DNA of 48,794 nt from Prevotella sp. (GTDB taxonomy: Bacteria > Bacteroidota > Bacteroidia > Bacteroidales > Bacteroidaceae), in assembly GCA_017483805.1 (NCBI GenBank), contig JAFUUL010000157.1, positions 1 through 48,794 on the forward strand, in the 5' to 3' direction. A program made the translations under genes and the position numbers. A model generated the notes under the pieces. That model did not search any database. It was not told the DNA's origin and saw only the letters and a list, made by a program, of their open reading frames with translations. The first letter of the stretch is position 1; each line of letters starts with the position of its first letter. Below, piece after piece: positions 1 to 48,794 of this stretch.

Positions 1-120
1 AAGCAGGGCAAGATCGTGCAGAAGTACGTCAACGCCAAGACGCTGGTGAAGGACGTCGTCTTCGAGGAGACCCACGACAACGCGATGAACGTGCAGGTCA
101 CCACGCCCACTGAACCTTAA
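1..120 (+). CDS. C-terminal fragment, probable HU-type DNA-binding protein (partial)
   Basis: The last 39 codons of a gene cut by the left edge are read in frame from base 1 to a TAA at 118-120. The peptide is basic and beta-rich, with a short Thr/Pro tail. By itself it is too short to identify. The call rests on context: in Bacteroidales an HU-family gene commonly sits directly in front of a smalltalk mini-protein, and one follows here after 48 bases. It could instead be an unrelated small protein. Confidence 0.4.
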   Translation, partial: KQGKIVQKYVNAKTLVKDVVFEETHDNAMNVQVTTPTEP

Positions 121-168
121 TCTTAGCAGTCCGTTGCAAAAACTGAAACCTAAAAACCTTTAACGACT

Positions 169-270
169 ATGAACAAGCGAGAAATCTGGAAATTCGTGGT
201 GCAGACGGCCATCAGCATCCTGACGGCGGTGCTCACCGCACTGGGGGCTACCTCGTGCATGGGGCTTTGA
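169..270 (+). CDS. smalltalk protein (33 aa membrane mini-protein)
   Basis: The protein has 33 codons: a charged start (MNKREIWK), one hydrophobic segment of about 20 residues, and a Cys near the end (TSCMGL). This matches the Bacteroidetes 'smalltalk' family of roughly 30-residue proteins found beside HU-type genes. The family's function is unknown; the sequence predicts one inner-membrane helix. Its last 23 bases overlap the 3' end of the convergent glycosyltransferase gene, so the two transcripts should be antisense there. Confidence 0.75.
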   Translation: MNKREIWKFVVQTAISILTAVLTALGATSCMGL

Positions 271-1282
271 GCGACAGGTATGTACGCTTGCCCTTGGCAT
301 AGTACTGCCACAAGACGGAGAGGGGAACGAGTTCTGAGGAGCCGTCGCCCTCTCTGTTTTGCTGTATCTGACGGCGGTCGGCATCGAAGTCGTGGCGCCA
401 GCGGCGGAAGTCGCGACGGGCACGGAAGACGGCTCGGAAGTCGCCCCAGTTGCGGCCGAGAAGGAGCATCTGCAGCGCCGCCATATAGTCGAGCCACCAG
501 CGCAGGCGCATCACGCGGCGCAGGTCGCGCTCGGGCAGACACTTGTAGAGCATCGTCAGGTTGTTGCGGAAGTTGAGGTAGGTCTTCATGGGGTTCGACT
601 TGGGCAGCGTGCCGCCGCCTACGTGGTAGACCTGGCTGTCGGGCAGGCACCACACCTGATAGCCGCGCGTGCGGATGCGCCAGCACATGTCGATCTCCTC
701 CTGATGGGCAAAGAAGCGGCCGTCGAGCCCGCCCACCTCTTTATATACGCTCGCGCGCACGAGGAGGGCCGCGCCGGTGGCCCAGTGCACCTGGGCGGGC
801 TGGTCGTACTGCCCACTGTCGCGCTCCACGGTGCTGAAGATGCGTCCGCGGCAGAAGGGGTAGCCCAGGCGGTCGAGATAGCCGCCCGAGGCGCCGGCAT
901 ACTCGAAGTGGTCGCGATGGAAGATGCTGAGCAACTTGGGCTGACAGGCGGCGGCCCGTGGGTGGCTGTCCATGAACTCGAGGAGCGGCGAGAGCCAGTG
1001 GTGGGTCACCTCGATGTCGCTGTTCAGCAGCAGGTAGTACTGGGCGTCGACCTGCGCCAGTGCGCGGTTGTAGCCGTCGGCGAAGCCCCAGTTGCGGTCG
1101 AGCAGGATGAGCCTGACCTCAGGGAAGTGGTCGCGCAGCAGGGCCACGCTGTCGTCGGTCGAGGCGTTGTCGGCCACATAGACGGTGGCCTCGTCGCGCG
1201 AGTACTGCAGCACGCCGGGCAGATACTGACGGAGCATCGAGGCCCCGTTCCAGTTGAGTATGACGATGGCAAGTTTATCCAT
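248..1282 (-). CDS. Family 2 glycosyltransferase (WbbL/rhamnosyltransferase-like)
   Basis: This 344-residue GT-A fold enzyme predictably transfers a sugar from a nucleotide-sugar donor to a growing surface glycan at the cytoplasmic face. Visible motifs are the N-terminal strand VILNWNG, the nucleotide-binding VADNASTDD, GFADGYN, and a DxD-type metal site in LLNSDIEV near residue 88. Further on come a WATGAALLVR stretch and an acidic FFAHQEEIDMCWR segment typical of GT2 acceptor/catalytic regions. The C-terminal ~80 residues are rich in Arg and Trp and may be a membrane-surface amphipathic tail. The start overlaps the mtaB stop by 8 bases, so the two are co-transcribed. Donor and acceptor cannot be read from sequence. 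Confidence 0.85.
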   Translation of the reverse strand: MDKLAIVILNWNGASMLRQYLPGVLQYSRDEATVYVADNASTDDSVALLRDHFPEVRLILLDRNWGFADGYNRALAQVDAQYYLLLNSDIEVTHHWLSPLLEFMDSHPRAAACQPKLLSIFHRDHFEYAGASGGYLDRLGYPFCRGRIFSTVERDSGQYDQPAQVHWATGAALLVRASVYKEVGGLDGRFFAHQEEIDMCWRIRTRGYQVWCLPDSQVYHVGGGTLPKSNPMKTYLNFRNNLTMLYKCLPERDLRRVMRLRWWLDYMAALQMLLLGRNWGDFRAVFRARRDFRRWRHDFDADRRQIQQNREGDGSSELVPLSVLWQYYAKGKRTYLSLKAPCTR

Positions 1283-2624
1283 TGACGATGGTTGCTTTAA
1301 GTGCGGTCTTGTCGTGATTCAGGTCGCCGAGGGTGACGGTCATGATCTGGTTGTCGTACTCAGGACGGGCCTCCTGCGGCGCGAGTTCCACGCGCACGTA
1401 GTTGCGGGTGAAGCCGTGCATCGCCCGTCCGCGCGTGGCCTTCTCGAAGAGCACCTCGGCCCGTTGGCCGATGTGGCGGGCGTAGAACTGCTGGGTCTTC
1501 TGGTCGGAGAGGTCGAGCAGTCGCTTGCTGCGCTGCTTCTTCTCCTTCTCAGGCACGACGTAGGGGATGCGGAGCGCGGCCGTGCCCGGACGCTCGGAAT
1601 AGGGGAAGACGTGCAGTTGGGTGACGGGCAGCCGGTCGAGCAGCGCATAGGTCTCCTCGAAGCACTCGGGCGTCTCGCCGCGACAGCCCACCATCACGTC
1701 CACGCCGATGAAGGCCGCGGGCATCTGCTGCTTGATGCGCAGTATCTTGTCGGCAAAGAGGCGGCTGTCGTAGTGGCGGTGCATGAGCCGAAGCACGGCG
1801 TCGCTGCCGCTCTGCAGGGGGATGTGCAGATGGGGCATGAAGGCGCGGCTCTCGGTGGCCAGGTAGTCGATGAGTTCGTCGCTCAGCAGGTCGGGCTCGA
1901 GGCTGCTGATGCGGTAGCGGCTGATGCCCTCCACGCCGTCGAGCGCCCTGACCAGGTCGACGAACCGCTCGCCGGTGGTCTTGCCGAAGTCGCCGATGTT
2001 GACGCCCGTCAGCACAATCTCGCGTCCGCCCTCGGCCGCTGCCTGCCGTGCCTGGCCGACCAGCGACGAGATGGTGGGATTGCGACTGAAGCCGCGGGCA
2101 TAGGGTATGGTGCAGTAGGTGCAGAAGTAGTCGCAGCCGTCCTGCACCTTCAGGAAGTAGCGCGTGCGGTTGCCCCGCGAGCAACTGGGGGCAAACGAGC
2201 GTATGTCCTTCGTGCGCTGCACGTAGAAGCGGCTGCTGCCCTGCCCCGTCCCGCTGCCGCTCCAGGCGTCGGAGAGGAACTGCACGAGGTGGGCCTTCTC
2301 GTTGGAACCCAGCACGAGGTCGACGCCCTCGATGCGGCTGACCGCCTCGGCCTCCAACTGGGCATAGCACCCCGTCACCACCACGAAGGCACCCGGATGC
2401 TGGCGCACCATGCGGTGGATGGCCTGACGGCACTTGTGGTCGGCCACCTCGGTCACCGAGCACGTGTTGATCAGGCAGATGTCAGCCTGCTCGTCCTTCG
2501 CCGCCGTGCGCACGCCGAGGCCCTCGAGCATCTTGCCGAAGGTGGAGGTCTCTGAGAAATTGAGTTTGCACCCCAGAGTGTAGTAGGCAGCCGTCTTGCC
2601 CTGAAAAGCCGATGTATCTATCAT
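1275..2624 (-). CDS. mtaB: tRNA (t6A37) methylthiotransferase MtaB
   Basis: This radical-SAM enzyme should convert t6A to ms2t6A at position 37 of ANN-decoding tRNAs. The N-terminal UPF0004 domain shows its cluster cysteines in YYTLGCKLNFSE, NTCSVTEVAD and GCYAQ. The radical-SAM Cx3Cx2C is CDYFCTYC near residue 158. A C-terminal TRAM-like region follows residue ~370. The GCK(L/V)N form and overall order fit MtaB (YqeV) better than MiaB or RimO. I place the start at the ATG at 2624, giving 449 residues, because the upstream in-frame TTG would add an 18-residue basic tail with no counterpart in the family. It is the first gene of a two-gene operon with the glycosyltransferase. Confidence 0.88.
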   Translation of the reverse strand: MIDTSAFQGKTAAYYTLGCKLNFSETSTFGKMLEGLGVRTAAKDEQADICLINTCSVTEVADHKCRQAIHRMVRQHPGAFVVVTGCYAQLEAEAVSRIEGVDLVLGSNEKAHLVQFLSDAWSGSGTGQGSSRFYVQRTKDIRSFAPSCSRGNRTRYFLKVQDGCDYFCTYCTIPYARGFSRNPTISSLVGQARQAAAEGGREIVLTGVNIGDFGKTTGERFVDLVRALDGVEGISRYRISSLEPDLLSDELIDYLATESRAFMPHLHIPLQSGSDAVLRLMHRHYDSRLFADKILRIKQQMPAAFIGVDVMVGCRGETPECFEETYALLDRLPVTQLHVFPYSERPGTAALRIPYVVPEKEKKQRSKRLLDLSDQKTQQFYARHIGQRAEVLFEKATRGRAMHGFTRNYVRVELAPQEARPEYDNQIMTVTLGDLNHDKTALKATIVNG

Positions 2625-2844
2625 ATATATAATAAGGTGTATCTGCTTGCGCTTTGCAATGCGAATGCAAAGGTACACAAAAAGAACCGAAAAAAGCCGT
2701 TTTTTGCTTTAAAATGAGTTAAGTGTAGTTTTTATACTATTTTTAACATTTCACATTTCTTTGAATATCAGCGAGTTACAAAAAAGTTACAAAAATGGCC
2801 TAAAAAAAATCGAAAAAAAAGTATCATCGTATCAAAAAAATGCC

Positions 2845-2852
2845 TACCTTTG
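2845..2852 (+). promoter_or_regulatory. Bacteroidetes -7 promoter box for the lipoprotein gene
   Basis: TACCTTTG matches the TAnnTTTG consensus of the Bacteroidetes primary sigma factor. It lies about 50 bases before the ATG at 2905. The upstream -33 region is A-rich and has no clear TTTG. The rest of 2625-2904 is AT-rich spacer between divergent genes. Confidence 0.7.
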
Positions 2853-2904
2853 CAGCGTTTTAATAAAATAATGATTGTTTTACAGATTTAAAAAGCAAAA
2901 AGAA

Positions 2905-3198
2905 ATGAAAAAGATTGCATTCATGTTCGCTGCTGCTGCTCTGTTCGCAGCCTGCACCAACACCGAGAAGCCCGCTACTGAGGCTGTAGAGAACGATTCA
3001 ACTGTTGTTGAGGAGGCCGTTGAGGTTATCGACAGCGCTGCTGTTTGGGCCCTCGTTGGCGACACCACAGGTCTGGAGTGCGACTCTATCTGCGCTAAGT
3101 TCGAGGCTGCTAAGGCTCAGTTGAAGGCCGAGGCCGAGGCTGCTGCTACAGAGGTCGTCGAGGAGGCTGCTGAGGCTGTTGAGGCTGCTGCTGAGTAA
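2905..3198 (+). CDS. Small Ala/Glu-rich lipoprotein
   Basis: This 97-residue protein has a classic lipoprotein signal: MKK, a hydrophobic stretch, then the lipobox LFAAC with Cys17. The mature part is very acidic and built mostly from Ala, Glu and Val, and the last ~40 residues are predicted to be one long helix or coiled coil. Two Cys (ECDSIC) might form a disulphide in the periplasm. No enzymatic motif is visible; a structural or envelope role is a guess. The upstream TTG at 2875 would add ten residues in front of the signal peptide, so the ATG at 2905 is preferred. A strong terminator follows at once. Confidence 0.75.
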   Translation: MKKIAFMFAAAALFAACTNTEKPATEAVENDSTVVEEAVEVIDSAAVWALVGDTTGLECDSICAKFEAAKAQLKAEAEAAATEVVEEAAEAVEAAAE

Positions 3199-3223
3199 TC
3201 CACGCACGAACTGAAAAGAGTAC

Positions 3224-3265
3224 AAATACCACTGGTCAATCGGCCAGTGGTATTTCTCTTTTTGT
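3224..3265 (+). terminator. Intrinsic terminator after the lipoprotein gene
   Basis: A perfect 12-bp stem (AAATACCACTGG pairing with CCAGTGGTATTT) closes an 8-base loop and is followed by CTCTTTTTGTG. The A-rich left flank means it may also serve the convergent L,D-transpeptidase gene on the other strand. Confidence 0.85.
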
Positions 3266-3280
3266 GTGTATGCGTAATCC

Positions 3281-5311
3281 TTATTGTGGGATGCTCTTGC
3301 TGATGTAGACGTGCGGATTCTTCTGCGGGTCGAGCCACATGATGAGACTCTTGATGCTCTCCTCGGACATAGAGATGCAGCCCGCCGTCTTGTGGTTAGC
3401 CGAGCGCTCCACGTGCATGAAGACGGCACTGCCCCTACCCCGCTCAACGGGATTCATGTTGTAGCCTATCACGACGGCATACTTGTTGAGCACGTCCGGA
3501 CGGAAGAGTTTCTCGTTCTTCAGGTTGTTCTTGTATCGTCCGTCCACGTCGACCACCATCTTGTTGTAGTCATCGCTGGAGGGGTCGCACACCCAGACAT
3601 GATTCTTGCCGACCTCCACGAACTGCATCTTCGTCGTGACATCCTGCCTGTAGCCGAAGACAAACGGAATGGGATAATAGCCGGACGGCGTCTTCAGGTC
3701 GCCCTCCGTCTTCTGGTTCACAGGGGCCATACCCTTCACGCCCAGATTCACCCGATAGGCAGGAAATGCTTCCACCCACCTTCCGTCCCTCACCTCGAAA
3801 CCGTGCAGCACGGCCTTGTAGTAGGTGGTGCTGTTGGCATAGAGCGACTCTTCGTCAGTCACCACGATGAGTTGCTGGCAAAGACTGTCCGACGGGATGA
3901 CTCCGCTGCCGATGAGCACATCGGGGATGGTGCTTTCGCTCTGATCGTCCTGTCCGAGGGCCGACTCCAGGTTAGCGAGTTTCATGCTGACTGCAGGTTC
4001 ATACGCCTGGCTCCGTTCAAGATACTGCTTATAGTAGTCACAGGCTTTCCCCATCATTGCCCCGCTCGACTGCTCCAGGCCTGCCTTCTCATAGAAGTTG
4101 GCCAAAAGCAGCAAGCCGTATGCCGCCTCGTCGCCCTCCTGGTCGCTGCCCTCCAGCAGCAAAGCCTCACGCTGCGAGTGGGTGTACAGGTCTTCCCGCC
4201 AAGGATTGCTCATCTGGTAGACCTCCAGCCCCTCAGCCGGGCGATAGTCGTAGAGGGCAGAAGCCACAGGGCTATAGGCGCTGATGACGTAGGCGGCACT
4301 CCTCTTCAGCACACTCAGGGCACAACGCTGGTCGCTCGTGAAGTCTCCCTTCATCGCCTCGATCGTCTTCACCTCATGCCGACCGTCCCACGTGTCGAGC
4401 GTGATACGGCTGATGAAACTATGCTCCGACTCCACCAAGCGCATGCCTACCTGCAGGTCGTGCTTGCCCAGCAGCCTCCGCAGACGCCAAAGCCAGGAAT
4501 AGCCCACGTCAGACTTCACCACATCGCGCCACTCTGCATTGAGCGCAACCGTTGTCGCAAGAGAGTCTCCCTCCGCTGCGTCTTCCTGCAGTTCGCCAAG
4601 GATGGTCGAAAACTTCGCTTGAGCACTGTCGCCCGTTTCCTTCACGCCATCCACTATCTGCTGCTTCACAAATTCCCCTCCCATGCCGGCTTTCACCAAA
4701 CTGGCAGGCGGGTCGGGCGTCGTCACGACAAGATAGCGCTCAGGGCTGAACAGCACGCTGGCCACGAACAGCAACGTCAGCAGCAGCACTCCAGCGGCAG
4801 CATACAGCAGCCCCCTACGCCAGAGTTTCCGCGACCTGACAGTCTTCTTCTGGCTGATGCGTTTCTCAACAAAACCATTGATCCTGTCTTTGGCCTTACT
4901 CAGCAGGTCTTCCGTGTTGGTATAGTCGACATAATAGGTGTCGGTCGCGCTGTTGAGCAGTTGCTCCATGTGGTCAATCTCAGGCGTGCGCTCATCGAAG
5001 GCATGCACGAAGGTGATGATCTCCGGATGCCCGTTCTTCTTGCAGGCATCCGTAGCCAGCAGATACTCCTCCTCCGTCTTCCGTCCGATCCGTTCTTCCA
5101 GCACGAAGATGACCAGGTCGGCCTGATTCGTGATGAAGTCATCATAGTCGTCCTGCCTGTCGCCGAAGTTCTCATACGAGTTCGTGTGGAGCGACACCTG
5201 CCACTTCATCCTGTCATACTTGGAATTCAGGTCGTTGGTCAGGGCCTTCAGCCCCAACCGCTGTTCCTTCAGGCTCTTAGCCCCTGCTATGAAAATCGAG
5301 ATTACGTTCAT
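3281..5311 (-). CDS. TIR-like/DUF4062-like domain, TM helix and L,D-transpeptidase fusion
   Basis: The 676-residue protein has three parts. Residues 1-150 form a cytosolic alpha/beta domain with MNVISIFIAG, KEQR, DDYDDFI, ADLVIFVLEERIG and TEEEYLLA, which resembles DUF4062/TIR-like N-domains of Bacteroidetes signalling proteins. Residues 167-189 form a single transmembrane helix after a basic RKLWRR stop. The rest is periplasmic: a helical middle with TPR-like content (about 360-470), then an L,D-transpeptidase (YkuD) domain from about 505 with MHVERSANHKTAGCIS, giving His and catalytic Cys645. Such domains make 3-3 peptidoglycan cross-links or attach proteins to the wall. I chose the ATG at 5311 because the extra upstream codons are Lys/Phe-rich promoter sequence. 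What the cytosolic domain senses is unknown. Confidence 0.75.
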   Translation of the reverse strand: MNVISIFIAGAKSLKEQRLGLKALTNDLNSKYDRMKWQVSLHTNSYENFGDRQDDYDDFITNQADLVIFVLEERIGRKTEEEYLLATDACKKNGHPEIITFVHAFDERTPEIDHMEQLLNSATDTYYVDYTNTEDLLSKAKDRINGFVEKRISQKKTVRSRKLWRRGLLYAAAGVLLLTLLFVASVLFSPERYLVVTTPDPPASLVKAGMGGEFVKQQIVDGVKETGDSAQAKFSTILGELQEDAAEGDSLATTVALNAEWRDVVKSDVGYSWLWRLRRLLGKHDLQVGMRLVESEHSFISRITLDTWDGRHEVKTIEAMKGDFTSDQRCALSVLKRSAAYVISAYSPVASALYDYRPAEGLEVYQMSNPWREDLYTHSQREALLLEGSDQEGDEAAYGLLLLANFYEKAGLEQSSGAMMGKACDYYKQYLERSQAYEPAVSMKLANLESALGQDDQSESTIPDVLIGSGVIPSDSLCQQLIVVTDEESLYANSTTYYKAVLHGFEVRDGRWVEAFPAYRVNLGVKGMAPVNQKTEGDLKTPSGYYPIPFVFGYRQDVTTKMQFVEVGKNHVWVCDPSSDDYNKMVVDVDGRYKNNLKNEKLFRPDVLNKYAVVIGYNMNPVERGRGSAVFMHVERSANHKTAGCISMSEESIKSLIMWLDPQKNPHVYISKSIPQ

Positions 5312-5391
5312 TGGCCTATATTTGGACTCGGAAGCAAAATTAATAAAAAAACGCGAAACAGAAAAAGGAAATCGAAGAAAAGTGACAAAAC

Positions 5392-5423
5392 TTTGGTTCT
5401 TCTGCTGTTTTTTCGTAACTTTG
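5392..5423 (+). promoter_or_regulatory. Upstream promoter of the GH25 gene (first of two)
   Basis: TTTG at 5392-5395, a 20-base spacer and TAACTTTG at 5416-5423 form a complete Bacteroidetes promoter. The sequence TTTTTCGTAACTTTGC recurs at the second promoter downstream, so one may be a copy of the other. Confidence 0.65.
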
Positions 5424-5476
5424 CCATCAGAGATGGCGAACTTACTCCGTCTCGGCAAAAAAAAGAATGAATTCTT

Positions 5477-5508
5477 TTTGTTTTGCTCTCGACTTTTTCG
5501 TAACTTTG
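5477..5508 (+). promoter_or_regulatory. Proximal promoter of the GH25 gene (second of two)
   Basis: TTTG at 5477-5480, a 20-base spacer and TAACTTTG at 5501-5508. The expected start of transcription is only a few bases before the ATG at 5518, so the leader would be very short. Confidence 0.75.
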
Positions 5509-5517
5509 CATCCCGTT

Positions 5518-6753
5518 ATGCGATATGTTTTGACTTTACTGATATGCACCTTCGCCTGCGGAGCCTCCGCACAGCATCACCTGAAACCGCACGTGAAGGC
5601 CGAACTGGAATACTACCTGCAGCGACACAACGTGCAGGACGAGGGCTTCGACATGGTGGCACGCTATGCCGAAGAGGGCGACTCGGCCATCACCGCCTAC
5701 AGGCCACAGGGCCGCATAGCGCCCTTCGGTATGTTCTTCCGCTGGAAGGATTTTTCGCGCGAGGGCACCTGTCTGGTTCGCGACCGCCAGGGACGCTACG
5801 TGCTGGGCACCTTCCACGCCGACACGCTGGTCAGCGGCATCCGCATCGACTCGATGGGCACCTACGTCGGACAGTTCAACCGTCAGATGGAGGCCTCTGG
5901 CCACGGCTCCTATATGCAGGCCGACCAGTCGTTCTACGAGGGCCACTGGGAGCGCGACCAGCGCAACGGCTTTGGCTTCTGCATCTACCAGGACAACCTG
6001 AAGGCTGGCGAGTGGCTCAACGACCGATTCCGCGGTGAGCGCATGAACTACCACAGCGACCGCATCTACGGCATCGACATCTCCCGCTACCAGCACGAGC
6101 GCGGTCGCCGCCGCTATGCCGTCGACTGGCGCCACATGCGCATCACAAGCCTGGGCCGTCGCATCAGTCAGGAGCGCGTCAGCGGCACGGTCGACTATCC
6201 CGTGTCGTTCGTCTACGTGAAGGCCACCGAGGGTATCTCGATCACCAACAACTACTTTGCCACCGACTACGAGAATTGCCGTCGCAAGGGGGTGCCCGTG
6301 GGTGCCTACCACTTCTTCTCCACCAAGCAGACGCCACAGGAGCAGGCCAGCCACTTCCTCAGCAATGCCCGCTTCAAGCGCGGCGACCTGCCCCCGATGC
6401 TCGACATCGAACCCAGCGACAGCCAGATAGAGAAGATGGGGGGCCCTGAAGTGCTGTTCAGGAATATACGCACGTGGCTACAGGCAGTGGAGCGTCGCAC
6501 TGGAGCACGCCCCCTACTCTACGTCAACCAGCGTTTCGTCAACGTGTGGCTCGACTACGCCCCCGACCTGAAACGCGACTATCAGTTCTGGATTGCCCGC
6601 TACGGCGAGTTCAAGCCCGACATCCACCTGGCCTTCTGGCAGTTGAGTGCCGACGGACGCGTCAGCGGCTTCACGCCCGACGTAGACATCGACGCCTTCA
6701 ACGGCTATCAGGGACACTGGGAGGAATTCCTGCGCGAACATTGTATCAAATAA
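5518..6753 (+). CDS. Secreted GH25 muramidase with MORN repeats
   Basis: This 411-residue exported protein has signal peptide residues 1-19 (ending GASAQ). The middle (about 100-170) contains MORN-like units such as GTYVGQF, GHGSYMQ and YEGHWERDQRNGFGF. The C-terminal ~220 residues are a glycoside hydrolase 25 lysozyme domain: YGIDISRYQ, VKATEGISITN, GAYHFFS, MLDIEPSD with the DxE catalytic pair, and a final FWQLSADGRVSGF/DVDIDAFNG block. GH25 enzymes cut the MurNAc-GlcNAc bond of peptidoglycan. Being chromosomal and near an L,D-transpeptidase, it is more likely a wall-remodelling enzyme than a phage lysin. The ATG at 5518 starts the signal peptide; the upstream in-frame ATG lies inside the promoter. 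Confidence 0.88.
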   Translation: MRYVLTLLICTFACGASAQHHLKPHVKAELEYYLQRHNVQDEGFDMVARYAEEGDSAITAYRPQGRIAPFGMFFRWKDFSREGTCLVRDRQGRYVLGTFHADTLVSGIRIDSMGTYVGQFNRQMEASGHGSYMQADQSFYEGHWERDQRNGFGFCIYQDNLKAGEWLNDRFRGERMNYHSDRIYGIDISRYQHERGRRRYAVDWRHMRITSLGRRISQERVSGTVDYPVSFVYVKATEGISITNNYFATDYENCRRKGVPVGAYHFFSTKQTPQEQASHFLSNARFKRGDLPPMLDIEPSDSQIEKMGGPEVLFRNIRTWLQAVERRTGARPLLYVNQRFVNVWLDYAPDLKRDYQFWIARYGEFKPDIHLAFWQLSADGRVSGFTPDVDIDAFNGYQGHWEEFLREHCIK

Positions 6754-6775
6754 AAACGAAACACAAACAAAGAAT

Positions 6776-7075
6776 ATGTATTTCACTGGAATCATCATTG
6801 CCGTCAGCACCTTCCTGATCATCGGCTTCTTCCACCCCATCGTCATCAAGGCCGAATACTACACCGGCACCCACCTTTGGTGGCTCTTCCTCGTCGTAGG
6901 CATAGTGGCCATCGGCGGCGCCCTGTTCATTGAGAACGAGATACTCTCGGCCATTGTGGGCGTCTTTGGCGCCTCGTCGCTCTGGGGCATCGGCGAACTC
7001 TTCTCACAGCGGAAGCGCGTCCTGAAGGGTTGGTTCCCCATGAATCCCAAACGCCGCAGCGACTATGAAGACTGA
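6776..7075 (+). CDS. DUF4491 family membrane protein
   Basis: This 99-residue protein has three predicted transmembrane helices (about residues 2-22, 33-51 and 55-74) and a basic cytosolic tail (QRKRVLKGWFPMNPKRR). It fits the DUF4491 family of small Bacteroidetes membrane proteins, whose function is unknown. Its end overlaps the rlmH start by 11 bases, suggesting translational coupling. It follows the GH25 gene by 22 bases, so all three are probably one operon. Confidence 0.75.
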   Translation: MYFTGIIIAVSTFLIIGFFHPIVIKAEYYTGTHLWWLFLVVGIVAIGGALFIENEILSAIVGVFGASSLWGIGELFSQRKRVLKGWFPMNPKRRSDYED

Positions 7076-7535
7076 ACTATTGCTAGTGGGCAAGACCACC
7101 GACAAGCACTTCGAGGCCGGCATCCGCGACTATGCCCAGCGCATCGGCCACTATATGCCGTTCACGATCACCGTCATACCCGAACTGAAGAACACGAAAA
7201 ACCTCTCAGAGGAACAGCAGAAGCAGCAGGAGGGCGAGTTGATCCTGAAGCAGATACAGCCGCAGGACACGGTGGTGCTGCTCGACGAGCACGGCGCCGA
7301 GATGCGCAGCGTGGACTTTGCCCGCTGGCTGGAGCAGAAACGCAATACGGCCCGCCGACTGCTGTTCGTTGTCGGCGGACCGTATGGATTCTCACCTGCC
7401 GTCTATGCTCGGGCCAACGAGCAGGTGTCGCTATCGCGCATGACGTTCTCTCATCAGATGGTGCGTCTGGTCTTCACCGAGCAAATCTACCGCGCCTGCA
7501 CCATCATCAAGGGCGAGCCCTATCACCATGAGTGA
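7065..7535 (+). CDS. rlmH: 23S rRNA pseudouridine-1915 N3-methyltransferase RlmH
   Basis: This is a full-length (156 residues) SPOUT methyltransferase, which acts on the assembled 70S ribosome to make m3-pseudouridine at 1915 in helix 69. Diagnostic motifs are VVLLDEHG, LFVVGGPYGFS (the knot glycine loop) and the conserved C-terminus SLSRMTFSHQMVRLVFTEQI with the terminal EPYHHE. It is the last gene of its operon and is followed by a bidirectional terminator. Confidence 0.95.
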   Translation: MKTELLLVGKTTDKHFEAGIRDYAQRIGHYMPFTITVIPELKNTKNLSEEQQKQQEGELILKQIQPQDTVVLLDEHGAEMRSVDFARWLEQKRNTARRLLFVVGGPYGFSPAVYARANEQVSLSRMTFSHQMVRLVFTEQIYRACTIIKGEPYHHE

Positions 7536-7539
7536 AAAG

Positions 7540-7565
7540 GTTAAGTGCCAATCTTGGCACTTAAC
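7540..7565. terminator. Bidirectional terminator between rlmH and ypfJ
   Basis: A perfect inverted repeat, GTTAAGTGCCAA pairing with TTGGCACTTAAC, has two bases between the arms. It sits in the 32-base gap between two convergent genes. The GC-rich core and AT-rich ends fit termination from both sides, though there is no long T run. Confidence 0.65.
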
Positions 7566-7567
7566 AC

Positions 7568-8446
7568 TCATAGGTCGCTATAGGCACCAGTGAAGGTCGT
7601 GGTCTGCATGTTGCCCGTCTCGTAGCCCTTCTTCAGCCAGCGCTTGCGCTGCTCTGAAGTGCCGTGAGTGAACGATTCCGGCTGAGCGTAGCCCTGTGCA
7701 CGCTTCTGCAGCCAGTCGTCGCCGATGGCCTTAGCCAGTTCCAGGCCCTTCTCCATGTCGCCGTACTCCAGCGAGTGGTTCTTCTGATCCTCGTAGTGGG
7801 CCCACACGCCGGCATAGTAGTCGGCCAGCAGTTCCAGACGCACACTCACCTGATTGGCCTGAGCCTTGTCCATCTGGCTCATCTGCTGATGGGCCTTACC
7901 CAGGATGCCCAGCGAATACTCCACGTGGTGGCCTATCTCGTGGGCTATCACGTAGGCGTAGGCGAAGGTGTTGCCCTGCACGCCCAGTTGTTTCTTCATC
8001 TCGGTGAAGAACGACAGGTCGACGTACAGTTTCTGGTCGCCCGAGCAGTAGAAAGGGCCGACGGCAGCCGTTGCAGAGCCGCAGGCGGAGTTGACGCTGT
8101 TGGTGAAGAGCACCAGCGTGGGGGGCTGATACTCGCCCAGCCCGTTCTGGCGGAACACCTCTGTCCACACGTCCTCGGTGCTGGCCAGTATCTGGGCGCA
8201 CTCCTCGGCCAGTTGCTGCTCCTCCTCGGTGAACTCGCGCTGTCCGGCAGGCGTCTCCGTCTGCGCGGTCAGGCCGCCCTGCTGCACCACGTTAGTCACC
8301 ACATCACCCAGGTTGCCGCCCGACATGAATGTCATCAGCGCAATGATGATGATACCGCCAATGCCGCCGATGCCGGCCTTGGCCCCCGTGCTAAGACCGC
8401 GACGGTCCTCCACGTTCGAACTCTTTCTTCTTCCGTCTAGTTTCAT
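7568..8446 (-). CDS. ypfJ: YpfJ-type neutral zinc metallopeptidase
   Basis: This 292-residue member of the putative neutral zinc metallopeptidase family (PF04228) has one N-terminal transmembrane helix (about 27-43, IGGIIIIALMTFM) that anchors a domain outside the membrane. The zinc site is HEIGHH near residue 169, with a further Glu in RLELLADYYAGVWAH about 35 residues later. The CGSATAAVGPFYCSGDQK segment is typical of the family. The physiological substrate is unknown. The ATG at 8446 is directly preceded by a repeat-rich spacer. Confidence 0.88.
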   Translation of the reverse strand: MKLDGRRKSSNVEDRRGLSTGAKAGIGGIGGIIIIALMTFMSGGNLGDVVTNVVQQGGLTAQTETPAGQREFTEEEQQLAEECAQILASTEDVWTEVFRQNGLGEYQPPTLVLFTNSVNSACGSATAAVGPFYCSGDQKLYVDLSFFTEMKKQLGVQGNTFAYAYVIAHEIGHHVEYSLGILGKAHQQMSQMDKAQANQVSVRLELLADYYAGVWAHYEDQKNHSLEYGDMEKGLELAKAIGDDWLQKRAQGYAQPESFTHGTSEQRKRWLKKGYETGNMQTTTFTGAYSDL

Positions 8447-8562
8447 AACTCTTAATTCTTAACTCTTAATTGCCGAAGGCAACAACTCTTAATTCTTCGC
8501 TCGGCCCGTAAGGGACGCTTTTACAAAGCGTAGCGACTAAAAGAATTCTTAACTCTTAATTA
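8447..8562. repeat. Intergenic repeat: AACTCTTAATT direct copies around GC-rich hairpins
   Basis: Four copies of AACTCTTAATT lie at 8447-8457, 8461-8471, 8484-8494 and 8551-8561, several followed by CTT. Between the third and fourth is a GC-rich block with a 7-bp hairpin (ACGCTTT-tac-AAAGCGT). A small GCCgaaGGC hairpin lies between the second and third. The layout, AT-rich short direct repeats flanking a GC-rich folded core, resembles the insertion inside the GH2 gene at 24.05 kb. It fills the whole space between thrS and ypfJ. Confidence 0.75.
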
Positions 8563-10506
8563 TTAAAAGTTCTTCGTCTGCTCGGCCACAACGGCATTGA
8601 TCTTGTCAATGAACTCCTGAATGGTCATAGTGGCCTGTTCGCCACCGCCCTGCTGACGCATGGAGACAAGTCCCTCGGCCTCCTCCTTCTCGCCAACGAT
8701 GACCATGTAGGGGATGCGCTTCAGTTCGTTGTCGCGAATCTTGCGACCCAGTTTCTCGTTGCGCAGGTCGATAGAGCCGCGCACGCCCTGTTCGTTGAAC
8801 TGTTCCATCACCTTCTTGGCATAGTCGTTGTACTTCTCCGAGAGCGGCAGCACCACCACCTGCTCAGGTGTCAGCCACAGGGGGAAGTGACCGCTGGTGT
8901 GCTCGATGAGCACGGCCGTGAAGCGCTCCAACGAGCCGAAGGGAGCACGGTGGATCATCACCGGCGTCTTCTTCTGGTTGTCCTCGTCGGTGTATTCCAG
9001 TTGGAAGCGCTTGGGCAGGTTGTAGTCCACCTGGATGGTGCCCAACTGCCAGCGGCGACCGATGGCATCCTTGATCATGAAGTCCAGTTTCGGACCGTAG
9101 AAGGCAGCCTCGCCATATTCCACCTTGGCGGGCAGGCCCTTCTCCTGACAGGCCTCCTGGATAGCACGCTCGGCCAGTGCCCAGTCCTCGTCGGTGCCCA
9201 CGTACTTCTCGTGGTTGTTAGGATCGCGCAGGCTGATCTGTGCCTCGAAGTTGAAACCGAAGGCCGAAAGCACCACGTTGATGATGTCCATCACGTTCAG
9301 GAACTCCTGCTTCACCTGGTCAGGACGGCAGAACAGGTGGGCATCGTCCTGAGTGAACGAGCGCACACGGGTCAGGCCGTGCAACTCACCGCTCTGCTCG
9401 TAGCGATACACCGTGCCGAACTCAGCGATACGCAGCGGCAGGTCCTTATACGAACGGGGCTTCCAGGCGAATATCTCGCAGTGGTGAGGGCAGTTCATCG
9501 GCTTCAGCAGATACTCCTCGCCCTCCTCGGGGGTCTGTATGGGTTGGAACGAATCCTTGCCGTAGTGATCCCAGTGGCCAGAGGTCACATAGAGGTTCTT
9601 CGAGCCGATGTGCGGCGTAATAACTTCCTGATAACCATAGCGTTTCTGCACCTTACGCAAGTGGTCCTGCAGGCGCAGACGCATATCCGTACCCTTCGGC
9701 AACCAGATGGGAAGGCCCTTGCCTACCTTGTCGCTGAACATGAAGAGTTCCATCTCCTTGCCTATCTTGCGGTGGTCGCGCTTCTTGGCCTCCTCGAGCA
9801 TCACCAGATAGTCGTCCAGCATCTTCTTCTTCGGGAAGGAGATACCATACAAGCGCTGCATCTGCTCGCGGGTGGCGTCGCCGCGCCAGAAGGCACCAGC
9901 CACGCTGGTCAGTTTGATGGCCCTGATATCACCCGTGTCCACCAGGTGCGGGCCGCGGCACAGGTCAGTGAACGCACCCTGCGTGTAGGTCGTTATCGTA
10001 CCGTCCTCCAGGTCCTGCTCGATGTGCTCGCACTTGTAGGTCTGGCCGTCAGCGGCAAACTCCTTCAAGGCGTCAGCCTTAGCCACTTCCTTGCGCACCA
10101 CAGGTTCCTTCTTGGAAGCCAGTTCCTTCATCTTCTGTTCAATCTTGGGGAAGTCGCTCTCCTTGATGCTCTCGCCGTTAGGCAGCAGCACATCGTAGAA
10201 GAAGCCGCTCTCTACGGCAGGGCCGAAACCGAACTGGATGCCAGGATACAACTCCTTGAGCGCCTCGGCCAGCAGGTGGGCACTGGTGTGCCAGAACGTG
10301 TGCTTGGCCTGTTCGTCTTCCCACTTGTAGAGTTCAAACTTGCAGTCCTCGTTGATGGGACGGTTCAACTCCACCGTTTCGCCGTTCACTGCGCAGCAGA
10401 GCACGCTGCGTGCCAGAGCCGGCGAAATGCTCTCGGCAATCTCGAGTCCAGTCACGCCCTGCTCATACGAGCGAACAGATCCGTCTGGAAAAGTAATGTT
10501 GATCAT
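8563..10506 (-). CDS. thrS: Threonyl-tRNA synthetase
   Basis: At 647 residues this is the usual bacterial length. Domains in order: TGS (1-61), the editing second additional domain ([11 protein letters not shown] near residue 73), the class II catalytic core with MNCPHHC supplying Cys and His zinc ligands (~340), motif 2 ([20 protein letters not shown] written in two parts, ~367-385), motif 3 ([12 protein letters not shown], ~520), and the anticodon-binding domain from ~545. It charges tRNA-Thr in the cytosol. Transcription should start at the promoter at 10540-10571. Confidence 0.97.
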
Positions 10507-10539
10507 ATCTACAATATATGTTTAAGTTTTAAAGCGGTG

Positions 10540-10571
10540 CAAAGTTACACACTTTTCCCCATTCAGCCAAA
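10540..10571 (-). promoter_or_regulatory. thrS promoter
   Basis: On the minus strand, TTTG (10568-10571) and TAACTTTG (10540-10547) are separated by 20 bases, an exact Bacteroidetes consensus. The expected leader to the thrS ATG is about 30 nt, too short for a T-box. Confidence 0.85.
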
Positions 10572-10593
10572 ACTAAATGCAAAAAAGTGAACC

Positions 10594-11277
10594 TCAGGCT
10601 TGCATAATGCGCCTGTAGGACTTGCGCAGTTTGCGCACGGCCTTGTCGCGAATCTGGCGAACACGCTCACGCTTCAGCCCCATGTCGGCAGCAATCTCGG
10701 CCATCGTCAGGCTGTCTTGTCCCAAGCCGTAGTAGGCCTCCACCACCCTGGCCTCCCGCTCGTCGAGCGAGCGCAAGGCACGCTCCACTGCAGCCTCGAT
10801 GCTGGCGTTATACACCCGCTCATCGGCCATCGGGGCATTGGTGTTGACCAGCACCGAGAGCAGGCTGACGTTAGCCTTCGACCCCAGCGGTGCATCTACC
10901 GAACGGGGCTGTCCGTCGCGACGACTTTCCACGCGCTGCTCGGCACTCTCAGTCTTCAGGGCGCGCTCTATATGCTGGCGGATAAACACTACGGCATAGT
11001 TCACGAAGCGCAGGCCGCGCGAGGCATCAAATTTGGCAGCGGCCTTCATCAGTCCCAGGTTGCCCTCGCTCACCAGGTCTTCCATCTGCAGGCCCTGCCC
11101 CTGATACTGTCGGGCTATGGCCACCACAAAGCGCAGGTTGGCCTCCACCAACTTGTTCATGGCGCGTTCGTCGCCCTTGCGGATACGTTCCGACAAGCGC
11201 CGTTCCTCGTCCTCGGAGAGCAGCGTCTCGCGCCCTATCTCGTCCAGGTATTTGTTCAGAATGCTGTCTTCCATCAT
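10594..11277 (-). CDS. Short RpoD-like sigma-70 factor lacking region 3
   Basis: This 227-residue sigma factor resembles the Bacteroidetes RpoD. It has region 1.2 (LNKYLDEIGRE), region 2.1-2.2 (KLVEANLRFVVAIARQY, MEDLVSEGNLGLMKAA) and region 4 (ALRSLDEREARVVEAYYG, MAEIAADMGLKRERVRQIR). Two features differ from RpoD. After the region 2.3/2.4 core (LRFVNYAVVFIRQHIERAL) the chain passes almost directly into the SVDAP-like linker, so region 3 is missing. The usual WWIRQ is VFIRQ, removing the Trp pair used in promoter melting. It may therefore read a distinct promoter class. It has its own consensus promoter, so the housekeeping sigma could transcribe it. Confidence 0.85.
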   Translation of the reverse strand: MMEDSILNKYLDEIGRETLLSEDEERRLSERIRKGDERAMNKLVEANLRFVVAIARQYQGQGLQMEDLVSEGNLGLMKAAAKFDASRGLRFVNYAVVFIRQHIERALKTESAEQRVESRRDGQPRSVDAPLGSKANVSLLSVLVNTNAPMADERVYNASIEAAVERALRSLDEREARVVEAYYGLGQDSLTMAEIAADMGLKRERVRQIRDKAVRKLRKSYRRIMQA

Positions 11278-11297
11278 AATTTCGTTATTATCGAGGG

Positions 11298-11328
11298 CAA
11301 AGTTACTAAGAAAAAACGAGACGGCAAA
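11298..11328 (-). promoter_or_regulatory. Promoter of the short sigma factor gene
   Basis: Minus strand: TTTG at 11325-11328, a 19-base spacer and TAACTTTG at 11298-11305. Confidence 0.8.
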
Positions 11329-11356
11329 GAAAAGGATAAATTTTCCGCGCTACACC

Positions 11357-11387
11357 TTGCTGCTTTCAGGAAAATGTTGTACCTTTG
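11357..11387 (+). promoter_or_regulatory. pepT promoter
   Basis: TTG at 11357-11359, a 20-base spacer and TACCTTTG at 11380-11387, about 35 bases before the pepT ATG. It is divergent from the sigma factor promoter. Confidence 0.75.
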
Positions 11388-11421
11388 CGGGCAATAAAAA
11401 CAACATACTTACGAATAGACA

Positions 11422-12651
11422 ATGGAACTTATTGAGCGTTTTCTGAACTACACTAAGTTTGACACGCAATCATCGGAAGAGAGCGAGAGCGTGCCGAGTA
11501 CACCGAAACAACTCATCTTTGCGCGATATCTGAAAGAGGAACTGGAACGCGAGGGGCTGGAGGATGTGGAACTGGACGAGAAGGGCTACATCTACGCCAC
11601 GCTGCCCGCCAACATCAAGGGCGAGGCTCCCGTCATCGGCTTCATCTCGCACTATGACACCAGCCCCGACTGCTCGGGTGCCGACATCAAGCCGCGCATT
11701 GTGAAACAATACGACGGAGGCGACATCGTGCTCTCTGAGGACATCGTATCGAGTCCCAAGCGATTCCCCGAACTGCTGCAGCACGTGGGCGAAGACCTGA
11801 TCGTGACCGACGGAACCACTCTGCTGGGAGCCGATGACAAGGCGGGCATCGCCGAAATCGTGCAGGCAATGGTCTGGTTGAAGGAGCACAAGGAGGTGAA
11901 GCATGGCAAGATTCGCGTGGCCTTCAACCCCGACGAGGAGATAGGCATGGGGGCCCACCACTTCGATGTGGAGAAGTTTGGCTGTGAATGGGGCTACACG
12001 ATGGACGGCGGCGACGTGGGCGAATTGGAGTTTGAGAACTTCAACGCTGCCTCGGCAAAGATCACCATCAAGGGCGTGAGCGTGCATCCGGGCTATGCCA
12101 AGGGCAAGATGGTGAACGCCTCGCTGCTGGCTGCCGAGTTCATCGGTATGCTGCCTGCCGACGAGCGACCGGAGACTACCGAGGGCTATCAGGGCTTCTT
12201 CCACCTGACGGGACTTCAGTCGCAGACGGAGCAGGCCCGCCTCTCCTACATCATCCGCGATCACGACCGCGAGAAGTTTGAGGCCCGCAAGCGCCTGATA
12301 CAACAGCAAGCCGAGCGTCTAAACGAGAAATATGCCGCCGAGGGCTGCAGCGTGACCTGCGAGGTGAAGGACCAGTACTACAACATGAAGGAGAAGATAG
12401 ACCCGCAGATGCACGTCATCGACCTGGTGCTGCGCGCCATGCAGGACTGTGGTGTGGCGCCGAAAGTTAAACCTATCCGCGGCGGCACCGACGGCGCCCA
12501 ACTGTCGTTCCGCGGTCTGCCCTGCCCCAATATCTTCGCCGGCGGCATCAACTTCCACGGCCCCTTCGAGTTCGTGAGCGTACAATCGATGGAGAAGGCG
12601 ATGCAGGTGATCGTCAAGATATGCGAACTGACGGCAGGATATAACGATTGA
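11422..12651 (+). CDS. pepT: Peptidase T (tripeptide aminopeptidase)
   Basis: This 409-residue M20B metallopeptidase releases the N-terminal residue of tripeptides in the cytosol. The dizinc site is visible: SHYDTSPD (His and catalytic Asp, ~75), GADDKAG (bridging Asp, ~138), [10 protein letters not shown] (catalytic Glu and Glu ligand, ~172) and [10 protein letters not shown] (Asp, ~194). The dimerisation/lid domain lies between about 205 and 310. The C-terminal [19 protein letters not shown] is characteristic of PepT, and the last His ligand is in FHGPFEFV. The antiporter gene follows within 15 bases. Confidence 0.95.
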
Positions 12652-12662
12652 CGAGAGAGACT

Positions 12663-14915
12663 ATGGCTGAACTCCCCGCAATGATACAAGATCTGGCCCT
12701 CATACTGGTGGTGGCAGGCATCGTGACGCTCGTCTTCAAGAAACTGAAGCAACCGCTGGTGCTGGGCTATATCGTAGCCGGCTTCCTGGTGTCGCCCCAC
12801 ATGCCCTACACGGCATCTGTGGTCGACATGACCAACATCCACCTGTGGGCCGACATCGGCGTGATGTTCCTGCTGTTCTCGTTGGGTCTGGACTTCTCGT
12901 TCAAGAAAATCCTAAAGATGGGAGCATCGCCCATCATCTCGGTGACGTGCATCATCTTTGCAATGTCGCTGCTGGGCGTCATTGTGGGCAACGTGTTCGG
13001 CTGGTCTCGTATGGACTGCATCTTCCTGGGCGGTATGCTGGCCATGAGCAGTACCACTATTATATATAAGGCGTTCGACGACCTGGGCCTGCGGCAACAG
13101 CAGTTTGCCGGCCTAGTGATGAGCGTGCTGATACTGGAAGACATCCTGGCCATCGTGATGATGGTGATGCTGAGTGCCATTGCCGGCGGGAGCAGCCCCG
13201 ACGGCAGCCAGATGCTGGCGTCGATAGCCAAGATTGTGTTCTTCCTGGTACTTTGGCTAGTAGTGGGTATCTTCGCCATTCCACTATTCCTGCGCAGCGT
13301 GCGCAAACTGATCAATGCCGAGGTGCTGCTCATCGTGTCGCTGGGCATGTGCTGTGCGATGGCCGTCTTCTCCACCAAGGTGGGTTTCTCGTCGGCCTTC
13401 GGCGCGTTTATCATGGGCAGCATCCTTGCCGAAACCGTCGAGGCCGAGCGCATCGAGAAACTGGTGGACCCGGTGAAGAATCTCTTCGGTGCCATCTTCT
13501 TCGTGTCAGTAGGTATGCTGGTAGACCCGCAGATACTCGCTGACTATGCTCTGCCCATCTTCGTGCTTGTGATGACCATCATCGTGGGCCAGGCCGTATT
13601 CGGTTCGTTGTCGTTCATGCTGGGCGGCGAATCGCTGAAGTCGGCCATGCGCTGCGGCTTCTCAATGGCTCAGATTGGTGAGTTCTCGTTTATTATCGCC
13701 TCGCTCGGCCTGTCGCTGGGCGTGATTGGCGATTTCCTATATCCGGTTGTGGTGGCCGTATCAGTTATTACCACATTCCTCACACCTTACATGATACGGC
13801 TCGCCACGCCGGCTTACAACGTGCTGGAGGCCCACCTGCCCAAGCCCATCATCAAGACACTGAACCATTTCTCTACTAGCCACCCCAACAGCACGGAGAA
13901 GAACAAATGGAAGAGCCTGCTGACGCAGATGGCCGTGAACACGATCGTCTACTCCATCTTGGCCGCAGCAGCCATCGCCGTGATGTTCATGTTCTTCCAT
14001 CCCTTCATCACGAAACTGCTGGGCGAGCACTGGTACACCAACGCCATCACAATTGTGACGACCATCCTGATCATTGCTCCATTCCTGCGGGCTATGGTGA
14101 TGAAGAAGAACCACAGCGAGGAGTTCCGCGCCCTGTGGGAAGAGAGCAACCGCAACCGCCTGCCCTTGCTTTTCACCATCCTGGCACGCTTCTTCATTGC
14201 TCTGGGCTTCGTGTTCTCTGTCTGTCGCCACCTGACCCATTTCGGACCAGCCCTACTGGTCACCATCGGCATGCTGATGTTGGTCGGCATCATCCTGTCG
14301 CGCTCCATCAAGCAGCGCAGCATCAGGCTCGAGCGCCTGTTCATCAACAACCTGCGCTCACGCGACATTGAGGCTGAGGTACACGGCAAGAAGCGTCCGC
14401 TGTATGAAGGCAAACTGCTGGACCGCGATATCCACATTGCCGAGTTCGACATTCCGCAGGAGTCGACCTGGCTGGGCAAGACGCTGAAGGAACTGAACCT
14501 TGGCCGGCAGTACGGTGTCCACGTGAGCAGCATCCTACGCGGCAGTCAGCGGCTGAACATCCCCGACGGCGACTCGCGCATCTACCCGATGGACCGCATC
14601 CAAGTGATTGGCAGCGACCAGCAACTGGCCGTATTCGGTCAGGCCCTGCAGCAGCAGGTGGTGAGCGAAGAAAACATCGAGCAGCGCGAGATGAAACTAC
14701 GCCAAATCATCATCACCGGGCGTAGCCCCTTCGTGGGCAAGACCCTGCAGGAAAGCGGCATCCGCAGCGAATACGGCTGCATGGTCGTAGGACTGGAGGA
14801 AGGAAAGGAGAACCTGTCTGGCGTCTCACCCAAACGCACGTTCAACGAGGGCGACATCATCTGGATAGTTGGCGAGCAGAAAGACATCGACCGTCTGCTC
14901 AGCAGCGCCAACTAA
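12663..14915 (+). CDS. CPA2-family cation:proton antiporter with two RCK-C domains
   Basis: The 750-residue membrane protein has about a dozen hydrophobic helices over residues 1-390, with CPA2 hallmarks: LGYIVAGFLVSP, FLLFSLGLDFSF, MSSTTIIYKAFDDLG and the helix LILEDILAIVMM carrying the transport acid. Additional helices near 405-540 (WKSLLTQMAVNTIVYSIL and following) form an unusual second membrane block. The cytosolic tail carries two TrkA-C/RCK-C domains (about 565-645 and 665-748) but no nucleotide-binding RCK-N domain. It probably exchanges K+ or Na+ for H+. A TTG at 12648 overlaps the pepT stop and would add five residues; I prefer the ATG at 12663. The 3' end overlaps lptD convergently by three bases. 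Confidence 0.88.
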   Translation: MAELPAMIQDLALILVVAGIVTLVFKKLKQPLVLGYIVAGFLVSPHMPYTASVVDMTNIHLWADIGVMFLLFSLGLDFSFKKILKMGASPIISVTCIIFAMSLLGVIVGNVFGWSRMDCIFLGGMLAMSSTTIIYKAFDDLGLRQQQFAGLVMSVLILEDILAIVMMVMLSAIAGGSSPDGSQMLASIAKIVFFLVLWLVVGIFAIPLFLRSVRKLINAEVLLIVSLGMCCAMAVFSTKVGFSSAFGAFIMGSILAETVEAERIEKLVDPVKNLFGAIFFVSVGMLVDPQILADYALPIFVLVMTIIVGQAVFGSLSFMLGGESLKSAMRCGFSMAQIGEFSFIIASLGLSLGVIGDFLYPVVVAVSVITTFLTPYMIRLATPAYNVLEAHLPKPIIKTLNHFSTSHPNSTEKNKWKSLLTQMAVNTIVYSILAAAAIAVMFMFFHPFITKLLGEHWYTNAITIVTTILIIAPFLRAMVMKKNHSEEFRALWEESNRNRLPLLFTILARFFIALGFVFSVCRHLTHFGPALLVTIGMLMLVGIILSRSIKQRSIRLERLFINNLRSRDIEAEVHGKKRPLYEGKLLDRDIHIAEFDIPQESTWLGKTLKELNLGRQYGVHVSSILRGSQRLNIPDGDSRIYPMDRIQVIGSDQQLAVFGQALQQQVVSEENIEQREMKLRQIIITGRSPFVGKTLQESGIRSEYGCMVVGLEEGKENLSGVSPKRTFNEGDIIWIVGEQKDIDRLLSSAN

Positions 14916-17782
14916 TACCACTGAACAGAATTGGAATAGCCGCTGCGCTTGTCGTACTTGAGCGCATCGGTCAGCGTAGAGGCATTACAACGGAAGGAGA
15001 AGTTGTAACTGGTGTAAGGCGCGAGCACGACTGAGCATGACATATTGAAGCAATGCAGGTCGCGCGAGAGAGAAGCCGTAGTCATCGATATCTTCTTGTT
15101 CTCGAAGTCATATCCGCTGGAGAACGATATGTTCCATCCGTCGCTGATGCGCAGGTTGCCGCTGACATTGAGGTTCTGTGTGAACTTGTAGGGATAGCGC
15201 ATCGTGTTGTAGTTGAACTTGGTGCGGTCGGTGTTCTCGCGCATCGTGATACCATAGCCGAAACTGAGCGACCAAGGTAGCGAGTAGGCCATGTAGCCGT
15301 CCTCGTCTACATCGGCTTTCTCCTTCGTCTGCTTCTTGGCACCGTGCTTGCCGGCCTCCAGATCGTGGTCTATGTTGGTGTCGGTCTCGTTGTCCCAGTC
15401 TTCATCATCGTTGTTCTTGTCCTTGTCTGTCTTGCCTTTCTTCTCAACACGCTCTCCCCTTAGCCACTTGAATAGGTTGGCCAACTTTTCGTTGTTGATA
15501 GTGTACGACAGGTTCTGCGACATACCCTGGAAGCGGCCTATCTGGCCCTTCTCCCAATAGGTGGTATGCTCACTCACACGGGGCGTGGCACCCACAGAAT
15601 CGGCCTCGTAGACGTAACTGGCGAACTGGGCATTCAGGTTGAACGTGTAACTCTTGGTCAGTTTCAAGCGCAAGCGCATGCTCAGGTCACTCCAAGGGCG
15701 AACCTTCGCAGCCATATTGTAGGACATACTGAGTCCCAGTTCGTCGATGATACTGATCTTCTTCACGCCGGTGGAATCATCATCAGACTTGATCTTCATC
15801 TCCACATTGTTGCCCAGGTCGAAGGATACCGAGCCGGTCTTGCCCTTGCCCGGCGCGCCATAGAGTTCGCCAGAATAAGGCGAGTACTCCACCATCATGA
15901 CGTTGCCCTCAGCATCGGTCTTCTGGTAGGTGCGCCAGTAGCCATAATGCTCGGCACCGAAGTCGGGTGCATAAGTCAGGCTGACAGATGGGGTCATGAC
16001 GTGGCGAATCTTCTCCACCTTGTCGCCGAATAGGAACCTGAGGGGCTTGTAGAAGCCATAGAGTTTGGTCTGCGCACGGAGCGACATGCTCCAGTTGTAG
16101 ACGTTGTAGAAGCCATAGGTGGTGTCGGCCACCTCGGTCTGGCGGGTGTCATCCCACGATCGCATGACGCGCTTCATGTAAGTGCGGTCGGTGAAGGATA
16201 CCGATGGCGTGATGTTGATATAATTAAAGAGGTTGAACGTCGCGCTGACGGGTATGCTGTGCTGCATGCCGTTACGCCAGTCCTTCACCAGGCTCGACTT
16301 CAGCAGTTGGTCTTCCTTCGTACTGATGGAGTTGCTCAGACGGCCCGTGTAGGAGAGCGAAATCTTCTCGTACCACCGTTCCTTGCCTACCATCTTCTTG
16401 CGCTTGAAGGGATAGAACGACGAAACATTGATGGTCAATTCGGGCAGACGGACGGCGATGGACGAGTCGCGCATGTTCTGCTCGAGGTTCATCGAGGCGT
16501 TGATCGACATGTTGAGACTGGAGAAGCGCGTGCCGTAACTCACCGACGAGGTGCGCGTGCTCTGGGTGCGCGCTTGGGGATTGTACATCGAGGTCAGGTT
16601 GTTCTGCTCGAAACTGGTGGTGGCAAAGTTGACGCTGGCCGAGAGCGTGGAATAGGGATTGGCCTTTGCATCCTGAGTGTGTCGCCACTGCACCTTGAAA
16701 CTGGTCTGCTTCGAATAGTCGGGCAGGTTCTTCTCGCCCGTGACCGTGTTCTGATAGTTGACGTAGAACGAGCCATTGTAGCGGTAGCGCTTGCGATAGT
16801 TGGAGGCAGCGCTCACGCCCCACGAACCCTTGGTGTAAATCTCGCCCAGCAGTTTCAGGTCCATCTTGTCGTTGATAGCGAAATAGTAGCCGCCGTCGCG
16901 CAGGTAGAAGCCACGCTCCGTCTCGTCGCCATAGGTGGGCATGATGAAGCCACTGGAATAACTCTTGGTGAAGGGGAAGAAGCCGTAGGGAATGGCCAGG
17001 GGCAGAGGCACGTCGCACACGACAAGATAGGCCGGTCCGAATACAACGTCCTTGCCGGGACGCACCTTAGCGCGGGATAGTGCCAGATAGAAGTCTGGGT
17101 GGGGCTCGTCGCAGGTGGTATAGCGTCCGTGCTGCAAGTAGAGTTCGCCATTGGCGCCACGCTTGGCCAGTTCGCTGGTCAGGAATCCGTCCTCCTGCTC
17201 GGTGTAAACTTGCTGAATGAGGCCTTTCTTGGTCTTGAAGTTGAAGGCGATGGTATCGTTTTCGTAGGTGTCGCTACCCATCTGGAACACAGGGGTGCCA
17301 GTCAGTCGGTTAGTCACGGTGTCCCTGACGCCCGTAGCATGCACCAGCGAGGAGTCGAGGCTCATGTAGATGCGCTCGCTCTGCAAGTCCATGTTCTGGT
17401 ATTTCACGTGGGAACTGCCGAAAAGGAAGGCTGTGCCCGACCCGGCGGAATAGATGATAGAGTCTTTGGCCGAGAACTCCACAGGCGAGTCGATGCCGTT
17501 CTTTTTCTTGCGGTTCAGGCTGTCCAGCGTCAGCGAGTCGTCGATGGCCTTGTTGTGCTTGTAGATGGCCAGCGCCAGCGAGTCCATCGTCGTGGTGTCG
17601 CGCTTCAGTTCGGCCCTCGACACCTGTCGGCCCGTGAGCATCGTGTCGACGGTATCGGTCACCACCAAAGAGTCACCACGCGGGACCCTCAAACCGTTAT
17701 CCTGCCGTGGCGACGAAGGCACTCCCGCCATCACACAGAGGAAGACGAAGAGCATCAAAAATATGACCGACTTACGTTTCAC
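14912..17782 (-). CDS. lptD: LPS-assembly outer-membrane protein LptD (Bacteroidetes type)
   Basis: This ~956-residue outer-membrane protein has a signal peptide (KRKSVIFLMLFVFLCVMAG). An OstA/LptA-like periplasmic domain (about 100-260) includes YSAGSGTAFLFGSSHVKYQ and TNRLTGTPVFQ. It is followed by a long run of alternating beta strands to the C-terminal aromatic residue (VQWY), a beta-barrel signature. LptD inserts lipopolysaccharide into the outer leaflet with LptE. The conserved PYGFFPF segment after the OstA domain supports the call. An acidic low-complexity loop (KTDKDKNNDDEDWDNETD) near 790 is odd. Start is uncertain: GTG at 17782 gives a proper signal peptide but lies almost at the predicted transcription start. 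Confidence 0.85.
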   Translation of the reverse strand: MKRKSVIFLMLFVFLCVMAGVPSSPRQDNGLRVPRGDSLVVTDTVDTMLTGRQVSRAELKRDTTTMDSLALAIYKHNKAIDDSLTLDSLNRKKKNGIDSPVEFSAKDSIIYSAGSGTAFLFGSSHVKYQNMDLQSERIYMSLDSSLVHATGVRDTVTNRLTGTPVFQMGSDTYENDTIAFNFKTKKGLIQQVYTEQEDGFLTSELAKRGANGELYLQHGRYTTCDEPHPDFYLALSRAKVRPGKDVVFGPAYLVVCDVPLPLAIPYGFFPFTKSYSSGFIMPTYGDETERGFYLRDGGYYFAINDKMDLKLLGEIYTKGSWGVSAASNYRKRYRYNGSFYVNYQNTVTGEKNLPDYSKQTSFKVQWRHTQDAKANPYSTLSASVNFATTSFEQNNLTSMYNPQARTQSTRTSSVSYGTRFSSLNMSINASMNLEQNMRDSSIAVRLPELTINVSSFYPFKRKKMVGKERWYEKISLSYTGRLSNSISTKEDQLLKSSLVKDWRNGMQHSIPVSATFNLFNYINITPSVSFTDRTYMKRVMRSWDDTRQTEVADTTYGFYNVYNWSMSLRAQTKLYGFYKPLRFLFGDKVEKIRHVMTPSVSLTYAPDFGAEHYGYWRTYQKTDAEGNVMMVEYSPYSGELYGAPGKGKTGSVSFDLGNNVEMKIKSDDDSTGVKKISIIDELGLSMSYNMAAKVRPWSDLSMRLRLKLTKSYTFNLNAQFASYVYEADSVGATPRVSEHTTYWEKGQIGRFQGMSQNLSYTINNEKLANLFKWLRGERVEKKGKTDKDKNNDDEDWDNETDTNIDHDLEAGKHGAKKQTKEKADVDEDGYMAYSLPWSLSFGYGITMRENTDRTKFNYNTMRYPYKFTQNLNVSGNLRISDGWNISFSSGYDFENKKISMTTASLSRDLHCFNMSCSVVLAPYTSYNFSFRCNASTLTDALKYDKRSGYSNSVQWY

Positions 17783-17786
17783 GCTG

Positions 17787-17794
17787 CAAAGGTA
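17787..17794 (-). promoter_or_regulatory. lptD -7 promoter box
   Basis: TACCTTTG on the minus strand lies five bases before the GTG proposed as lptD start, so the transcript would be leaderless or nearly so. No TTTG is found at the expected distance. AGTGAAG-type short direct repeats occupy 17803-17825 just upstream. Confidence 0.55.
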
Positions 17795-17862
17795 CAAAAA
17801 AAAGAGTGAAGAGTGAAGCGTGAAAGCAAAGAAATTGCTGCCGCCTTGCTTTTTTTAACGTG

Positions 17863-18435
17863 TTATTCAAACATTTTAGCCCACCCGAGGAACTTTTCCA
17901 CGCCTGCCGCGCCAAACTTCTCCAGGCTGCGGGCAGCATCGACCACCGACAGTTCGCGCTCGGGATGCGACTTGGAATAGAACTTATCGGCATAGCACAC
18001 TACTTGCTCCTCCAACACCTCTGGCACAAAGAAACCGCTGGCCAGCAGGTCAGGCGGCAGCAGGGGCTCGTCGGCCCCGCCCTGCCAGTCGGCAGGGGCC
18101 TTGGGCATGGTGGTCAGACCCGTGCCGGTGTGGCGTTCACAGACGCGTGCATGGCGCTCGAAGCCCTCACGTCTCAGCAGTTGGCCGCCAATCAGGCCGT
18201 GGCGGATATAGGGCTCGCTGCCCGTACAGAAAATGGCCGGGGCGTGACACCAGCGGATGCCGATGTCGTGCAGCATGGCCGACTCTTCCAGGAAGTCACG
18301 GTCGAGCCGTAGTTCAGGATGGCGGCGACAAATGAGCAAACTGCGGTCGGCTACCTGCCTCGAATGTCGAAACAGGAGCCGCCGCAGGTCGTCGTCGTCA
18401 GGATAATATCTGTCTATCAGCGCCTGATAGTCCAT
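17863..18435 (-). CDS. HD-domain phosphohydrolase
   Basis: The 190-residue cytosolic protein has the HD signature: His in FRHSRQVADR (~24), the His-Asp pair in AMLHDIGI (~55), and further metal/phosphate residues in RHGLIGGQLL (~79) and CYADKFYS (~153). HD proteins hydrolyse phosphate esters of nucleotides; this short YqeK/NMN-like form gives no substrate clue. I start at MDYQALIDRYYP (18435), six bases after the ilvC stop, rather than at the longer frame overlapping ilvC. It is therefore probably the second gene of an ilvC operon, which hints at a metabolic rather than signalling role. Confidence 0.82.
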   Translation of the reverse strand: MDYQALIDRYYPDDDDLRRLLFRHSRQVADRSLLICRRHPELRLDRDFLEESAMLHDIGIRWCHAPAIFCTGSEPYIRHGLIGGQLLRREGFERHARVCERHTGTGLTTMPKAPADWQGGADEPLLPPDLLASGFFVPEVLEEQVVCYADKFYSKSHPERELSVVDAARSLEKFGAAGVEKFLGWAKMFE

Positions 18436-18440
18436 AGGAC

Positions 18441-19490
18441 TTAGTCCTCTTGATTCTCTGGGCGCAGTTTGCGCACAGTCTCGCCAGCACGCCACATCTC
18501 CTGGTTGTGCATGGCCTCAAGTTCCTTCTCCAGGCCGGCACGATAGTCGGGCTTAGAGTTGGCGTCGATGGAGATCTGAGCCTCGTTGCCGGTCTTCACC
18601 GAGTAGTAGAGCCACTCCATGACGGGCTTCACGGCATCGTGGAAGCGGGGAGCCCAGTCCAACGCGCCACGCTGAGCGGTGGTAGAGCAGTTGGCGTACA
18701 TCCAGTCCATACCCTTGGCACCGAAGAGCGGGCCGAGGCTCTGGGTCAGTTCCTCAACGGTCTCGTTAAAGGCCTCAGAGGGAGTGTGGCCGTTCTCGCG
18801 CAGCACTTCGTACTGAGCCAGCAGCAGGCCCTGGATGGCACCCATCAGCGAACCGCGCTCACCGGTCAGGTCGCTGGTGGCCTCACGCTGGAAGGTGGTC
18901 TCAAACAGATAGCCGGCTCCGATACCGATACCGAAAGCGATGGTCTTGTCCTTGGCCTTGCCCGAAGCGTCCTGATAGACGGCATACGAGCAGTTCAGGC
19001 CGCGGCCCTCGCAGAACATGGTGCGCAGGCTGGTGCCGCTGCCCTTGGGGGCCACCATGATCACGTCGACATCCTTCGGGGGAACCACACCCGTGCGGTC
19101 GCTCCAGTTGATGGCGAAGCCGTGGCTGTAGTACAGCGTCTTGCCGGGCTTCAGATATTGCTTGATGGTGGGCCAAACCTGAATCTGACCAGCATCGCTC
19201 AGAAGCATGCACAGGATGGTGCCCTTCTCGGCAGCCTCCTCAATGCTGAAGAGCGTCTTGCCGGGCACCCAACCGTCGGCCACAGCCTTCTCGTAGGTCT
19301 TGCCCTGACGCTGACCGACGATGACATTGAAGCCATTGTCGCGCAGGTTGCAAGCCTGACCGGGGCCCTGAATGCCATAGCCGATGACGGCGATGACCTC
19401 ATCCTTCAATACTTCACGTGCTTTCTCGAGTGAGAACTCCTTGCTGGTGACTACGGTTTCGATCACGCCACCAAAATTCATTTCTGCCAT
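18441..19490 (-). CDS. ilvC: Ketol-acid reductoisomerase
   Basis: This 349-residue enzyme catalyses the NADPH-dependent isomeroreduction of acetolactate or acetohydroxybutyrate in valine, leucine and isoleucine synthesis. The Rossmann fingerprint VIGYGIQGPGQACNLRD is near residue 35, with VGQRQGKTYEKA giving cofactor phosphate contacts. The catalytic site includes SHGF (~122), PKGSG (~150) and the acidic knot residues in SDLTGERGSLMGA (~215) and NETVEELTQ. It has one knotted domain (class I length). No other ilv genes are in view, so ilvC stands apart from ilvBN/D here. A structured leader precedes it. Confidence 0.96.
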   Translation of the reverse strand: MAEMNFGGVIETVVTSKEFSLEKAREVLKDEVIAVIGYGIQGPGQACNLRDNGFNVIVGQRQGKTYEKAVADGWVPGKTLFSIEEAAEKGTILCMLLSDAGQIQVWPTIKQYLKPGKTLYYSHGFAINWSDRTGVVPPKDVDVIMVAPKGSGTSLRTMFCEGRGLNCSYAVYQDASGKAKDKTIAFGIGIGAGYLFETTFQREATSDLTGERGSLMGAIQGLLLAQYEVLRENGHTPSEAFNETVEELTQSLGPLFGAKGMDWMYANCSTTAQRGALDWAPRFHDAVKPVMEWLYYSVKTGNEAQISIDANSKPDYRAGLEKELEAMHNQEMWRAGETVRKLRPENQED

Positions 19491-19626
19491 AATGCAAATG
19501 TTGTTGTTTTAGAATGTTATACTTATCCACTGAGCCATGCCCGTCCTTAACACGAGGGCAGTCGTCTTGTTGGCCTCACTCCCACCCTGCACGAGGGCCG
19601 GACTGTGGAGTTATCATTAAATGCGG
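19491..19626 (-). promoter_or_regulatory. Structured ilvC 5' leader, possible cis-regulatory RNA
   Basis: The leader is about 135 nt. On the minus strand, one hairpin pairs ACTCC (19607-19611) with GGAGT (19578-19582) around an inner CCCT/AGGG helix. A second pairs TGCCC (19556-19560) with GGGCA (19538-19542), flanked by ACTG/CAGT. Both loops begin with the same nine bases, GCCCTCGTG. An alternative GGCC/GGCC pairing (19596-19599 with 19572-19575) would disrupt the first hairpin. No Leu/Val/Ile-rich leader peptide and no T-rich terminator are evident, so classical attenuation is not supported. Confidence 0.5.
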
Positions 19627-19629
19627 GTG

Positions 19630-19660
19630 CAAAGTTACAAATAAGAATGTAAACGGCAAA
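19630..19660 (-). promoter_or_regulatory. ilvC promoter
   Basis: Minus strand: TTTG at 19657-19660, a 19-base spacer and TAACTTTG at 19630-19637. It sets the start of the ~135-nt leader. Confidence 0.8.
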
Positions 19661-19770
19661 ATAAATTCCGATTTATTTTCCACCATCGGGAATTATTGTT
19701 CTACTTCGAAGCCCCGAGGGCGTTGTTTCCCGACTGTCATCTGTCTTTGTCACGCCGCGAAGCCGCCTAT

Positions 19771-19851
19771 GGGTTTGCTTCGTCCAAACTGGGAGTTTGC
19801 TCCGTCCAAACTGGGAGTTTGCTTCGTCCAAACTCTGGGTTTGCTCCGTCC
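19771..19851. repeat. Four tandem 20-22-bp units, each a small hairpin
   Basis: Units begin at 19771, 19791, 19813 and 19837 (the last incomplete). The middle units read GGG AGTTTG, seven bases, CAAACT, so each can fold as a 6-bp hairpin with a 7-base loop (TTCGTC or TCCGTC type). Copies differ at one or two positions. The array lies between the divergent ilvC and GH115 promoters. The rest of 19661-19947 is AT-rich spacer with the GH115 promoter. Confidence 0.8.
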
Positions 19852-19909
19852 TAAGTCAATGTTTAGTTTTTTTAACGACCATACCCCCCTTATTCTACCC
19901 GAAAATGCC

Positions 19910-19917
19910 TACCTTTG
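19910..19917 (+). promoter_or_regulatory. GH115-GH2 operon -7 promoter box
   Basis: TACCTTTG lies about 30 bases before the GH115 ATG. No TTG is seen at the expected -33 position, which would fit a promoter needing an activator. Confidence 0.65.
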
Positions 19918-19947
19918 TCGGCATAAACTACATCTACTAAAAATAAC

Positions 19948-22482
19948 ATGAACAAACTACTTGTTAGCCTATTGCTATCATTACTCAGCACCACCGTCAG
20001 TGCGCAGGTCTTCGAGTGGCACTCGACCAATCGACCAGCCACCTACAGTGTGACGAAGCATGCAGACGCCGTAGTGCAGACCGCTATCGGGCTGTGGAAA
20101 GCAGACCTGAAGCAGGTGACGGGTGCCGAGCCTACGGCTGCCAGAAGCGGCAACATACGCATCGTGCAGTTGGACCGCGAACCATCGGCCACGAAACTGC
20201 TGCGCCAGCAGGGCGTGCCCGTGGACTCGCTCGTCGGAAGAAACGACGGATTCTTCATCAAGGTGGCCGACGGACAGTTGCTCGTAGTGGGCAACAACAA
20301 GCGGGGCACGGCCTACGGCATACTGGAACTGAGCCGAAGGGCTGGCGTGTCGCCGTGGGTATGGTGGAGCAATGTGACGCCTAAGCGTAAGAGCGCGCTC
20401 ATCCTGCCAACCGACTACGAGACGCTGCAGGTGGCATCGGTGGAGTATCGCGGCATCTTCATCAACGACGAAGACTGGACGCTGCAGCCCTGGAGTTGGC
20501 AGTACTACGAGGCCGGAGCACCCACGGGACGCATGGGGGCCAAGACCTACCGCCGCGTCTTCGAGTTGCTGATGCGCCTGCGTGCCAACGCCATCTGGCC
20601 GGGCATGCACGGCATGACTACGCCGTTCTACATGGTGTCTGGTGCCAAGGAGCAGGCCGACTCGTGCGGCATCGTCATCGGCACCAGCCACTGCGAGCCG
20701 CTGGGACGCAACAACGTGGGCGAGTGGAACGTGGAGGAGCGCGGCCGCTATAACTACGTGACCAACGGCGAGGAGGTGCGCCGCTACTGGACGGAGCGCC
20801 TGCAGGAGGCTCGTGGCACAGACAACATCTACACCATCGGCATGCGTGGCGTGCACGACGGGCCGATGGAAGGCGTGAAGACCCGTAAGGAGCAGACGGA
20901 GTGGCTGCAGCGCGTCATCGACGACCAGCGCGAACTGCTCAAGAAGTATACTGACAAGAACGTGGAGCGCATCCCCCAGCAGTTCGTGCCCTACAAGGAA
21001 GTCCTCGGTATCATGGAGAACGGCCTGCAGGTGCCCGACGACGTGATGCTGACCTGGTGCGACGACAACTATGGCTACATGACGCGTCTGAGCGACGCCG
21101 AACAACAGCAGCGTCGGGGCGGTGGCGGTGTCTACTACCACCTGTCTTACTGGGGTCGCCCCATTGACTATATGTGGCTCTGCTGCACGCAGCCGGGCCT
21201 GATCTACAACGAGATGATGGAAGCCTGGCGGCACAACGTGCGCCGACTGTGGATTGTCAATGTGCACGAGTTGAAGGTGGCCGCCTATCCGCTGGAGTTA
21301 TTCCTTGATATGGCGTGGAACGTAGACAAGATTTCACCCAATCCCACACTGAGAGGGAAGGGAGCGGTGACGCTCGACGAACATCTGGAGCAGTGGCTCT
21401 ACCGCGAGTTTGGCGTGAAGGCGGGACGCCAGTTGGCACCTGCCATGCAGGAGTACTACAGGCTGACGGCCGTCCGCAGGCCGGAGTTCATGGGCTGGAA
21501 CCAGGTGGAACTGGACAAGAAGGTCTATCCGCGCGGCTGGTCGCCGGTGGGTGACACAGAGTTTAGTTTCAGCGAATTCGGCGACGAGGCCGACCGCTAT
21601 CTGGACGACTGGGAGCGGGTGTGCCAGCAGATAACTACCGCCGAGCCGCTGGTAGCCCAGGATCGTCGCGATGCCTACTTCTCTCACGTGAAGTATCAGG
21701 TACTGGGAGCCGCTGCCATGAGCCAGAAGATGCTGGAGGCACAGCGTGCCCGCTCGATAGCCAAGGCCGACTATGATGCTGCCCGATGGCAGCGGGAAGA
21801 CGCGCTGATGGCTGCCTGTGCCCGCAGCATGGGGGCCTATCAGGACATTCGCGAACTGACGCGCCAGTGGAATGAGGAAATGGCCGGCGGACAGTGGCGC
21901 AGCACCATGTGCGACCACCCGCGCGACCTTCTGATGTTCTACGCACCTCAGTTGCCCGTGGCCCCCACAGACCAGGAGACGGCCCGATACCGGCTGCAGC
22001 CACGGCCCGCAGCAATGCCACTGAGCCAGTCAGCCGACAGTTACGTTGCCCACAATGCTGCTGACTATCAGCAGGCAGGTCAAGGGGCAACGGTCGTTCA
22101 GATGCTGGGCCATTCGATGCGGGCGGTGTCGCTGCCCAAGGGCGAAGCCTTGACCTACCAGTTCACCACGGAGCAGGAAGGCGAAGCCACGCTCTACACC
22201 GCCATGATTCCCACGCAGCCCAACGACAAGGGCGACCTGCGCTATTCGGTCAGCATCGACGGCGGTGAGCCCGCTATTATCTCCCTGAAAGAGAAGTTCC
22301 GCTCAGAGTTCTGGAAACTGAGCGTCCTGCGCGGCCAGGCCCTGAAGCAGACGCCCGTCACGCTGAGCAAGGGCAGCCACACGCTGACCATCCGTGCACT
22401 GGACGACCACATCATCGTCGACCAATGGATGCTGGACTTCCAGACAGACCGCAAGTTCTACGTAATACCTACAGCAAAATGA
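19948..22482 (+). CDS. GH115 alpha-glucuronidase (secreted)
   Basis: This 844-residue protein has a signal peptide (1-19, ending TTVSAQ). Glycoside hydrolase 115 enzymes remove 4-O-methyl-glucuronic or glucuronic acid linked alpha-1,2 to xylan, including internal branches. Family motifs are GTAYGILELSRRAGVSPW (~113), EYRGIFINDEDW (~168), NAIWPGMHGMTTPFY (~210), PYKEVLGIMENGLQVPDD (~348), TWCDDNYGYMTRL (~370) and the Gly-rich YYHLSYWGRPIDYMW (~395). The C-terminal ~170 residues form a beta-rich accessory domain typical of the family. The stop overlaps the GH2 start by four bases. The exact glycan is inferred from the family. Confidence 0.9.
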   Translation: MNKLLVSLLLSLLSTTVSAQVFEWHSTNRPATYSVTKHADAVVQTAIGLWKADLKQVTGAEPTAARSGNIRIVQLDREPSATKLLRQQGVPVDSLVGRNDGFFIKVADGQLLVVGNNKRGTAYGILELSRRAGVSPWVWWSNVTPKRKSALILPTDYETLQVASVEYRGIFINDEDWTLQPWSWQYYEAGAPTGRMGAKTYRRVFELLMRLRANAIWPGMHGMTTPFYMVSGAKEQADSCGIVIGTSHCEPLGRNNVGEWNVEERGRYNYVTNGEEVRRYWTERLQEARGTDNIYTIGMRGVHDGPMEGVKTRKEQTEWLQRVIDDQRELLKKYTDKNVERIPQQFVPYKEVLGIMENGLQVPDDVMLTWCDDNYGYMTRLSDAEQQQRRGGGGVYYHLSYWGRPIDYMWLCCTQPGLIYNEMMEAWRHNVRRLWIVNVHELKVAAYPLELFLDMAWNVDKISPNPTLRGKGAVTLDEHLEQWLYREFGVKAGRQLAPAMQEYYRLTAVRRPEFMGWNQVELDKKVYPRGWSPVGDTEFSFSEFGDEADRYLDDWERVCQQITTAEPLVAQDRRDAYFSHVKYQVLGAAAMSQKMLEAQRARSIAKADYDAARWQREDALMAACARSMGAYQDIRELTRQWNEEMAGGQWRSTMCDHPRDLLMFYAPQLPVAPTDQETARYRLQPRPAAMPLSQSADSYVAHNAADYQQAGQGATVVQMLGHSMRAVSLPKGEALTYQFTTEQEGEATLYTAMIPTQPNDKGDLRYSVSIDGGEPAIISLKEKFRSEFWKLSVLRGQALKQTPVTLSKGSHTLTIRALDDHIIVDQWMLDFQTDRKFYVIPTAK

Positions 22483-25370
22483 AAAGATACATTCTGACAA
22501 TAGCCTTGGGGCTGATGGCCCTTTGGGCAAAAGCCGACGTGGGCGATGCCTTCAAGGGCGTGTGGCCCGTGACTGACCCGGCAATGATGCGAAGCCTGAA
22601 CGGCGAGTGGCAGTTGAAAGTCATCAAGGGCATTGACGACAAGAAAGAAGTGCCTGCGGCGGATGCGTCGTGGGGCATGATCCCCGTGCCCGGATGCTGG
22701 GAGGCATACGGCTATTGTGAGCCGAAATACGACTACCCCGACTCGCTGACGGGCTACTACCGCACGGAGTTTGAGGTGCCCCGCGAGTGGAAGGGCCAGC
22801 AGGTGTACATCCGCCTGGACGGCGTGCTGCGTGGCTACGATCTCTGGCTGAACGACCAGTTGGTGGGCACGTGGGAGTCGGCCTACAACACGTGCCTGTT
22901 CGACCTGACGCCCTATCTCCGCCAGACGGGCAAGCAGCAACTGGCCATGCGCGTCTACTCTCGCTTCAAGGGCTACGAGTTCGACTGCTTCGACGACTGG
23001 GCCACGATGGGCATCTTCCGCGATGTGACGCTCATGGCCGTGCCCGAGACGCATCTGAGCGACCTGACCGTCACCACCCGGATGAACGGCGAAGTGACGG
23101 TCGAGACGAAGGTGGCAGGTGCAACTAAGCAGACCACCACCACATTCGAACTGCTGGACGCCCAGGGCAAGGTGGTGCTGAAGAAGAACGGCACGGTGAG
23201 CCAGCCGAAACTCTGGACGGCCGAGACACCTTATTTATATACGTTGCGCGTCCGCGTCAAGCAGAAGGGAAAGACGCTGCAGACCTTCACCCAGAAGATC
23301 GGCATCAAGGAGGTGAGCATCGAGGGTAACGTGTTGAAACTGAACGGACAGCCCATCAAACTGCGTGGTGTGAATGCTCACTCCACCGACCCCAAGACGG
23401 TGAAGGTGATCAGCGACGCGCTGACCCTGAAGGATATGCGGATGATGAAGGAGGCATCGGTCAACTACATGCGTCTGAGCCACTATCCCCGCGAGCCGCG
23501 CTTCTACGAACTGGCCGACTCGCTGGGCTTCTATCTGGTCAACGAGGTGCCCTTCGGCTTTGGCGACAAGCATCTGTCGAACCGTTCGTATCAGGACATC
23601 CTGATGACGCGCGCCAATGCTACAGTCAGCCGCGACAAGAACCATCCCTCGGTGCTCGTGTGGAGCGTGGGCAACGAGAATCCGCTGCCGCAGACCTGCA
23701 TCGAGGTGGGCGACTACGTGGGCAGGCTCGACCCCTCGCGTCCCTACTGCTTCCCGCAGGTGGGCAGTTACTTCCGTCGGTTCTGGGAGAAGGCTGGCGT
23801 ACAGCCATCGGAAACGGGTCCGTCACCCTTTCCTTCCAAGGCCCCCATCTATGCCCCCCACTATCCCACGACGGGACAGATAGGTGGCTTCTATCAGCAT
23901 CTGGACCGTCCAGTCATCTTCACCGAGTATTGCCACACGCTGGGCATCTCCTTCGAAGACCACGACCGCCAGTGGGAGATCATCGAGCGCACGCCCGGCA
24001 TTGCTGGCGGCTCGGTGTGGGAATGGGCCGACCAGGGTATGCCGTTTAATATTGAAAATGGAAAATCGAAAATTGAAGGCGGGGTTGCGCGGAGCAAGAA
24101 TCTTCAATCTTCAATCTTCAATCTTCAATCTCATTACGGCTACGAGGAGCGGGTGTTTACCTCAGACAACGGTGGCTTCGAGATGTACGGCAACAAGGGC
24201 ACCGACGGCCTGCTCTATGCCGATCGTACCCCCCTGCCCAACTACTACGAACTGCAGCGCAACTATGCCCGTGCCTTTGTATACATGAAGAAAGGCATGG
24301 CTGCCTATGACCGGGTGACGGTCTATCAGCCCGACGACCGATTCCCCGTCGTTGGTCAACCGACCAAACGGGTCTACGTCAAGATAACCAACCGTTACGA
24401 CTTTCAGAACTTGCATAACAACGTATTCTTCCATTGGGCGCTGACCGCAGACCGCGACACCGTGGCCCGCGGCACCTTCACACAGGGCTGTGAGCCACAT
24501 GGATCGGTCGTCTCTGCGCTGCGCATTCCTGAGACCTCGCCACAGGCACTCACCATCATGCACTATGACTTAGAAGACAAAGATGGTCACACGTTCCTGC
24601 ACCAGAGTTTCGTGCTCAACAAGCCCCAGCAGGAGTGGACAGGCAGCGGCGACCCCATGACGCTGGTGCAGCAAGGGCCACTGGTGCGTGCCGGCCGCAA
24701 GCCCACGCTGGCCGAACGCATCAAGCAGGAAGGCCGGTTGCCTGAGAAATACCTGTTGCCCCTGGATAACGAACAAGTGAAAGCCGGCATTGCCATCGAC
24801 ACCTTGGACAATGGCGGCAGGGAGGTCAGTTTCACGCTTCTCCCCGACACGGCCGATGTATTCCGCGCAGAACTGGGACTGGCCTATCTGCTGGATCCTG
24901 CCATTGACCGCGTACAGTGGATTGGGCAGGGCCCCTTTGCCTCCTATCCTGGCCGCAAGCAAGCCTGCCGCTATGGGCTTTGGGCCAAGCATAAGGACGA
25001 CCTCTACTTCGAGGGCAATCATAGTGGTGTGGACGCTGCTTTGCTGACCGATAAGGACGGCAACGGACTGCTCTTCACGGGCAAAGGACTCGACCTGAAC
25101 TTCGAGCAGACCGATCGCGGCATCGTGCTCACGGTGAATGCCGCCGTGAGCGGTCAAGGGCCAAAGTTTGCAAAGACGGCCTTTAACGGATGGAAGCCAG
25201 ACAATGGTCGGATAGCCGCCATGTTCACGGTCTATCGCATTGAGGCAGGCCATGTACCGGAAGCAGCAAGGCGTCTCTTTACGCCATCGGCAGACGTTCC
25301 GCCCCCCTTCCGCCCCTTCGAGACGCAATACGACACTTATCTGATGCGGTTCGCCGAATGTGCCGAATAA
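22479..25370 (+). CDS. GH2 beta-galactosidase-like glycosidase with in-frame repeat insertion
   Basis: This 963-residue LacZ-type enzyme has a signal peptide (1-19, ending LWAKA). Domains: sugar-binding jelly roll (~35-210), immunoglobulin-like (~215-300), a TIM barrel with acid/base Glu400 in VWSVGNENP and nucleophile Glu483 in IFTEYCH, a middle domain, and a Bgal-small-type C-terminal domain (~750-955). It hydrolyses terminal beta-galactosides or related sugars, probably in the periplasm. Between WADQGM and HYGYEERV (about residues 523-551) runs a low-complexity stretch encoded by AT-rich repeats. The ATG at 22479 overlaps the GH115 stop, so both are co-translated, and a joint role on xylan side chains is plausible. 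True specificity is unknown. Confidence 0.88.
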   Translation: MKRYILTIALGLMALWAKADVGDAFKGVWPVTDPAMMRSLNGEWQLKVIKGIDDKKEVPAADASWGMIPVPGCWEAYGYCEPKYDYPDSLTGYYRTEFEVPREWKGQQVYIRLDGVLRGYDLWLNDQLVGTWESAYNTCLFDLTPYLRQTGKQQLAMRVYSRFKGYEFDCFDDWATMGIFRDVTLMAVPETHLSDLTVTTRMNGEVTVETKVAGATKQTTTTFELLDAQGKVVLKKNGTVSQPKLWTAETPYLYTLRVRVKQKGKTLQTFTQKIGIKEVSIEGNVLKLNGQPIKLRGVNAHSTDPKTVKVISDALTLKDMRMMKEASVNYMRLSHYPREPRFYELADSLGFYLVNEVPFGFGDKHLSNRSYQDILMTRANATVSRDKNHPSVLVWSVGNENPLPQTCIEVGDYVGRLDPSRPYCFPQVGSYFRRFWEKAGVQPSETGPSPFPSKAPIYAPHYPTTGQIGGFYQHLDRPVIFTEYCHTLGISFEDHDRQWEIIERTPGIAGGSVWEWADQGMPFNIENGKSKIEGGVARSKNLQSSIFNLQSHYGYEERVFTSDNGGFEMYGNKGTDGLLYADRTPLPNYYELQRNYARAFVYMKKGMAAYDRVTVYQPDDRFPVVGQPTKRVYVKITNRYDFQNLHNNVFFHWALTADRDTVARGTFTQGCEPHGSVVSALRIPETSPQALTIMHYDLEDKDGHTFLHQSFVLNKPQQEWTGSGDPMTLVQQGPLVRAGRKPTLAERIKQEGRLPEKYLLPLDNEQVKAGIAIDTLDNGGREVSFTLLPDTADVFRAELGLAYLLDPAIDRVQWIGQGPFASYPGRKQACRYGLWAKHKDDLYFEGNHSGVDAALLTDKDGNGLLFTGKGLDLNFEQTDRGIVLTVNAAVSGQGPKFAKTAFNGWKPDNGRIAAMFTVYRIEAGHVPEAARRLFTPSADVPPPFRPFETQYDTYLMRFAECAE
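24045..24131 (+). repeat. Repeat insertion inside the GH2 gene
   Basis: The left arm has ATTGAAAATGG and AAAATTGAAGG units. A GC-rich core (GCGGGGTTGCGCGGAGC) follows, then four tandem copies of AATCTTC/CAATCTT-type 8-mers. The right arm reads on the other strand as GATTGAAGATTGAAG, so the arms are imperfect inverted repeats. The element keeps the reading frame and adds about 29 residues. The composition is unlike the surrounding GC-rich gene. Confidence 0.8.
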
Positions 25371-25374
25371 GTAA

Positions 25375-26232
25375 CTACAGGCGATAGGCCCTGCAGAACT
25401 TCTCACCCTCCTGGAAGCCCTCTTCATAGAGGCGCTCCAGTTTGACGGGATCGCTGCAGGTGCGGCCCACCTCCATCTTGCGTTGGGGGCGGATGACCAG
25501 TATCTCGCCCCATCGCTCCATGCGCTCCACCATCTCCAGTTGCTCGTTATAGACCTCCACACGATGGCTCAGGGCTTCGCGCAACTTGGGGTAGTCGCTG
25601 TAGATGAACGAGGGGATGTTGATGTCGCGCTCAGTACTTCGGAAGCCCTTGTTGCGCGTCATCACCACCACATTGAAAGGATGGCCCTGGGAGGTGGCAC
25701 GCAAGACAGGAATGCTGTCCACGATGCCGCCATCGAGCATCGGAATGCCGTCCACTGGTGTGATTTGGGCCACGTAGGGCAGCGAACTGCTGGCCTTGGC
25801 GATGGCCGTCAGACGACGGGCATCATGCTTCTCGCTCAGGTATTCGGCCTCGCCGGTCAGGCAGTTGGTCGTGACCATCTCGAAGGGAGCCGGGTTGTGA
25901 GCATAGGTGTCATAGTCGAAGGGTACAATCTCGGCAGGGAAACGCTCGTAGAGGATGTTGGGGTCGAAGATACTGCCCTGAACAAGCAGGTTCTTCAGCG
26001 AAAGATAGCCGTACTTGCGCAGCATGTCGATATTGCTATAGCGAGCCCGGCGGGGCTGATGGCTCATGTAGGACAGGCCATTGCAAGCCCCGGCCGAGAC
26101 GGCGGCGACATAGGGAAAATAGCACTCGTGCTTCATCAGCGCATCGAGCACACCAGAGGTGAAGACCCCACGCATGCCGCCTCCCTCAAGCACCAGTCCT
26201 GTGCTGCGTTCCAACCGTTCTAAGCGTTCCAT
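25375..26232 (-). CDS. Patatin-like phospholipase (YjjU/RssA type)
   Basis: This 285-residue cytosolic or membrane-associated lipid acyl hydrolase uses a Ser-Asp dyad. Visible parts are the oxyanion loop LVLEGGGMRGVFTSGVLDAL (~13), the nucleophile elbow AVSAGACNG with Ser near 46 (the usual first Gly of GxSxG is Ala, as in some YjjU-like members) and the Asp in MLDGGIVDSIP (~169). The family releases fatty acids from phospholipids; no native substrate can be assigned. It stands alone, divergent from the M24 peptidase, with its own promoter. Confidence 0.88.
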   Translation of the reverse strand: MERLERLERSTGLVLEGGGMRGVFTSGVLDALMKHECYFPYVAAVSAGACNGLSYMSHQPRRARYSNIDMLRKYGYLSLKNLLVQGSIFDPNILYERFPAEIVPFDYDTYAHNPAPFEMVTTNCLTGEAEYLSEKHDARRLTAIAKASSSLPYVAQITPVDGIPMLDGGIVDSIPVLRATSQGHPFNVVVMTRNKGFRSTERDINIPSFIYSDYPKLREALSHRVEVYNEQLEMVERMERWGEILVIRPQRKMEVGRTCSDPVKLERLYEEGFQEGEKFCRAYRL

Positions 26233-26256
26233 ATTGGCGTTTTAAGAAAATTTTGC

Positions 26257-26298
26257 TGCAAAGATAATACTTTTTCGTAAATAATGCGTATCTTTGCA
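26257..26298. promoter_or_regulatory. Mirror-image divergent promoters for the patatin and M24 genes
   Basis: TGCAAAGATA (26257-26266) and TATCTTTGCA (26289-26298) are perfect inverted repeats 22 bases apart. Each is a TATCTTTG -7 box, one per strand, pointing outwards. Their upstream elements must overlap, so the polymerases would compete for the same 22 bases, and one dimeric regulator could cover both. Confidence 0.7.
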
Positions 26299-26314
26299 CG
26301 AAAAATACTTTCTT

Positions 26315-27712
26315 ATGTTCAGCAAAGACACATATATCCGCCGCCGTGCGGAACTGAAGCGACTGGTAGGCAACGGCGTGGTGGTGCTCTTCGGCAACAA
26401 CGAGGCCCCCTGCAATTATCCGGCCAACGGCTATGCGCCGATGCGCCAAGATTCTGCCTTCCTATACTATTTCGGACAGCACCGCGAGGGTTTGGTCGGT
26501 GTCATCGACATCGACAACGACGAGGAGATGCTGCTTGGCGACGACATCGACATCGAGGACATCGTATGGATGGGCTTCGTACCATCGGTGAGCGACCTGG
26601 CAGCCGAGGTGGGCGTGACAAAGACCGCCCCCCTGAAGGCCCTCCGTCAAGTCTGTTGCAGTACTACTGCAACAAACAGCGGTGGCAAGACCAGAACCGT
26701 GCACTTCCTCCCCCCCTACCGTCACGACACGAAGATCATGATCATGGACTTGCTGGGCATCCATCCTTCCAAGCAGAAGGAGGCCGCATCTCTGCCACTG
26801 ATCAAGGCCGTCGTAAAGATGCGCTCCACCAAGGAGCCGCAGGAGATTGAGGCCATCGAACGGGCATGCGCCGTTGGCTATGAAATGCACACCACGGCCC
26901 AGCGGCTCATACGTCCGGGCGTGACAGAACGCTACATTGGCGGCCAGGTGGACGGCATTGCCCGTTCGAAAGCGCAGGGCGTGTCTTTTGCCACCATCTT
27001 CTCGCAGCATGGCGAAATCATGCACGGCTCACCCAGCGACGCACCGCTGGAGGCTGGTCGTCTGGCCCTGTGCGATGCAGGCTGCGAACTGGATGACTAC
27101 TGTTCAGACCACACGCGCACGATGCCTGTCAGCGGGCGTTTCACGCAAAAGCAACTTGAAATATACAGCATCGTGGAGGAATGCCACGACTATGTGCTAC
27201 AGGTAGCCAAGCCCGGCGTGAAATATGCCGACGTGCACTTTGCCGTCTGTCGTCTGATGACCGAACGACTGAAGGAACTGGGCCTGATGCGCGGCGACAC
27301 CGATGAGGCCGTAGCAGCAGGAGCACACGCCATGTTCCTGCCCCACGGACTGGGCCACATGATGGGCATGGACGTGCACGACATGGAAGGTCTCGGACAG
27401 ATCTATGTGGGTTTCGACGAAGAGACCAGACCCAATCTGGAACAATTCGGCACCAATTGCCTGCGCATGGGACGCCGGTTACAGGAGGGCTTCGTGGTCA
27501 CAGATGAGCCAGGCATCTATTTCATCCCCCACCTCATCGACCTGTGGCGCAAGGAAGGCCACTGCAAGGACTTTCTCAACTTCGACCTGCTGGAACAATA
27601 CAAAGATTTCGGCGGCATACGTATCGAGGACGACTTGCTCATCACAGCCGACGGTTGCCGTTTCCTGGGCAGCGAGCGCATCCCCTATCATCCCCAAGAC
27701 TTACAAAACTAA
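26315..27712 (+). CDS. M24 aminopeptidase P family protein
   Basis: This 465-residue Xaa-Pro aminopeptidase-type enzyme has an N-terminal creatinase-like domain (1-165) and a pita-bread catalytic domain. All five metal ligands are visible: two Asp in CDAGCELDDYCSDHTRT (~255-266), His in HGLGHMMGMD (~346), Glu in TDEPGIYF (~395) and Glu in GGIRIEDDLL (~436). It removes N-terminal residues before proline in the cytosol. I start at the ATG at 26315; the earlier frame start lies inside the promoter. The C1 peptidase gene follows after 13 bases. Confidence 0.9.
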   Translation: MFSKDTYIRRRAELKRLVGNGVVVLFGNNEAPCNYPANGYAPMRQDSAFLYYFGQHREGLVGVIDIDNDEEMLLGDDIDIEDIVWMGFVPSVSDLAAEVGVTKTAPLKALRQVCCSTTATNSGGKTRTVHFLPPYRHDTKIMIMDLLGIHPSKQKEAASLPLIKAVVKMRSTKEPQEIEAIERACAVGYEMHTTAQRLIRPGVTERYIGGQVDGIARSKAQGVSFATIFSQHGEIMHGSPSDAPLEAGRLALCDAGCELDDYCSDHTRTMPVSGRFTQKQLEIYSIVEECHDYVLQVAKPGVKYADVHFAVCRLMTERLKELGLMRGDTDEAVAAGAHAMFLPHGLGHMMGMDVHDMEGLGQIYVGFDEETRPNLEQFGTNCLRMGRRLQEGFVVTDEPGIYFIPHLIDLWRKEGHCKDFLNFDLLEQYKDFGGIRIEDDLLITADGCRFLGSERIPYHPQDLQN

Positions 27713-27725
27713 AAAGAATAAAACA

Positions 27726-28928
27726 ATGAAGAAACTAATGACTCTCGCGCTGCTGGCCATGATGGCAATAGGCGCACAGGCTGAGGAGAAGATAGACTCA
27801 GCCGCATCTAACAAACCAGTGTTCACTACCATCAAGGAGAACCCTATCACCAGCGTTAAGGACCAGAACCGATCCGGCACCTGCTGGGACTACTCCACCC
27901 TGTCGTTCTTTGAGGCAGAGATTCTGAAGGCCACCGGCAAGACCTACGACCTTTGCGAATCGTTTGTAGCCAACAAGACCTACATGGAGCGTGCCATCCA
28001 GGTGGTACGATACCACGGCGACTGCCAGTTTGCACAGGGTGGTTCGGCCGAGGACGTGCTGGCAACACTGAAGACCCACGGCATCTGTCCTGAAGAAGCA
28101 ATGCCCTTCCCCGGCTCGCTCTATGGTGACTCGCTGAACAACTTCAACGAGTTCTTCTCCCTGTTGGAGCCCTACGTGAACGCTGTGGCTACCAGCAAGG
28201 CCAAAAAGATTTCAAACCAGTGGAAGCCTGGTCTGCAGGGCATTCTCGATGCCTATCTGGGCCAGTGCCCTGAGAAATTCACTTACGAGGGCAAGGAGTA
28301 CACTCCGAAGACCTTCGTCCAGAGCCTGGGCATCAACCTCGACGACTATGTCAGCATCACCAGTTACACACACCATCCCTTCTACTCGACCTTCGCCGTA
28401 GAGGTGCAAGACAACTGGCGTTTCCCGCAGTCGTATAACCTGCCCATGGACGAGATGATGCAGGTCATCGACAATGCCATTGACAAGGGCTACACCATCG
28501 CATGGGGCGGTGATGTCAGCGAGGACGGCTTCACCCGTCAGGGCCTGGCCTACGCCATCGACACCAAGAAGACCGAGAGCCTGCAGGGCAGCGACATGGC
28601 CCGCTGGCTGAAGTTGACCACTGCCAAGAAGAAGAATCTGCTCGACTCGCTGGGCTGCACAGTCCCCGAGATCACCCCGACACAGGAGATGCGCCAAGAG
28701 CGCTTTGACAACTGGGAACTGACCGATGACCACGGCATGCTGATCTATGGCGTAGCCAAGGATCAGAACGGCAAGGAGTACTATATGGTAAAGAACTCGT
28801 GGGGCGAGACCGGCGACTACAAAGGCACCTGGTATATGACCAAGACCTTCATTGCCGCCAACACGATGGACTTCCTCATCAACAAGAACGCCATTCCCAA
28901 GGACATCCGCAAGAAACTGGGCATCTGA
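27726..28928 (+). CDS. Exported C1B cysteine aminopeptidase (bleomycin hydrolase/PepC-like)
   Basis: This 400-residue papain-fold peptidase has a signal peptide (MKKLMTLALLAMMAIGAQA). The triad is visible: Cys in DQNRSGTCWDYST (~57), His in DDHGMLIYGV (~337) and Asn in KNSWGETGDYKGTW (~357). The Gln of the oxyanion hole is in KDQNRSG. PepC relatives are cytosolic hexamers; this one carries a secretion signal, as in several Bacteroidales homologues. The stop overlaps the recJ start by one base (TGATG), so a peptidase and a DNA repair gene are translationally linked. Confidence 0.9.
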   Translation: MKKLMTLALLAMMAIGAQAEEKIDSAASNKPVFTTIKENPITSVKDQNRSGTCWDYSTLSFFEAEILKATGKTYDLCESFVANKTYMERAIQVVRYHGDCQFAQGGSAEDVLATLKTHGICPEEAMPFPGSLYGDSLNNFNEFFSLLEPYVNAVATSKAKKISNQWKPGLQGILDAYLGQCPEKFTYEGKEYTPKTFVQSLGINLDDYVSITSYTHHPFYSTFAVEVQDNWRFPQSYNLPMDEMMQVIDNAIDKGYTIAWGGDVSEDGFTRQGLAYAIDTKKTESLQGSDMARWLKLTTAKKKNLLDSLGCTVPEITPTQEMRQERFDNWELTDDHGMLIYGVAKDQNGKEYYMVKNSWGETGDYKGTWYMTKTFIAANTMDFLINKNAIPKDIRKKLGI

Positions 28929-30655
28929 TGAACTTCAAATGGAATTACGAACGACCTACACCAGAGCGACAGCAACAGGCTAAGGAACTGGCCGAGAAAA
29001 TCGGCATGAGTACCATCATGGCCGAACTGCTCCTGCGACGAGGCATACGCACAGAGTCGGCTGCCAAGCGGTTCTTCAGACCAATGCTCAGCGAACTGAT
29101 CGACCCATTCCTGATGAACGACATGGATGTGGCCGTAGACCGGCTGAACGATGCGATGGGACGCAAGGAACGCATCATGGTCTATGGCGACTACGATGTG
29201 GACGGATGCACGGCCGTTGCATTGGTGTACAAGTTCTTACAGCAGTTCTACTCGAATATCGAGTACTACATCCCCGACCGCTACGAAGAGGGCTACGGCA
29301 TCAGCAAGAAAGCCCTCGACTACGCTGCCGAGGCGGGGGTGAAATTGATTATTGTGCTTGACTGCGGCATCAAGGCCATCGACGAGATAGCCTATGCCAA
29401 GAGTCTGGGCATCGACTTCATTATCTGCGACCACCATGTGCCAGACGATGAACTGCCTTGCGCTGTGGCCATCCTCAATCCCAAGCGCGAGGACTCTACC
29501 TATCCTTTCAAGGACCTCTGCGGCTGTGGTGTGGGCTTCAAGTTCATGCAGGCCTTCGCCAAGAACAACGGCATACCTTTCTCGCAACTCATCCCGCTGC
29601 TCGACTTCTGTGCAGTAAGCATCGCTGCCGATATCGTGCCCGTGATGGGCGAAAATCGCATTCTGGCCTTCCACGGACTGAAGCAACTGAACCAGAACCC
29701 ATCGGTGGGCATGAAGAGCATCATCGAAATCTGCGGACTTACCGGCCGCGAGATCACGATGAGCGACATCATCTTCAAGATAGGTCCCCGCATCAATGCC
29801 AGCGGACGCGTGCAAAATGGCACCGAGACCGTTGACCTGCTGGTGGAGAAAGATTTCCAGCGCGCTCTGACTGAGGCCACGCACATCAACGAATACAACG
29901 AGCAGCGCAAAGACATTGACAAGCAGATGAGCGAGGAGGCCAATCAGATTGTAGAGCGACTGGAGAGCCAAGAGCACCAACCTGCCATCGTGCTCTACAA
30001 CGAGGGGTGGAAGAAGGGTGTCGTAGGCATCGTGGCCTCACGACTGACCGATATCTACTTCCGTCCTACGGTAGTACTCTCGTGCAACAATGGCATCGCT
30101 ACTGGATCGGCCCGCAGTGTGGCCGGCTATGACATCTATGATGCCGTTAAGTCGTGCCGAGACCTGCTTGAAAACTTCGGCGGTCACACCTATGCCGTCG
30201 GCCTGACTCTCAAAGTAGATAACATCCCTGAGTTCAAACGCCGTTTCCAGCAGTATGTCAGCGAACATATCCACATCGAACAGACCGAGGCTACCCTTGA
30301 CATTGAGGCTGATATCGATTTCAAGGACATCACGAAGAAACTGCAAAACGACTTGAAGAAACTGGCTCCCCACGGCCCTGACAACCCCAAGCCGCTATTC
30401 TGCACACGTGGTGTCTTTGACTATGGCACCAGTAAAGTTGTCGGCAAGCAACAGGAGCACATCAAACTGGAACTGGTCGACTCGAAGTCGTCGAACGTGA
30501 TGAACGGTATAGCCTTTGGACAAAGCCAATCGGCCCGCTACATCAAGTCGAAGCGCTCGTTCGATATCTGCTACACCATCGAGGAAAATATCTACAAGCG
30601 CAGCGAAGTGCAACTACAGATAGAGGACATCTGTCCTTCGGAAACCGAGGGTTGA
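28928..30655 (+). CDS. recJ: Single-stranded-DNA exonuclease RecJ
   Basis: This 575-residue 5'-3' ssDNA exonuclease acts in recombination and mismatch repair. DHH-domain motifs are VYGDYDVDGCTA (~78), LDCGI (~143) and the signature CDHHVPDDELP (~160). The RINASGRVQNG loop (~295) and the DHHA1 motif FGGHTYAVGL (~417) follow, with an OB-fold tail. The start overlaps the peptidase stop, and recQ begins two bases after its stop, so RecJ and RecQ, known partners in end resection, are made from one message. Confidence 0.95.
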   Translation: MNFKWNYERPTPERQQQAKELAEKIGMSTIMAELLLRRGIRTESAAKRFFRPMLSELIDPFLMNDMDVAVDRLNDAMGRKERIMVYGDYDVDGCTAVALVYKFLQQFYSNIEYYIPDRYEEGYGISKKALDYAAEAGVKLIIVLDCGIKAIDEIAYAKSLGIDFIICDHHVPDDELPCAVAILNPKREDSTYPFKDLCGCGVGFKFMQAFAKNNGIPFSQLIPLLDFCAVSIAADIVPVMGENRILAFHGLKQLNQNPSVGMKSIIEICGLTGREITMSDIIFKIGPRINASGRVQNGTETVDLLVEKDFQRALTEATHINEYNEQRKDIDKQMSEEANQIVERLESQEHQPAIVLYNEGWKKGVVGIVASRLTDIYFRPTVVLSCNNGIATGSARSVAGYDIYDAVKSCRDLLENFGGHTYAVGLTLKVDNIPEFKRRFQQYVSEHIHIEQTEATLDIEADIDFKDITKKLQNDLKKLAPHGPDNPKPLFCTRGVFDYGTSKVVGKQQEHIKLELVDSKSSNVMNGIAFGQSQSARYIKSKRSFDICYTIEENIYKRSEVQLQIEDICPSETEG

Positions 30656-30657
30656 GA

Positions 30658-32544
30658 ATGGATATATACTCTCAACTGCTGAAACGCTACTGGGGCTACG
30701 ATGACTTCCGAGGTATTCAGCGGGAGATTATCGAAAGCATTGGCGAAGGCCATGACACACTGGGACTGATGCCAACGGGTGGCGGCAAGAGCATCACCTT
30801 TCAGGTGCCTGCTCTGGCCAAAGTGGGTACGTGTCTCGTCATCACGCCACTCATCGCGCTGATGAAGGATCAGGTGAGCCACCTCCGCGAAAAGGGCATC
30901 CGTGCAGCAGCCATCTATTCAGGCATGTCGCGCGATGATATTTTGCAAACGCTCGAAAACGCTATCTTCGGTGGCATCAAACTTCTCTATATCTCACCTG
31001 AACGGCTTTCCTCCGACCTCTTTCAGCAGAAACTGCGCCACATGAAGGTCAGTTTCATCTGTGTCGACGAGGCTCACTGCATCAGTCAGTGGGGCTATGA
31101 CTTCCGCCCATCCTACCTTAGCATCTGCGACATACGGCGACTGAAACCTGGCATTCCCGTTCTGGCCCTGACGGCCACTGCTACTCCTGAGGTCATCGAT
31201 GACATTCAAGAGCGGCTGGGGTTCAGCGAGAAACGTGTCTTTCGCATGAGTTTCGAACGCAAGAACCTGATCTACGTGGTGCGACAGGCGGAAAACAAGG
31301 AGGCAGAACTGGTTCATATCCTTCAAAATGTCAAGGGGACGGCCATCGTCTATACCCACAGCCGACAGCGCACAAAGGAAATCTCCGAGATGCTCTCACG
31401 CCATGGACTCAGTGCCACCTACTTCCATGCAGGGCTCGACCATGTGGAGAAAGACATACGTCAACAGAACTGGCAGACAGATAAGACACGCATCATCGTG
31501 GCCACCAACGCCTTTGGAATGGGCATCGACAAGCCCGATGTCCGTCTGGTTGTCCACCACGACTGCCCAGATAGCATCGAAGCCTACTTCCAGGAGGCTG
31601 GACGTGCCGGGCGTGACGGACTCAGATCCTATGCAGTGCTGCTCTACAATCCCAGCGACCGCACCAAACTGGAGCAACGCATCACGACACAATTCCCCGA
31701 GAAGGACTATGTACGCGAAGTGTACAACCATCTGGCTTACTTCTATGAGATAGGTGTAGGTTCCGGCTATAACCGCACGTTCGAGTTCCCCATCGAACAG
31801 TTCTGCCGTACCTATAAGCATTTCCCCCTGCCCGTGGAGTCGTCGCTGAAGATTCTCCATCGGGCCGGATATATCGAATACCGCGAGGAGGAAGATACCC
31901 AGGCCCGCGTGATGTTCATACTGGAACGCGACGAACTCTACCGTCTGAAAAACAACACGCCACAGGAGGACACACTCATCGTAACCCTGCTGCGCAACTA
32001 TACTGGGCTGTTCAACGACTATCAGTATATTGACGAAGCCTTTCTGGCCCAGCAGACAGGTCTGACGCGCTCGCAGGTCTACATGACTCTGCGCGGATTA
32101 TCGCAGAAGCGCATCCTGCAGTTCATTCCGCAGAAGAAGACACCCTACGTTCGCTATATGCAACGACGGGAGGACTCAGAGCACCTGCTCATCCCCCCCT
32201 CGGCATACGAAGATCTGAAAGAAAGATTTGTCACGCGCATCCATAAAATGATAGAATACGCCACTGAAGATTACGAATGCCGCAGTCGCGTATTGCTGCG
32301 CTATTTCGGTGAAACTGATGTTGAAGATTGCGGACTATGCGATGTCTGCCTTGACCGTCGTGAGATGTCTTCTACCGATGTTCAGAAAGCAATCCTCCAA
32401 CTGCTGGGAGACCATCAGCCCCATCATGTCTCAGAGTTGCAGACCATCATGGCAGACAGCGTTATCATAGAAGAAGCACTCCGCCAATTGCTTCGCGAAG
32501 AACTTGTCATCAATGCCGATGGGATACTGAGTCTTGGAGACTAA
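30658..32544 (+). CDS. recQ: RecQ-family DNA helicase without HRDC domain
   Basis: The 628-residue superfamily 2 helicase shows motif 0 (FRGIQREII), Walker A (PTGGGKSITF, ~45), DEAH as VDEAHCISQWG (~137), motif III (LALTATATP), and motifs V and VI (VATNAFGMGIDKPDV, QEAGRAGRDG). The RQC zinc site is the four Cys of YECRSRVLLRYFG and DCGLCDVCLD (~540-565). The C-terminus is a short winged-helix-like tail, and no HRDC domain is present. It unwinds duplex DNA for RecJ. ATG at 30658 is preferred to the overlapping TTG. The 3' end overlaps the convergent LolA-like gene by four bases. Confidence 0.93.
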   Translation: MDIYSQLLKRYWGYDDFRGIQREIIESIGEGHDTLGLMPTGGGKSITFQVPALAKVGTCLVITPLIALMKDQVSHLREKGIRAAAIYSGMSRDDILQTLENAIFGGIKLLYISPERLSSDLFQQKLRHMKVSFICVDEAHCISQWGYDFRPSYLSICDIRRLKPGIPVLALTATATPEVIDDIQERLGFSEKRVFRMSFERKNLIYVVRQAENKEAELVHILQNVKGTAIVYTHSRQRTKEISEMLSRHGLSATYFHAGLDHVEKDIRQQNWQTDKTRIIVATNAFGMGIDKPDVRLVVHHDCPDSIEAYFQEAGRAGRDGLRSYAVLLYNPSDRTKLEQRITTQFPEKDYVREVYNHLAYFYEIGVGSGYNRTFEFPIEQFCRTYKHFPLPVESSLKILHRAGYIEYREEEDTQARVMFILERDELYRLKNNTPQEDTLIVTLLRNYTGLFNDYQYIDEAFLAQQTGLTRSQVYMTLRGLSQKRILQFIPQKKTPYVRYMQRREDSEHLLIPPSAYEDLKERFVTRIHKMIEYATEDYECRSRVLLRYFGETDVEDCGLCDVCLDRREMSSTDVQKAILQLLGDHQPHHVSELQTIMADSVIIEEALRQLLREELVINADGILSLGD

Positions 32545-33164
32545 CGCTTATCCTCATATTTATACTCGCTACTGGGATAACGATTTCGGGGGAACACGAA
32601 CAGATTGTCATTAATGGAACCCGCACGGAAATTACTGATTTTTATCTTCGTCCATATGAACGCCACCTTCACTTTCACATATTTTGGCGTCAGTGTCTGC
32701 GGGTTCACATAGGCCCTCACCTCCTTGATTGTGCCTTTGGCATTCCTATTCTGCTTCAGAATGAGCACCAAATCGCCATTCTCTGTCGTCTTGCTATAGT
32801 CAAAGTCATCGAGAGAAAACTTAAACCTGCCCGAATACTTGTCCTTCTTATCCGAATTGGCATCGTGAATCTCTACCGTTTTCTTCTTGCGATAGACCAT
32901 ATAGGCCGTTACGCCGTCGTTCCAGGTATCTACTCGCTCGTCGCTGAAGCGTTGCTTCTTACCTTTGTACCAAATGGTACCATGAGTCTTATATATCCCG
33001 ATGATATTCACATCATAGCGCAACGTACAGCCCTCAGGGCCGAACACCTTATCATAAACCTTATCGAACAAATGCCGAGCCTCGTTTGGCCGGGTAGTTG
33101 TCTGGGCTGTCATCCCCATCACTGCCAGCAGCAGAACCAACGTAAAGTATATCCGTCTTATCAT
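32541..33164 (-). CDS. Exported LolA-like protein (LolA_2 type)
   Basis: This 207-residue protein has a signal peptide (MIRRIYFTLVLLLAVMGMTAQ). The mature part is beta-rich with LolA-like stretches: an N-terminal helix (ARHLFDKVYDKV), YDVNIIGIYKTHGTIWYKGKKQRF and successive strands ending in a Lys/Arg-rich tail. The Bacteroidetes LolA_2 family is thought to carry lipoproteins or lipids across the periplasm. There is no operon partner in view, and the gene ends against recQ. Confidence in the fold is moderate; the cargo is unknown. Confidence 0.65.
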   Translation of the reverse strand: MIRRIYFTLVLLLAVMGMTAQTTTRPNEARHLFDKVYDKVFGPEGCTLRYDVNIIGIYKTHGTIWYKGKKQRFSDERVDTWNDGVTAYMVYRKKKTVEIHDANSDKKDKYSGRFKFSLDDFDYSKTTENGDLVLILKQNRNAKGTIKEVRAYVNPQTLTPKYVKVKVAFIWTKIKISNFRAGSINDNLFVFPRNRYPSSEYKYEDKR

Positions 33165-33189
33165 TGTCTTGTCGCTTATACATAAAAAA

Positions 33190-33212
33190 AGAGGTCATTC
33201 GACCTCTCTTTT
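33190..33212. terminator. Hairpin terminator beside the LolA-like gene
   Basis: AGAGGTC-attc-GACCTCT is flanked by an A run on the left and CTTTT on the right. It lies upstream of the minus-strand LolA-like gene, so it may end leftward or rightward transcripts from the element and insulate the host. Confidence 0.65.
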
Positions 33213-33284
33213 CGTGATTCCGGCGGGGTCGGATAATCAAACGCTCGAGAAGTCGTTGCCTAAAACCATTTCTAACTATTTGTA

Positions 33285-33353
33285 AGTCTGAGAATCAAGC
33301 GGAGGTGTTGGTTTAGTAACACCCACTTTTCCACCCCTTCTAGGGTTCAGACT
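33285..33353. other. Folded 69-base element of unknown role
   Basis: AGTCTGA (33285-33291) pairs with TCAGACT (33347-33353), enclosing a second hairpin GGTGTT (33304-33309) with AACACC (33318-33323). A T run follows at about 33360. It is tRNA-sized but lacks a T-arm and a proper anticodon arm, so I do not call it a tRNA. It may be an RNA terminator or part of the attachment region. Confidence 0.35.
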
Positions 33354-33426
33354 CAAAACTTTTTTCTACGTTTCTTTCATGTCTCCTATGTTTTAATTCG
33401 TAACCGAAAACTATGTTAACGACCCA

Positions 33427-33580
33427 TTGTTGGGTCTGAATTATTGCCTAACTTTGCACCCGTCAAGTTCGAGTTGACCAGTGAAATAAGAGTATCGCTC
33501 ATACCGATATAAAAGAGGAAATCCAACACCTCCTCTACCATCCCCATCAGTTACTCGGACTATCTGGTGGGGATTTCTTT
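33427..33580 (+). ncRNA. Putative ~120-nt small RNA with its own promoter and terminator
   Basis: A promoter (TTG at 33427-33429, 19-base spacer, TAACTTTG at 33449-33456) is followed by a leader with small hairpins (GTCAA/TTGAC, AGAGG/CCTCT). It ends in a strong intrinsic terminator: ATCCCCATCAG (33540-33550) pairs with CTGGTGGGGAT (33564-33574), then TTCTTTTTT. The unit encodes no sizeable protein. It looks like a free-standing small RNA at the left end of the element, function unknown. Confidence 0.5.
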
Positions 33581-33588
33581 TTTCACAT

Positions 33589-33814
33589 TCCGAGCAAGAG
33601 ACGCTATCCTCCACCCCGCTGCTCGGATCCAAGCCCAAGGGGGTAACGCACATGGGCAAGGCAGGAATGATTCGGGATGCCTGCGAAGCGGAGCCAACTC
33701 CGAAAGACCCGATGGCCGAAGCATCGTTGGAATGGTGCGAGGCTGCAGTATACGACCGACCGACAATCGTCTGCATACTGGCATGGTTTCCTCCACCTAA
33801 GGAGGAATCATGCC
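33589..33814. ncRNA. Putative structured RNA with several strong hairpins
   Basis: Long perfect stems follow one another: TCCGAGCA (33589-33596) with TGCTCGGA (33620-33627); small CGGA/TCCG and CGATG/CATCG hairpins; CAGTAT (33746-33751) with ATACTG (33775-33780); and a two-part stem GGCATG...TCCTCC with GGAGGA...CATGCC (33780-33814). Either strand could be the transcript. I do not recognise the family. Density of pairing is far above the flanking sequence. Confidence 0.45.
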
Positions 33815-33868
33815 TACTCCCTCCCTCTTCTCGTTGCATAAAATTATTCAAAGGAATATTATTATGAA

Positions 33869-34027
33869 TCACGGAATTTGATTTTCTGTATGCTCCAAGT
33901 TATCTCCTTTTTGAGATTTGTCAACCGATGTAAGCAACACCTCTTTTGCTGCCCACAACATGATTACAGCCAAAATGGCGTAACCTGCCATCTTAAAGAC
34001 TTTTATTATTATTCTCTTCATATTCAT
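33869..34027 (-). CDS. 52-aa single-TM phage protein
   Basis: The frame begins MNMKRIIIKVFK and continues into one transmembrane helix (about residues 12-30) and a polar tail. It starts three bases after the preceding gene's stop and is the last of four minus-strand genes behind the repressor. Genes co-expressed with a repressor in a lysogen often act in immunity or exclusion, and a small membrane protein would fit superinfection exclusion; this is inference only. Confidence 0.6.
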   Translation of the reverse strand: MNMKRIIIKVFKMAGYAILAVIMLWAAKEVLLTSVDKSQKGDNLEHTENQIP

Positions 34028-34030
34028 ACT

Positions 34031-34288
34031 CTACTTAGGCCTATATTCGTCAGGAAGTGGATGGAGAATCTCCCCCTTAATATTAGTCCTTGTCATTTCC
34101 AAAAGACCCCTTCTATCTACTTTTTTAATTACTGAGTCCATAAGTAATAGCAGATTCTTCTTTTCCTCCACAATCACGCCACCGCTCTCTAATAGTTCAA
34201 TTGCATTCATAAATAATGTTTTTGCTGCTATTAATGAATTACCTATTGGTAAACCATCCCCAAAATACATTACATTCTTCGGTTCCAT
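34031..34288 (-). CDS. 85-aa hypothetical protein of the lysogeny operon
   Basis: The protein is mostly helical by composition, with a Lys/Leu-rich central part (EEKKNLLLLMDSVIKK). No domain is recognised. It is AT-rich, like its operon neighbours and unlike the rest of the element. Third gene of the minus-strand lysogeny operon. Confidence 0.65.
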   Translation of the reverse strand: MEPKNVMYFGDGLPIGNSLIAAKTLFMNAIELLESGGVIVEEKKNLLLLMDSVIKKVDRRGLLEMTRTNIKGEILHPLPDEYRPK

Positions 34289-34304
34289 ATCCTTTTATTG
34301 ATTA

Positions 34305-34451
34305 TTATATTCCTTTAATCTCATCATTCTTATGTAAGTCATGATACATCTTACTTATATTACTTCTTACAGACAAGGGTAATTCTAAAGGATGATTTAT
34401 ATATATCATATACAATTCATCAATCTTGTCCGGTGTTAGTTCTAAACTCAT
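34305..34451 (-). CDS. 48-aa hypothetical protein of the lysogeny operon
   Basis: The frame starts at an ATG two bases after the repressor stop and encodes MSLELTPDKIDELYMIYI followed by a helical, weakly basic tail. It is too short for a family call. The tight spacing supports translation together with the repressor. Confidence 0.6.
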   Translation of the reverse strand: MSLELTPDKIDELYMIYINHPLELPLSVRSNISKMYHDLHKNDEIKGI

Positions 34452-34453
34452 AC

Positions 34454-34810
34454 TTACCCCTCCCTTCCAAAATAATCATAAGTCTTACTCATAACATCGA
34501 ACATACCAAGAAGAATGTCGTAAGCCTGTTCTTTGCGCTCCTGACTATTACTCATAGAGGAAATCTTGTTCTCCAACTCTGTCGCCTTACTTCCTCCTAT
34601 AATCATGGAACCTACACCCCTTAGCAGCCACTCTGCAGAAAGGTCGGAATACACACTTAGAATTTTCTCTAACTTATCGCTACCGAGCGAAGAACCTGCT
34701 TTGAGGGCGTTCTTAATAAGGCCATTAGATAAGCCACATTCGGTTTCTGCCCTATAATTGGCAATGCCTTTATAGTCCAGATACTCCTTAAATCTTTCAA
34801 TTGTTCCCAT
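34454..34810 (-). CDS. XRE/CI-like phage repressor
   Basis: This 118-residue protein has an N-terminal helix-turn-helix: TIERFKEYLDYKGI, then ECGLSNGLIKNALKAGSSLGSDKLEKILSVY in pieces, then LSAEWLLRGVGSMI. The last motif is typical of Bacteroidetes phage XRE repressors. The C-terminal part (~70-118) is a coiled-coil-like helix, probably for dimerisation; there is no LexA/S24 peptidase domain, so RecA-induced self-cleavage is unlikely. It faces the rightward early operon and should hold lysogeny by binding the 34.82-35.05 kb region. Confidence 0.8.
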   Translation of the reverse strand: MGTIERFKEYLDYKGIANYRAETECGLSNGLIKNALKAGSSLGSDKLEKILSVYSDLSAEWLLRGVGSMIIGGSKATELENKISSMSNSQERKEQAYDILLGMFDVMSKTYDYFGREG

Positions 34811-34859
34811 TGGCGCAACTCTTTACTAATGTTAAATTTAGAACTTTCTCTAAAATATA

Positions 34860-34891
34860 TTTGGTAATATGGGGAGAATTTACTAATTTTG
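34860..34891 (+). promoter_or_regulatory. Rightward early promoter of the lysogeny switch
   Basis: TTTG at 34860-34863, a 20-base spacer and TAATTTTG at 34884-34891. It should start the early operon from about 34897, with a ~150-nt leader containing a long hairpin. Confidence 0.7.
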
Positions 34892-34902
34892 CACCCAGTT
34901 AG

Positions 34903-34968
34903 TCAGTTAAACGACACAACAAGGCTTCGGCTGGCGAGGATTTGACTCCCCGTCTAATCGTTTGAACA
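34903..34968. promoter_or_regulatory. Folded region shared by both switch leaders
   Basis: A GTTAAACGA-type arm (about 34907) pairs with TCGTTTGAAC (about 34958-34967) in a ~9-bp stem with one mismatch, enclosing a GC-rich interior. Because the promoters on either side point at each other, both transcripts would carry this segment, in opposite senses. Confidence 0.55.
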
Positions 34969-34971
34969 CCG

Positions 34972-35002
34972 CAAAGATAGGAAAATTATCCGAACCAACC
35001 AA
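34972..35002 (-). promoter_or_regulatory. Leftward repressor promoter of the lysogeny switch
   Basis: Minus strand: TTG at 35000-35002, a 20-base spacer and TATCTTTG at 34972-34979. The start at about 34967 gives a ~155-nt leader ahead of the repressor. Confidence 0.65.
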
Positions 35003-35048
35003 GCCTTTTGGAAAAATTTCAAAATCAGTTAGTAATTATTAAGAATTT

Positions 35049-35273
35049 ATGACCGTAACAATTGACGAAATCAAGAGACTAAAGCCATTCGCAATCGAGC
35101 CTTTCCTCTGCGATAAGGATAAGATGTATGCCGTGGCCACAGCCCTCTCTACCATCAAACGCAGGGGACTCCCAGAAGGTGTTGTCAATTACGAGCACCG
35201 CAAGTTCTTCGACAAGGGGGTAGTCCTCATCCACGCCCTCGGCGAAGGTGACTCCTATGTATTGAACCGATAA
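35049..35273 (+). CDS. 74-aa hypothetical early phage protein
   Basis: First gene of the rightward operon, with a mixed alpha/beta composition (MTVTIDEIKRLKPFAIEPFL, then YAVATALSTIKRRGLPEG). By position it could be a Cro-like or anti-repressor accessory protein, but no helix-turn-helix is evident. Confidence 0.65.
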   Translation: MTVTIDEIKRLKPFAIEPFLCDKDKMYAVATALSTIKRRGLPEGVVNYEHRKFFDKGVVLIHALGEGDSYVLNR

Positions 35274-35286
35274 TTATAATTAAGGT

Positions 35287-36069
35287 ATGAGCAACGAAGT
35301 AATCAGATTTAACGACCAGCAGGTCAGCGGCATGACCTCTCTACAAATAGCAGAGGTAACTGGCAGACAACACTCTCATGTGATTCGTGACATACGAAAC
35401 CTCATAGAGCGTGGAGCATCAGAATCCAACTTTGGATTGTCATCTTACAAGCAGCGGCAGCCTAATGGCGGCACCAAAGATGTACCCATGTATGAACTCA
35501 CTCCCAAGGGATGCCTCATCCTCGCATCGGGCTATAATGTAGTTCTTCGTGAGAAAATCATCGACAAGTTAGAGGAGTACCAGCAGCAGGAGCGCACATC
35601 AATGACCGCCATCCCCGACTTCTCCAATCCTGCCGAAGCCGCACGTGCCTGGGCAGAGCAGTACGAGCAGAAGATGCTCGAAGCCAAGCGTGCCGACGCA
35701 GCCGAGCAGCAGGTCTATGCACTCTCGCAGGAGATTGAATCCATGCAGCCAAAGGTCAGTTACTACGATACCATCCTCAACAATCGTTCTACTGTCCTCA
35801 CCACGCAGATTGCCCTCGACTACGGCATGTCGGCCAAGGCTTTCAACAAGAAGTTGTTCGAACTGCGCATCCAGCACAAGGTTGGCGACCAGTGGATTCT
35901 CTACGCCCCTTACCTCCCCATGGGCTACATGCACTCCAAACCGGTCGAGATTACCCACAACAACGGCACCAAGTCCATCAAATACAACTCTGAATGGACA
36001 CAGAAAGGCCGGCTCTTTCTCTACGATGAACTGAAGAAGAAAAACATCCTGCCACTTATCGAACAATGA
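35287..36069 (+). CDS. Phage antirepressor: Rha N-domain plus KilAC (ANT) C-domain
   Basis: This 260-residue protein begins with a Rha-type domain (MTSLQIAEVTGRQHSHVIRD, NFGLSSYKQRQPNG, YELTPKGCLIL), passes through a coiled-coil linker (~100-155) and ends with an ANT/KilAC DNA-binding domain (VSYYDTILNN, TQIALDYGMSAKAFNKKL, QWILYAPY, WTQKGRLFLYDELK). Such proteins counteract the repressor and favour lytic growth. It overlaps the next small gene by four bases. Confidence 0.9.
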   Translation: MSNEVIRFNDQQVSGMTSLQIAEVTGRQHSHVIRDIRNLIERGASESNFGLSSYKQRQPNGGTKDVPMYELTPKGCLILASGYNVVLREKIIDKLEEYQQQERTSMTAIPDFSNPAEAARAWAEQYEQKMLEAKRADAAEQQVYALSQEIESMQPKVSYYDTILNNRSTVLTTQIALDYGMSAKAFNKKLFELRIQHKVGDQWILYAPYLPMGYMHSKPVEITHNNGTKSIKYNSEWTQKGRLFLYDELKKKNILPLIEQ

Positions 36070-36221
36070 CAGCCACCGACAATATCACCTACTGCCAAGG
36101 CCGCAACTGCGCCCTCCGCTCCACCTGCCGCCGCTTCATCAGTGCACCGGCCGTCTTCGAAGACATCCAGTGGATGCGCAACTGCGAAGAGACAACGAGA
36201 AACGGATACATCAAACTTTAA
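36066..36221 (+). CDS. 51-aa Cys-rich phage protein
   Basis: Four codon-close cysteines (YCQGRNCALRSTC) and a later Cys (RNCEE) suggest a small zinc-binding fold. The ATG overlaps the antirepressor stop (ATGA). Function unknown; similar Cys-rich mini-proteins recur later in the operon. Confidence 0.65.
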   Translation: MTATDNITYCQGRNCALRSTCRRFISAPAVFEDIQWMRNCEETTRNGYIKL

Positions 36222-36235
36222 CACCACTTCAAATC

Positions 36236-36361
36236 ATGAACAGAGACATCAATCACCGCTTCTACGACAACGACTGGTTCGTCTGTACACTGGCCGCTAT
36301 CAGCCTTGCCGCCATGTTCGCCGCCAACTACTTTTTCCATGGAGGTCACCTGCAATGGTAA
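36236..36361 (+). CDS. 41-aa single-TM phage protein
   Basis: A polar start (MNRDINHRFYDND) is followed by a transmembrane stretch (WFVCTLAAISLAAMFAANYF). It overlaps the downstream HTH gene by seven bases. Role unknown. Confidence 0.6.
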   Translation: MNRDINHRFYDNDWFVCTLAAISLAAMFAANYFFHGGHLQW

Positions 36362-36537
36362 AGGAAGAAAATGGAGATGTATGGCTCTCGCCCAAGGAGG
36401 CCGCACAGCAACTCGGGCTCTCTGTTGGCAGGATCTATCACATTAAGAATAAACTCACCCACCGAAAGGGCGGTTCCGTCCGATCTAGGGTCTTCTTTCT
36501 GGAGAGCACGCTCTTCGATGACTATATGAACATTTGA
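36355..36537 (+). CDS. 60-aa helix-turn-helix protein (HTH_17/excisionase-like)
   Basis: The core LSPKEAAQQLGLSVGRIYHIKNKL is a MerR/HTH_17-type DNA-binding helix pair, followed by a wing-like basic segment (THRKGGSVRSRVFFLEST). This fold is shared by excisionases and small phage regulators. With no integrase in view, an excisionase role is possible but unproven. Confidence 0.7.
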   Translation: MVKEENGDVWLSPKEAAQQLGLSVGRIYHIKNKLTHRKGGSVRSRVFFLESTLFDDYMNI

Positions 36538-36602
36538 ATCTGTAATATTTATAGTTGTTTTTAGTTATTGTTTTCCCCCAAGCGAGGGGCGCTTTCTCAT
36601 AC

Positions 36603-36626
36603 CCTGCCTGCCGCGAGGCACGCAGG
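36603..36626. repeat. GNRA-capped hairpin, copy 1
   Basis: CCTGC c TGCC GCGA GGCA c GCAGG folds into a 5+4-bp stem with a C-C mismatch and a GCGA tetraloop. A second copy with a GTGA loop lies at 37275-37300. Both are preceded by TTTCTCATAC and followed by TTT. This copy is 10 bases upstream of the tRNA-like gene. The rest of 36538-36602 is AT-rich spacer. Confidence 0.75.
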
Positions 36627-36636
36627 TTTATACAGA

Positions 36637-36707
36637 GGGAAATTATCTCAGCGGTAGAGACATGACGGTTAATCATGAGGTCGGCGGTTCGACTCCGCCA
36701 TTTCCCA
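36637..36707 (+). tRNA. tRNA-Asn(GTT)-like gene with G33, phage-encoded
   Basis: The 71-nt cloverleaf has acceptor GGGAAAT/ATTTCCC, D-arm TCTC-AGCGGTA-GAGA, anticodon arm CATGA-CGGTTAA-TCATG and T-arm GGCGG-TTCGACT-CCGCC, all stems perfectly paired. The anticodon reads GTT (Asn). Two departures are clear: position 33, almost always U, is G, and base 26 between D and anticodon stems is missing. CCA is not encoded. It may be a decoy, a primer, a nuclease-resistant replacement or a decayed gene. Confidence 0.75.
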
Positions 36708-36713
36708 CAACAT

Positions 36714-36790
36714 CGCAAGGCCGGCTAATTTGTCTTTAGCAGATAACCAAGTATGCAAAGCCGTGGTTAGGCACACGGACTCACCTTGCG
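36714..36790 (+). ncRNA. Structured RNA between the tRNA-like gene and boxA
   Basis: A 7-bp closing stem, CGCAAGG (36714-36720) with CCTTGCG (36784-36790), encloses GCTAA-TTTGTCT-TTAGC (36724-36740) and CCGTG-GTTAGGCA-CACGG (36761-36778). An alternative helix TAACCA/TGGTTA would replace the second hairpin, giving two exclusive folds. It is not a tRNA because a D-arm and T-loop are missing. Confidence 0.5.
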
Positions 36791-36794
36791 CCAT

Positions 36795-36806
36795 CGCTCT
36801 TTGACA
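36795..36806 (+). promoter_or_regulatory. rrn-type boxA antitermination sequence
   Basis: CGCTCTTTGACA differs from the classical boxA core (GCTCTTTAACA) at one base and resembles the CTTTGACAT motif ahead of Bacteroidetes rRNA genes. BoxA RNA binds NusB/NusE and makes polymerase ignore terminators. Its place at the head of a long unidirectional early operon fits a phage antitermination (nut/put-like) site. Confidence 0.55.
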
Positions 36807-36825
36807 TTTTGGAACAAAGGTATAT

Positions 36826-36897
36826 ATGGAGGTCGGGTATGTCCCGCATGTCGCCTATTATAGCGACAGAGAACTGGGTTGCGCCAGTCGCCTCCGT
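36826..36897 (+). ncRNA. Cloverleaf-shaped RNA just after boxA
   Basis: Four helices meet at a junction: ATGGAGG with CCTCCGT (7 bp, one G-U), CGGG-tatgt-CCCG, TGTCGC-ctattata-GCGACA and ACTGG-gttgcg-CCAGT. The outline copies a tRNA, but the loops lack T-loop and anticodon features, so it is probably not charged. Further pairing (GTCTG with CAGAC, GGTC with GACC) continues to about 36958. Confidence 0.5.
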
Positions 36898-36980
36898 CTG
36901 TAAAGCAGCCATAGCACGTAGGTCAAGCCGTGTTCTGAAATTGCTGAGACCAGACAATCGTTAACGAACACCCACCGGAT

Positions 36981-37181
36981 ATGATAGTACTACCAACCCG
37001 CCGCAGGCTCATCAGTCGCCGTGATGACATCTACGACCATCTGCAGTCCATCATGCAGCACGCATCTGTTCATCAAGTCGAAGAAGCCATGCGGCGCATC
37101 CACACCATCAACCTACGGCTGCGCACATACTTCAAGCGTCAGAACGAGCCAATGCCAGTTTTCGACAACGAAGATACATAA
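36981..37181 (+). CDS. 66-aa basic hypothetical phage protein
   Basis: The protein is Arg-rich and helical (TRRRLISRRDDIYDHLQSI, then MRRIHTINLRLRTYFKRQ). It may bind nucleic acid, but no family is recognised. It lies alone between two RNA-structured spacers. Confidence 0.55.
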   Translation: MIVLPTRRRLISRRDDIYDHLQSIMQHASVHQVEEAMRRIHTINLRLRTYFKRQNEPMPVFDNEDT

Positions 37182-37274
37182 ACACATATATATATTTTTT
37201 CATCTGATGTTTTTTTAGTTTGTTCAGTTCCTGTCGTGATGACAGTAACTATTATGTATTTCTCATACACCTAC

Positions 37275-37300
37275 ACCTGCCTGCCGTGAGGCACGCAGGT
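37275..37300. repeat. GNRA-capped hairpin, copy 2
   Basis: ACCTGC c TGCC GTGA GGCA c GCAGGT: same stem as copy 1 with one extra A-T pair and a GTGA instead of GCGA loop, i.e. the change preserves the GNRA tetraloop. It lies 20 bases before the NinG gene. Confidence 0.75.
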
Positions 37301-37319
37301 TTCTCAAAAAAAACAAGAA

Positions 37320-37805
37320 ATGAAGAAGACACCACTCCGTCGCAAGACATCTATCAACAAGACCAAGTTCGAAATTTCCGAGATCAAGACTCCTACCCGC
37401 AAGGCCAGCCGTTCAACAATCATGCAAAAGGCCGATAGTGCCTTTTCATTATTCATACGTACACGCGACAGCCAGGCATACGAAGGTCGGGCTTTCCGCT
37501 GTATCTCCTGCGGCCGCGTCCTCTCAATAGAGCAGGCCGACTGCGGCCATTATGTCAACCGCTCACACATGAGCCTCCGGTTTTCTGAACTCAACTGCAA
37601 CGCCCAGTGTAGGCACTGCAACCGGTTCCAGGAGGGCAACTTCTCCGGCTATCGGCAGGGGCTCATTCAGAAGATTGGCGAACCTAAGGTCCTGCTTCTC
37701 GAAGCACAGAAGAACATCACCACAAAGATTACCAACTTCGAACTCGAAATCCTGGCCAAGCATTACAGAGCGGAAACCAAGAAATTCAAATATCAAATCA
37801 AATAA
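37320..37805 (+). CDS. NinG/Rap-type recombination protein
   Basis: The 161-residue protein matches phage lambda NinG: a basic N-terminus, a zinc-ribbon-like CISCGR, ADCGHYVNRSHMSLRF with HNH-like His, CNAQCRHCNRF, and a helical C-terminus with FSGYRQGLIQKIG. NinG/Rap is a structure-specific endonuclease that cuts recombination intermediates. It fits with SbcC-like and RecT genes downstream. Confidence 0.85.
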   Translation: MKKTPLRRKTSINKTKFEISEIKTPTRKASRSTIMQKADSAFSLFIRTRDSQAYEGRAFRCISCGRVLSIEQADCGHYVNRSHMSLRFSELNCNAQCRHCNRFQEGNFSGYRQGLIQKIGEPKVLLLEAQKNITTKITNFELEILAKHYRAETKKFKYQIK

Positions 37806-37835
37806 CCTCTTTTTATTAACCAAAATTTTATCGTT

Positions 37836-38075
37836 ATGAACATCTTCAAGAAAATCTTCTGCCGCAAGCAGCAGGACAATGGCTTCGCAGCCCTTGTCAA
37901 CCTCCACGTTCTCCGTGCCGACAACTACCCCTGCGACAAGTGCACCATTGAGGACAAGCACTGCTTCAAACTCCACTTCGCCGACCGCACCATTTGTGTA
38001 TGTCCGCACGAGTACGTCAATTCCTTTCGCCCCAAAAGGACGCAGGGCATCCGCAAACCGCAGTCCAAAGTCTAA
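37836..38075 (+). CDS. 79-aa Cys-containing hypothetical phage protein
   Basis: Basic start (MNIFKKIFCRKQQ), then CDKC, KHCFKLHF and CVCPHEYV, suggesting a small metal-binding protein. No family recognised; operon position suggests an early function. Confidence 0.6.
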   Translation: MNIFKKIFCRKQQDNGFAALVNLHVLRADNYPCDKCTIEDKHCFKLHFADRTICVCPHEYVNSFRPKRTQGIRKPQSKV

Positions 38076-38094
38076 CCCACAAACCACAATCGGT

Positions 38095-39018
38095 ATGACA
38101 CCAGTACAAATCGCTTATTTCAAGCACTTCCTCTACGACTCCGGCATAGCCCGCCAGTTCATCATTGTCTATCAGAAGCATCACTTCAAGCACAATCCGG
38201 CATCTGTCGAAGAGTGGCTGCAGAAAGCCGATGCCCAGCAGGTCATCTTGAAAGGCTTCTCTTTCCAACTCAACCATGCCTATGGTTTTGACTATTGGAA
38301 AGAAGTAGACCAGAAGTGGGGAGAATATTGGAAAATACACAAAGACAATTTTTCCAACATCAACTACGTGTTCCTCAAAGGCGCGTTCGGAATTCTCCGA
38401 CAGAACTGGGATGCACCACAGTATTGGGCAAAAGAAACGAAGACGGCCACATACGCCAGAATGAATATCACGCCGCCAGAAGGATTTATCCCCGACGATG
38501 AGCGCGAAGTGTCTAAAGAGGACTTGTCTCTTGACAGAACAGAGGCCAACGAAACCGACACCAGTGTCAGTTTTCCGGATCATGCTCCACTTATTGAGTT
38601 TTTGGAAGATGATGATCCACTGGCCGACTTCGAGTTTTTCGAGGAAGCCTATCCTCAGCGCATTCAACTGCTGTCAAACGAGGCTTCCCTCAACTTCAAC
38701 AGCGGTTCCTTCAAACTCACCTTCAACATGCCCATGTCCAAGGAAATCGAAAAGTTAGGAATGGAGTATGCACGATTGGCCAAGAACAAGTCTGGCGATT
38801 GTTGCCTTATCCTCAATCGCTCGCAGGGCGTCCGTCTGAGCAAGTCCACCAGTTCTTCTAAGAAGAAGGATCGCTTCAACACCACCCTCAACTCAAAGGA
38901 CATCTGCACCAGACTGCGCACACTGCTCAACATCCGCCTGGACTACTCAGTCCTCAATATCGAGAGGCTTCCTTCTACACAAGATTACATCATCTTAAAA
39001 ATTACCAAACCAGCATGA
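38095..39018 (+). CDS. 307-aa hypothetical phage protein
   Basis: The N-terminal ~130 residues (MTPVQIAYFKHFLYDSGIA, then YGFDYWKEVDQKWGEYW) look helical. An acidic low-complexity linker (EFLEDDDPLADFEFFEE) follows, then a C-terminal domain (~210-307) with SFKLTFNMPMSKEIEKLG and CLILNRSQGVRLSKS. I do not recognise either domain. Its stop overlaps the SbcC-like start by four bases, so it may work with that ATPase. I start at the ATG at 38095 because upstream codons are Ser/Thr/Pro-rich out-of-frame sequence of the previous gene. Confidence 0.65.
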   Translation: MTPVQIAYFKHFLYDSGIARQFIIVYQKHHFKHNPASVEEWLQKADAQQVILKGFSFQLNHAYGFDYWKEVDQKWGEYWKIHKDNFSNINYVFLKGAFGILRQNWDAPQYWAKETKTATYARMNITPPEGFIPDDEREVSKEDLSLDRTEANETDTSVSFPDHAPLIEFLEDDDPLADFEFFEEAYPQRIQLLSNEASLNFNSGSFKLTFNMPMSKEIEKLGMEYARLAKNKSGDCCLILNRSQGVRLSKSTSSSKKKDRFNTTLNSKDICTRLRTLLNIRLDYSVLNIERLPSTQDYIILKITKPA

Positions 39019-41033
39019 ATATTCAAATCAAACGACTTGAACTCACCAACTTCAAGTGCTTCCGTCACAAGGAAATCTCCTTCGACTCCGACATCACCAC
39101 CATCCGAGGCCGTAACGGAGTCGGCAAGACCACCATCGCCGATGCTATCCTCTGGTGCCTCTTCGGTAAGAACTCTGCCGGTCAGTCCGACTTCGACCTC
39201 AAAACCCACGACCCTGATGGCCGCCCCATCCCCAACCTCGACCACTCCGTCGAAATGGTGCTGACTGTGCTCCACAGTTTCGCCAATGACCAAACTGTCA
39301 CCTTGAAGCGCACTCTCAAAGAGACCTGGGTGAAGCGTCGAGGCTCCGACGAGCAGGTCTTCAAGAACAACACCACCGAGTATCTGATTGATGGTGAGGT
39401 CAAGACCGCCGCCGACTACAAGAAGTTTATCTCCGAGCTGGTCAACGAGGACATCTTCCGTGCCATCACCAATCCCTCCTACTTCCCATCCCTCAAATGG
39501 CAGCAGCAGCGTGAATTTCTCACGAAGATGGTGGGCTACATCGCTCCCGAAGAGATTGCCACAACCGATGAACTGGCAGACCTCGTGAAGTCGCTCCCCG
39601 AATCCAACAAGGATGAAGGCATCGACATCATCGCCCACCGCAAGCACCTCTCCTACCAAATCAAGCAGATTAAGGATAAGCTCGACAAAATCCCCGTCCG
39701 CTTGGAAGAGCAGAACAAAGCCCTCCCCGAACGCCTTGATTGGGATGCCTTAAAGATGGAACTTGAAAAGGCTCAGAAAGAACTCAACGAGGTTGATAAA
39801 AAGATTCTTGCTATCAAGGCTGGTAATGGTGACGAGATTAAGCGTGCCGAAATCCGTCAGCAACTGTCAGAGCATAGCCGCAAACTTTCTGCCATCGAGA
39901 GCCACACCCGCCAGTTTATTGCCGTTAAGGAGAATCAGAAAAACCAAGCAGTGGCCGAGGCACAGCAAAAGTTCAACTCTCTCGTTACTACTCAGCGCGA
40001 CTTAGAATCACAGTTACAGTCATTCGATACACTTATTAAGCGAATTAAAGAGCAAACCGACATTCAGTATAGAAGAACTCGGGAAATGGTTCGTGCAGCA
40101 TGGCCAAGAACACAGGAAGAGTTTAATATTGAAGAGAATGGATTATGTAGCCTTTGTCACCAGCCGTTGCCAGCAGAAATGATGGATAAGGCTAAAGAAG
40201 AATTTAATATCAATAAGGCCAAACTAAAAGCCAAACTCACACAGCAGGCTAACGAAGCAAAACAACTACTTGTTGACGCTGAAAAAGAGGTAAAAGATTA
40301 CGAGACAAAGAAAGCCGAAGCCGAGAAAAACCTGGCAGACATCAAGGAGCAGATAAATGTCGTTTTCTCCGACAAAGCCAAACTGGAGAAGGAATCCGTT
40401 CTTTCCTATGAGCAGGAACTTGCCGAGAGTAAGGAGTATCAGGCACTCTTGCAGGACCGCGACGAACTACAGAAGAAACTCGACTCCGTAGGTATCGACG
40501 AAGAGGCCACCAAGCAACTCGCCGACCTCGAAGCCCAAAAGGTTCAGTACGCTGCTGTAATACAGCAGCAAACCACCCTCCTTGCCACCCGCACTCAGTA
40601 CGACAAGATTCTTGCCCTTATCGACGGCATCAACGAAGAGCAGAAAGACCTCGTTCGCCAACTCTCCGAACTGGAGCGCAAGGAAGACATCGCCCGCCAA
40701 TACCAAGACCGCCAGAACGCTATCCTCGAAGAGCGCATCAACGAGCACTTCTCACTCGTCAAGTGGCGCATGTTCCGTACCGTCAACAACGGTGGTGACC
40801 CCTTCGATGAACCCTTCTGCGAGTGCTACGTTGATGGTGTGGCCTACCACGACGGACTCAATCAAGCCGCCCGACTCAATGCCGGCCTCGACATCATCAA
40901 TGCCCTCTGCAAGCACTACAACGTTTTCGCTCCTATCGTAATCGACAACAGCGAGAGCAATTTGAATATCCTCACTACTGAGTCTCAACAGGTACGTCTC
41001 GAAGTGTTCGATTCAGATTTACAGATAGTATGA
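39015..41033 (+). CDS. SbcC/Rad50-like phage ATPase
   Basis: The 672-residue SMC-type protein has Walker A GRNGVGKTT (~33), two long coiled coils (~195-370 and ~390-560), a Cys hook CSLCHQPLP (~378) between them, and a C-terminal lobe with the Walker B-like APIVIDNSE (~648). Such proteins tether DNA ends and work with a nuclease. The usual Mre11/SbcD partner gene is not adjacent; the MBL-fold hydrolase at 43.9 kb or NinG could supply nuclease activity. Confidence 0.82.
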   Translation: MNIQIKRLELTNFKCFRHKEISFDSDITTIRGRNGVGKTTIADAILWCLFGKNSAGQSDFDLKTHDPDGRPIPNLDHSVEMVLTVLHSFANDQTVTLKRTLKETWVKRRGSDEQVFKNNTTEYLIDGEVKTAADYKKFISELVNEDIFRAITNPSYFPSLKWQQQREFLTKMVGYIAPEEIATTDELADLVKSLPESNKDEGIDIIAHRKHLSYQIKQIKDKLDKIPVRLEEQNKALPERLDWDALKMELEKAQKELNEVDKKILAIKAGNGDEIKRAEIRQQLSEHSRKLSAIESHTRQFIAVKENQKNQAVAEAQQKFNSLVTTQRDLESQLQSFDTLIKRIKEQTDIQYRRTREMVRAAWPRTQEEFNIEENGLCSLCHQPLPAEMMDKAKEEFNINKAKLKAKLTQQANEAKQLLVDAEKEVKDYETKKAEAEKNLADIKEQINVVFSDKAKLEKESVLSYEQELAESKEYQALLQDRDELQKKLDSVGIDEEATKQLADLEAQKVQYAAVIQQQTTLLATRTQYDKILALIDGINEEQKDLVRQLSELERKEDIARQYQDRQNAILEERINEHFSLVKWRMFRTVNNGGDPFDEPFCECYVDGVAYHDGLNQAARLNAGLDIINALCKHYNVFAPIVIDNSESNLNILTTESQQVRLEVFDSDLQIV

Positions 41034-41173
41034 TAGAGCTCACGAAAGATAAGAAGTCCGACTCCTTCATCATCACCACTACCGACAACGAGGGATTCCA
41101 TCGTCAGTTAACCGTATCCAAGGATGATACCTACGTACTCTATTCACTCTTACATAAAACATTATTCAAATAA
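41030..41173 (+). CDS. 47-aa hypothetical phage protein
   Basis: The ATG overlaps the ATPase stop (ATGA). Composition is polar with a beta-rich middle ([19 protein letters not shown]). No family recognised. Confidence 0.6.
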
Positions 41174-41178
41174 CAATT

Positions 41179-41865
41179 ATGGCAGAAAATCAAAATCTCC
41201 CAAGCAATAAAAACCCTTCTGAAACATGGAAAGAGATTCCCGGCTATGAGGGTTATTACGAAGCCAGTACGGAAGGTAATATCCGAAGCATGGATAGAAC
41301 GCTTAACTGCCCTTGGGGTGAAGTCTATCCAGCTAAAGGAAAGCCGAAAGCCGCTTGTAAGGGTAAGGATGATTATCTTTTTGTCTGTTTAAGCAGGGGT
41401 CACAAGAAGAAAACCGTGGCAGTACATCGGTTGGTCGCAATGACGTTTATCCCAAACCCAGACAACAAACCTCAAATAGATCACATAGATGGCGATAAGA
41501 CCAATAATAAGGTTGAAAATCTGCGGTGGTGTACTGCAAAGGAGAATAATAATAATCCTATCACCAAAAAGAGACATCGCGAAGTTAAGTGGTCAGAAGA
41601 ACGTAACAGAAAGGTTAGCATAGGTTTAATCGGGCATCCGTGTTTAGAAGCAACGAGGAGGAAAATTTCAGAGCGAAGAAAAGCAAACGCGAGAAAAGTC
41701 AGACAATATACGCTCGATGGTGAGCTTGTGGCAGAGTGGAATAATACACACGAAGCCGCTGCCAGCCTTGGCCTTGTGCATGGGACGCTTATAAGTAAAA
41801 TTTATCGTGGACGCAGAACAAAAGGAAGTTATAAGGATTTTATTTTTAAATACGTAGAAAAATAA
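41179..41865 (+). CDS. Free-standing HNH homing endonuclease (NUMOD4-HNH-NUMOD1)
   Basis: The 228-residue protein has NUMOD4 ([20 protein letters not shown], 17-36), an HNH_3 nuclease domain ([32 protein letters not shown], ~80-118), a basic linker, and a NUMOD1-type motif ([19 protein letters not shown], ~181). It is AT-rich compared with its neighbours. It lies between the SbcC-like and RecT genes without disrupting either, so it is an intergenic selfish insertion that probably cuts element-free relatives nearby. Confidence 0.9.
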
Positions 41866-41867
41866 TT

Positions 41868-42773
41868 ATGGAACAGAACAGAACAACAGCAGTAACGCAA
41901 GTTACCAAGAAGCAGGAAGTAATCCTCGCTTTCAACAAGGTAGTCAATGGTGGCTACATTCAGAATCAACTTACTAACATCATGGGTAAGAACGCAGGTT
42001 CTTTCACATCGTCCATGATTGAACTCTTCTCACAAGACTCCGGACTCCAGGAGTGCGACCCGAAGGCGGTAGTAATGGAGGCTATGAAGGCTGCATCACT
42101 TCGCCTCCCATTGGCTCGCTCCCTCGGCAGAGCATACGTCCTGCCTTTCAAGAACAAAGGAGTGGCTACCCCTACGTTCATCATAGGGTGGCGCGGACTA
42201 TGTGACTTAGCGATAAGAACTGGTCAGTACGAAACCATTAATGCGGTTTGTGTTTACAAGGGCGAATTTAAAGGACAGGACAAACTTTCCGGCTTCATCG
42301 ACATCAGCGGTAATCGTGAGTCTAATGAGGTAGTGGGTTACCTTGGCTATTTCAAACTTGTTACAGGCTTCATAAAGATGGTTTATATGGACGTCAGTCA
42401 GATGGCGCACTACGGAAAGACCTATGCACCGACCTTAAAATTCAGTAAGATTACCGAGGACGAACTTATCAAGAAGGCGCAGGAACAGTCAGAGCACGGC
42501 CCACAGGCTGGCGCTATTGGTTGGTTTGGCGATTTCAATGCGATGGCTCTTAAAACTGTAGTCCGCAAGGTTCTCTCTTGGGGACCGATGTCTATTGAGA
42601 TGCAGCAGGCCATTGCTCAGGATGAAGACTACACTTCTGCCGAGGAAATCCGTAACGAGGATAATGCAGCCGCCAAGCCCGTCGTCAACGCCTCTCAGAT
42701 GATACAGGATGCCGAAGCCACCGAGGTCACCGAACAACAAAAATCGGCACCAGCCGAGCAACCGCCCATCTAA
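41868..42773 (+). CDS. recT: RecT single-strand annealing protein
   Basis: This 301-residue RecT-family recombinase includes LTNIMGKNAGSFTSSMIELF, LRLPLARSLGRAYVLPF, TFIIGWRGLCDLAIRTGQY and YMDVSQMAHYG, with a low-complexity, acidic C-terminal tail. It anneals complementary ssDNA in phage recombination and replication. No classical RecE exonuclease neighbours it. Confidence 0.93.
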   Translation: MEQNRTTAVTQVTKKQEVILAFNKVVNGGYIQNQLTNIMGKNAGSFTSSMIELFSQDSGLQECDPKAVVMEAMKAASLRLPLARSLGRAYVLPFKNKGVATPTFIIGWRGLCDLAIRTGQYETINAVCVYKGEFKGQDKLSGFIDISGNRESNEVVGYLGYFKLVTGFIKMVYMDVSQMAHYGKTYAPTLKFSKITEDELIKKAQEQSEHGPQAGAIGWFGDFNAMALKTVVRKVLSWGPMSIEMQQAIAQDEDYTSAEEIRNEDNAAAKPVVNASQMIQDAEATEVTEQQKSAPAEQPPI

Positions 42774-42775
42774 TC

Positions 42776-43270
42776 ATGACTATTATAGACCGCCGAAATG
42801 ATACAAGAACAACGGCACATGCCGGGGATTACATCATTCACAGCGATGGCAGGTTGTTCAAGGTTGATGCCAACGGCTTAGAGCACTTTATTGCCGCTGC
42901 TGCTGTTACCGATGAGGCTCTAATGAAAATCAGAGAAGAAGAGGAAATGGGGAAAAAGCCATTCTATACCGGTGATGGACTTCTCGCCCAAATAAGAAAA
43001 GAAAATCCAATCGCCTTTGACGAAGCATTATTCGGTAAGTTTGTGCCTGAGTATAAGATACCAAAGTGCGAAACCTTCCGTGATGCAAATGGCAATCTAT
43101 GCAAAAGATATATCCCGGAACCGTTTGATTATCCAAAAATGTTTGCGACACCAAACATTTTAAATCCATTCCGTTCCTTCTATATTGGTTTAGACCCGGC
43201 AGCACCCGACAACACAGAAATCCGTATCATCGTCAAAAAACGTAATATTAAGTTCAATTTTAAAAATTAA
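42776..43270 (+). CDS. 164-aa hypothetical phage protein
   Basis: The N-terminal ~60 residues have a beta character (HAGDYIIHSDGRLFKVDANG); the rest is mixed with aromatic, basic patches (FDYPKMFATPNILNPFRSFYIG). No recognised domain. It follows RecT by two bases and may belong to the recombination module. Confidence 0.6.
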   Translation: MTIIDRRNDTRTTAHAGDYIIHSDGRLFKVDANGLEHFIAAAAVTDEALMKIREEEEMGKKPFYTGDGLLAQIRKENPIAFDEALFGKFVPEYKIPKCETFRDANGNLCKRYIPEPFDYPKMFATPNILNPFRSFYIGLDPAAPDNTEIRIIVKKRNIKFNFKN

Positions 43271-43277
43271 AACCGCT

Positions 43278-43580
43278 ATGAAGAGAATCATTGCAGCCCT
43301 CACGGGCAAAGTAGAGAAGCTCAAAATGGAGCGCAAACTGAATCGTGTTAAACGTTCTATCGATGCTGCACGCGACAATGCGCAGGACGAAATCGACCGT
43401 CTTGAAGAGCGCAAGGCCGCACTCGTCGAGAAGATGTCCTCTGACACCGAGGCCAACACCATCATCAACCAGCTTTCCGACCTTATAGGTCAGCAGGAAG
43501 ACCAGCAGGCCATCATCGAGCGTCTTGACAAGGTTGAGACCTACCTTAACGAAGACGTTGAGGTAGAGGACAAAGAGTAG
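43278..43580 (+). CDS. 100-aa coiled-coil phage protein
   Basis: Almost entirely heptad-like helix (VEKLKMERKLNRVKRSIDAA, then DEIDRLEERKAALVEKM) with a strongly acidic C-terminus. It probably oligomerises; function unknown. A structured intergenic RNA follows. Confidence 0.6.
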   Translation: MKRIIAALTGKVEKLKMERKLNRVKRSIDAARDNAQDEIDRLEERKAALVEKMSSDTEANTIINQLSDLIGQQEDQQAIIERLDKVETYLNEDVEVEDKE

Positions 43581-43593
43581 TTCACGTGTCCGG

Positions 43594-43650
43594 GGGAGGT
43601 GTGGCTTACGTGAAGCCCGCCTATTGCAGTAGGTGTTGCAGACACTTCCC
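43594..43650 (+). ncRNA. Three-way-junction RNA ahead of the sponge/MBL gene pair
   Basis: Stem P1 pairs GGGAGGTGT (43594-43602) with ACACTTCCC (43642-43650), nine pairs with one G-U. It encloses P2 GGCTT-acgtg-AAGCC (43603-43617) and P3 CCTA-ttgcag-TAGG (43620-43633). P2 stacks directly on P1. A weaker outer TTCACGT/ACGTGAA pairing would compete with P2. It ends 26 bases before the ATG of the next gene, where a regulatory leader would lie. No known riboswitch consensus is recognised. Confidence 0.5.
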
Positions 43651-43676
43651 TCATTTCATCTTTAATAAATAAAATT

Positions 43677-43922
43677 ATGGAAAGATTACAAGAAATCACC
43701 GAGAACAAGAGACTCCGTAAGGAACTCGACGAGAAGATTCAAGAAGTTAAGAGCTTGCCACCAAGCCGTGAGCGCAGTCTTGCTATCACAAAATTACAGG
43801 AGGCGGTCATGTGGCTGGGTATGGACTTGAAGCGACTTAACGAAGCCGACCCATACCCATCAAGCAAAGACCCTTCAACAGGTGACAAGATTGAACCAAC
43901 CGCAGACGGATTGAAGTTATGA
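43677..43922 (+). CDS. Acb2/Tad1-type cyclic-nucleotide sponge (probable anti-defence protein)
   Basis: The 81-residue protein is two helices around a loop: NKRLRKELDEKIQEVKSL then PPSRERSLAITKLQEAVMWL. The second helix matches the recurring SRE-x-SLA-x-TKL-x-EA-x-MW pattern of Acb2/Tad1-domain phage proteins, which sequester the signalling nucleotides of CBASS and Thoeris defence. It ends with a Pro/Asp-rich tail. It overlaps the MBL gene by four bases. The alternative is an unrelated phage helical protein; ligand binding is not shown here. Confidence 0.6.
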   Translation: MERLQEITENKRLRKELDEKIQEVKSLPPSRERSLAITKLQEAVMWLGMDLKRLNEADPYPSSKDPSTGDKIEPTADGLKL

Positions 43923-44656
43923 AACTAATCGTTATCGGCTCCAATTCAGCCGGCAATGCCTACGCACTCGATGCAGGGGGAGAAATCCTCCTGCTCGAAG
44001 CGGGCATTAAGATGGCAGACGTGAAGAAGGCTATCGACTATCATATTGATGAAGTCGTAGGCTGCTTTGTCAGCCATGAGCACGGCGACCATGCCAAGTA
44101 TGCAGGCGAATATGCCCGATGGGGTGTGAAGGTGTTTGGCAATTCCAATGTAGCCAAGAGCAAGAACTTCGGTTTTGCACGCTACTACACCATCACGGCA
44201 GGCAAGACAACACATCTTGGCCGTTTCTCTGTCACCCCGTTCGACGTGGCTCACGATGTTCCCTGTTTCGGCTATCTCATCCGTCACCCGGAAATGGGCA
44301 TTATGCTCTTCGCTACTGACACCTATAAAGTCCCGATGAACATCACCGGCATAGACCACTACTTGATAGAGGCCAACTACTCCGATGCCCTCTTGAAGCA
44401 GAACGTATGGAACGGCAAGATTAACAAGTCGCAGGCCGACCGCATCATGCTCTCTCACATGTCCTTCGACTACACCGCGAAGTATCTGCGTGACTGCGAC
44501 GCTCAGAAGTCAGCCAAGACCGTCACCCTCTGCCACCTCTCCGAGCGCAACTCCGACCCCGTTCAGTTCAAGTCCACCGTTGAGTCTGCCCTTGGAGTGC
44601 CCTGTTTTATAGCAAAGAAGAATTTGATAGTAGACCTTTCAAAAGAAATTATCTGA
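43919..44656 (+). CDS. MBL-fold metallo-hydrolase (YycJ-like nuclease or phosphodiesterase)
   Basis: The 245-residue protein has a metallo-beta-lactamase fold: GSNSAGNAYALDAG at the start, metal site HEHGDH (~54), further His in FDVAHDVPCFG (~112), Asp in LFATDTYKVP (~138) and a C-terminal His (TLCHLSE, ~206). The start resembles YycJ/WalJ-type exonucleases. Two roles are possible: the exonuclease partner of RecT/SbcC-like, or cleavage of cyclic nucleotides like the Apyc1 anti-Pycsar enzymes. Translational overlap with the putative sponge supports, but does not prove, the second. Confidence 0.8.
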   Translation: MKLIVIGSNSAGNAYALDAGGEILLLEAGIKMADVKKAIDYHIDEVVGCFVSHEHGDHAKYAGEYARWGVKVFGNSNVAKSKNFGFARYYTITAGKTTHLGRFSVTPFDVAHDVPCFGYLIRHPEMGIMLFATDTYKVPMNITGIDHYLIEANYSDALLKQNVWNGKINKSQADRIMLSHMSFDYTAKYLRDCDAQKSAKTVTLCHLSERNSDPVQFKSTVESALGVPCFIAKKNLIVDLSKEII

Positions 44657-44811
44657 TGGCAATATTTGAATGTACCCGACGTGCTCAGTGCCGTGACTGC
44701 CTGCATCTTACATCTGAGACTCACGGCAAAGTCTATTGGTATTATTGTGGGCTTACAAAGAAGCGAACAACGCTCAGAACCGAAGTGTGTGACAAATGGA
44801 AATTTAAGTAA
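44656..44811 (+). CDS. 51-aa Cys-rich mini-protein A
   Basis: One-base overlap with the MBL stop (TGATG). Cysteines in ECTRRAQCRDCLHL, YYCGLT and VCDKWK suggest a zinc-binding knuckle. It shares the C-x2-C ... YxCG ... CDK(W/F) plan with the next protein. Confidence 0.6.
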   Translation: MAIFECTRRAQCRDCLHLTSETHGKVYWYYCGLTKKRTTLRTEVCDKWKFK

Positions 44812-44813
44812 CT

Positions 44814-44987
44814 ATGGCGAAATCTTTTTGTAACGGCTGCATGTTTTGGAAACTCTATCGCCCCGAACCCTATGGAGGACATTATGACTGTGGCGAAAAG
44901 TTCCACTATTGTGACAAATTTGCCACCGACAGCCCCATCAAACGCAAGCGATGGTGTAACGGAAAATATAAGGAGAATAAAGTATGA
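44814..44987 (+). CDS. 57-aa Cys-rich mini-protein B
   Basis: Starts two bases after mini-protein A; cysteines in FCNGCMFW, YDCGEKFHYCDKF and WCNGKYK. The shared Cys plan suggests the pair arose by duplication. Its stop overlaps the next start (ATGA). Function unknown. Confidence 0.6.
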   Translation: MAKSFCNGCMFWKLYRPEPYGGHYDCGEKFHYCDKFATDSPIKRKRWCNGKYKENKV

Positions 44988-45265
44988 AGAATTTGACACT
45001 CCCACTGAATACAAAAGAGATTCTTGATTATATCAATATCGGTAGAGGGGATGAAAAACACCCTGTCTATACCGAAGACGATATAAAAGAAGGCACCCCC
45101 AGTGAAGAGAAACTTTGTTGGGCTATAACCGAATCAGGCAGATTGATACCCAATGCCGGATATTATAAGGATAAACAGCAGTGGGCCTATGCCTATGTTG
45201 TAAATGGTTTGGCTCACGAGGCCCCTATTAATGAGAAAATCATTGCATTCATAAAGTATAAGTAG
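44984..45265 (+). CDS. 93-aa hypothetical phage protein
   Basis: AT-rich gene; the protein includes EKLCWAITESGRLIPNAGYY and a final KIIAFIKYK. No family recognised. Confidence 0.55.
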   Translation: MKNLTLPLNTKEILDYINIGRGDEKHPVYTEDDIKEGTPSEEKLCWAITESGRLIPNAGYYKDKQQWAYAYVVNGLAHEAPINEKIIAFIKYK

Positions 45266-45272
45266 TAAAAGT

Positions 45273-45404
45273 ATGAACGAAAAAGACATCAGAGACTACA
45301 TCACTCGCATGGTTCCCGACATCGCCCGCAAGTGCGGTTGCAAAGACGAAGATGTCTGGAGCGAAATGTACTATTTATCTAAATTAAAGACTCAGACGGT
45401 ATGA
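45273..45404 (+). CDS. 43-aa hypothetical phage protein
   Basis: Short helical frame (MNEKDIRDYITRMVPDIARK) followed by CGCKDEDVWSEMYYL. The four-base overlap with the next gene supports that it is translated. Confidence 0.5.
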   Translation: MNEKDIRDYITRMVPDIARKCGCKDEDVWSEMYYLSKLKTQTV

Positions 45405-45601
45405 CAGCAAAAGACTTTTTTATGCTCGTTGTTCAGATGCGCCAAGCGCAAAAGAACTACTTTGCAGCACGCAAGCGCCAAGCACCCTATGAAGAGTGCA
45501 ACAACTTGAAGAATATCAGTAAAGGCTTCGAGCGTCAGATTGACGCAGAGATAGACCGCGTGAAGAAACTCACCTCAGAACCCGAACTTAATTTTGGATA
45601 G
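45401..45601 (+). CDS. 66-aa helical hypothetical phage protein
   Basis: All-helical and basic (FFMLVVQMRQAQKNYFAARK, then FERQIDAEIDRVKKL). Possibly an oligomeric or nucleic-acid-binding helper; no family recognised. Confidence 0.55.
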   Translation: MTAKDFFMLVVQMRQAQKNYFAARKRQAPYEECNNLKNISKGFERQIDAEIDRVKKLTSEPELNFG

Positions 45602-45604
45602 TGT

Positions 45605-46042
45605 ATGGCACGATACAAACCAAACTCGCCGCAGGACTACCTTGCCATCCTCGACTTCATTAACAGAGCCAAAGAGAACAACAAGGAGGTGGAGCTGAAA
45701 CTTTACCACCCCAAGCGTACCGGCCAGCAGAACAAGTACCTTTATTTCTGCCTCCAGTGGTTCGCCCATGAATATAACTGCACCGTCTTTGAGGCGAAAG
45801 AAGTGATACTAAAGCGCATTGCTGCCCCTCACATCTTCGAGCGCGAAATGACCGTTGCCGGCGAATCTATCAAGTACTACCGCTCTACCGCCGACCTCGA
45901 CACCGTAGAAATGATGTCGGCCATCGCCAACTTCCGCGCCTACTCTGATATGAACCAAATCCCCATACCAGACGCCAGCGACCAGGACTCAATCCGCTAC
46001 TGCGAACGTGAAATAGAGAAGACTGCCGCTTTCGGAACATAA
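45605..46042 (+). CDS. Probable NinB-like recombination protein
   Basis: The 145-residue protein contains PKRTGQQNKYLYFCLQWFAH and YYRSTADLDTVEMMSAIANF, with a terminal CEREIE. This order (an RTxxQN start, a helical middle, and a Ser/Thr-Ala-Asp segment before a final helix) recalls lambda NinB/Orf, an SSB-interacting recombination mediator. Sequence identity is not strong enough for certainty. Confidence 0.45.
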   Translation: MARYKPNSPQDYLAILDFINRAKENNKEVELKLYHPKRTGQQNKYLYFCLQWFAHEYNCTVFEAKEVILKRIAAPHIFEREMTVAGESIKYYRSTADLDTVEMMSAIANFRAYSDMNQIPIPDASDQDSIRYCEREIEKTAAFGT

Positions 46043-46046
46043 GACT

Positions 46047-46265
46047 ATGGCTGCCAAAAACCACAACTATCACCCCTGCGGAATCTGCGCCCGTGCACAC
46101 CTCATCCAGTACACCGGCGACCCTCTCATAGCACAGTGCACAGAGTCTGGAGAAAAGCAGGTGGCATCCACACCCGTAGAATGCACCATCTTCTCCCTAC
46201 GAACCACTGCGCCAGTTATCGAATACAGAAAGAAACGCTTAGGAATAACCAATACTTTTATATGA
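46047..46265 (+). CDS. 72-aa Cys-containing hypothetical phage protein
   Basis: CGICARAHLIQ near the start and two later Cys (AQCTESG, VECTIFS) fit a small zinc-binding protein. The last bases overlap the PI-PLC-like start by four. Confidence 0.55.
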   Translation: MAAKNHNYHPCGICARAHLIQYTGDPLIAQCTESGEKQVASTPVECTIFSLRTTAPVIEYRKKRLGITNTFI

Positions 46266-46822
46266 TTATCGGCTCCCACAATTCCTGGTCTTATCTCAGG
46301 CCGGCAAAATGGTGGATGCACCTCATCGCCTTCACAGCCCGCTGTCAGTGCGTCGACATACACACCCAGTACGAACAGTATGGCGTCCGGTGCTTCGACC
46401 TGCGCGTCCGTTTTGAGGGCACTGGCGTCCGTCTCGTCCACGGCCACGTTGCCTACAAAGGCTCACCCGATGCCGACCTCACTTTTCTTAACGAACGCGG
46501 CGACTGCTCCGTCCGACTTATACTCGACACCCGCACCCGCAAACCATACCTCGCCCAGCGAGACGCGTTCAGGGCGTACTGCGATTTTGTCGCATGTCTC
46601 TACCATTCCATCCGCTTCTGGTGCTTCCGAAACCTCTACGACTGGCAGCAGGAGGTGCCATCTCTCGAACCGTCCTGCGAAGAGCGCTACGCGTCCGTCC
46701 AGCCGCCACGACTTCTCGACGATTGGTTCCCGTGGCTCTATGCCCGCCTGCACAACCATAGGAACATATCGGCCGGAACCGAAAAAGAAATCCTTCTCAT
46801 CGACTACGTAAACATCCGCTAA
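46262..46822 (+). CDS. PI-PLC-like phosphodiesterase (X-domain) phage protein
   Basis: The 186-residue protein begins at once with IIGSHNSWSYL (first catalytic His as in GTHxS of PI-PLC), continues CFDLRVRF (the DxR ligand block) and LVHGHVAYKG (second His). Thus both catalytic histidines of the PI-PLC TIM barrel are present, though the protein is shorter than secreted PI-PLCs (about 300) and has no signal peptide. The substrate is unknown; a phosphodiester in lipid or nucleotide is likely. Confidence 0.7.
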   Translation: MIIGSHNSWSYLRPAKWWMHLIAFTARCQCVDIHTQYEQYGVRCFDLRVRFEGTGVRLVHGHVAYKGSPDADLTFLNERGDCSVRLILDTRTRKPYLAQRDAFRAYCDFVACLYHSIRFWCFRNLYDWQQEVPSLEPSCEERYASVQPPRLLDDWFPWLYARLHNHRNISAGTEKEILLIDYVNIR

Positions 46823-46826
46823 CCAC

Positions 46827-47282
46827 ATGACAGACGAACAAATTCAAAAAGCATTCGAGGGACGGTGGCGAATCAAGACAGGCAGTAGTGTGCCGGCCAC
46901 CATCGAAGGCATCAAAGAACTCTGCCGTGACTTCTTTGAGGCTGGGTATTATTTATCGGATGGTATTCCTATGAGTACAATTGTAAAAGCCGCAGAAGAA
47001 GTTGCTTTCTCCGAATGGTGGGAAATGTACGGCAAGAAGATAGACCGAGGTAAGTGCGAAAAGAAGTGGGCAAAACTATCTCCCGAAGAAAAGCAAGCCT
47101 GCATAGCGGCAACTCCTGCCTATGTAGCCTCTACTCCCGACCTCCAGTATCGCCGTCACCCTATGACCTACCTCAACAATAAATCTTGGGAAAACCAAAT
47201 AATACCCCGTAACAATGGAGCACAACAACCTACCATCCAGCAGCAGCGAATCAATAAACTTGCCGACATCCTTGCTGACTAG
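46827..47282 (+). CDS. Phage replication-type protein (DnaD/helicase-loader-like tail)
   Basis: The C-terminal half carries FSEWWEMYGKKIDRGKCEKK, then PAYVASTPDLQYRRHPMTYLN and KSWEN. This W-x-Y-x-K ... P-x-Y ... HPxTYLN-x-x-W pattern is common at the C-termini of phage replisome-organiser proteins. The N-terminal ~60 residues are helical. The frame of the next gene begins inside its 3' end (68-base overlap). Confidence 0.5.
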   Translation: MTDEQIQKAFEGRWRIKTGSSVPATIEGIKELCRDFFEAGYYLSDGIPMSTIVKAAEEVAFSEWWEMYGKKIDRGKCEKKWAKLSPEEKQACIAATPAYVASTPDLQYRRHPMTYLNNKSWENQIIPRNNGAQQPTIQQQRINKLADILAD

Positions 47283-47853
47283 CACAGAAAAGTTACAGGC
47301 CGCCGTCTCTCGCTTTGGCCCCGACTACACCGCGCTCGTTTTCAGCCGCTATCAGAAACCGCCCGACACCATGCCTAAGGCTGCCGCCAGCACCGCGCCA
47401 ACACTATGCGATGTCACCAACTATTTCTCGCGCGATGCCACCCTCATGTGGCTACGGTTCCATGTCGCCGAGACTTTCGCCTTCCTCGGCATCTACGACA
47501 CGGCATCCAAGGGTCAGATACTGCAGACCGCAGAACTTATCCTCGACCACGAGGTGTTCTCGCAACTCAACCTCCACGAGTTTCTTCTCTTCCTGTCCCG
47601 CTTCAAGCGGGGTGACTACGGCAAGATATATCAGTCGGCACGGCCAAACCCACAGGAGTTTCTCCAGTGTCTGCGGCCGTTTTGGAACGAACTTGCCGAA
47701 CAGCGCATCCTCGCACATCAGCAGGAAGAAGAGCGCGAACGAAAAAGGCGGGAGGCCGAAGACCGAGATCTCTGTATGTCCTACGAGGAATACCAGGAAA
47801 TCAAGATGCTCACCAATATGTACAATCCCCCAAAACCATACGAACAGAAATGA
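47215..47853 (+). CDS. 212-aa hypothetical phage protein (possible DUF6633-like)
   Basis: A Ser-rich start (NNLPSSSSESINLPTSLL) precedes a helical core (FLGIYDTASKGQILQTAELIL, FLLFLSRFKRGDYGKIYQ) and a strongly charged coiled-coil tail (EEERERKRREAED). Gene overlap and position suggest a replication accessory role. The DUF6633 link is a weak impression. Confidence 0.55.
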   Translation: MEHNNLPSSSSESINLPTSLLTSTEKLQAAVSRFGPDYTALVFSRYQKPPDTMPKAAASTAPTLCDVTNYFSRDATLMWLRFHVAETFAFLGIYDTASKGQILQTAELILDHEVFSQLNLHEFLLFLSRFKRGDYGKIYQSARPNPQEFLQCLRPFWNELAEQRILAHQQEEERERKRREAEDRDLCMSYEEYQEIKMLTNMYNPPKPYEQK

Positions 47854-48035
47854 CACCAGAACATTATCATCAGCGTCGTGCAGAACTACTCCGCGACTTC
47901 TATTTCCAGCAGTCACGTCACTTAAAGTTGAAAGCCCGTGCCCGCATTCGGGCCATCGCAAAGTTAGATTTCGCCTACGATGGCACCCCTATCGAGCAAA
48001 CCAAGACCCTCTTCCACTACGACAGCCTATTATAA
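47850..48035 (+). CDS. 61-aa basic hypothetical phage protein
   Basis: The ATG overlaps the previous stop (ATGA). The protein is helical and very basic (HQRRAELLRDFYFQQ, LKLKARARIRAIAKL), consistent with nucleic-acid contact. Unknown family. Confidence 0.55.
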   Translation: MTPEHYHQRRAELLRDFYFQQSRHLKLKARARIRAIAKLDFAYDGTPIEQTKTLFHYDSLL

Positions 48036-48046
48036 TAGTTCCGTCT

Positions 48047-48065
48047 GTCGCTATACCATAGCGAC
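48047..48065. repeat. Strong 8-bp hairpin between early genes
   Basis: GTCGCTAT-acc-ATAGCGAC. No T run follows on either strand, so it may be an RNA-processing or pausing site rather than a terminator. The remaining ~75 bases to the next ATG hold nothing else clear. Confidence 0.55.
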
Positions 48066-48139
48066 CCCAAATACAAAGGCTGCCGAGACCATCAGCGAAA
48101 TTGCAATGAATATTAACGACTTAAACAAATAAAACGATT

Positions 48140-48794
48140 ATGAACGACTTCAAACAAATCATCAAACAGTTCAAAGAACAGACAGGCTACACGCTTGAAG
48201 TGAAAGACAACCACCTGTATTATGGCGGCTACCTCGACCTCAGTGGCACTGGCATCACCTCCCTGCCCGAGAACCTGACCGTCGGCGGCTGGCTCGACCT
48301 CAGTGGCACGGGCATCACCTCCCTGCCCGAGAATCTGACCGTTGGCGGCGGCCTCGACCTCCGTGGCACGGGCATCACCTCCCTGCCCGAGAACCTGACC
48401 GTCGGCGGCGGCCTCTACCTTGAAGGGTGCACTGGCATCACCTCCCTGCCCGAGAACCTGACCGTCGGCGGCGGCCTCGACCTCCGTGGCACGGGCATCA
48501 CCTCCCTGCCCGAGAATCTGACCGTCGGCGGCTGGCTCGACCTCAGTGGCACGGGCATCACCTCCCTGCCCGAGAATCTGACCGTTGGCGGCGGCCTCGA
48601 CCTCCGTGGCACGGGCATCACCGATACCAACAAAATAAACAGAACGCTAACTGCAGAGCAGCGAGCCAAAATCCTCCGACAGCAAAACGGCCCGTTCTTC
48701 TGGGAGAGGAACGGCAGACGCTACATCAAGGTCGACGATATGTTCACCGTCCTCGACAGCCACAAGGGCAACGTCTATCTTACCCACAAGATAG
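48140..48794 (+). CDS. Leucine-rich-repeat phage protein (partial, cut by window end)
   Basis: At least 218 codons are open to the window edge. A short N-domain (MNDFKQIIKQFKEQTGYTLE) is followed by about seven 20-residue repeats of the type L-x-L-x-G-T-G-I-T-S-L-P-E-N-L-T-V-G-G, and then a non-repeat domain (from TDTNKINRTLTAEQRAKILR). One repeat carries an extra Cys (LEGCTGI). LRR surfaces bind proteins or other ligands; the target is unknown. Confidence 0.75.
   Translation, partial: MNDFKQIIKQFKEQTGYTLEVKDNHLYYGGYLDLSGTGITSLPENLTVGGWLDLSGTGITSLPENLTVGGGLDLRGTGITSLPENLTVGGGLYLEGCTGITSLPENLTVGGGLDLRGTGITSLPENLTVGGWLDLSGTGITSLPENLTVGGGLDLRGTGITDTNKINRTLTAEQRAKILRQQNGPFFWERNGRRYIKVDDMFTVLDSHKGNVYLTHKI
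48228..48624 (+). repeat. Tandem 60-bp DNA repeat array inside the LRR gene
   Basis: Units of 60 bp (one of 63) recur from about 48228 to 48624. The core GGCATCACCTCCCTGCCCGA is identical in all the complete units, and most differences fall in the GGC/TGG and AGT/CGT codons. Synonymous positions are almost all conserved, pointing to recent expansion or gene conversion rather than old divergence. Confidence 0.85.

What the first reader, a model, noticed from the sequence alone, without database searches (positions are those of the whole stretch)
43594..44656. Three-way-junction RNA leading a sponge/MBL gene pair: candidate anti-defence module
A clean three-helix RNA ends 26 bases before a probable Acb2/Tad1-type sponge, which overlaps an MBL-fold hydrolase by four bases. 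Acb2/Tad1 sequester CBASS/Thoeris messengers, and Apyc1 is an MBL enzyme that destroys Pycsar messengers. One operon with both capture and cleavage, behind a folded leader, would be a broad anti-signalling device. The RNA could even sense the messenger, though this is speculation.
Basis: partly seen in the sequence, partly recalled or inferred. Interest (0 to 1): 0.75.

Follow-up and report, generated by a model that had tools for sequence, protein, structure and literature searches.

The report
Conserved phage RNA switch before swappable gene
A short folded RNA found in five related phage sequences sits just ahead of a slot whose gene is different in each of them (here a protein that probably soaks up bacterial alarm signals); it looks like a genuine two-shape RNA switch, whereas the enzyme gene that follows more likely belongs to the phage's DNA-recombination kit than to an anti-alarm device.

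Summary
A three-way-junction RNA (43592-43652) precedes an Acb2/Tad1-hairpin gene (43677-43922, PF24729), which overlaps an MBL-fold gene (43919-44656) by four bases. Folding energy alone is unremarkable (25 of 1949 windows do as well), but comparison supports the RNA: it recurs in four viral contigs, keeps its helices, and has a conserved 5' strand that can form a mutually exclusive 8-bp helix (40 of 40 pairs in five sequences, two compensatory changes). The RNA stays while the gene behind it differs in every locus seen; no sponge lies in the stretches held of the four relatives. The MBL gene frequently sits beside RecT in phage recombination cassettes (PMC8093625) and its product falls far below NCBI's cyclic-nucleotide-phosphodiesterase cut-off. 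A dedicated capture-plus-cleavage device is therefore unlikely. Best reading: a cis-acting RNA switch without an Rfam match, leading a cargo slot between RecT and the MBL gene; here the cargo is a probable messenger sponge. Control of the cargo by the RNA is inferred, not shown.

The parts
43581..43588 (+). conserved 5' strand UUCACGUG of the switch; can pair with 43607-43614
   Evidence: 40 of 40 pair cells over five members; U-A for A-U in L179 and C-G for U-A in L177
43592..43602 (+). P1 5' strand
   Evidence: fold; 9-11 pairs in all five members, one A-U to U-A change in L177
43603..43617 (+). P2 hairpin GGCUU-ACGUG-AAGCC; its loop and part of its arms are shared with the alternative helix
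   Evidence: 5 of 5 pairs in all five members
43618..43635 (+). P3 hairpin
   Evidence: 6-7 pairs; different sequence but still paired in L177; one mismatch each in L182 and L196
43642..43652 (+). P1 3' strand, followed by U-rich bases
   Evidence: 4, 6, 5, 6 and 6 U in the next 8 nt in window, L179, L182, L196, L177
43677..43922 (+). cargo gene: 81-aa Acb2/Tad1-hairpin protein, probable nucleotide-messenger sponge
   Evidence: PF24729 43.3 bits; family profile matches Tad1 chain 8kbb at E 3.5e-6; two-helix hairpin model
43919..44656 (+). MBL-fold metal-dependent hydrolase (phrog_392), taken here as part of the RecT cassette
   Evidence: 215.6 bits; metal ligands invariant in 44 sequences; model pLDDT 95.9, by Foldseek E-value closest to an ELAC-like protein, YhfI and RNase Z
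41868..42773 (+). RecT single-strand annealing protein
   Evidence: PF03837 104.4 bits; phrog_148
39015..41033 (+). SbcC-like protein of the same cassette
   Evidence: phrog_77 231.1 bits
42776..43270 (+). 164-aa protein of unknown function, between RecT and the RNA in the window; not found there in the relatives
   Evidence: no Pfam or PHROGs match at E 0.01 or better; no tblastn match in the stretches held of the relatives
43278..43580 (+). 100-aa probable coiled-coil protein, likewise between RecT and the RNA
   Evidence: only matches below the curated cut-offs; no tblastn match in the stretches held of the relatives
45605..46042 (+). NinB/Orf-like recombination mediator downstream of the MBL gene
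   Evidence: phrog_72 46.1 bits; also in L177, L179, L183, L196

Best explanation
The interval between RecT and the MBL gene of these phages is a cargo slot led by a conserved two-state RNA. As the RNA is made, its 5' strand (UUCACGUG) can pair with UACGUGAA, the part that later forms the loop and inner arms of P2. When the 3' strand of P1 emerges, the RNA rearranges around the GC-rich P1 stem, which is followed by U-rich sequence. The likely use is control in cis of the genes just downstream, by transcription attenuation or readthrough. In this phage the first such gene is an Acb2/Tad1-type sponge that probably sequesters CBASS/Thoeris nucleotide messengers; in relatives it is something else. 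The MBL protein is part of the SbcC-RecT-MBL-NinB recombination cassette and probably acts as its nuclease. Shown: conservation, possible alternative pairing, different cargo. Inferred: attenuation, sponge function here, nuclease role.
For: RNA in five loci (window, L179, L182, L196, L177); 92-93% identical between the window and L179/L182/L196 although RecT DNA is 62-77% identical in those pairs. P1 and P2 fully paired in all five, P3 with at most one mismatch. Alternative helix paired in 40 of 40 cells, against 7-26 of 40 when slid by 1-4 columns; in shuffles of the upstream 24 nt a helix as long arises in 5 to 27 of 1000 per sequence, and in 0 of 1000 for all five at once (the sequences are related, so this is not a probability). 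In growing-transcript folds the alternative helix holds at the earliest length in all five (0.92-0.98) and P1 replaces it at the end in all five. U-rich bases after P1: 4, 6, 5, 6, 6 of 8. The gene behind the RNA differs in each locus. L183 has RecT directly beside MBL with neither RNA nor cargo. A pattern drawn from the five alternative helices finds no sixth sequence among the loci held.
Against: Only five members, four of them close, so covariation rests on few independent changes; the 5' strand of L179 had to be placed by its complementarity. L177's RNA is less alike (68-77%) than its RecT DNA is to three of the other four (78-80%), so 'more conserved than its neighbours' does not hold for it. 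The alternative helix does not dominate throughout: at some middle lengths P2 is favoured (window 46-55 nt, L179 45-57 and from 66 nt, L177 45-48 nt), and the final fold has the junction as drawn in three of five; L196 has P1, P2 and a shifted third hairpin, L182 has P1 with another interior. Fold z-score is only -1.60 for L177. The terminator scan does not call P1 (it allows loops of 3-8 only) and the U tract is weak in the window. L182's contig ends before the MBL gene. No expression data.
Confidence: 0.5

Rival explanations
1. The RNA acts on RNA polymerase directly, like the put RNA of phage HK022: it makes polymerase resistant to termination so that the downstream half of the early operon is read through.
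For: Position inside a long run of co-directional phage early genes, and a compact conserved RNA. The start of the abstract of PMC9378689 (search listing) says put is a cis element whose RNA suppresses pausing and termination of early genes. One cargo protein (L196) carries an RNA-polymerase alpha C-terminal domain.
Against: put lies near the start of operons and has another fold (recalled, from no call); here the RNA is mid-operon. No Rfam match.
Confidence: 0.15
2. The RNA is a small phage RNA that acts in trans (on host or competitor RNA, or on a defence protein) and only happens to be encoded here.
For: In four members the RNA is 89-94% identical while RecT DNA is 61-87%, and unpaired UUGCAG is the same in those four.
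Against: L177 does not follow that pattern. No promoter-like site beyond chance in 42700-44000 (1 found, mean 1.3 in shuffles; sigma-70 consensus only, which may not fit this host). In all five it stands before a gene, 24-30 nt from its ATG in window, L179 and L182, about 6 nt in L177.
Confidence: 0.15
3. One reading: RNA, sponge and MBL form one anti-signalling device, with capture and cleavage of messengers and an RNA that may sense them.
For: The sponge family match is real. An MBL relative in a Porphyromonas phage is annotated Apyc1-like. The MBL model aligns with YhfI and, less closely, Apyc1. Apyc1 is an MBL-fold phosphodiesterase with an HxHxDH motif (PMC9117128, passages), and that motif is present.
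Against: Sponge and MBL are not linked elsewhere (0 of 80 and 1 of 80). The MBL gene sits beside RecT (46 of 79 by Pfam; recT-lactamase B2 pairing described in PMC8093625, passages). NF041851 17.6 bits against 400. TM-score 0.63 to Apyc1 against 0.73-0.75 to YhfI/ELAC.
Confidence: 0.07
4. The element matters as DNA: a conserved joint that lets phages recombine cargo in and out, with no role as RNA.
For: It lies at the cargo boundary of a RecT cassette; the RNA of L196 is 92-94% identical to those of window, L179 and L182 although its RecT DNA is only 61-64% identical to theirs.
Against: A joint needs identity, not compensatory changes; L177 keeps the pairing at 68-77% identity.
Confidence: 0.1
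5. The stretch encodes a Cys-rich microprotein (frame reading GGVAYVKPxYCSRCCRHxP).
For: The frame is open in four members.
Against: The 13 variable columns fall at codon positions 6, 4 and 3, with no third-position excess; the GTG start is missing in L182 and the frame is not kept in L177 (read by eye).
Confidence: 0.03

Closest known systems
Acb2 / Tad1 hairpin proteins (PF24729)
   Same: SRExSLAITKLQExxMWLG motif; two-helix hairpin; small phage-borne protein; 45-46 residues align with Tad1 chains at 1.2-1.7 A and 28-31% identity
   Different: Branch with its own conserved tail (NPYPSSKDPSTG..IEPTADGLKL); no beta-sheet domain as in Tad1; ligand untested
Phage RecT-'lactamase B2' recombination cassettes
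   Same: Order SbcC-like, 'recombinational DNA repair protein', metal-dependent hydrolase, NinB in Bacteroides phage Versailles and SbcC-like, RecT-like, MBL in a Porphyromonas phage; recT-lactamase B2 pairs without a recognisable exonuclease are described in Bacillales prophages (PMC8093625, passages)
   Different: Here an HNH gene, two unknown genes, the RNA and the sponge are inserted
Apyc1 and YhfI (MBL phosphodiesterases)
   Same: MBL fold with HxHxDH motif; model aligns with both
   Different: Far below the NCBIfam cut-off for cyclic-nucleotide-degrading phosphodiesterase; genomic setting is recombination
Transcription attenuators and riboswitch-type leaders
   Same: Two mutually exclusive folds just upstream of a gene, final stem followed by U-rich bases
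   Different: No Rfam family matches; ligand, if any, unknown; the terminator stem would be a branched junction
HK022 put RNA
   Same: Structured cis RNA among phage early genes (PMC9378689, start of abstract in listing)
   Different: Different architecture and position (recalled); not tested

Membership tests
Acb2/Tad1 hairpin (PF24729) | Score above Pfam's gathering cut-off | tested here: met
   43.3 bits against 27
Acb2/Tad1 hairpin (PF24729) | Antiparallel two-helix hairpin | tested here: met
Acb2/Tad1 hairpin (PF24729) | Binds CBASS/Thoeris nucleotide messengers | not testable with these tools
   needs binding assay
Apyc1 anti-Pycsar nuclease | NCBIfam NF041851 cyclic-nucleotide-degrading phosphodiesterase cut-off | tested here: not met
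   17.6 bits against 400; whether that model covers phage Apyc1 was not checked
Apyc1 anti-Pycsar nuclease | MBL fold with HxHxDH motif | tested here: met
   H53, H55, D57, H58 invariant in 44 sequences, as are H112, D134, H206; shared by many MBL enzymes, so weak. Profile to Apyc1 chains 23.7-24.6 bits, over the motif region only
Apyc1 anti-Pycsar nuclease | Hydrolyses cCMP/cUMP | not testable with these tools
   needs enzyme assay
RecT-MBL recombination cassette | MBL gene close downstream of a RecT-type annealing protein | tested here: met
   window, L177, L179, L183, L196; 46 of 79 nearest upstream genes are Pfam RecT. In the window two other genes, the RNA and the sponge lie between
Known Rfam families | Match at gathering score, or any E up to 10 | tested here: not met
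   only a tRNA in the whole window; nothing for 43270-43950
Intrinsic terminator | GC-rich simple hairpin then U run | tested here: inconclusive
   P1 is branched, so the scan (loops 3-8) cannot call it; 4-6 U in the next 8 nt
Two-state RNA switch | Two conserved, mutually exclusive helices | tested here: met
   switching and function not tested

The most novel reading that the evidence does not exclude
The RNA is a phage-encoded sensor that detects the state of infection (for example a nucleotide messenger, polymerase stalling or a recombination intermediate) and switches on a plug-in counter-defence slot; phages exchange the slot's gene (messenger sponge, possible membrane protein, polymerase-domain protein) while keeping the sensor.
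Probability: 0.08. Interest if true: 0.85.

Novelty: new variant of a known kind. Interest (0 to 1): 0.5.

Why it matters
If right, a compact RNA marks a place where this phage group loads accessory genes, at least one of them a probable anti-defence gene. Searching for the RNA would then point to unknown counter-defence genes, much as neighbouring landmark genes have been used to find anti-CRISPRs (recalled). It also warns against calling a phage MBL enzyme anti-Pycsar from its fold or from a sponge next door: this family often travels with RecT.

Tried and rejected
Energy alone as proof of the RNA: rejected, 25 of 1949 windows are as good. Rfam: no match. Blast of the RNA with 23 nt of the sponge gene against 149 genomes (own included): 126 had a match at E 1, but apart from the window itself only short ones, the best 28 nt at E 4e-5 in the A/T-rich leader and gene start. 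Blast against the phage collection at E 10: 116 records (99 Paenibacillus), none covering 80% of the query; the ten rows shown all had E 9 and the rest were not seen. Plasmids: one record, 22 nt, E 8. Exact 18-mer in IMG/VR: none. Looser pattern: 5 IMG/VR stretches, four from contigs of real members and one (L197) that the model does not score; 7 in genome contigs, the best at E 0.079. Second pattern: 3 stretches, all known. Covariance model R1: only the own genome among 299 genus and 349 family genomes (own included, overlapping draws, strict filters), 0 of 80 MBL loci and 0 of 80 sponge loci, 0 of 3 annotated phage regions. L177 was not in the model and scored E 4e-4 in 26 sources. L178, found by NinB, shows neither RecT nor MBL nor RNA in the stretch held.

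P0001 relatives in viral contigs: none. RecT in genome contigs: none. PADLOC: nothing for the sponge or MBL. Foldseek of the sponge model: no match at E 0.001, as may be expected of a bare hairpin. Apyc1 is not among the 50 entries shown by VIA, which excludes nothing, and is rank 23 in Foldseek; neither decides function. A true tertiary pseudoknot (P2 intact while its loop pairs with the 5' strand) was considered and disfavoured because no linker bases remain to span the helix (inference); a mutually exclusive helix fits better. Literature: only search 104 was aimed at such an RNA, and search 100 at put; neither listing showed it, which is no proof that no paper exists. The other searches were about the proteins.

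Full report
What is there. The window is bases 1-48794 of contig C120 of a 199-contig assembly. Its right part is a phage early region: anti-repressor, NinG, SbcC-like protein, HNH endonuclease, RecT, two unknown genes, the RNA, the sponge gene, the MBL gene, small genes, NinB, a replication-initiation-like protein.

The RNA. The full-length fold is a three-way junction at -30.3 kcal/mol. That alone would not convince: 25 of 1949 windows of 75 nt do as well on both energy and z-score. Comparison does more. A NinB search gave three loci, two with the same neighbourhood (L177, L179); a RecT search gave those two again, one more with the RNA (L182) and one without (L183); a DNA pattern gave a fifth member (L196). 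In all five, P1 has 9-11 pairs and P2 5 of 5; P3 has 6-7 pairs, with one mismatch in each of L182 and L196. L177 is diverged (68-77% identity), has a differently spelled P3 and an A-U to U-A change in P1, yet its helices pair.

A second fold. It is complementary to UACGUGAA (43607-43614), which in the full fold is the last base of the 5' arm, the loop and the first two bases of the 3' arm of P2. In the five sequences 40 of 40 pair cells are standard, against 7 to 26 of 40 when slid by one to four columns. Two changes are compensatory: L179 has U-A for A-U in the middle, which lies in the P2 loop and so is explained only by this helix, and L177 has C-G for U-A at the end. The 5' strand of L179 had to be placed by its complementarity, since the automatic alignments that included it put it two bases off; this weakens that example.

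Folding growing transcripts, the alternative helix holds at the earliest length in all five (0.92-0.98) and P1 replaces it at the end in all five. It is not a simple one-way course: at some middle lengths the P2 hairpin is favoured (window 46-55 nt, L179 45-57 nt and from 66 nt, L177 45-48 nt), after which the alternative helix returns in window, L177 and briefly L179. The final fold shows the junction as drawn in window, L179 and L177; L196 has P1, P2 and a shifted third hairpin; L182 has P1 with another interior. This is how an attenuator or riboswitch leader can be built, but switching and function are not shown.

It does not look like a coding stretch: the 13 variable columns among the four close members fall at codon positions 6, 4 and 3, with no excess at the third. 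It is not a known RNA by Rfam. It is rare in what was searched: the model finds only the own genome among 299 genus genomes and 349 family genomes (overlapping draws) and none of 160 other phage loci fetched by MBL or sponge similarity. The RNA is more alike than RecT DNA among the four close members (89-94% against 61-87%), but not for L177 against window, L179 and L182 (68-77% against 78-80%).

What stays and what changes. Behind the RNA lies the sponge in the window; a 66-aa protein with hydrophobic stretches in L179; a 119-aa protein and a 53-aa Cys-containing protein in L177; in L196 a short frame and then a 140-aa protein with an RNA-polymerase alpha C-terminal domain; in L182 a 145-aa protein, after which the contig soon ends, before any MBL gene. 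In window, L177, L179 and L196 the MBL gene follows. No sponge and neither of the window's two other inserted genes was found in the stretches held of the four relatives (16.4, 15.3, 4.5 and 13.6 kb; sponge also by profile). In L183 RecT runs straight into the MBL gene with neither RNA nor cargo. So the RNA marks the start of an insert in a recombination cassette. In the four relatives it follows recT directly; in the window two more genes lie between, so it keeps its place relative to the cargo.

The sponge. PF24729 at 43.3 bits, 3472 homologous proteins (90% clusters) at E 0.001 or better, profile match to Tad1 at E 3.5e-6; the match to a solved Acb2 homologue is at chance level (E 1.1). It occurs in 6 of 50,697 phage records, crAss-like ones among them, and in at least 165 IMG/VR stretches, in the loci examined almost always away from MBL genes (1 of 80). 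Messenger binding is likely from the family but untested.

Verdict. The proposed broad anti-signalling operon looks like a chance neighbourhood: a cargo sponge in a recombination cassette behind a conserved RNA switch. The switch is the part worth following.

Noticed in passing
L196:6922-7344: Cargo protein behind the RNA carries an RNA polymerase alpha C-terminal domain (PF03118, 49 bits), a possible phage transcription factor.
   Followed up: partly
window 36637-36708: tRNA-Asn in the phage region; L179 has a tRNA-Met at 792-866 upstream of its cassette, L177 none in the stretch held.
   Followed up: partly
window 41179-41865: NUMOD4/HNH endonuclease, possibly a homing endonuclease, between the SbcC-like gene and recT.
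   Followed up: no
window 43278-43580: 100-aa probable coiled-coil gene directly before the RNA; besides the own genome one distant relative (34% identity) among 398 genomes, none in viral contigs.
   Followed up: partly
window 44656-44987: Two small Cys-rich ORFs (51 and 57 aa) follow the MBL gene; neither matches Pfam or PHROGs.
   Followed up: no
L209 (Porphyromonas phage005b): RecT-cassette MBL gene annotated as anti-Pycsar nuclease; by gene order it may be a recombination nuclease instead.
   Followed up: partly
window 28799-32544: RecJ-like and helicase genes in the left part of the window; where the phage region begins was not settled.
   Followed up: no
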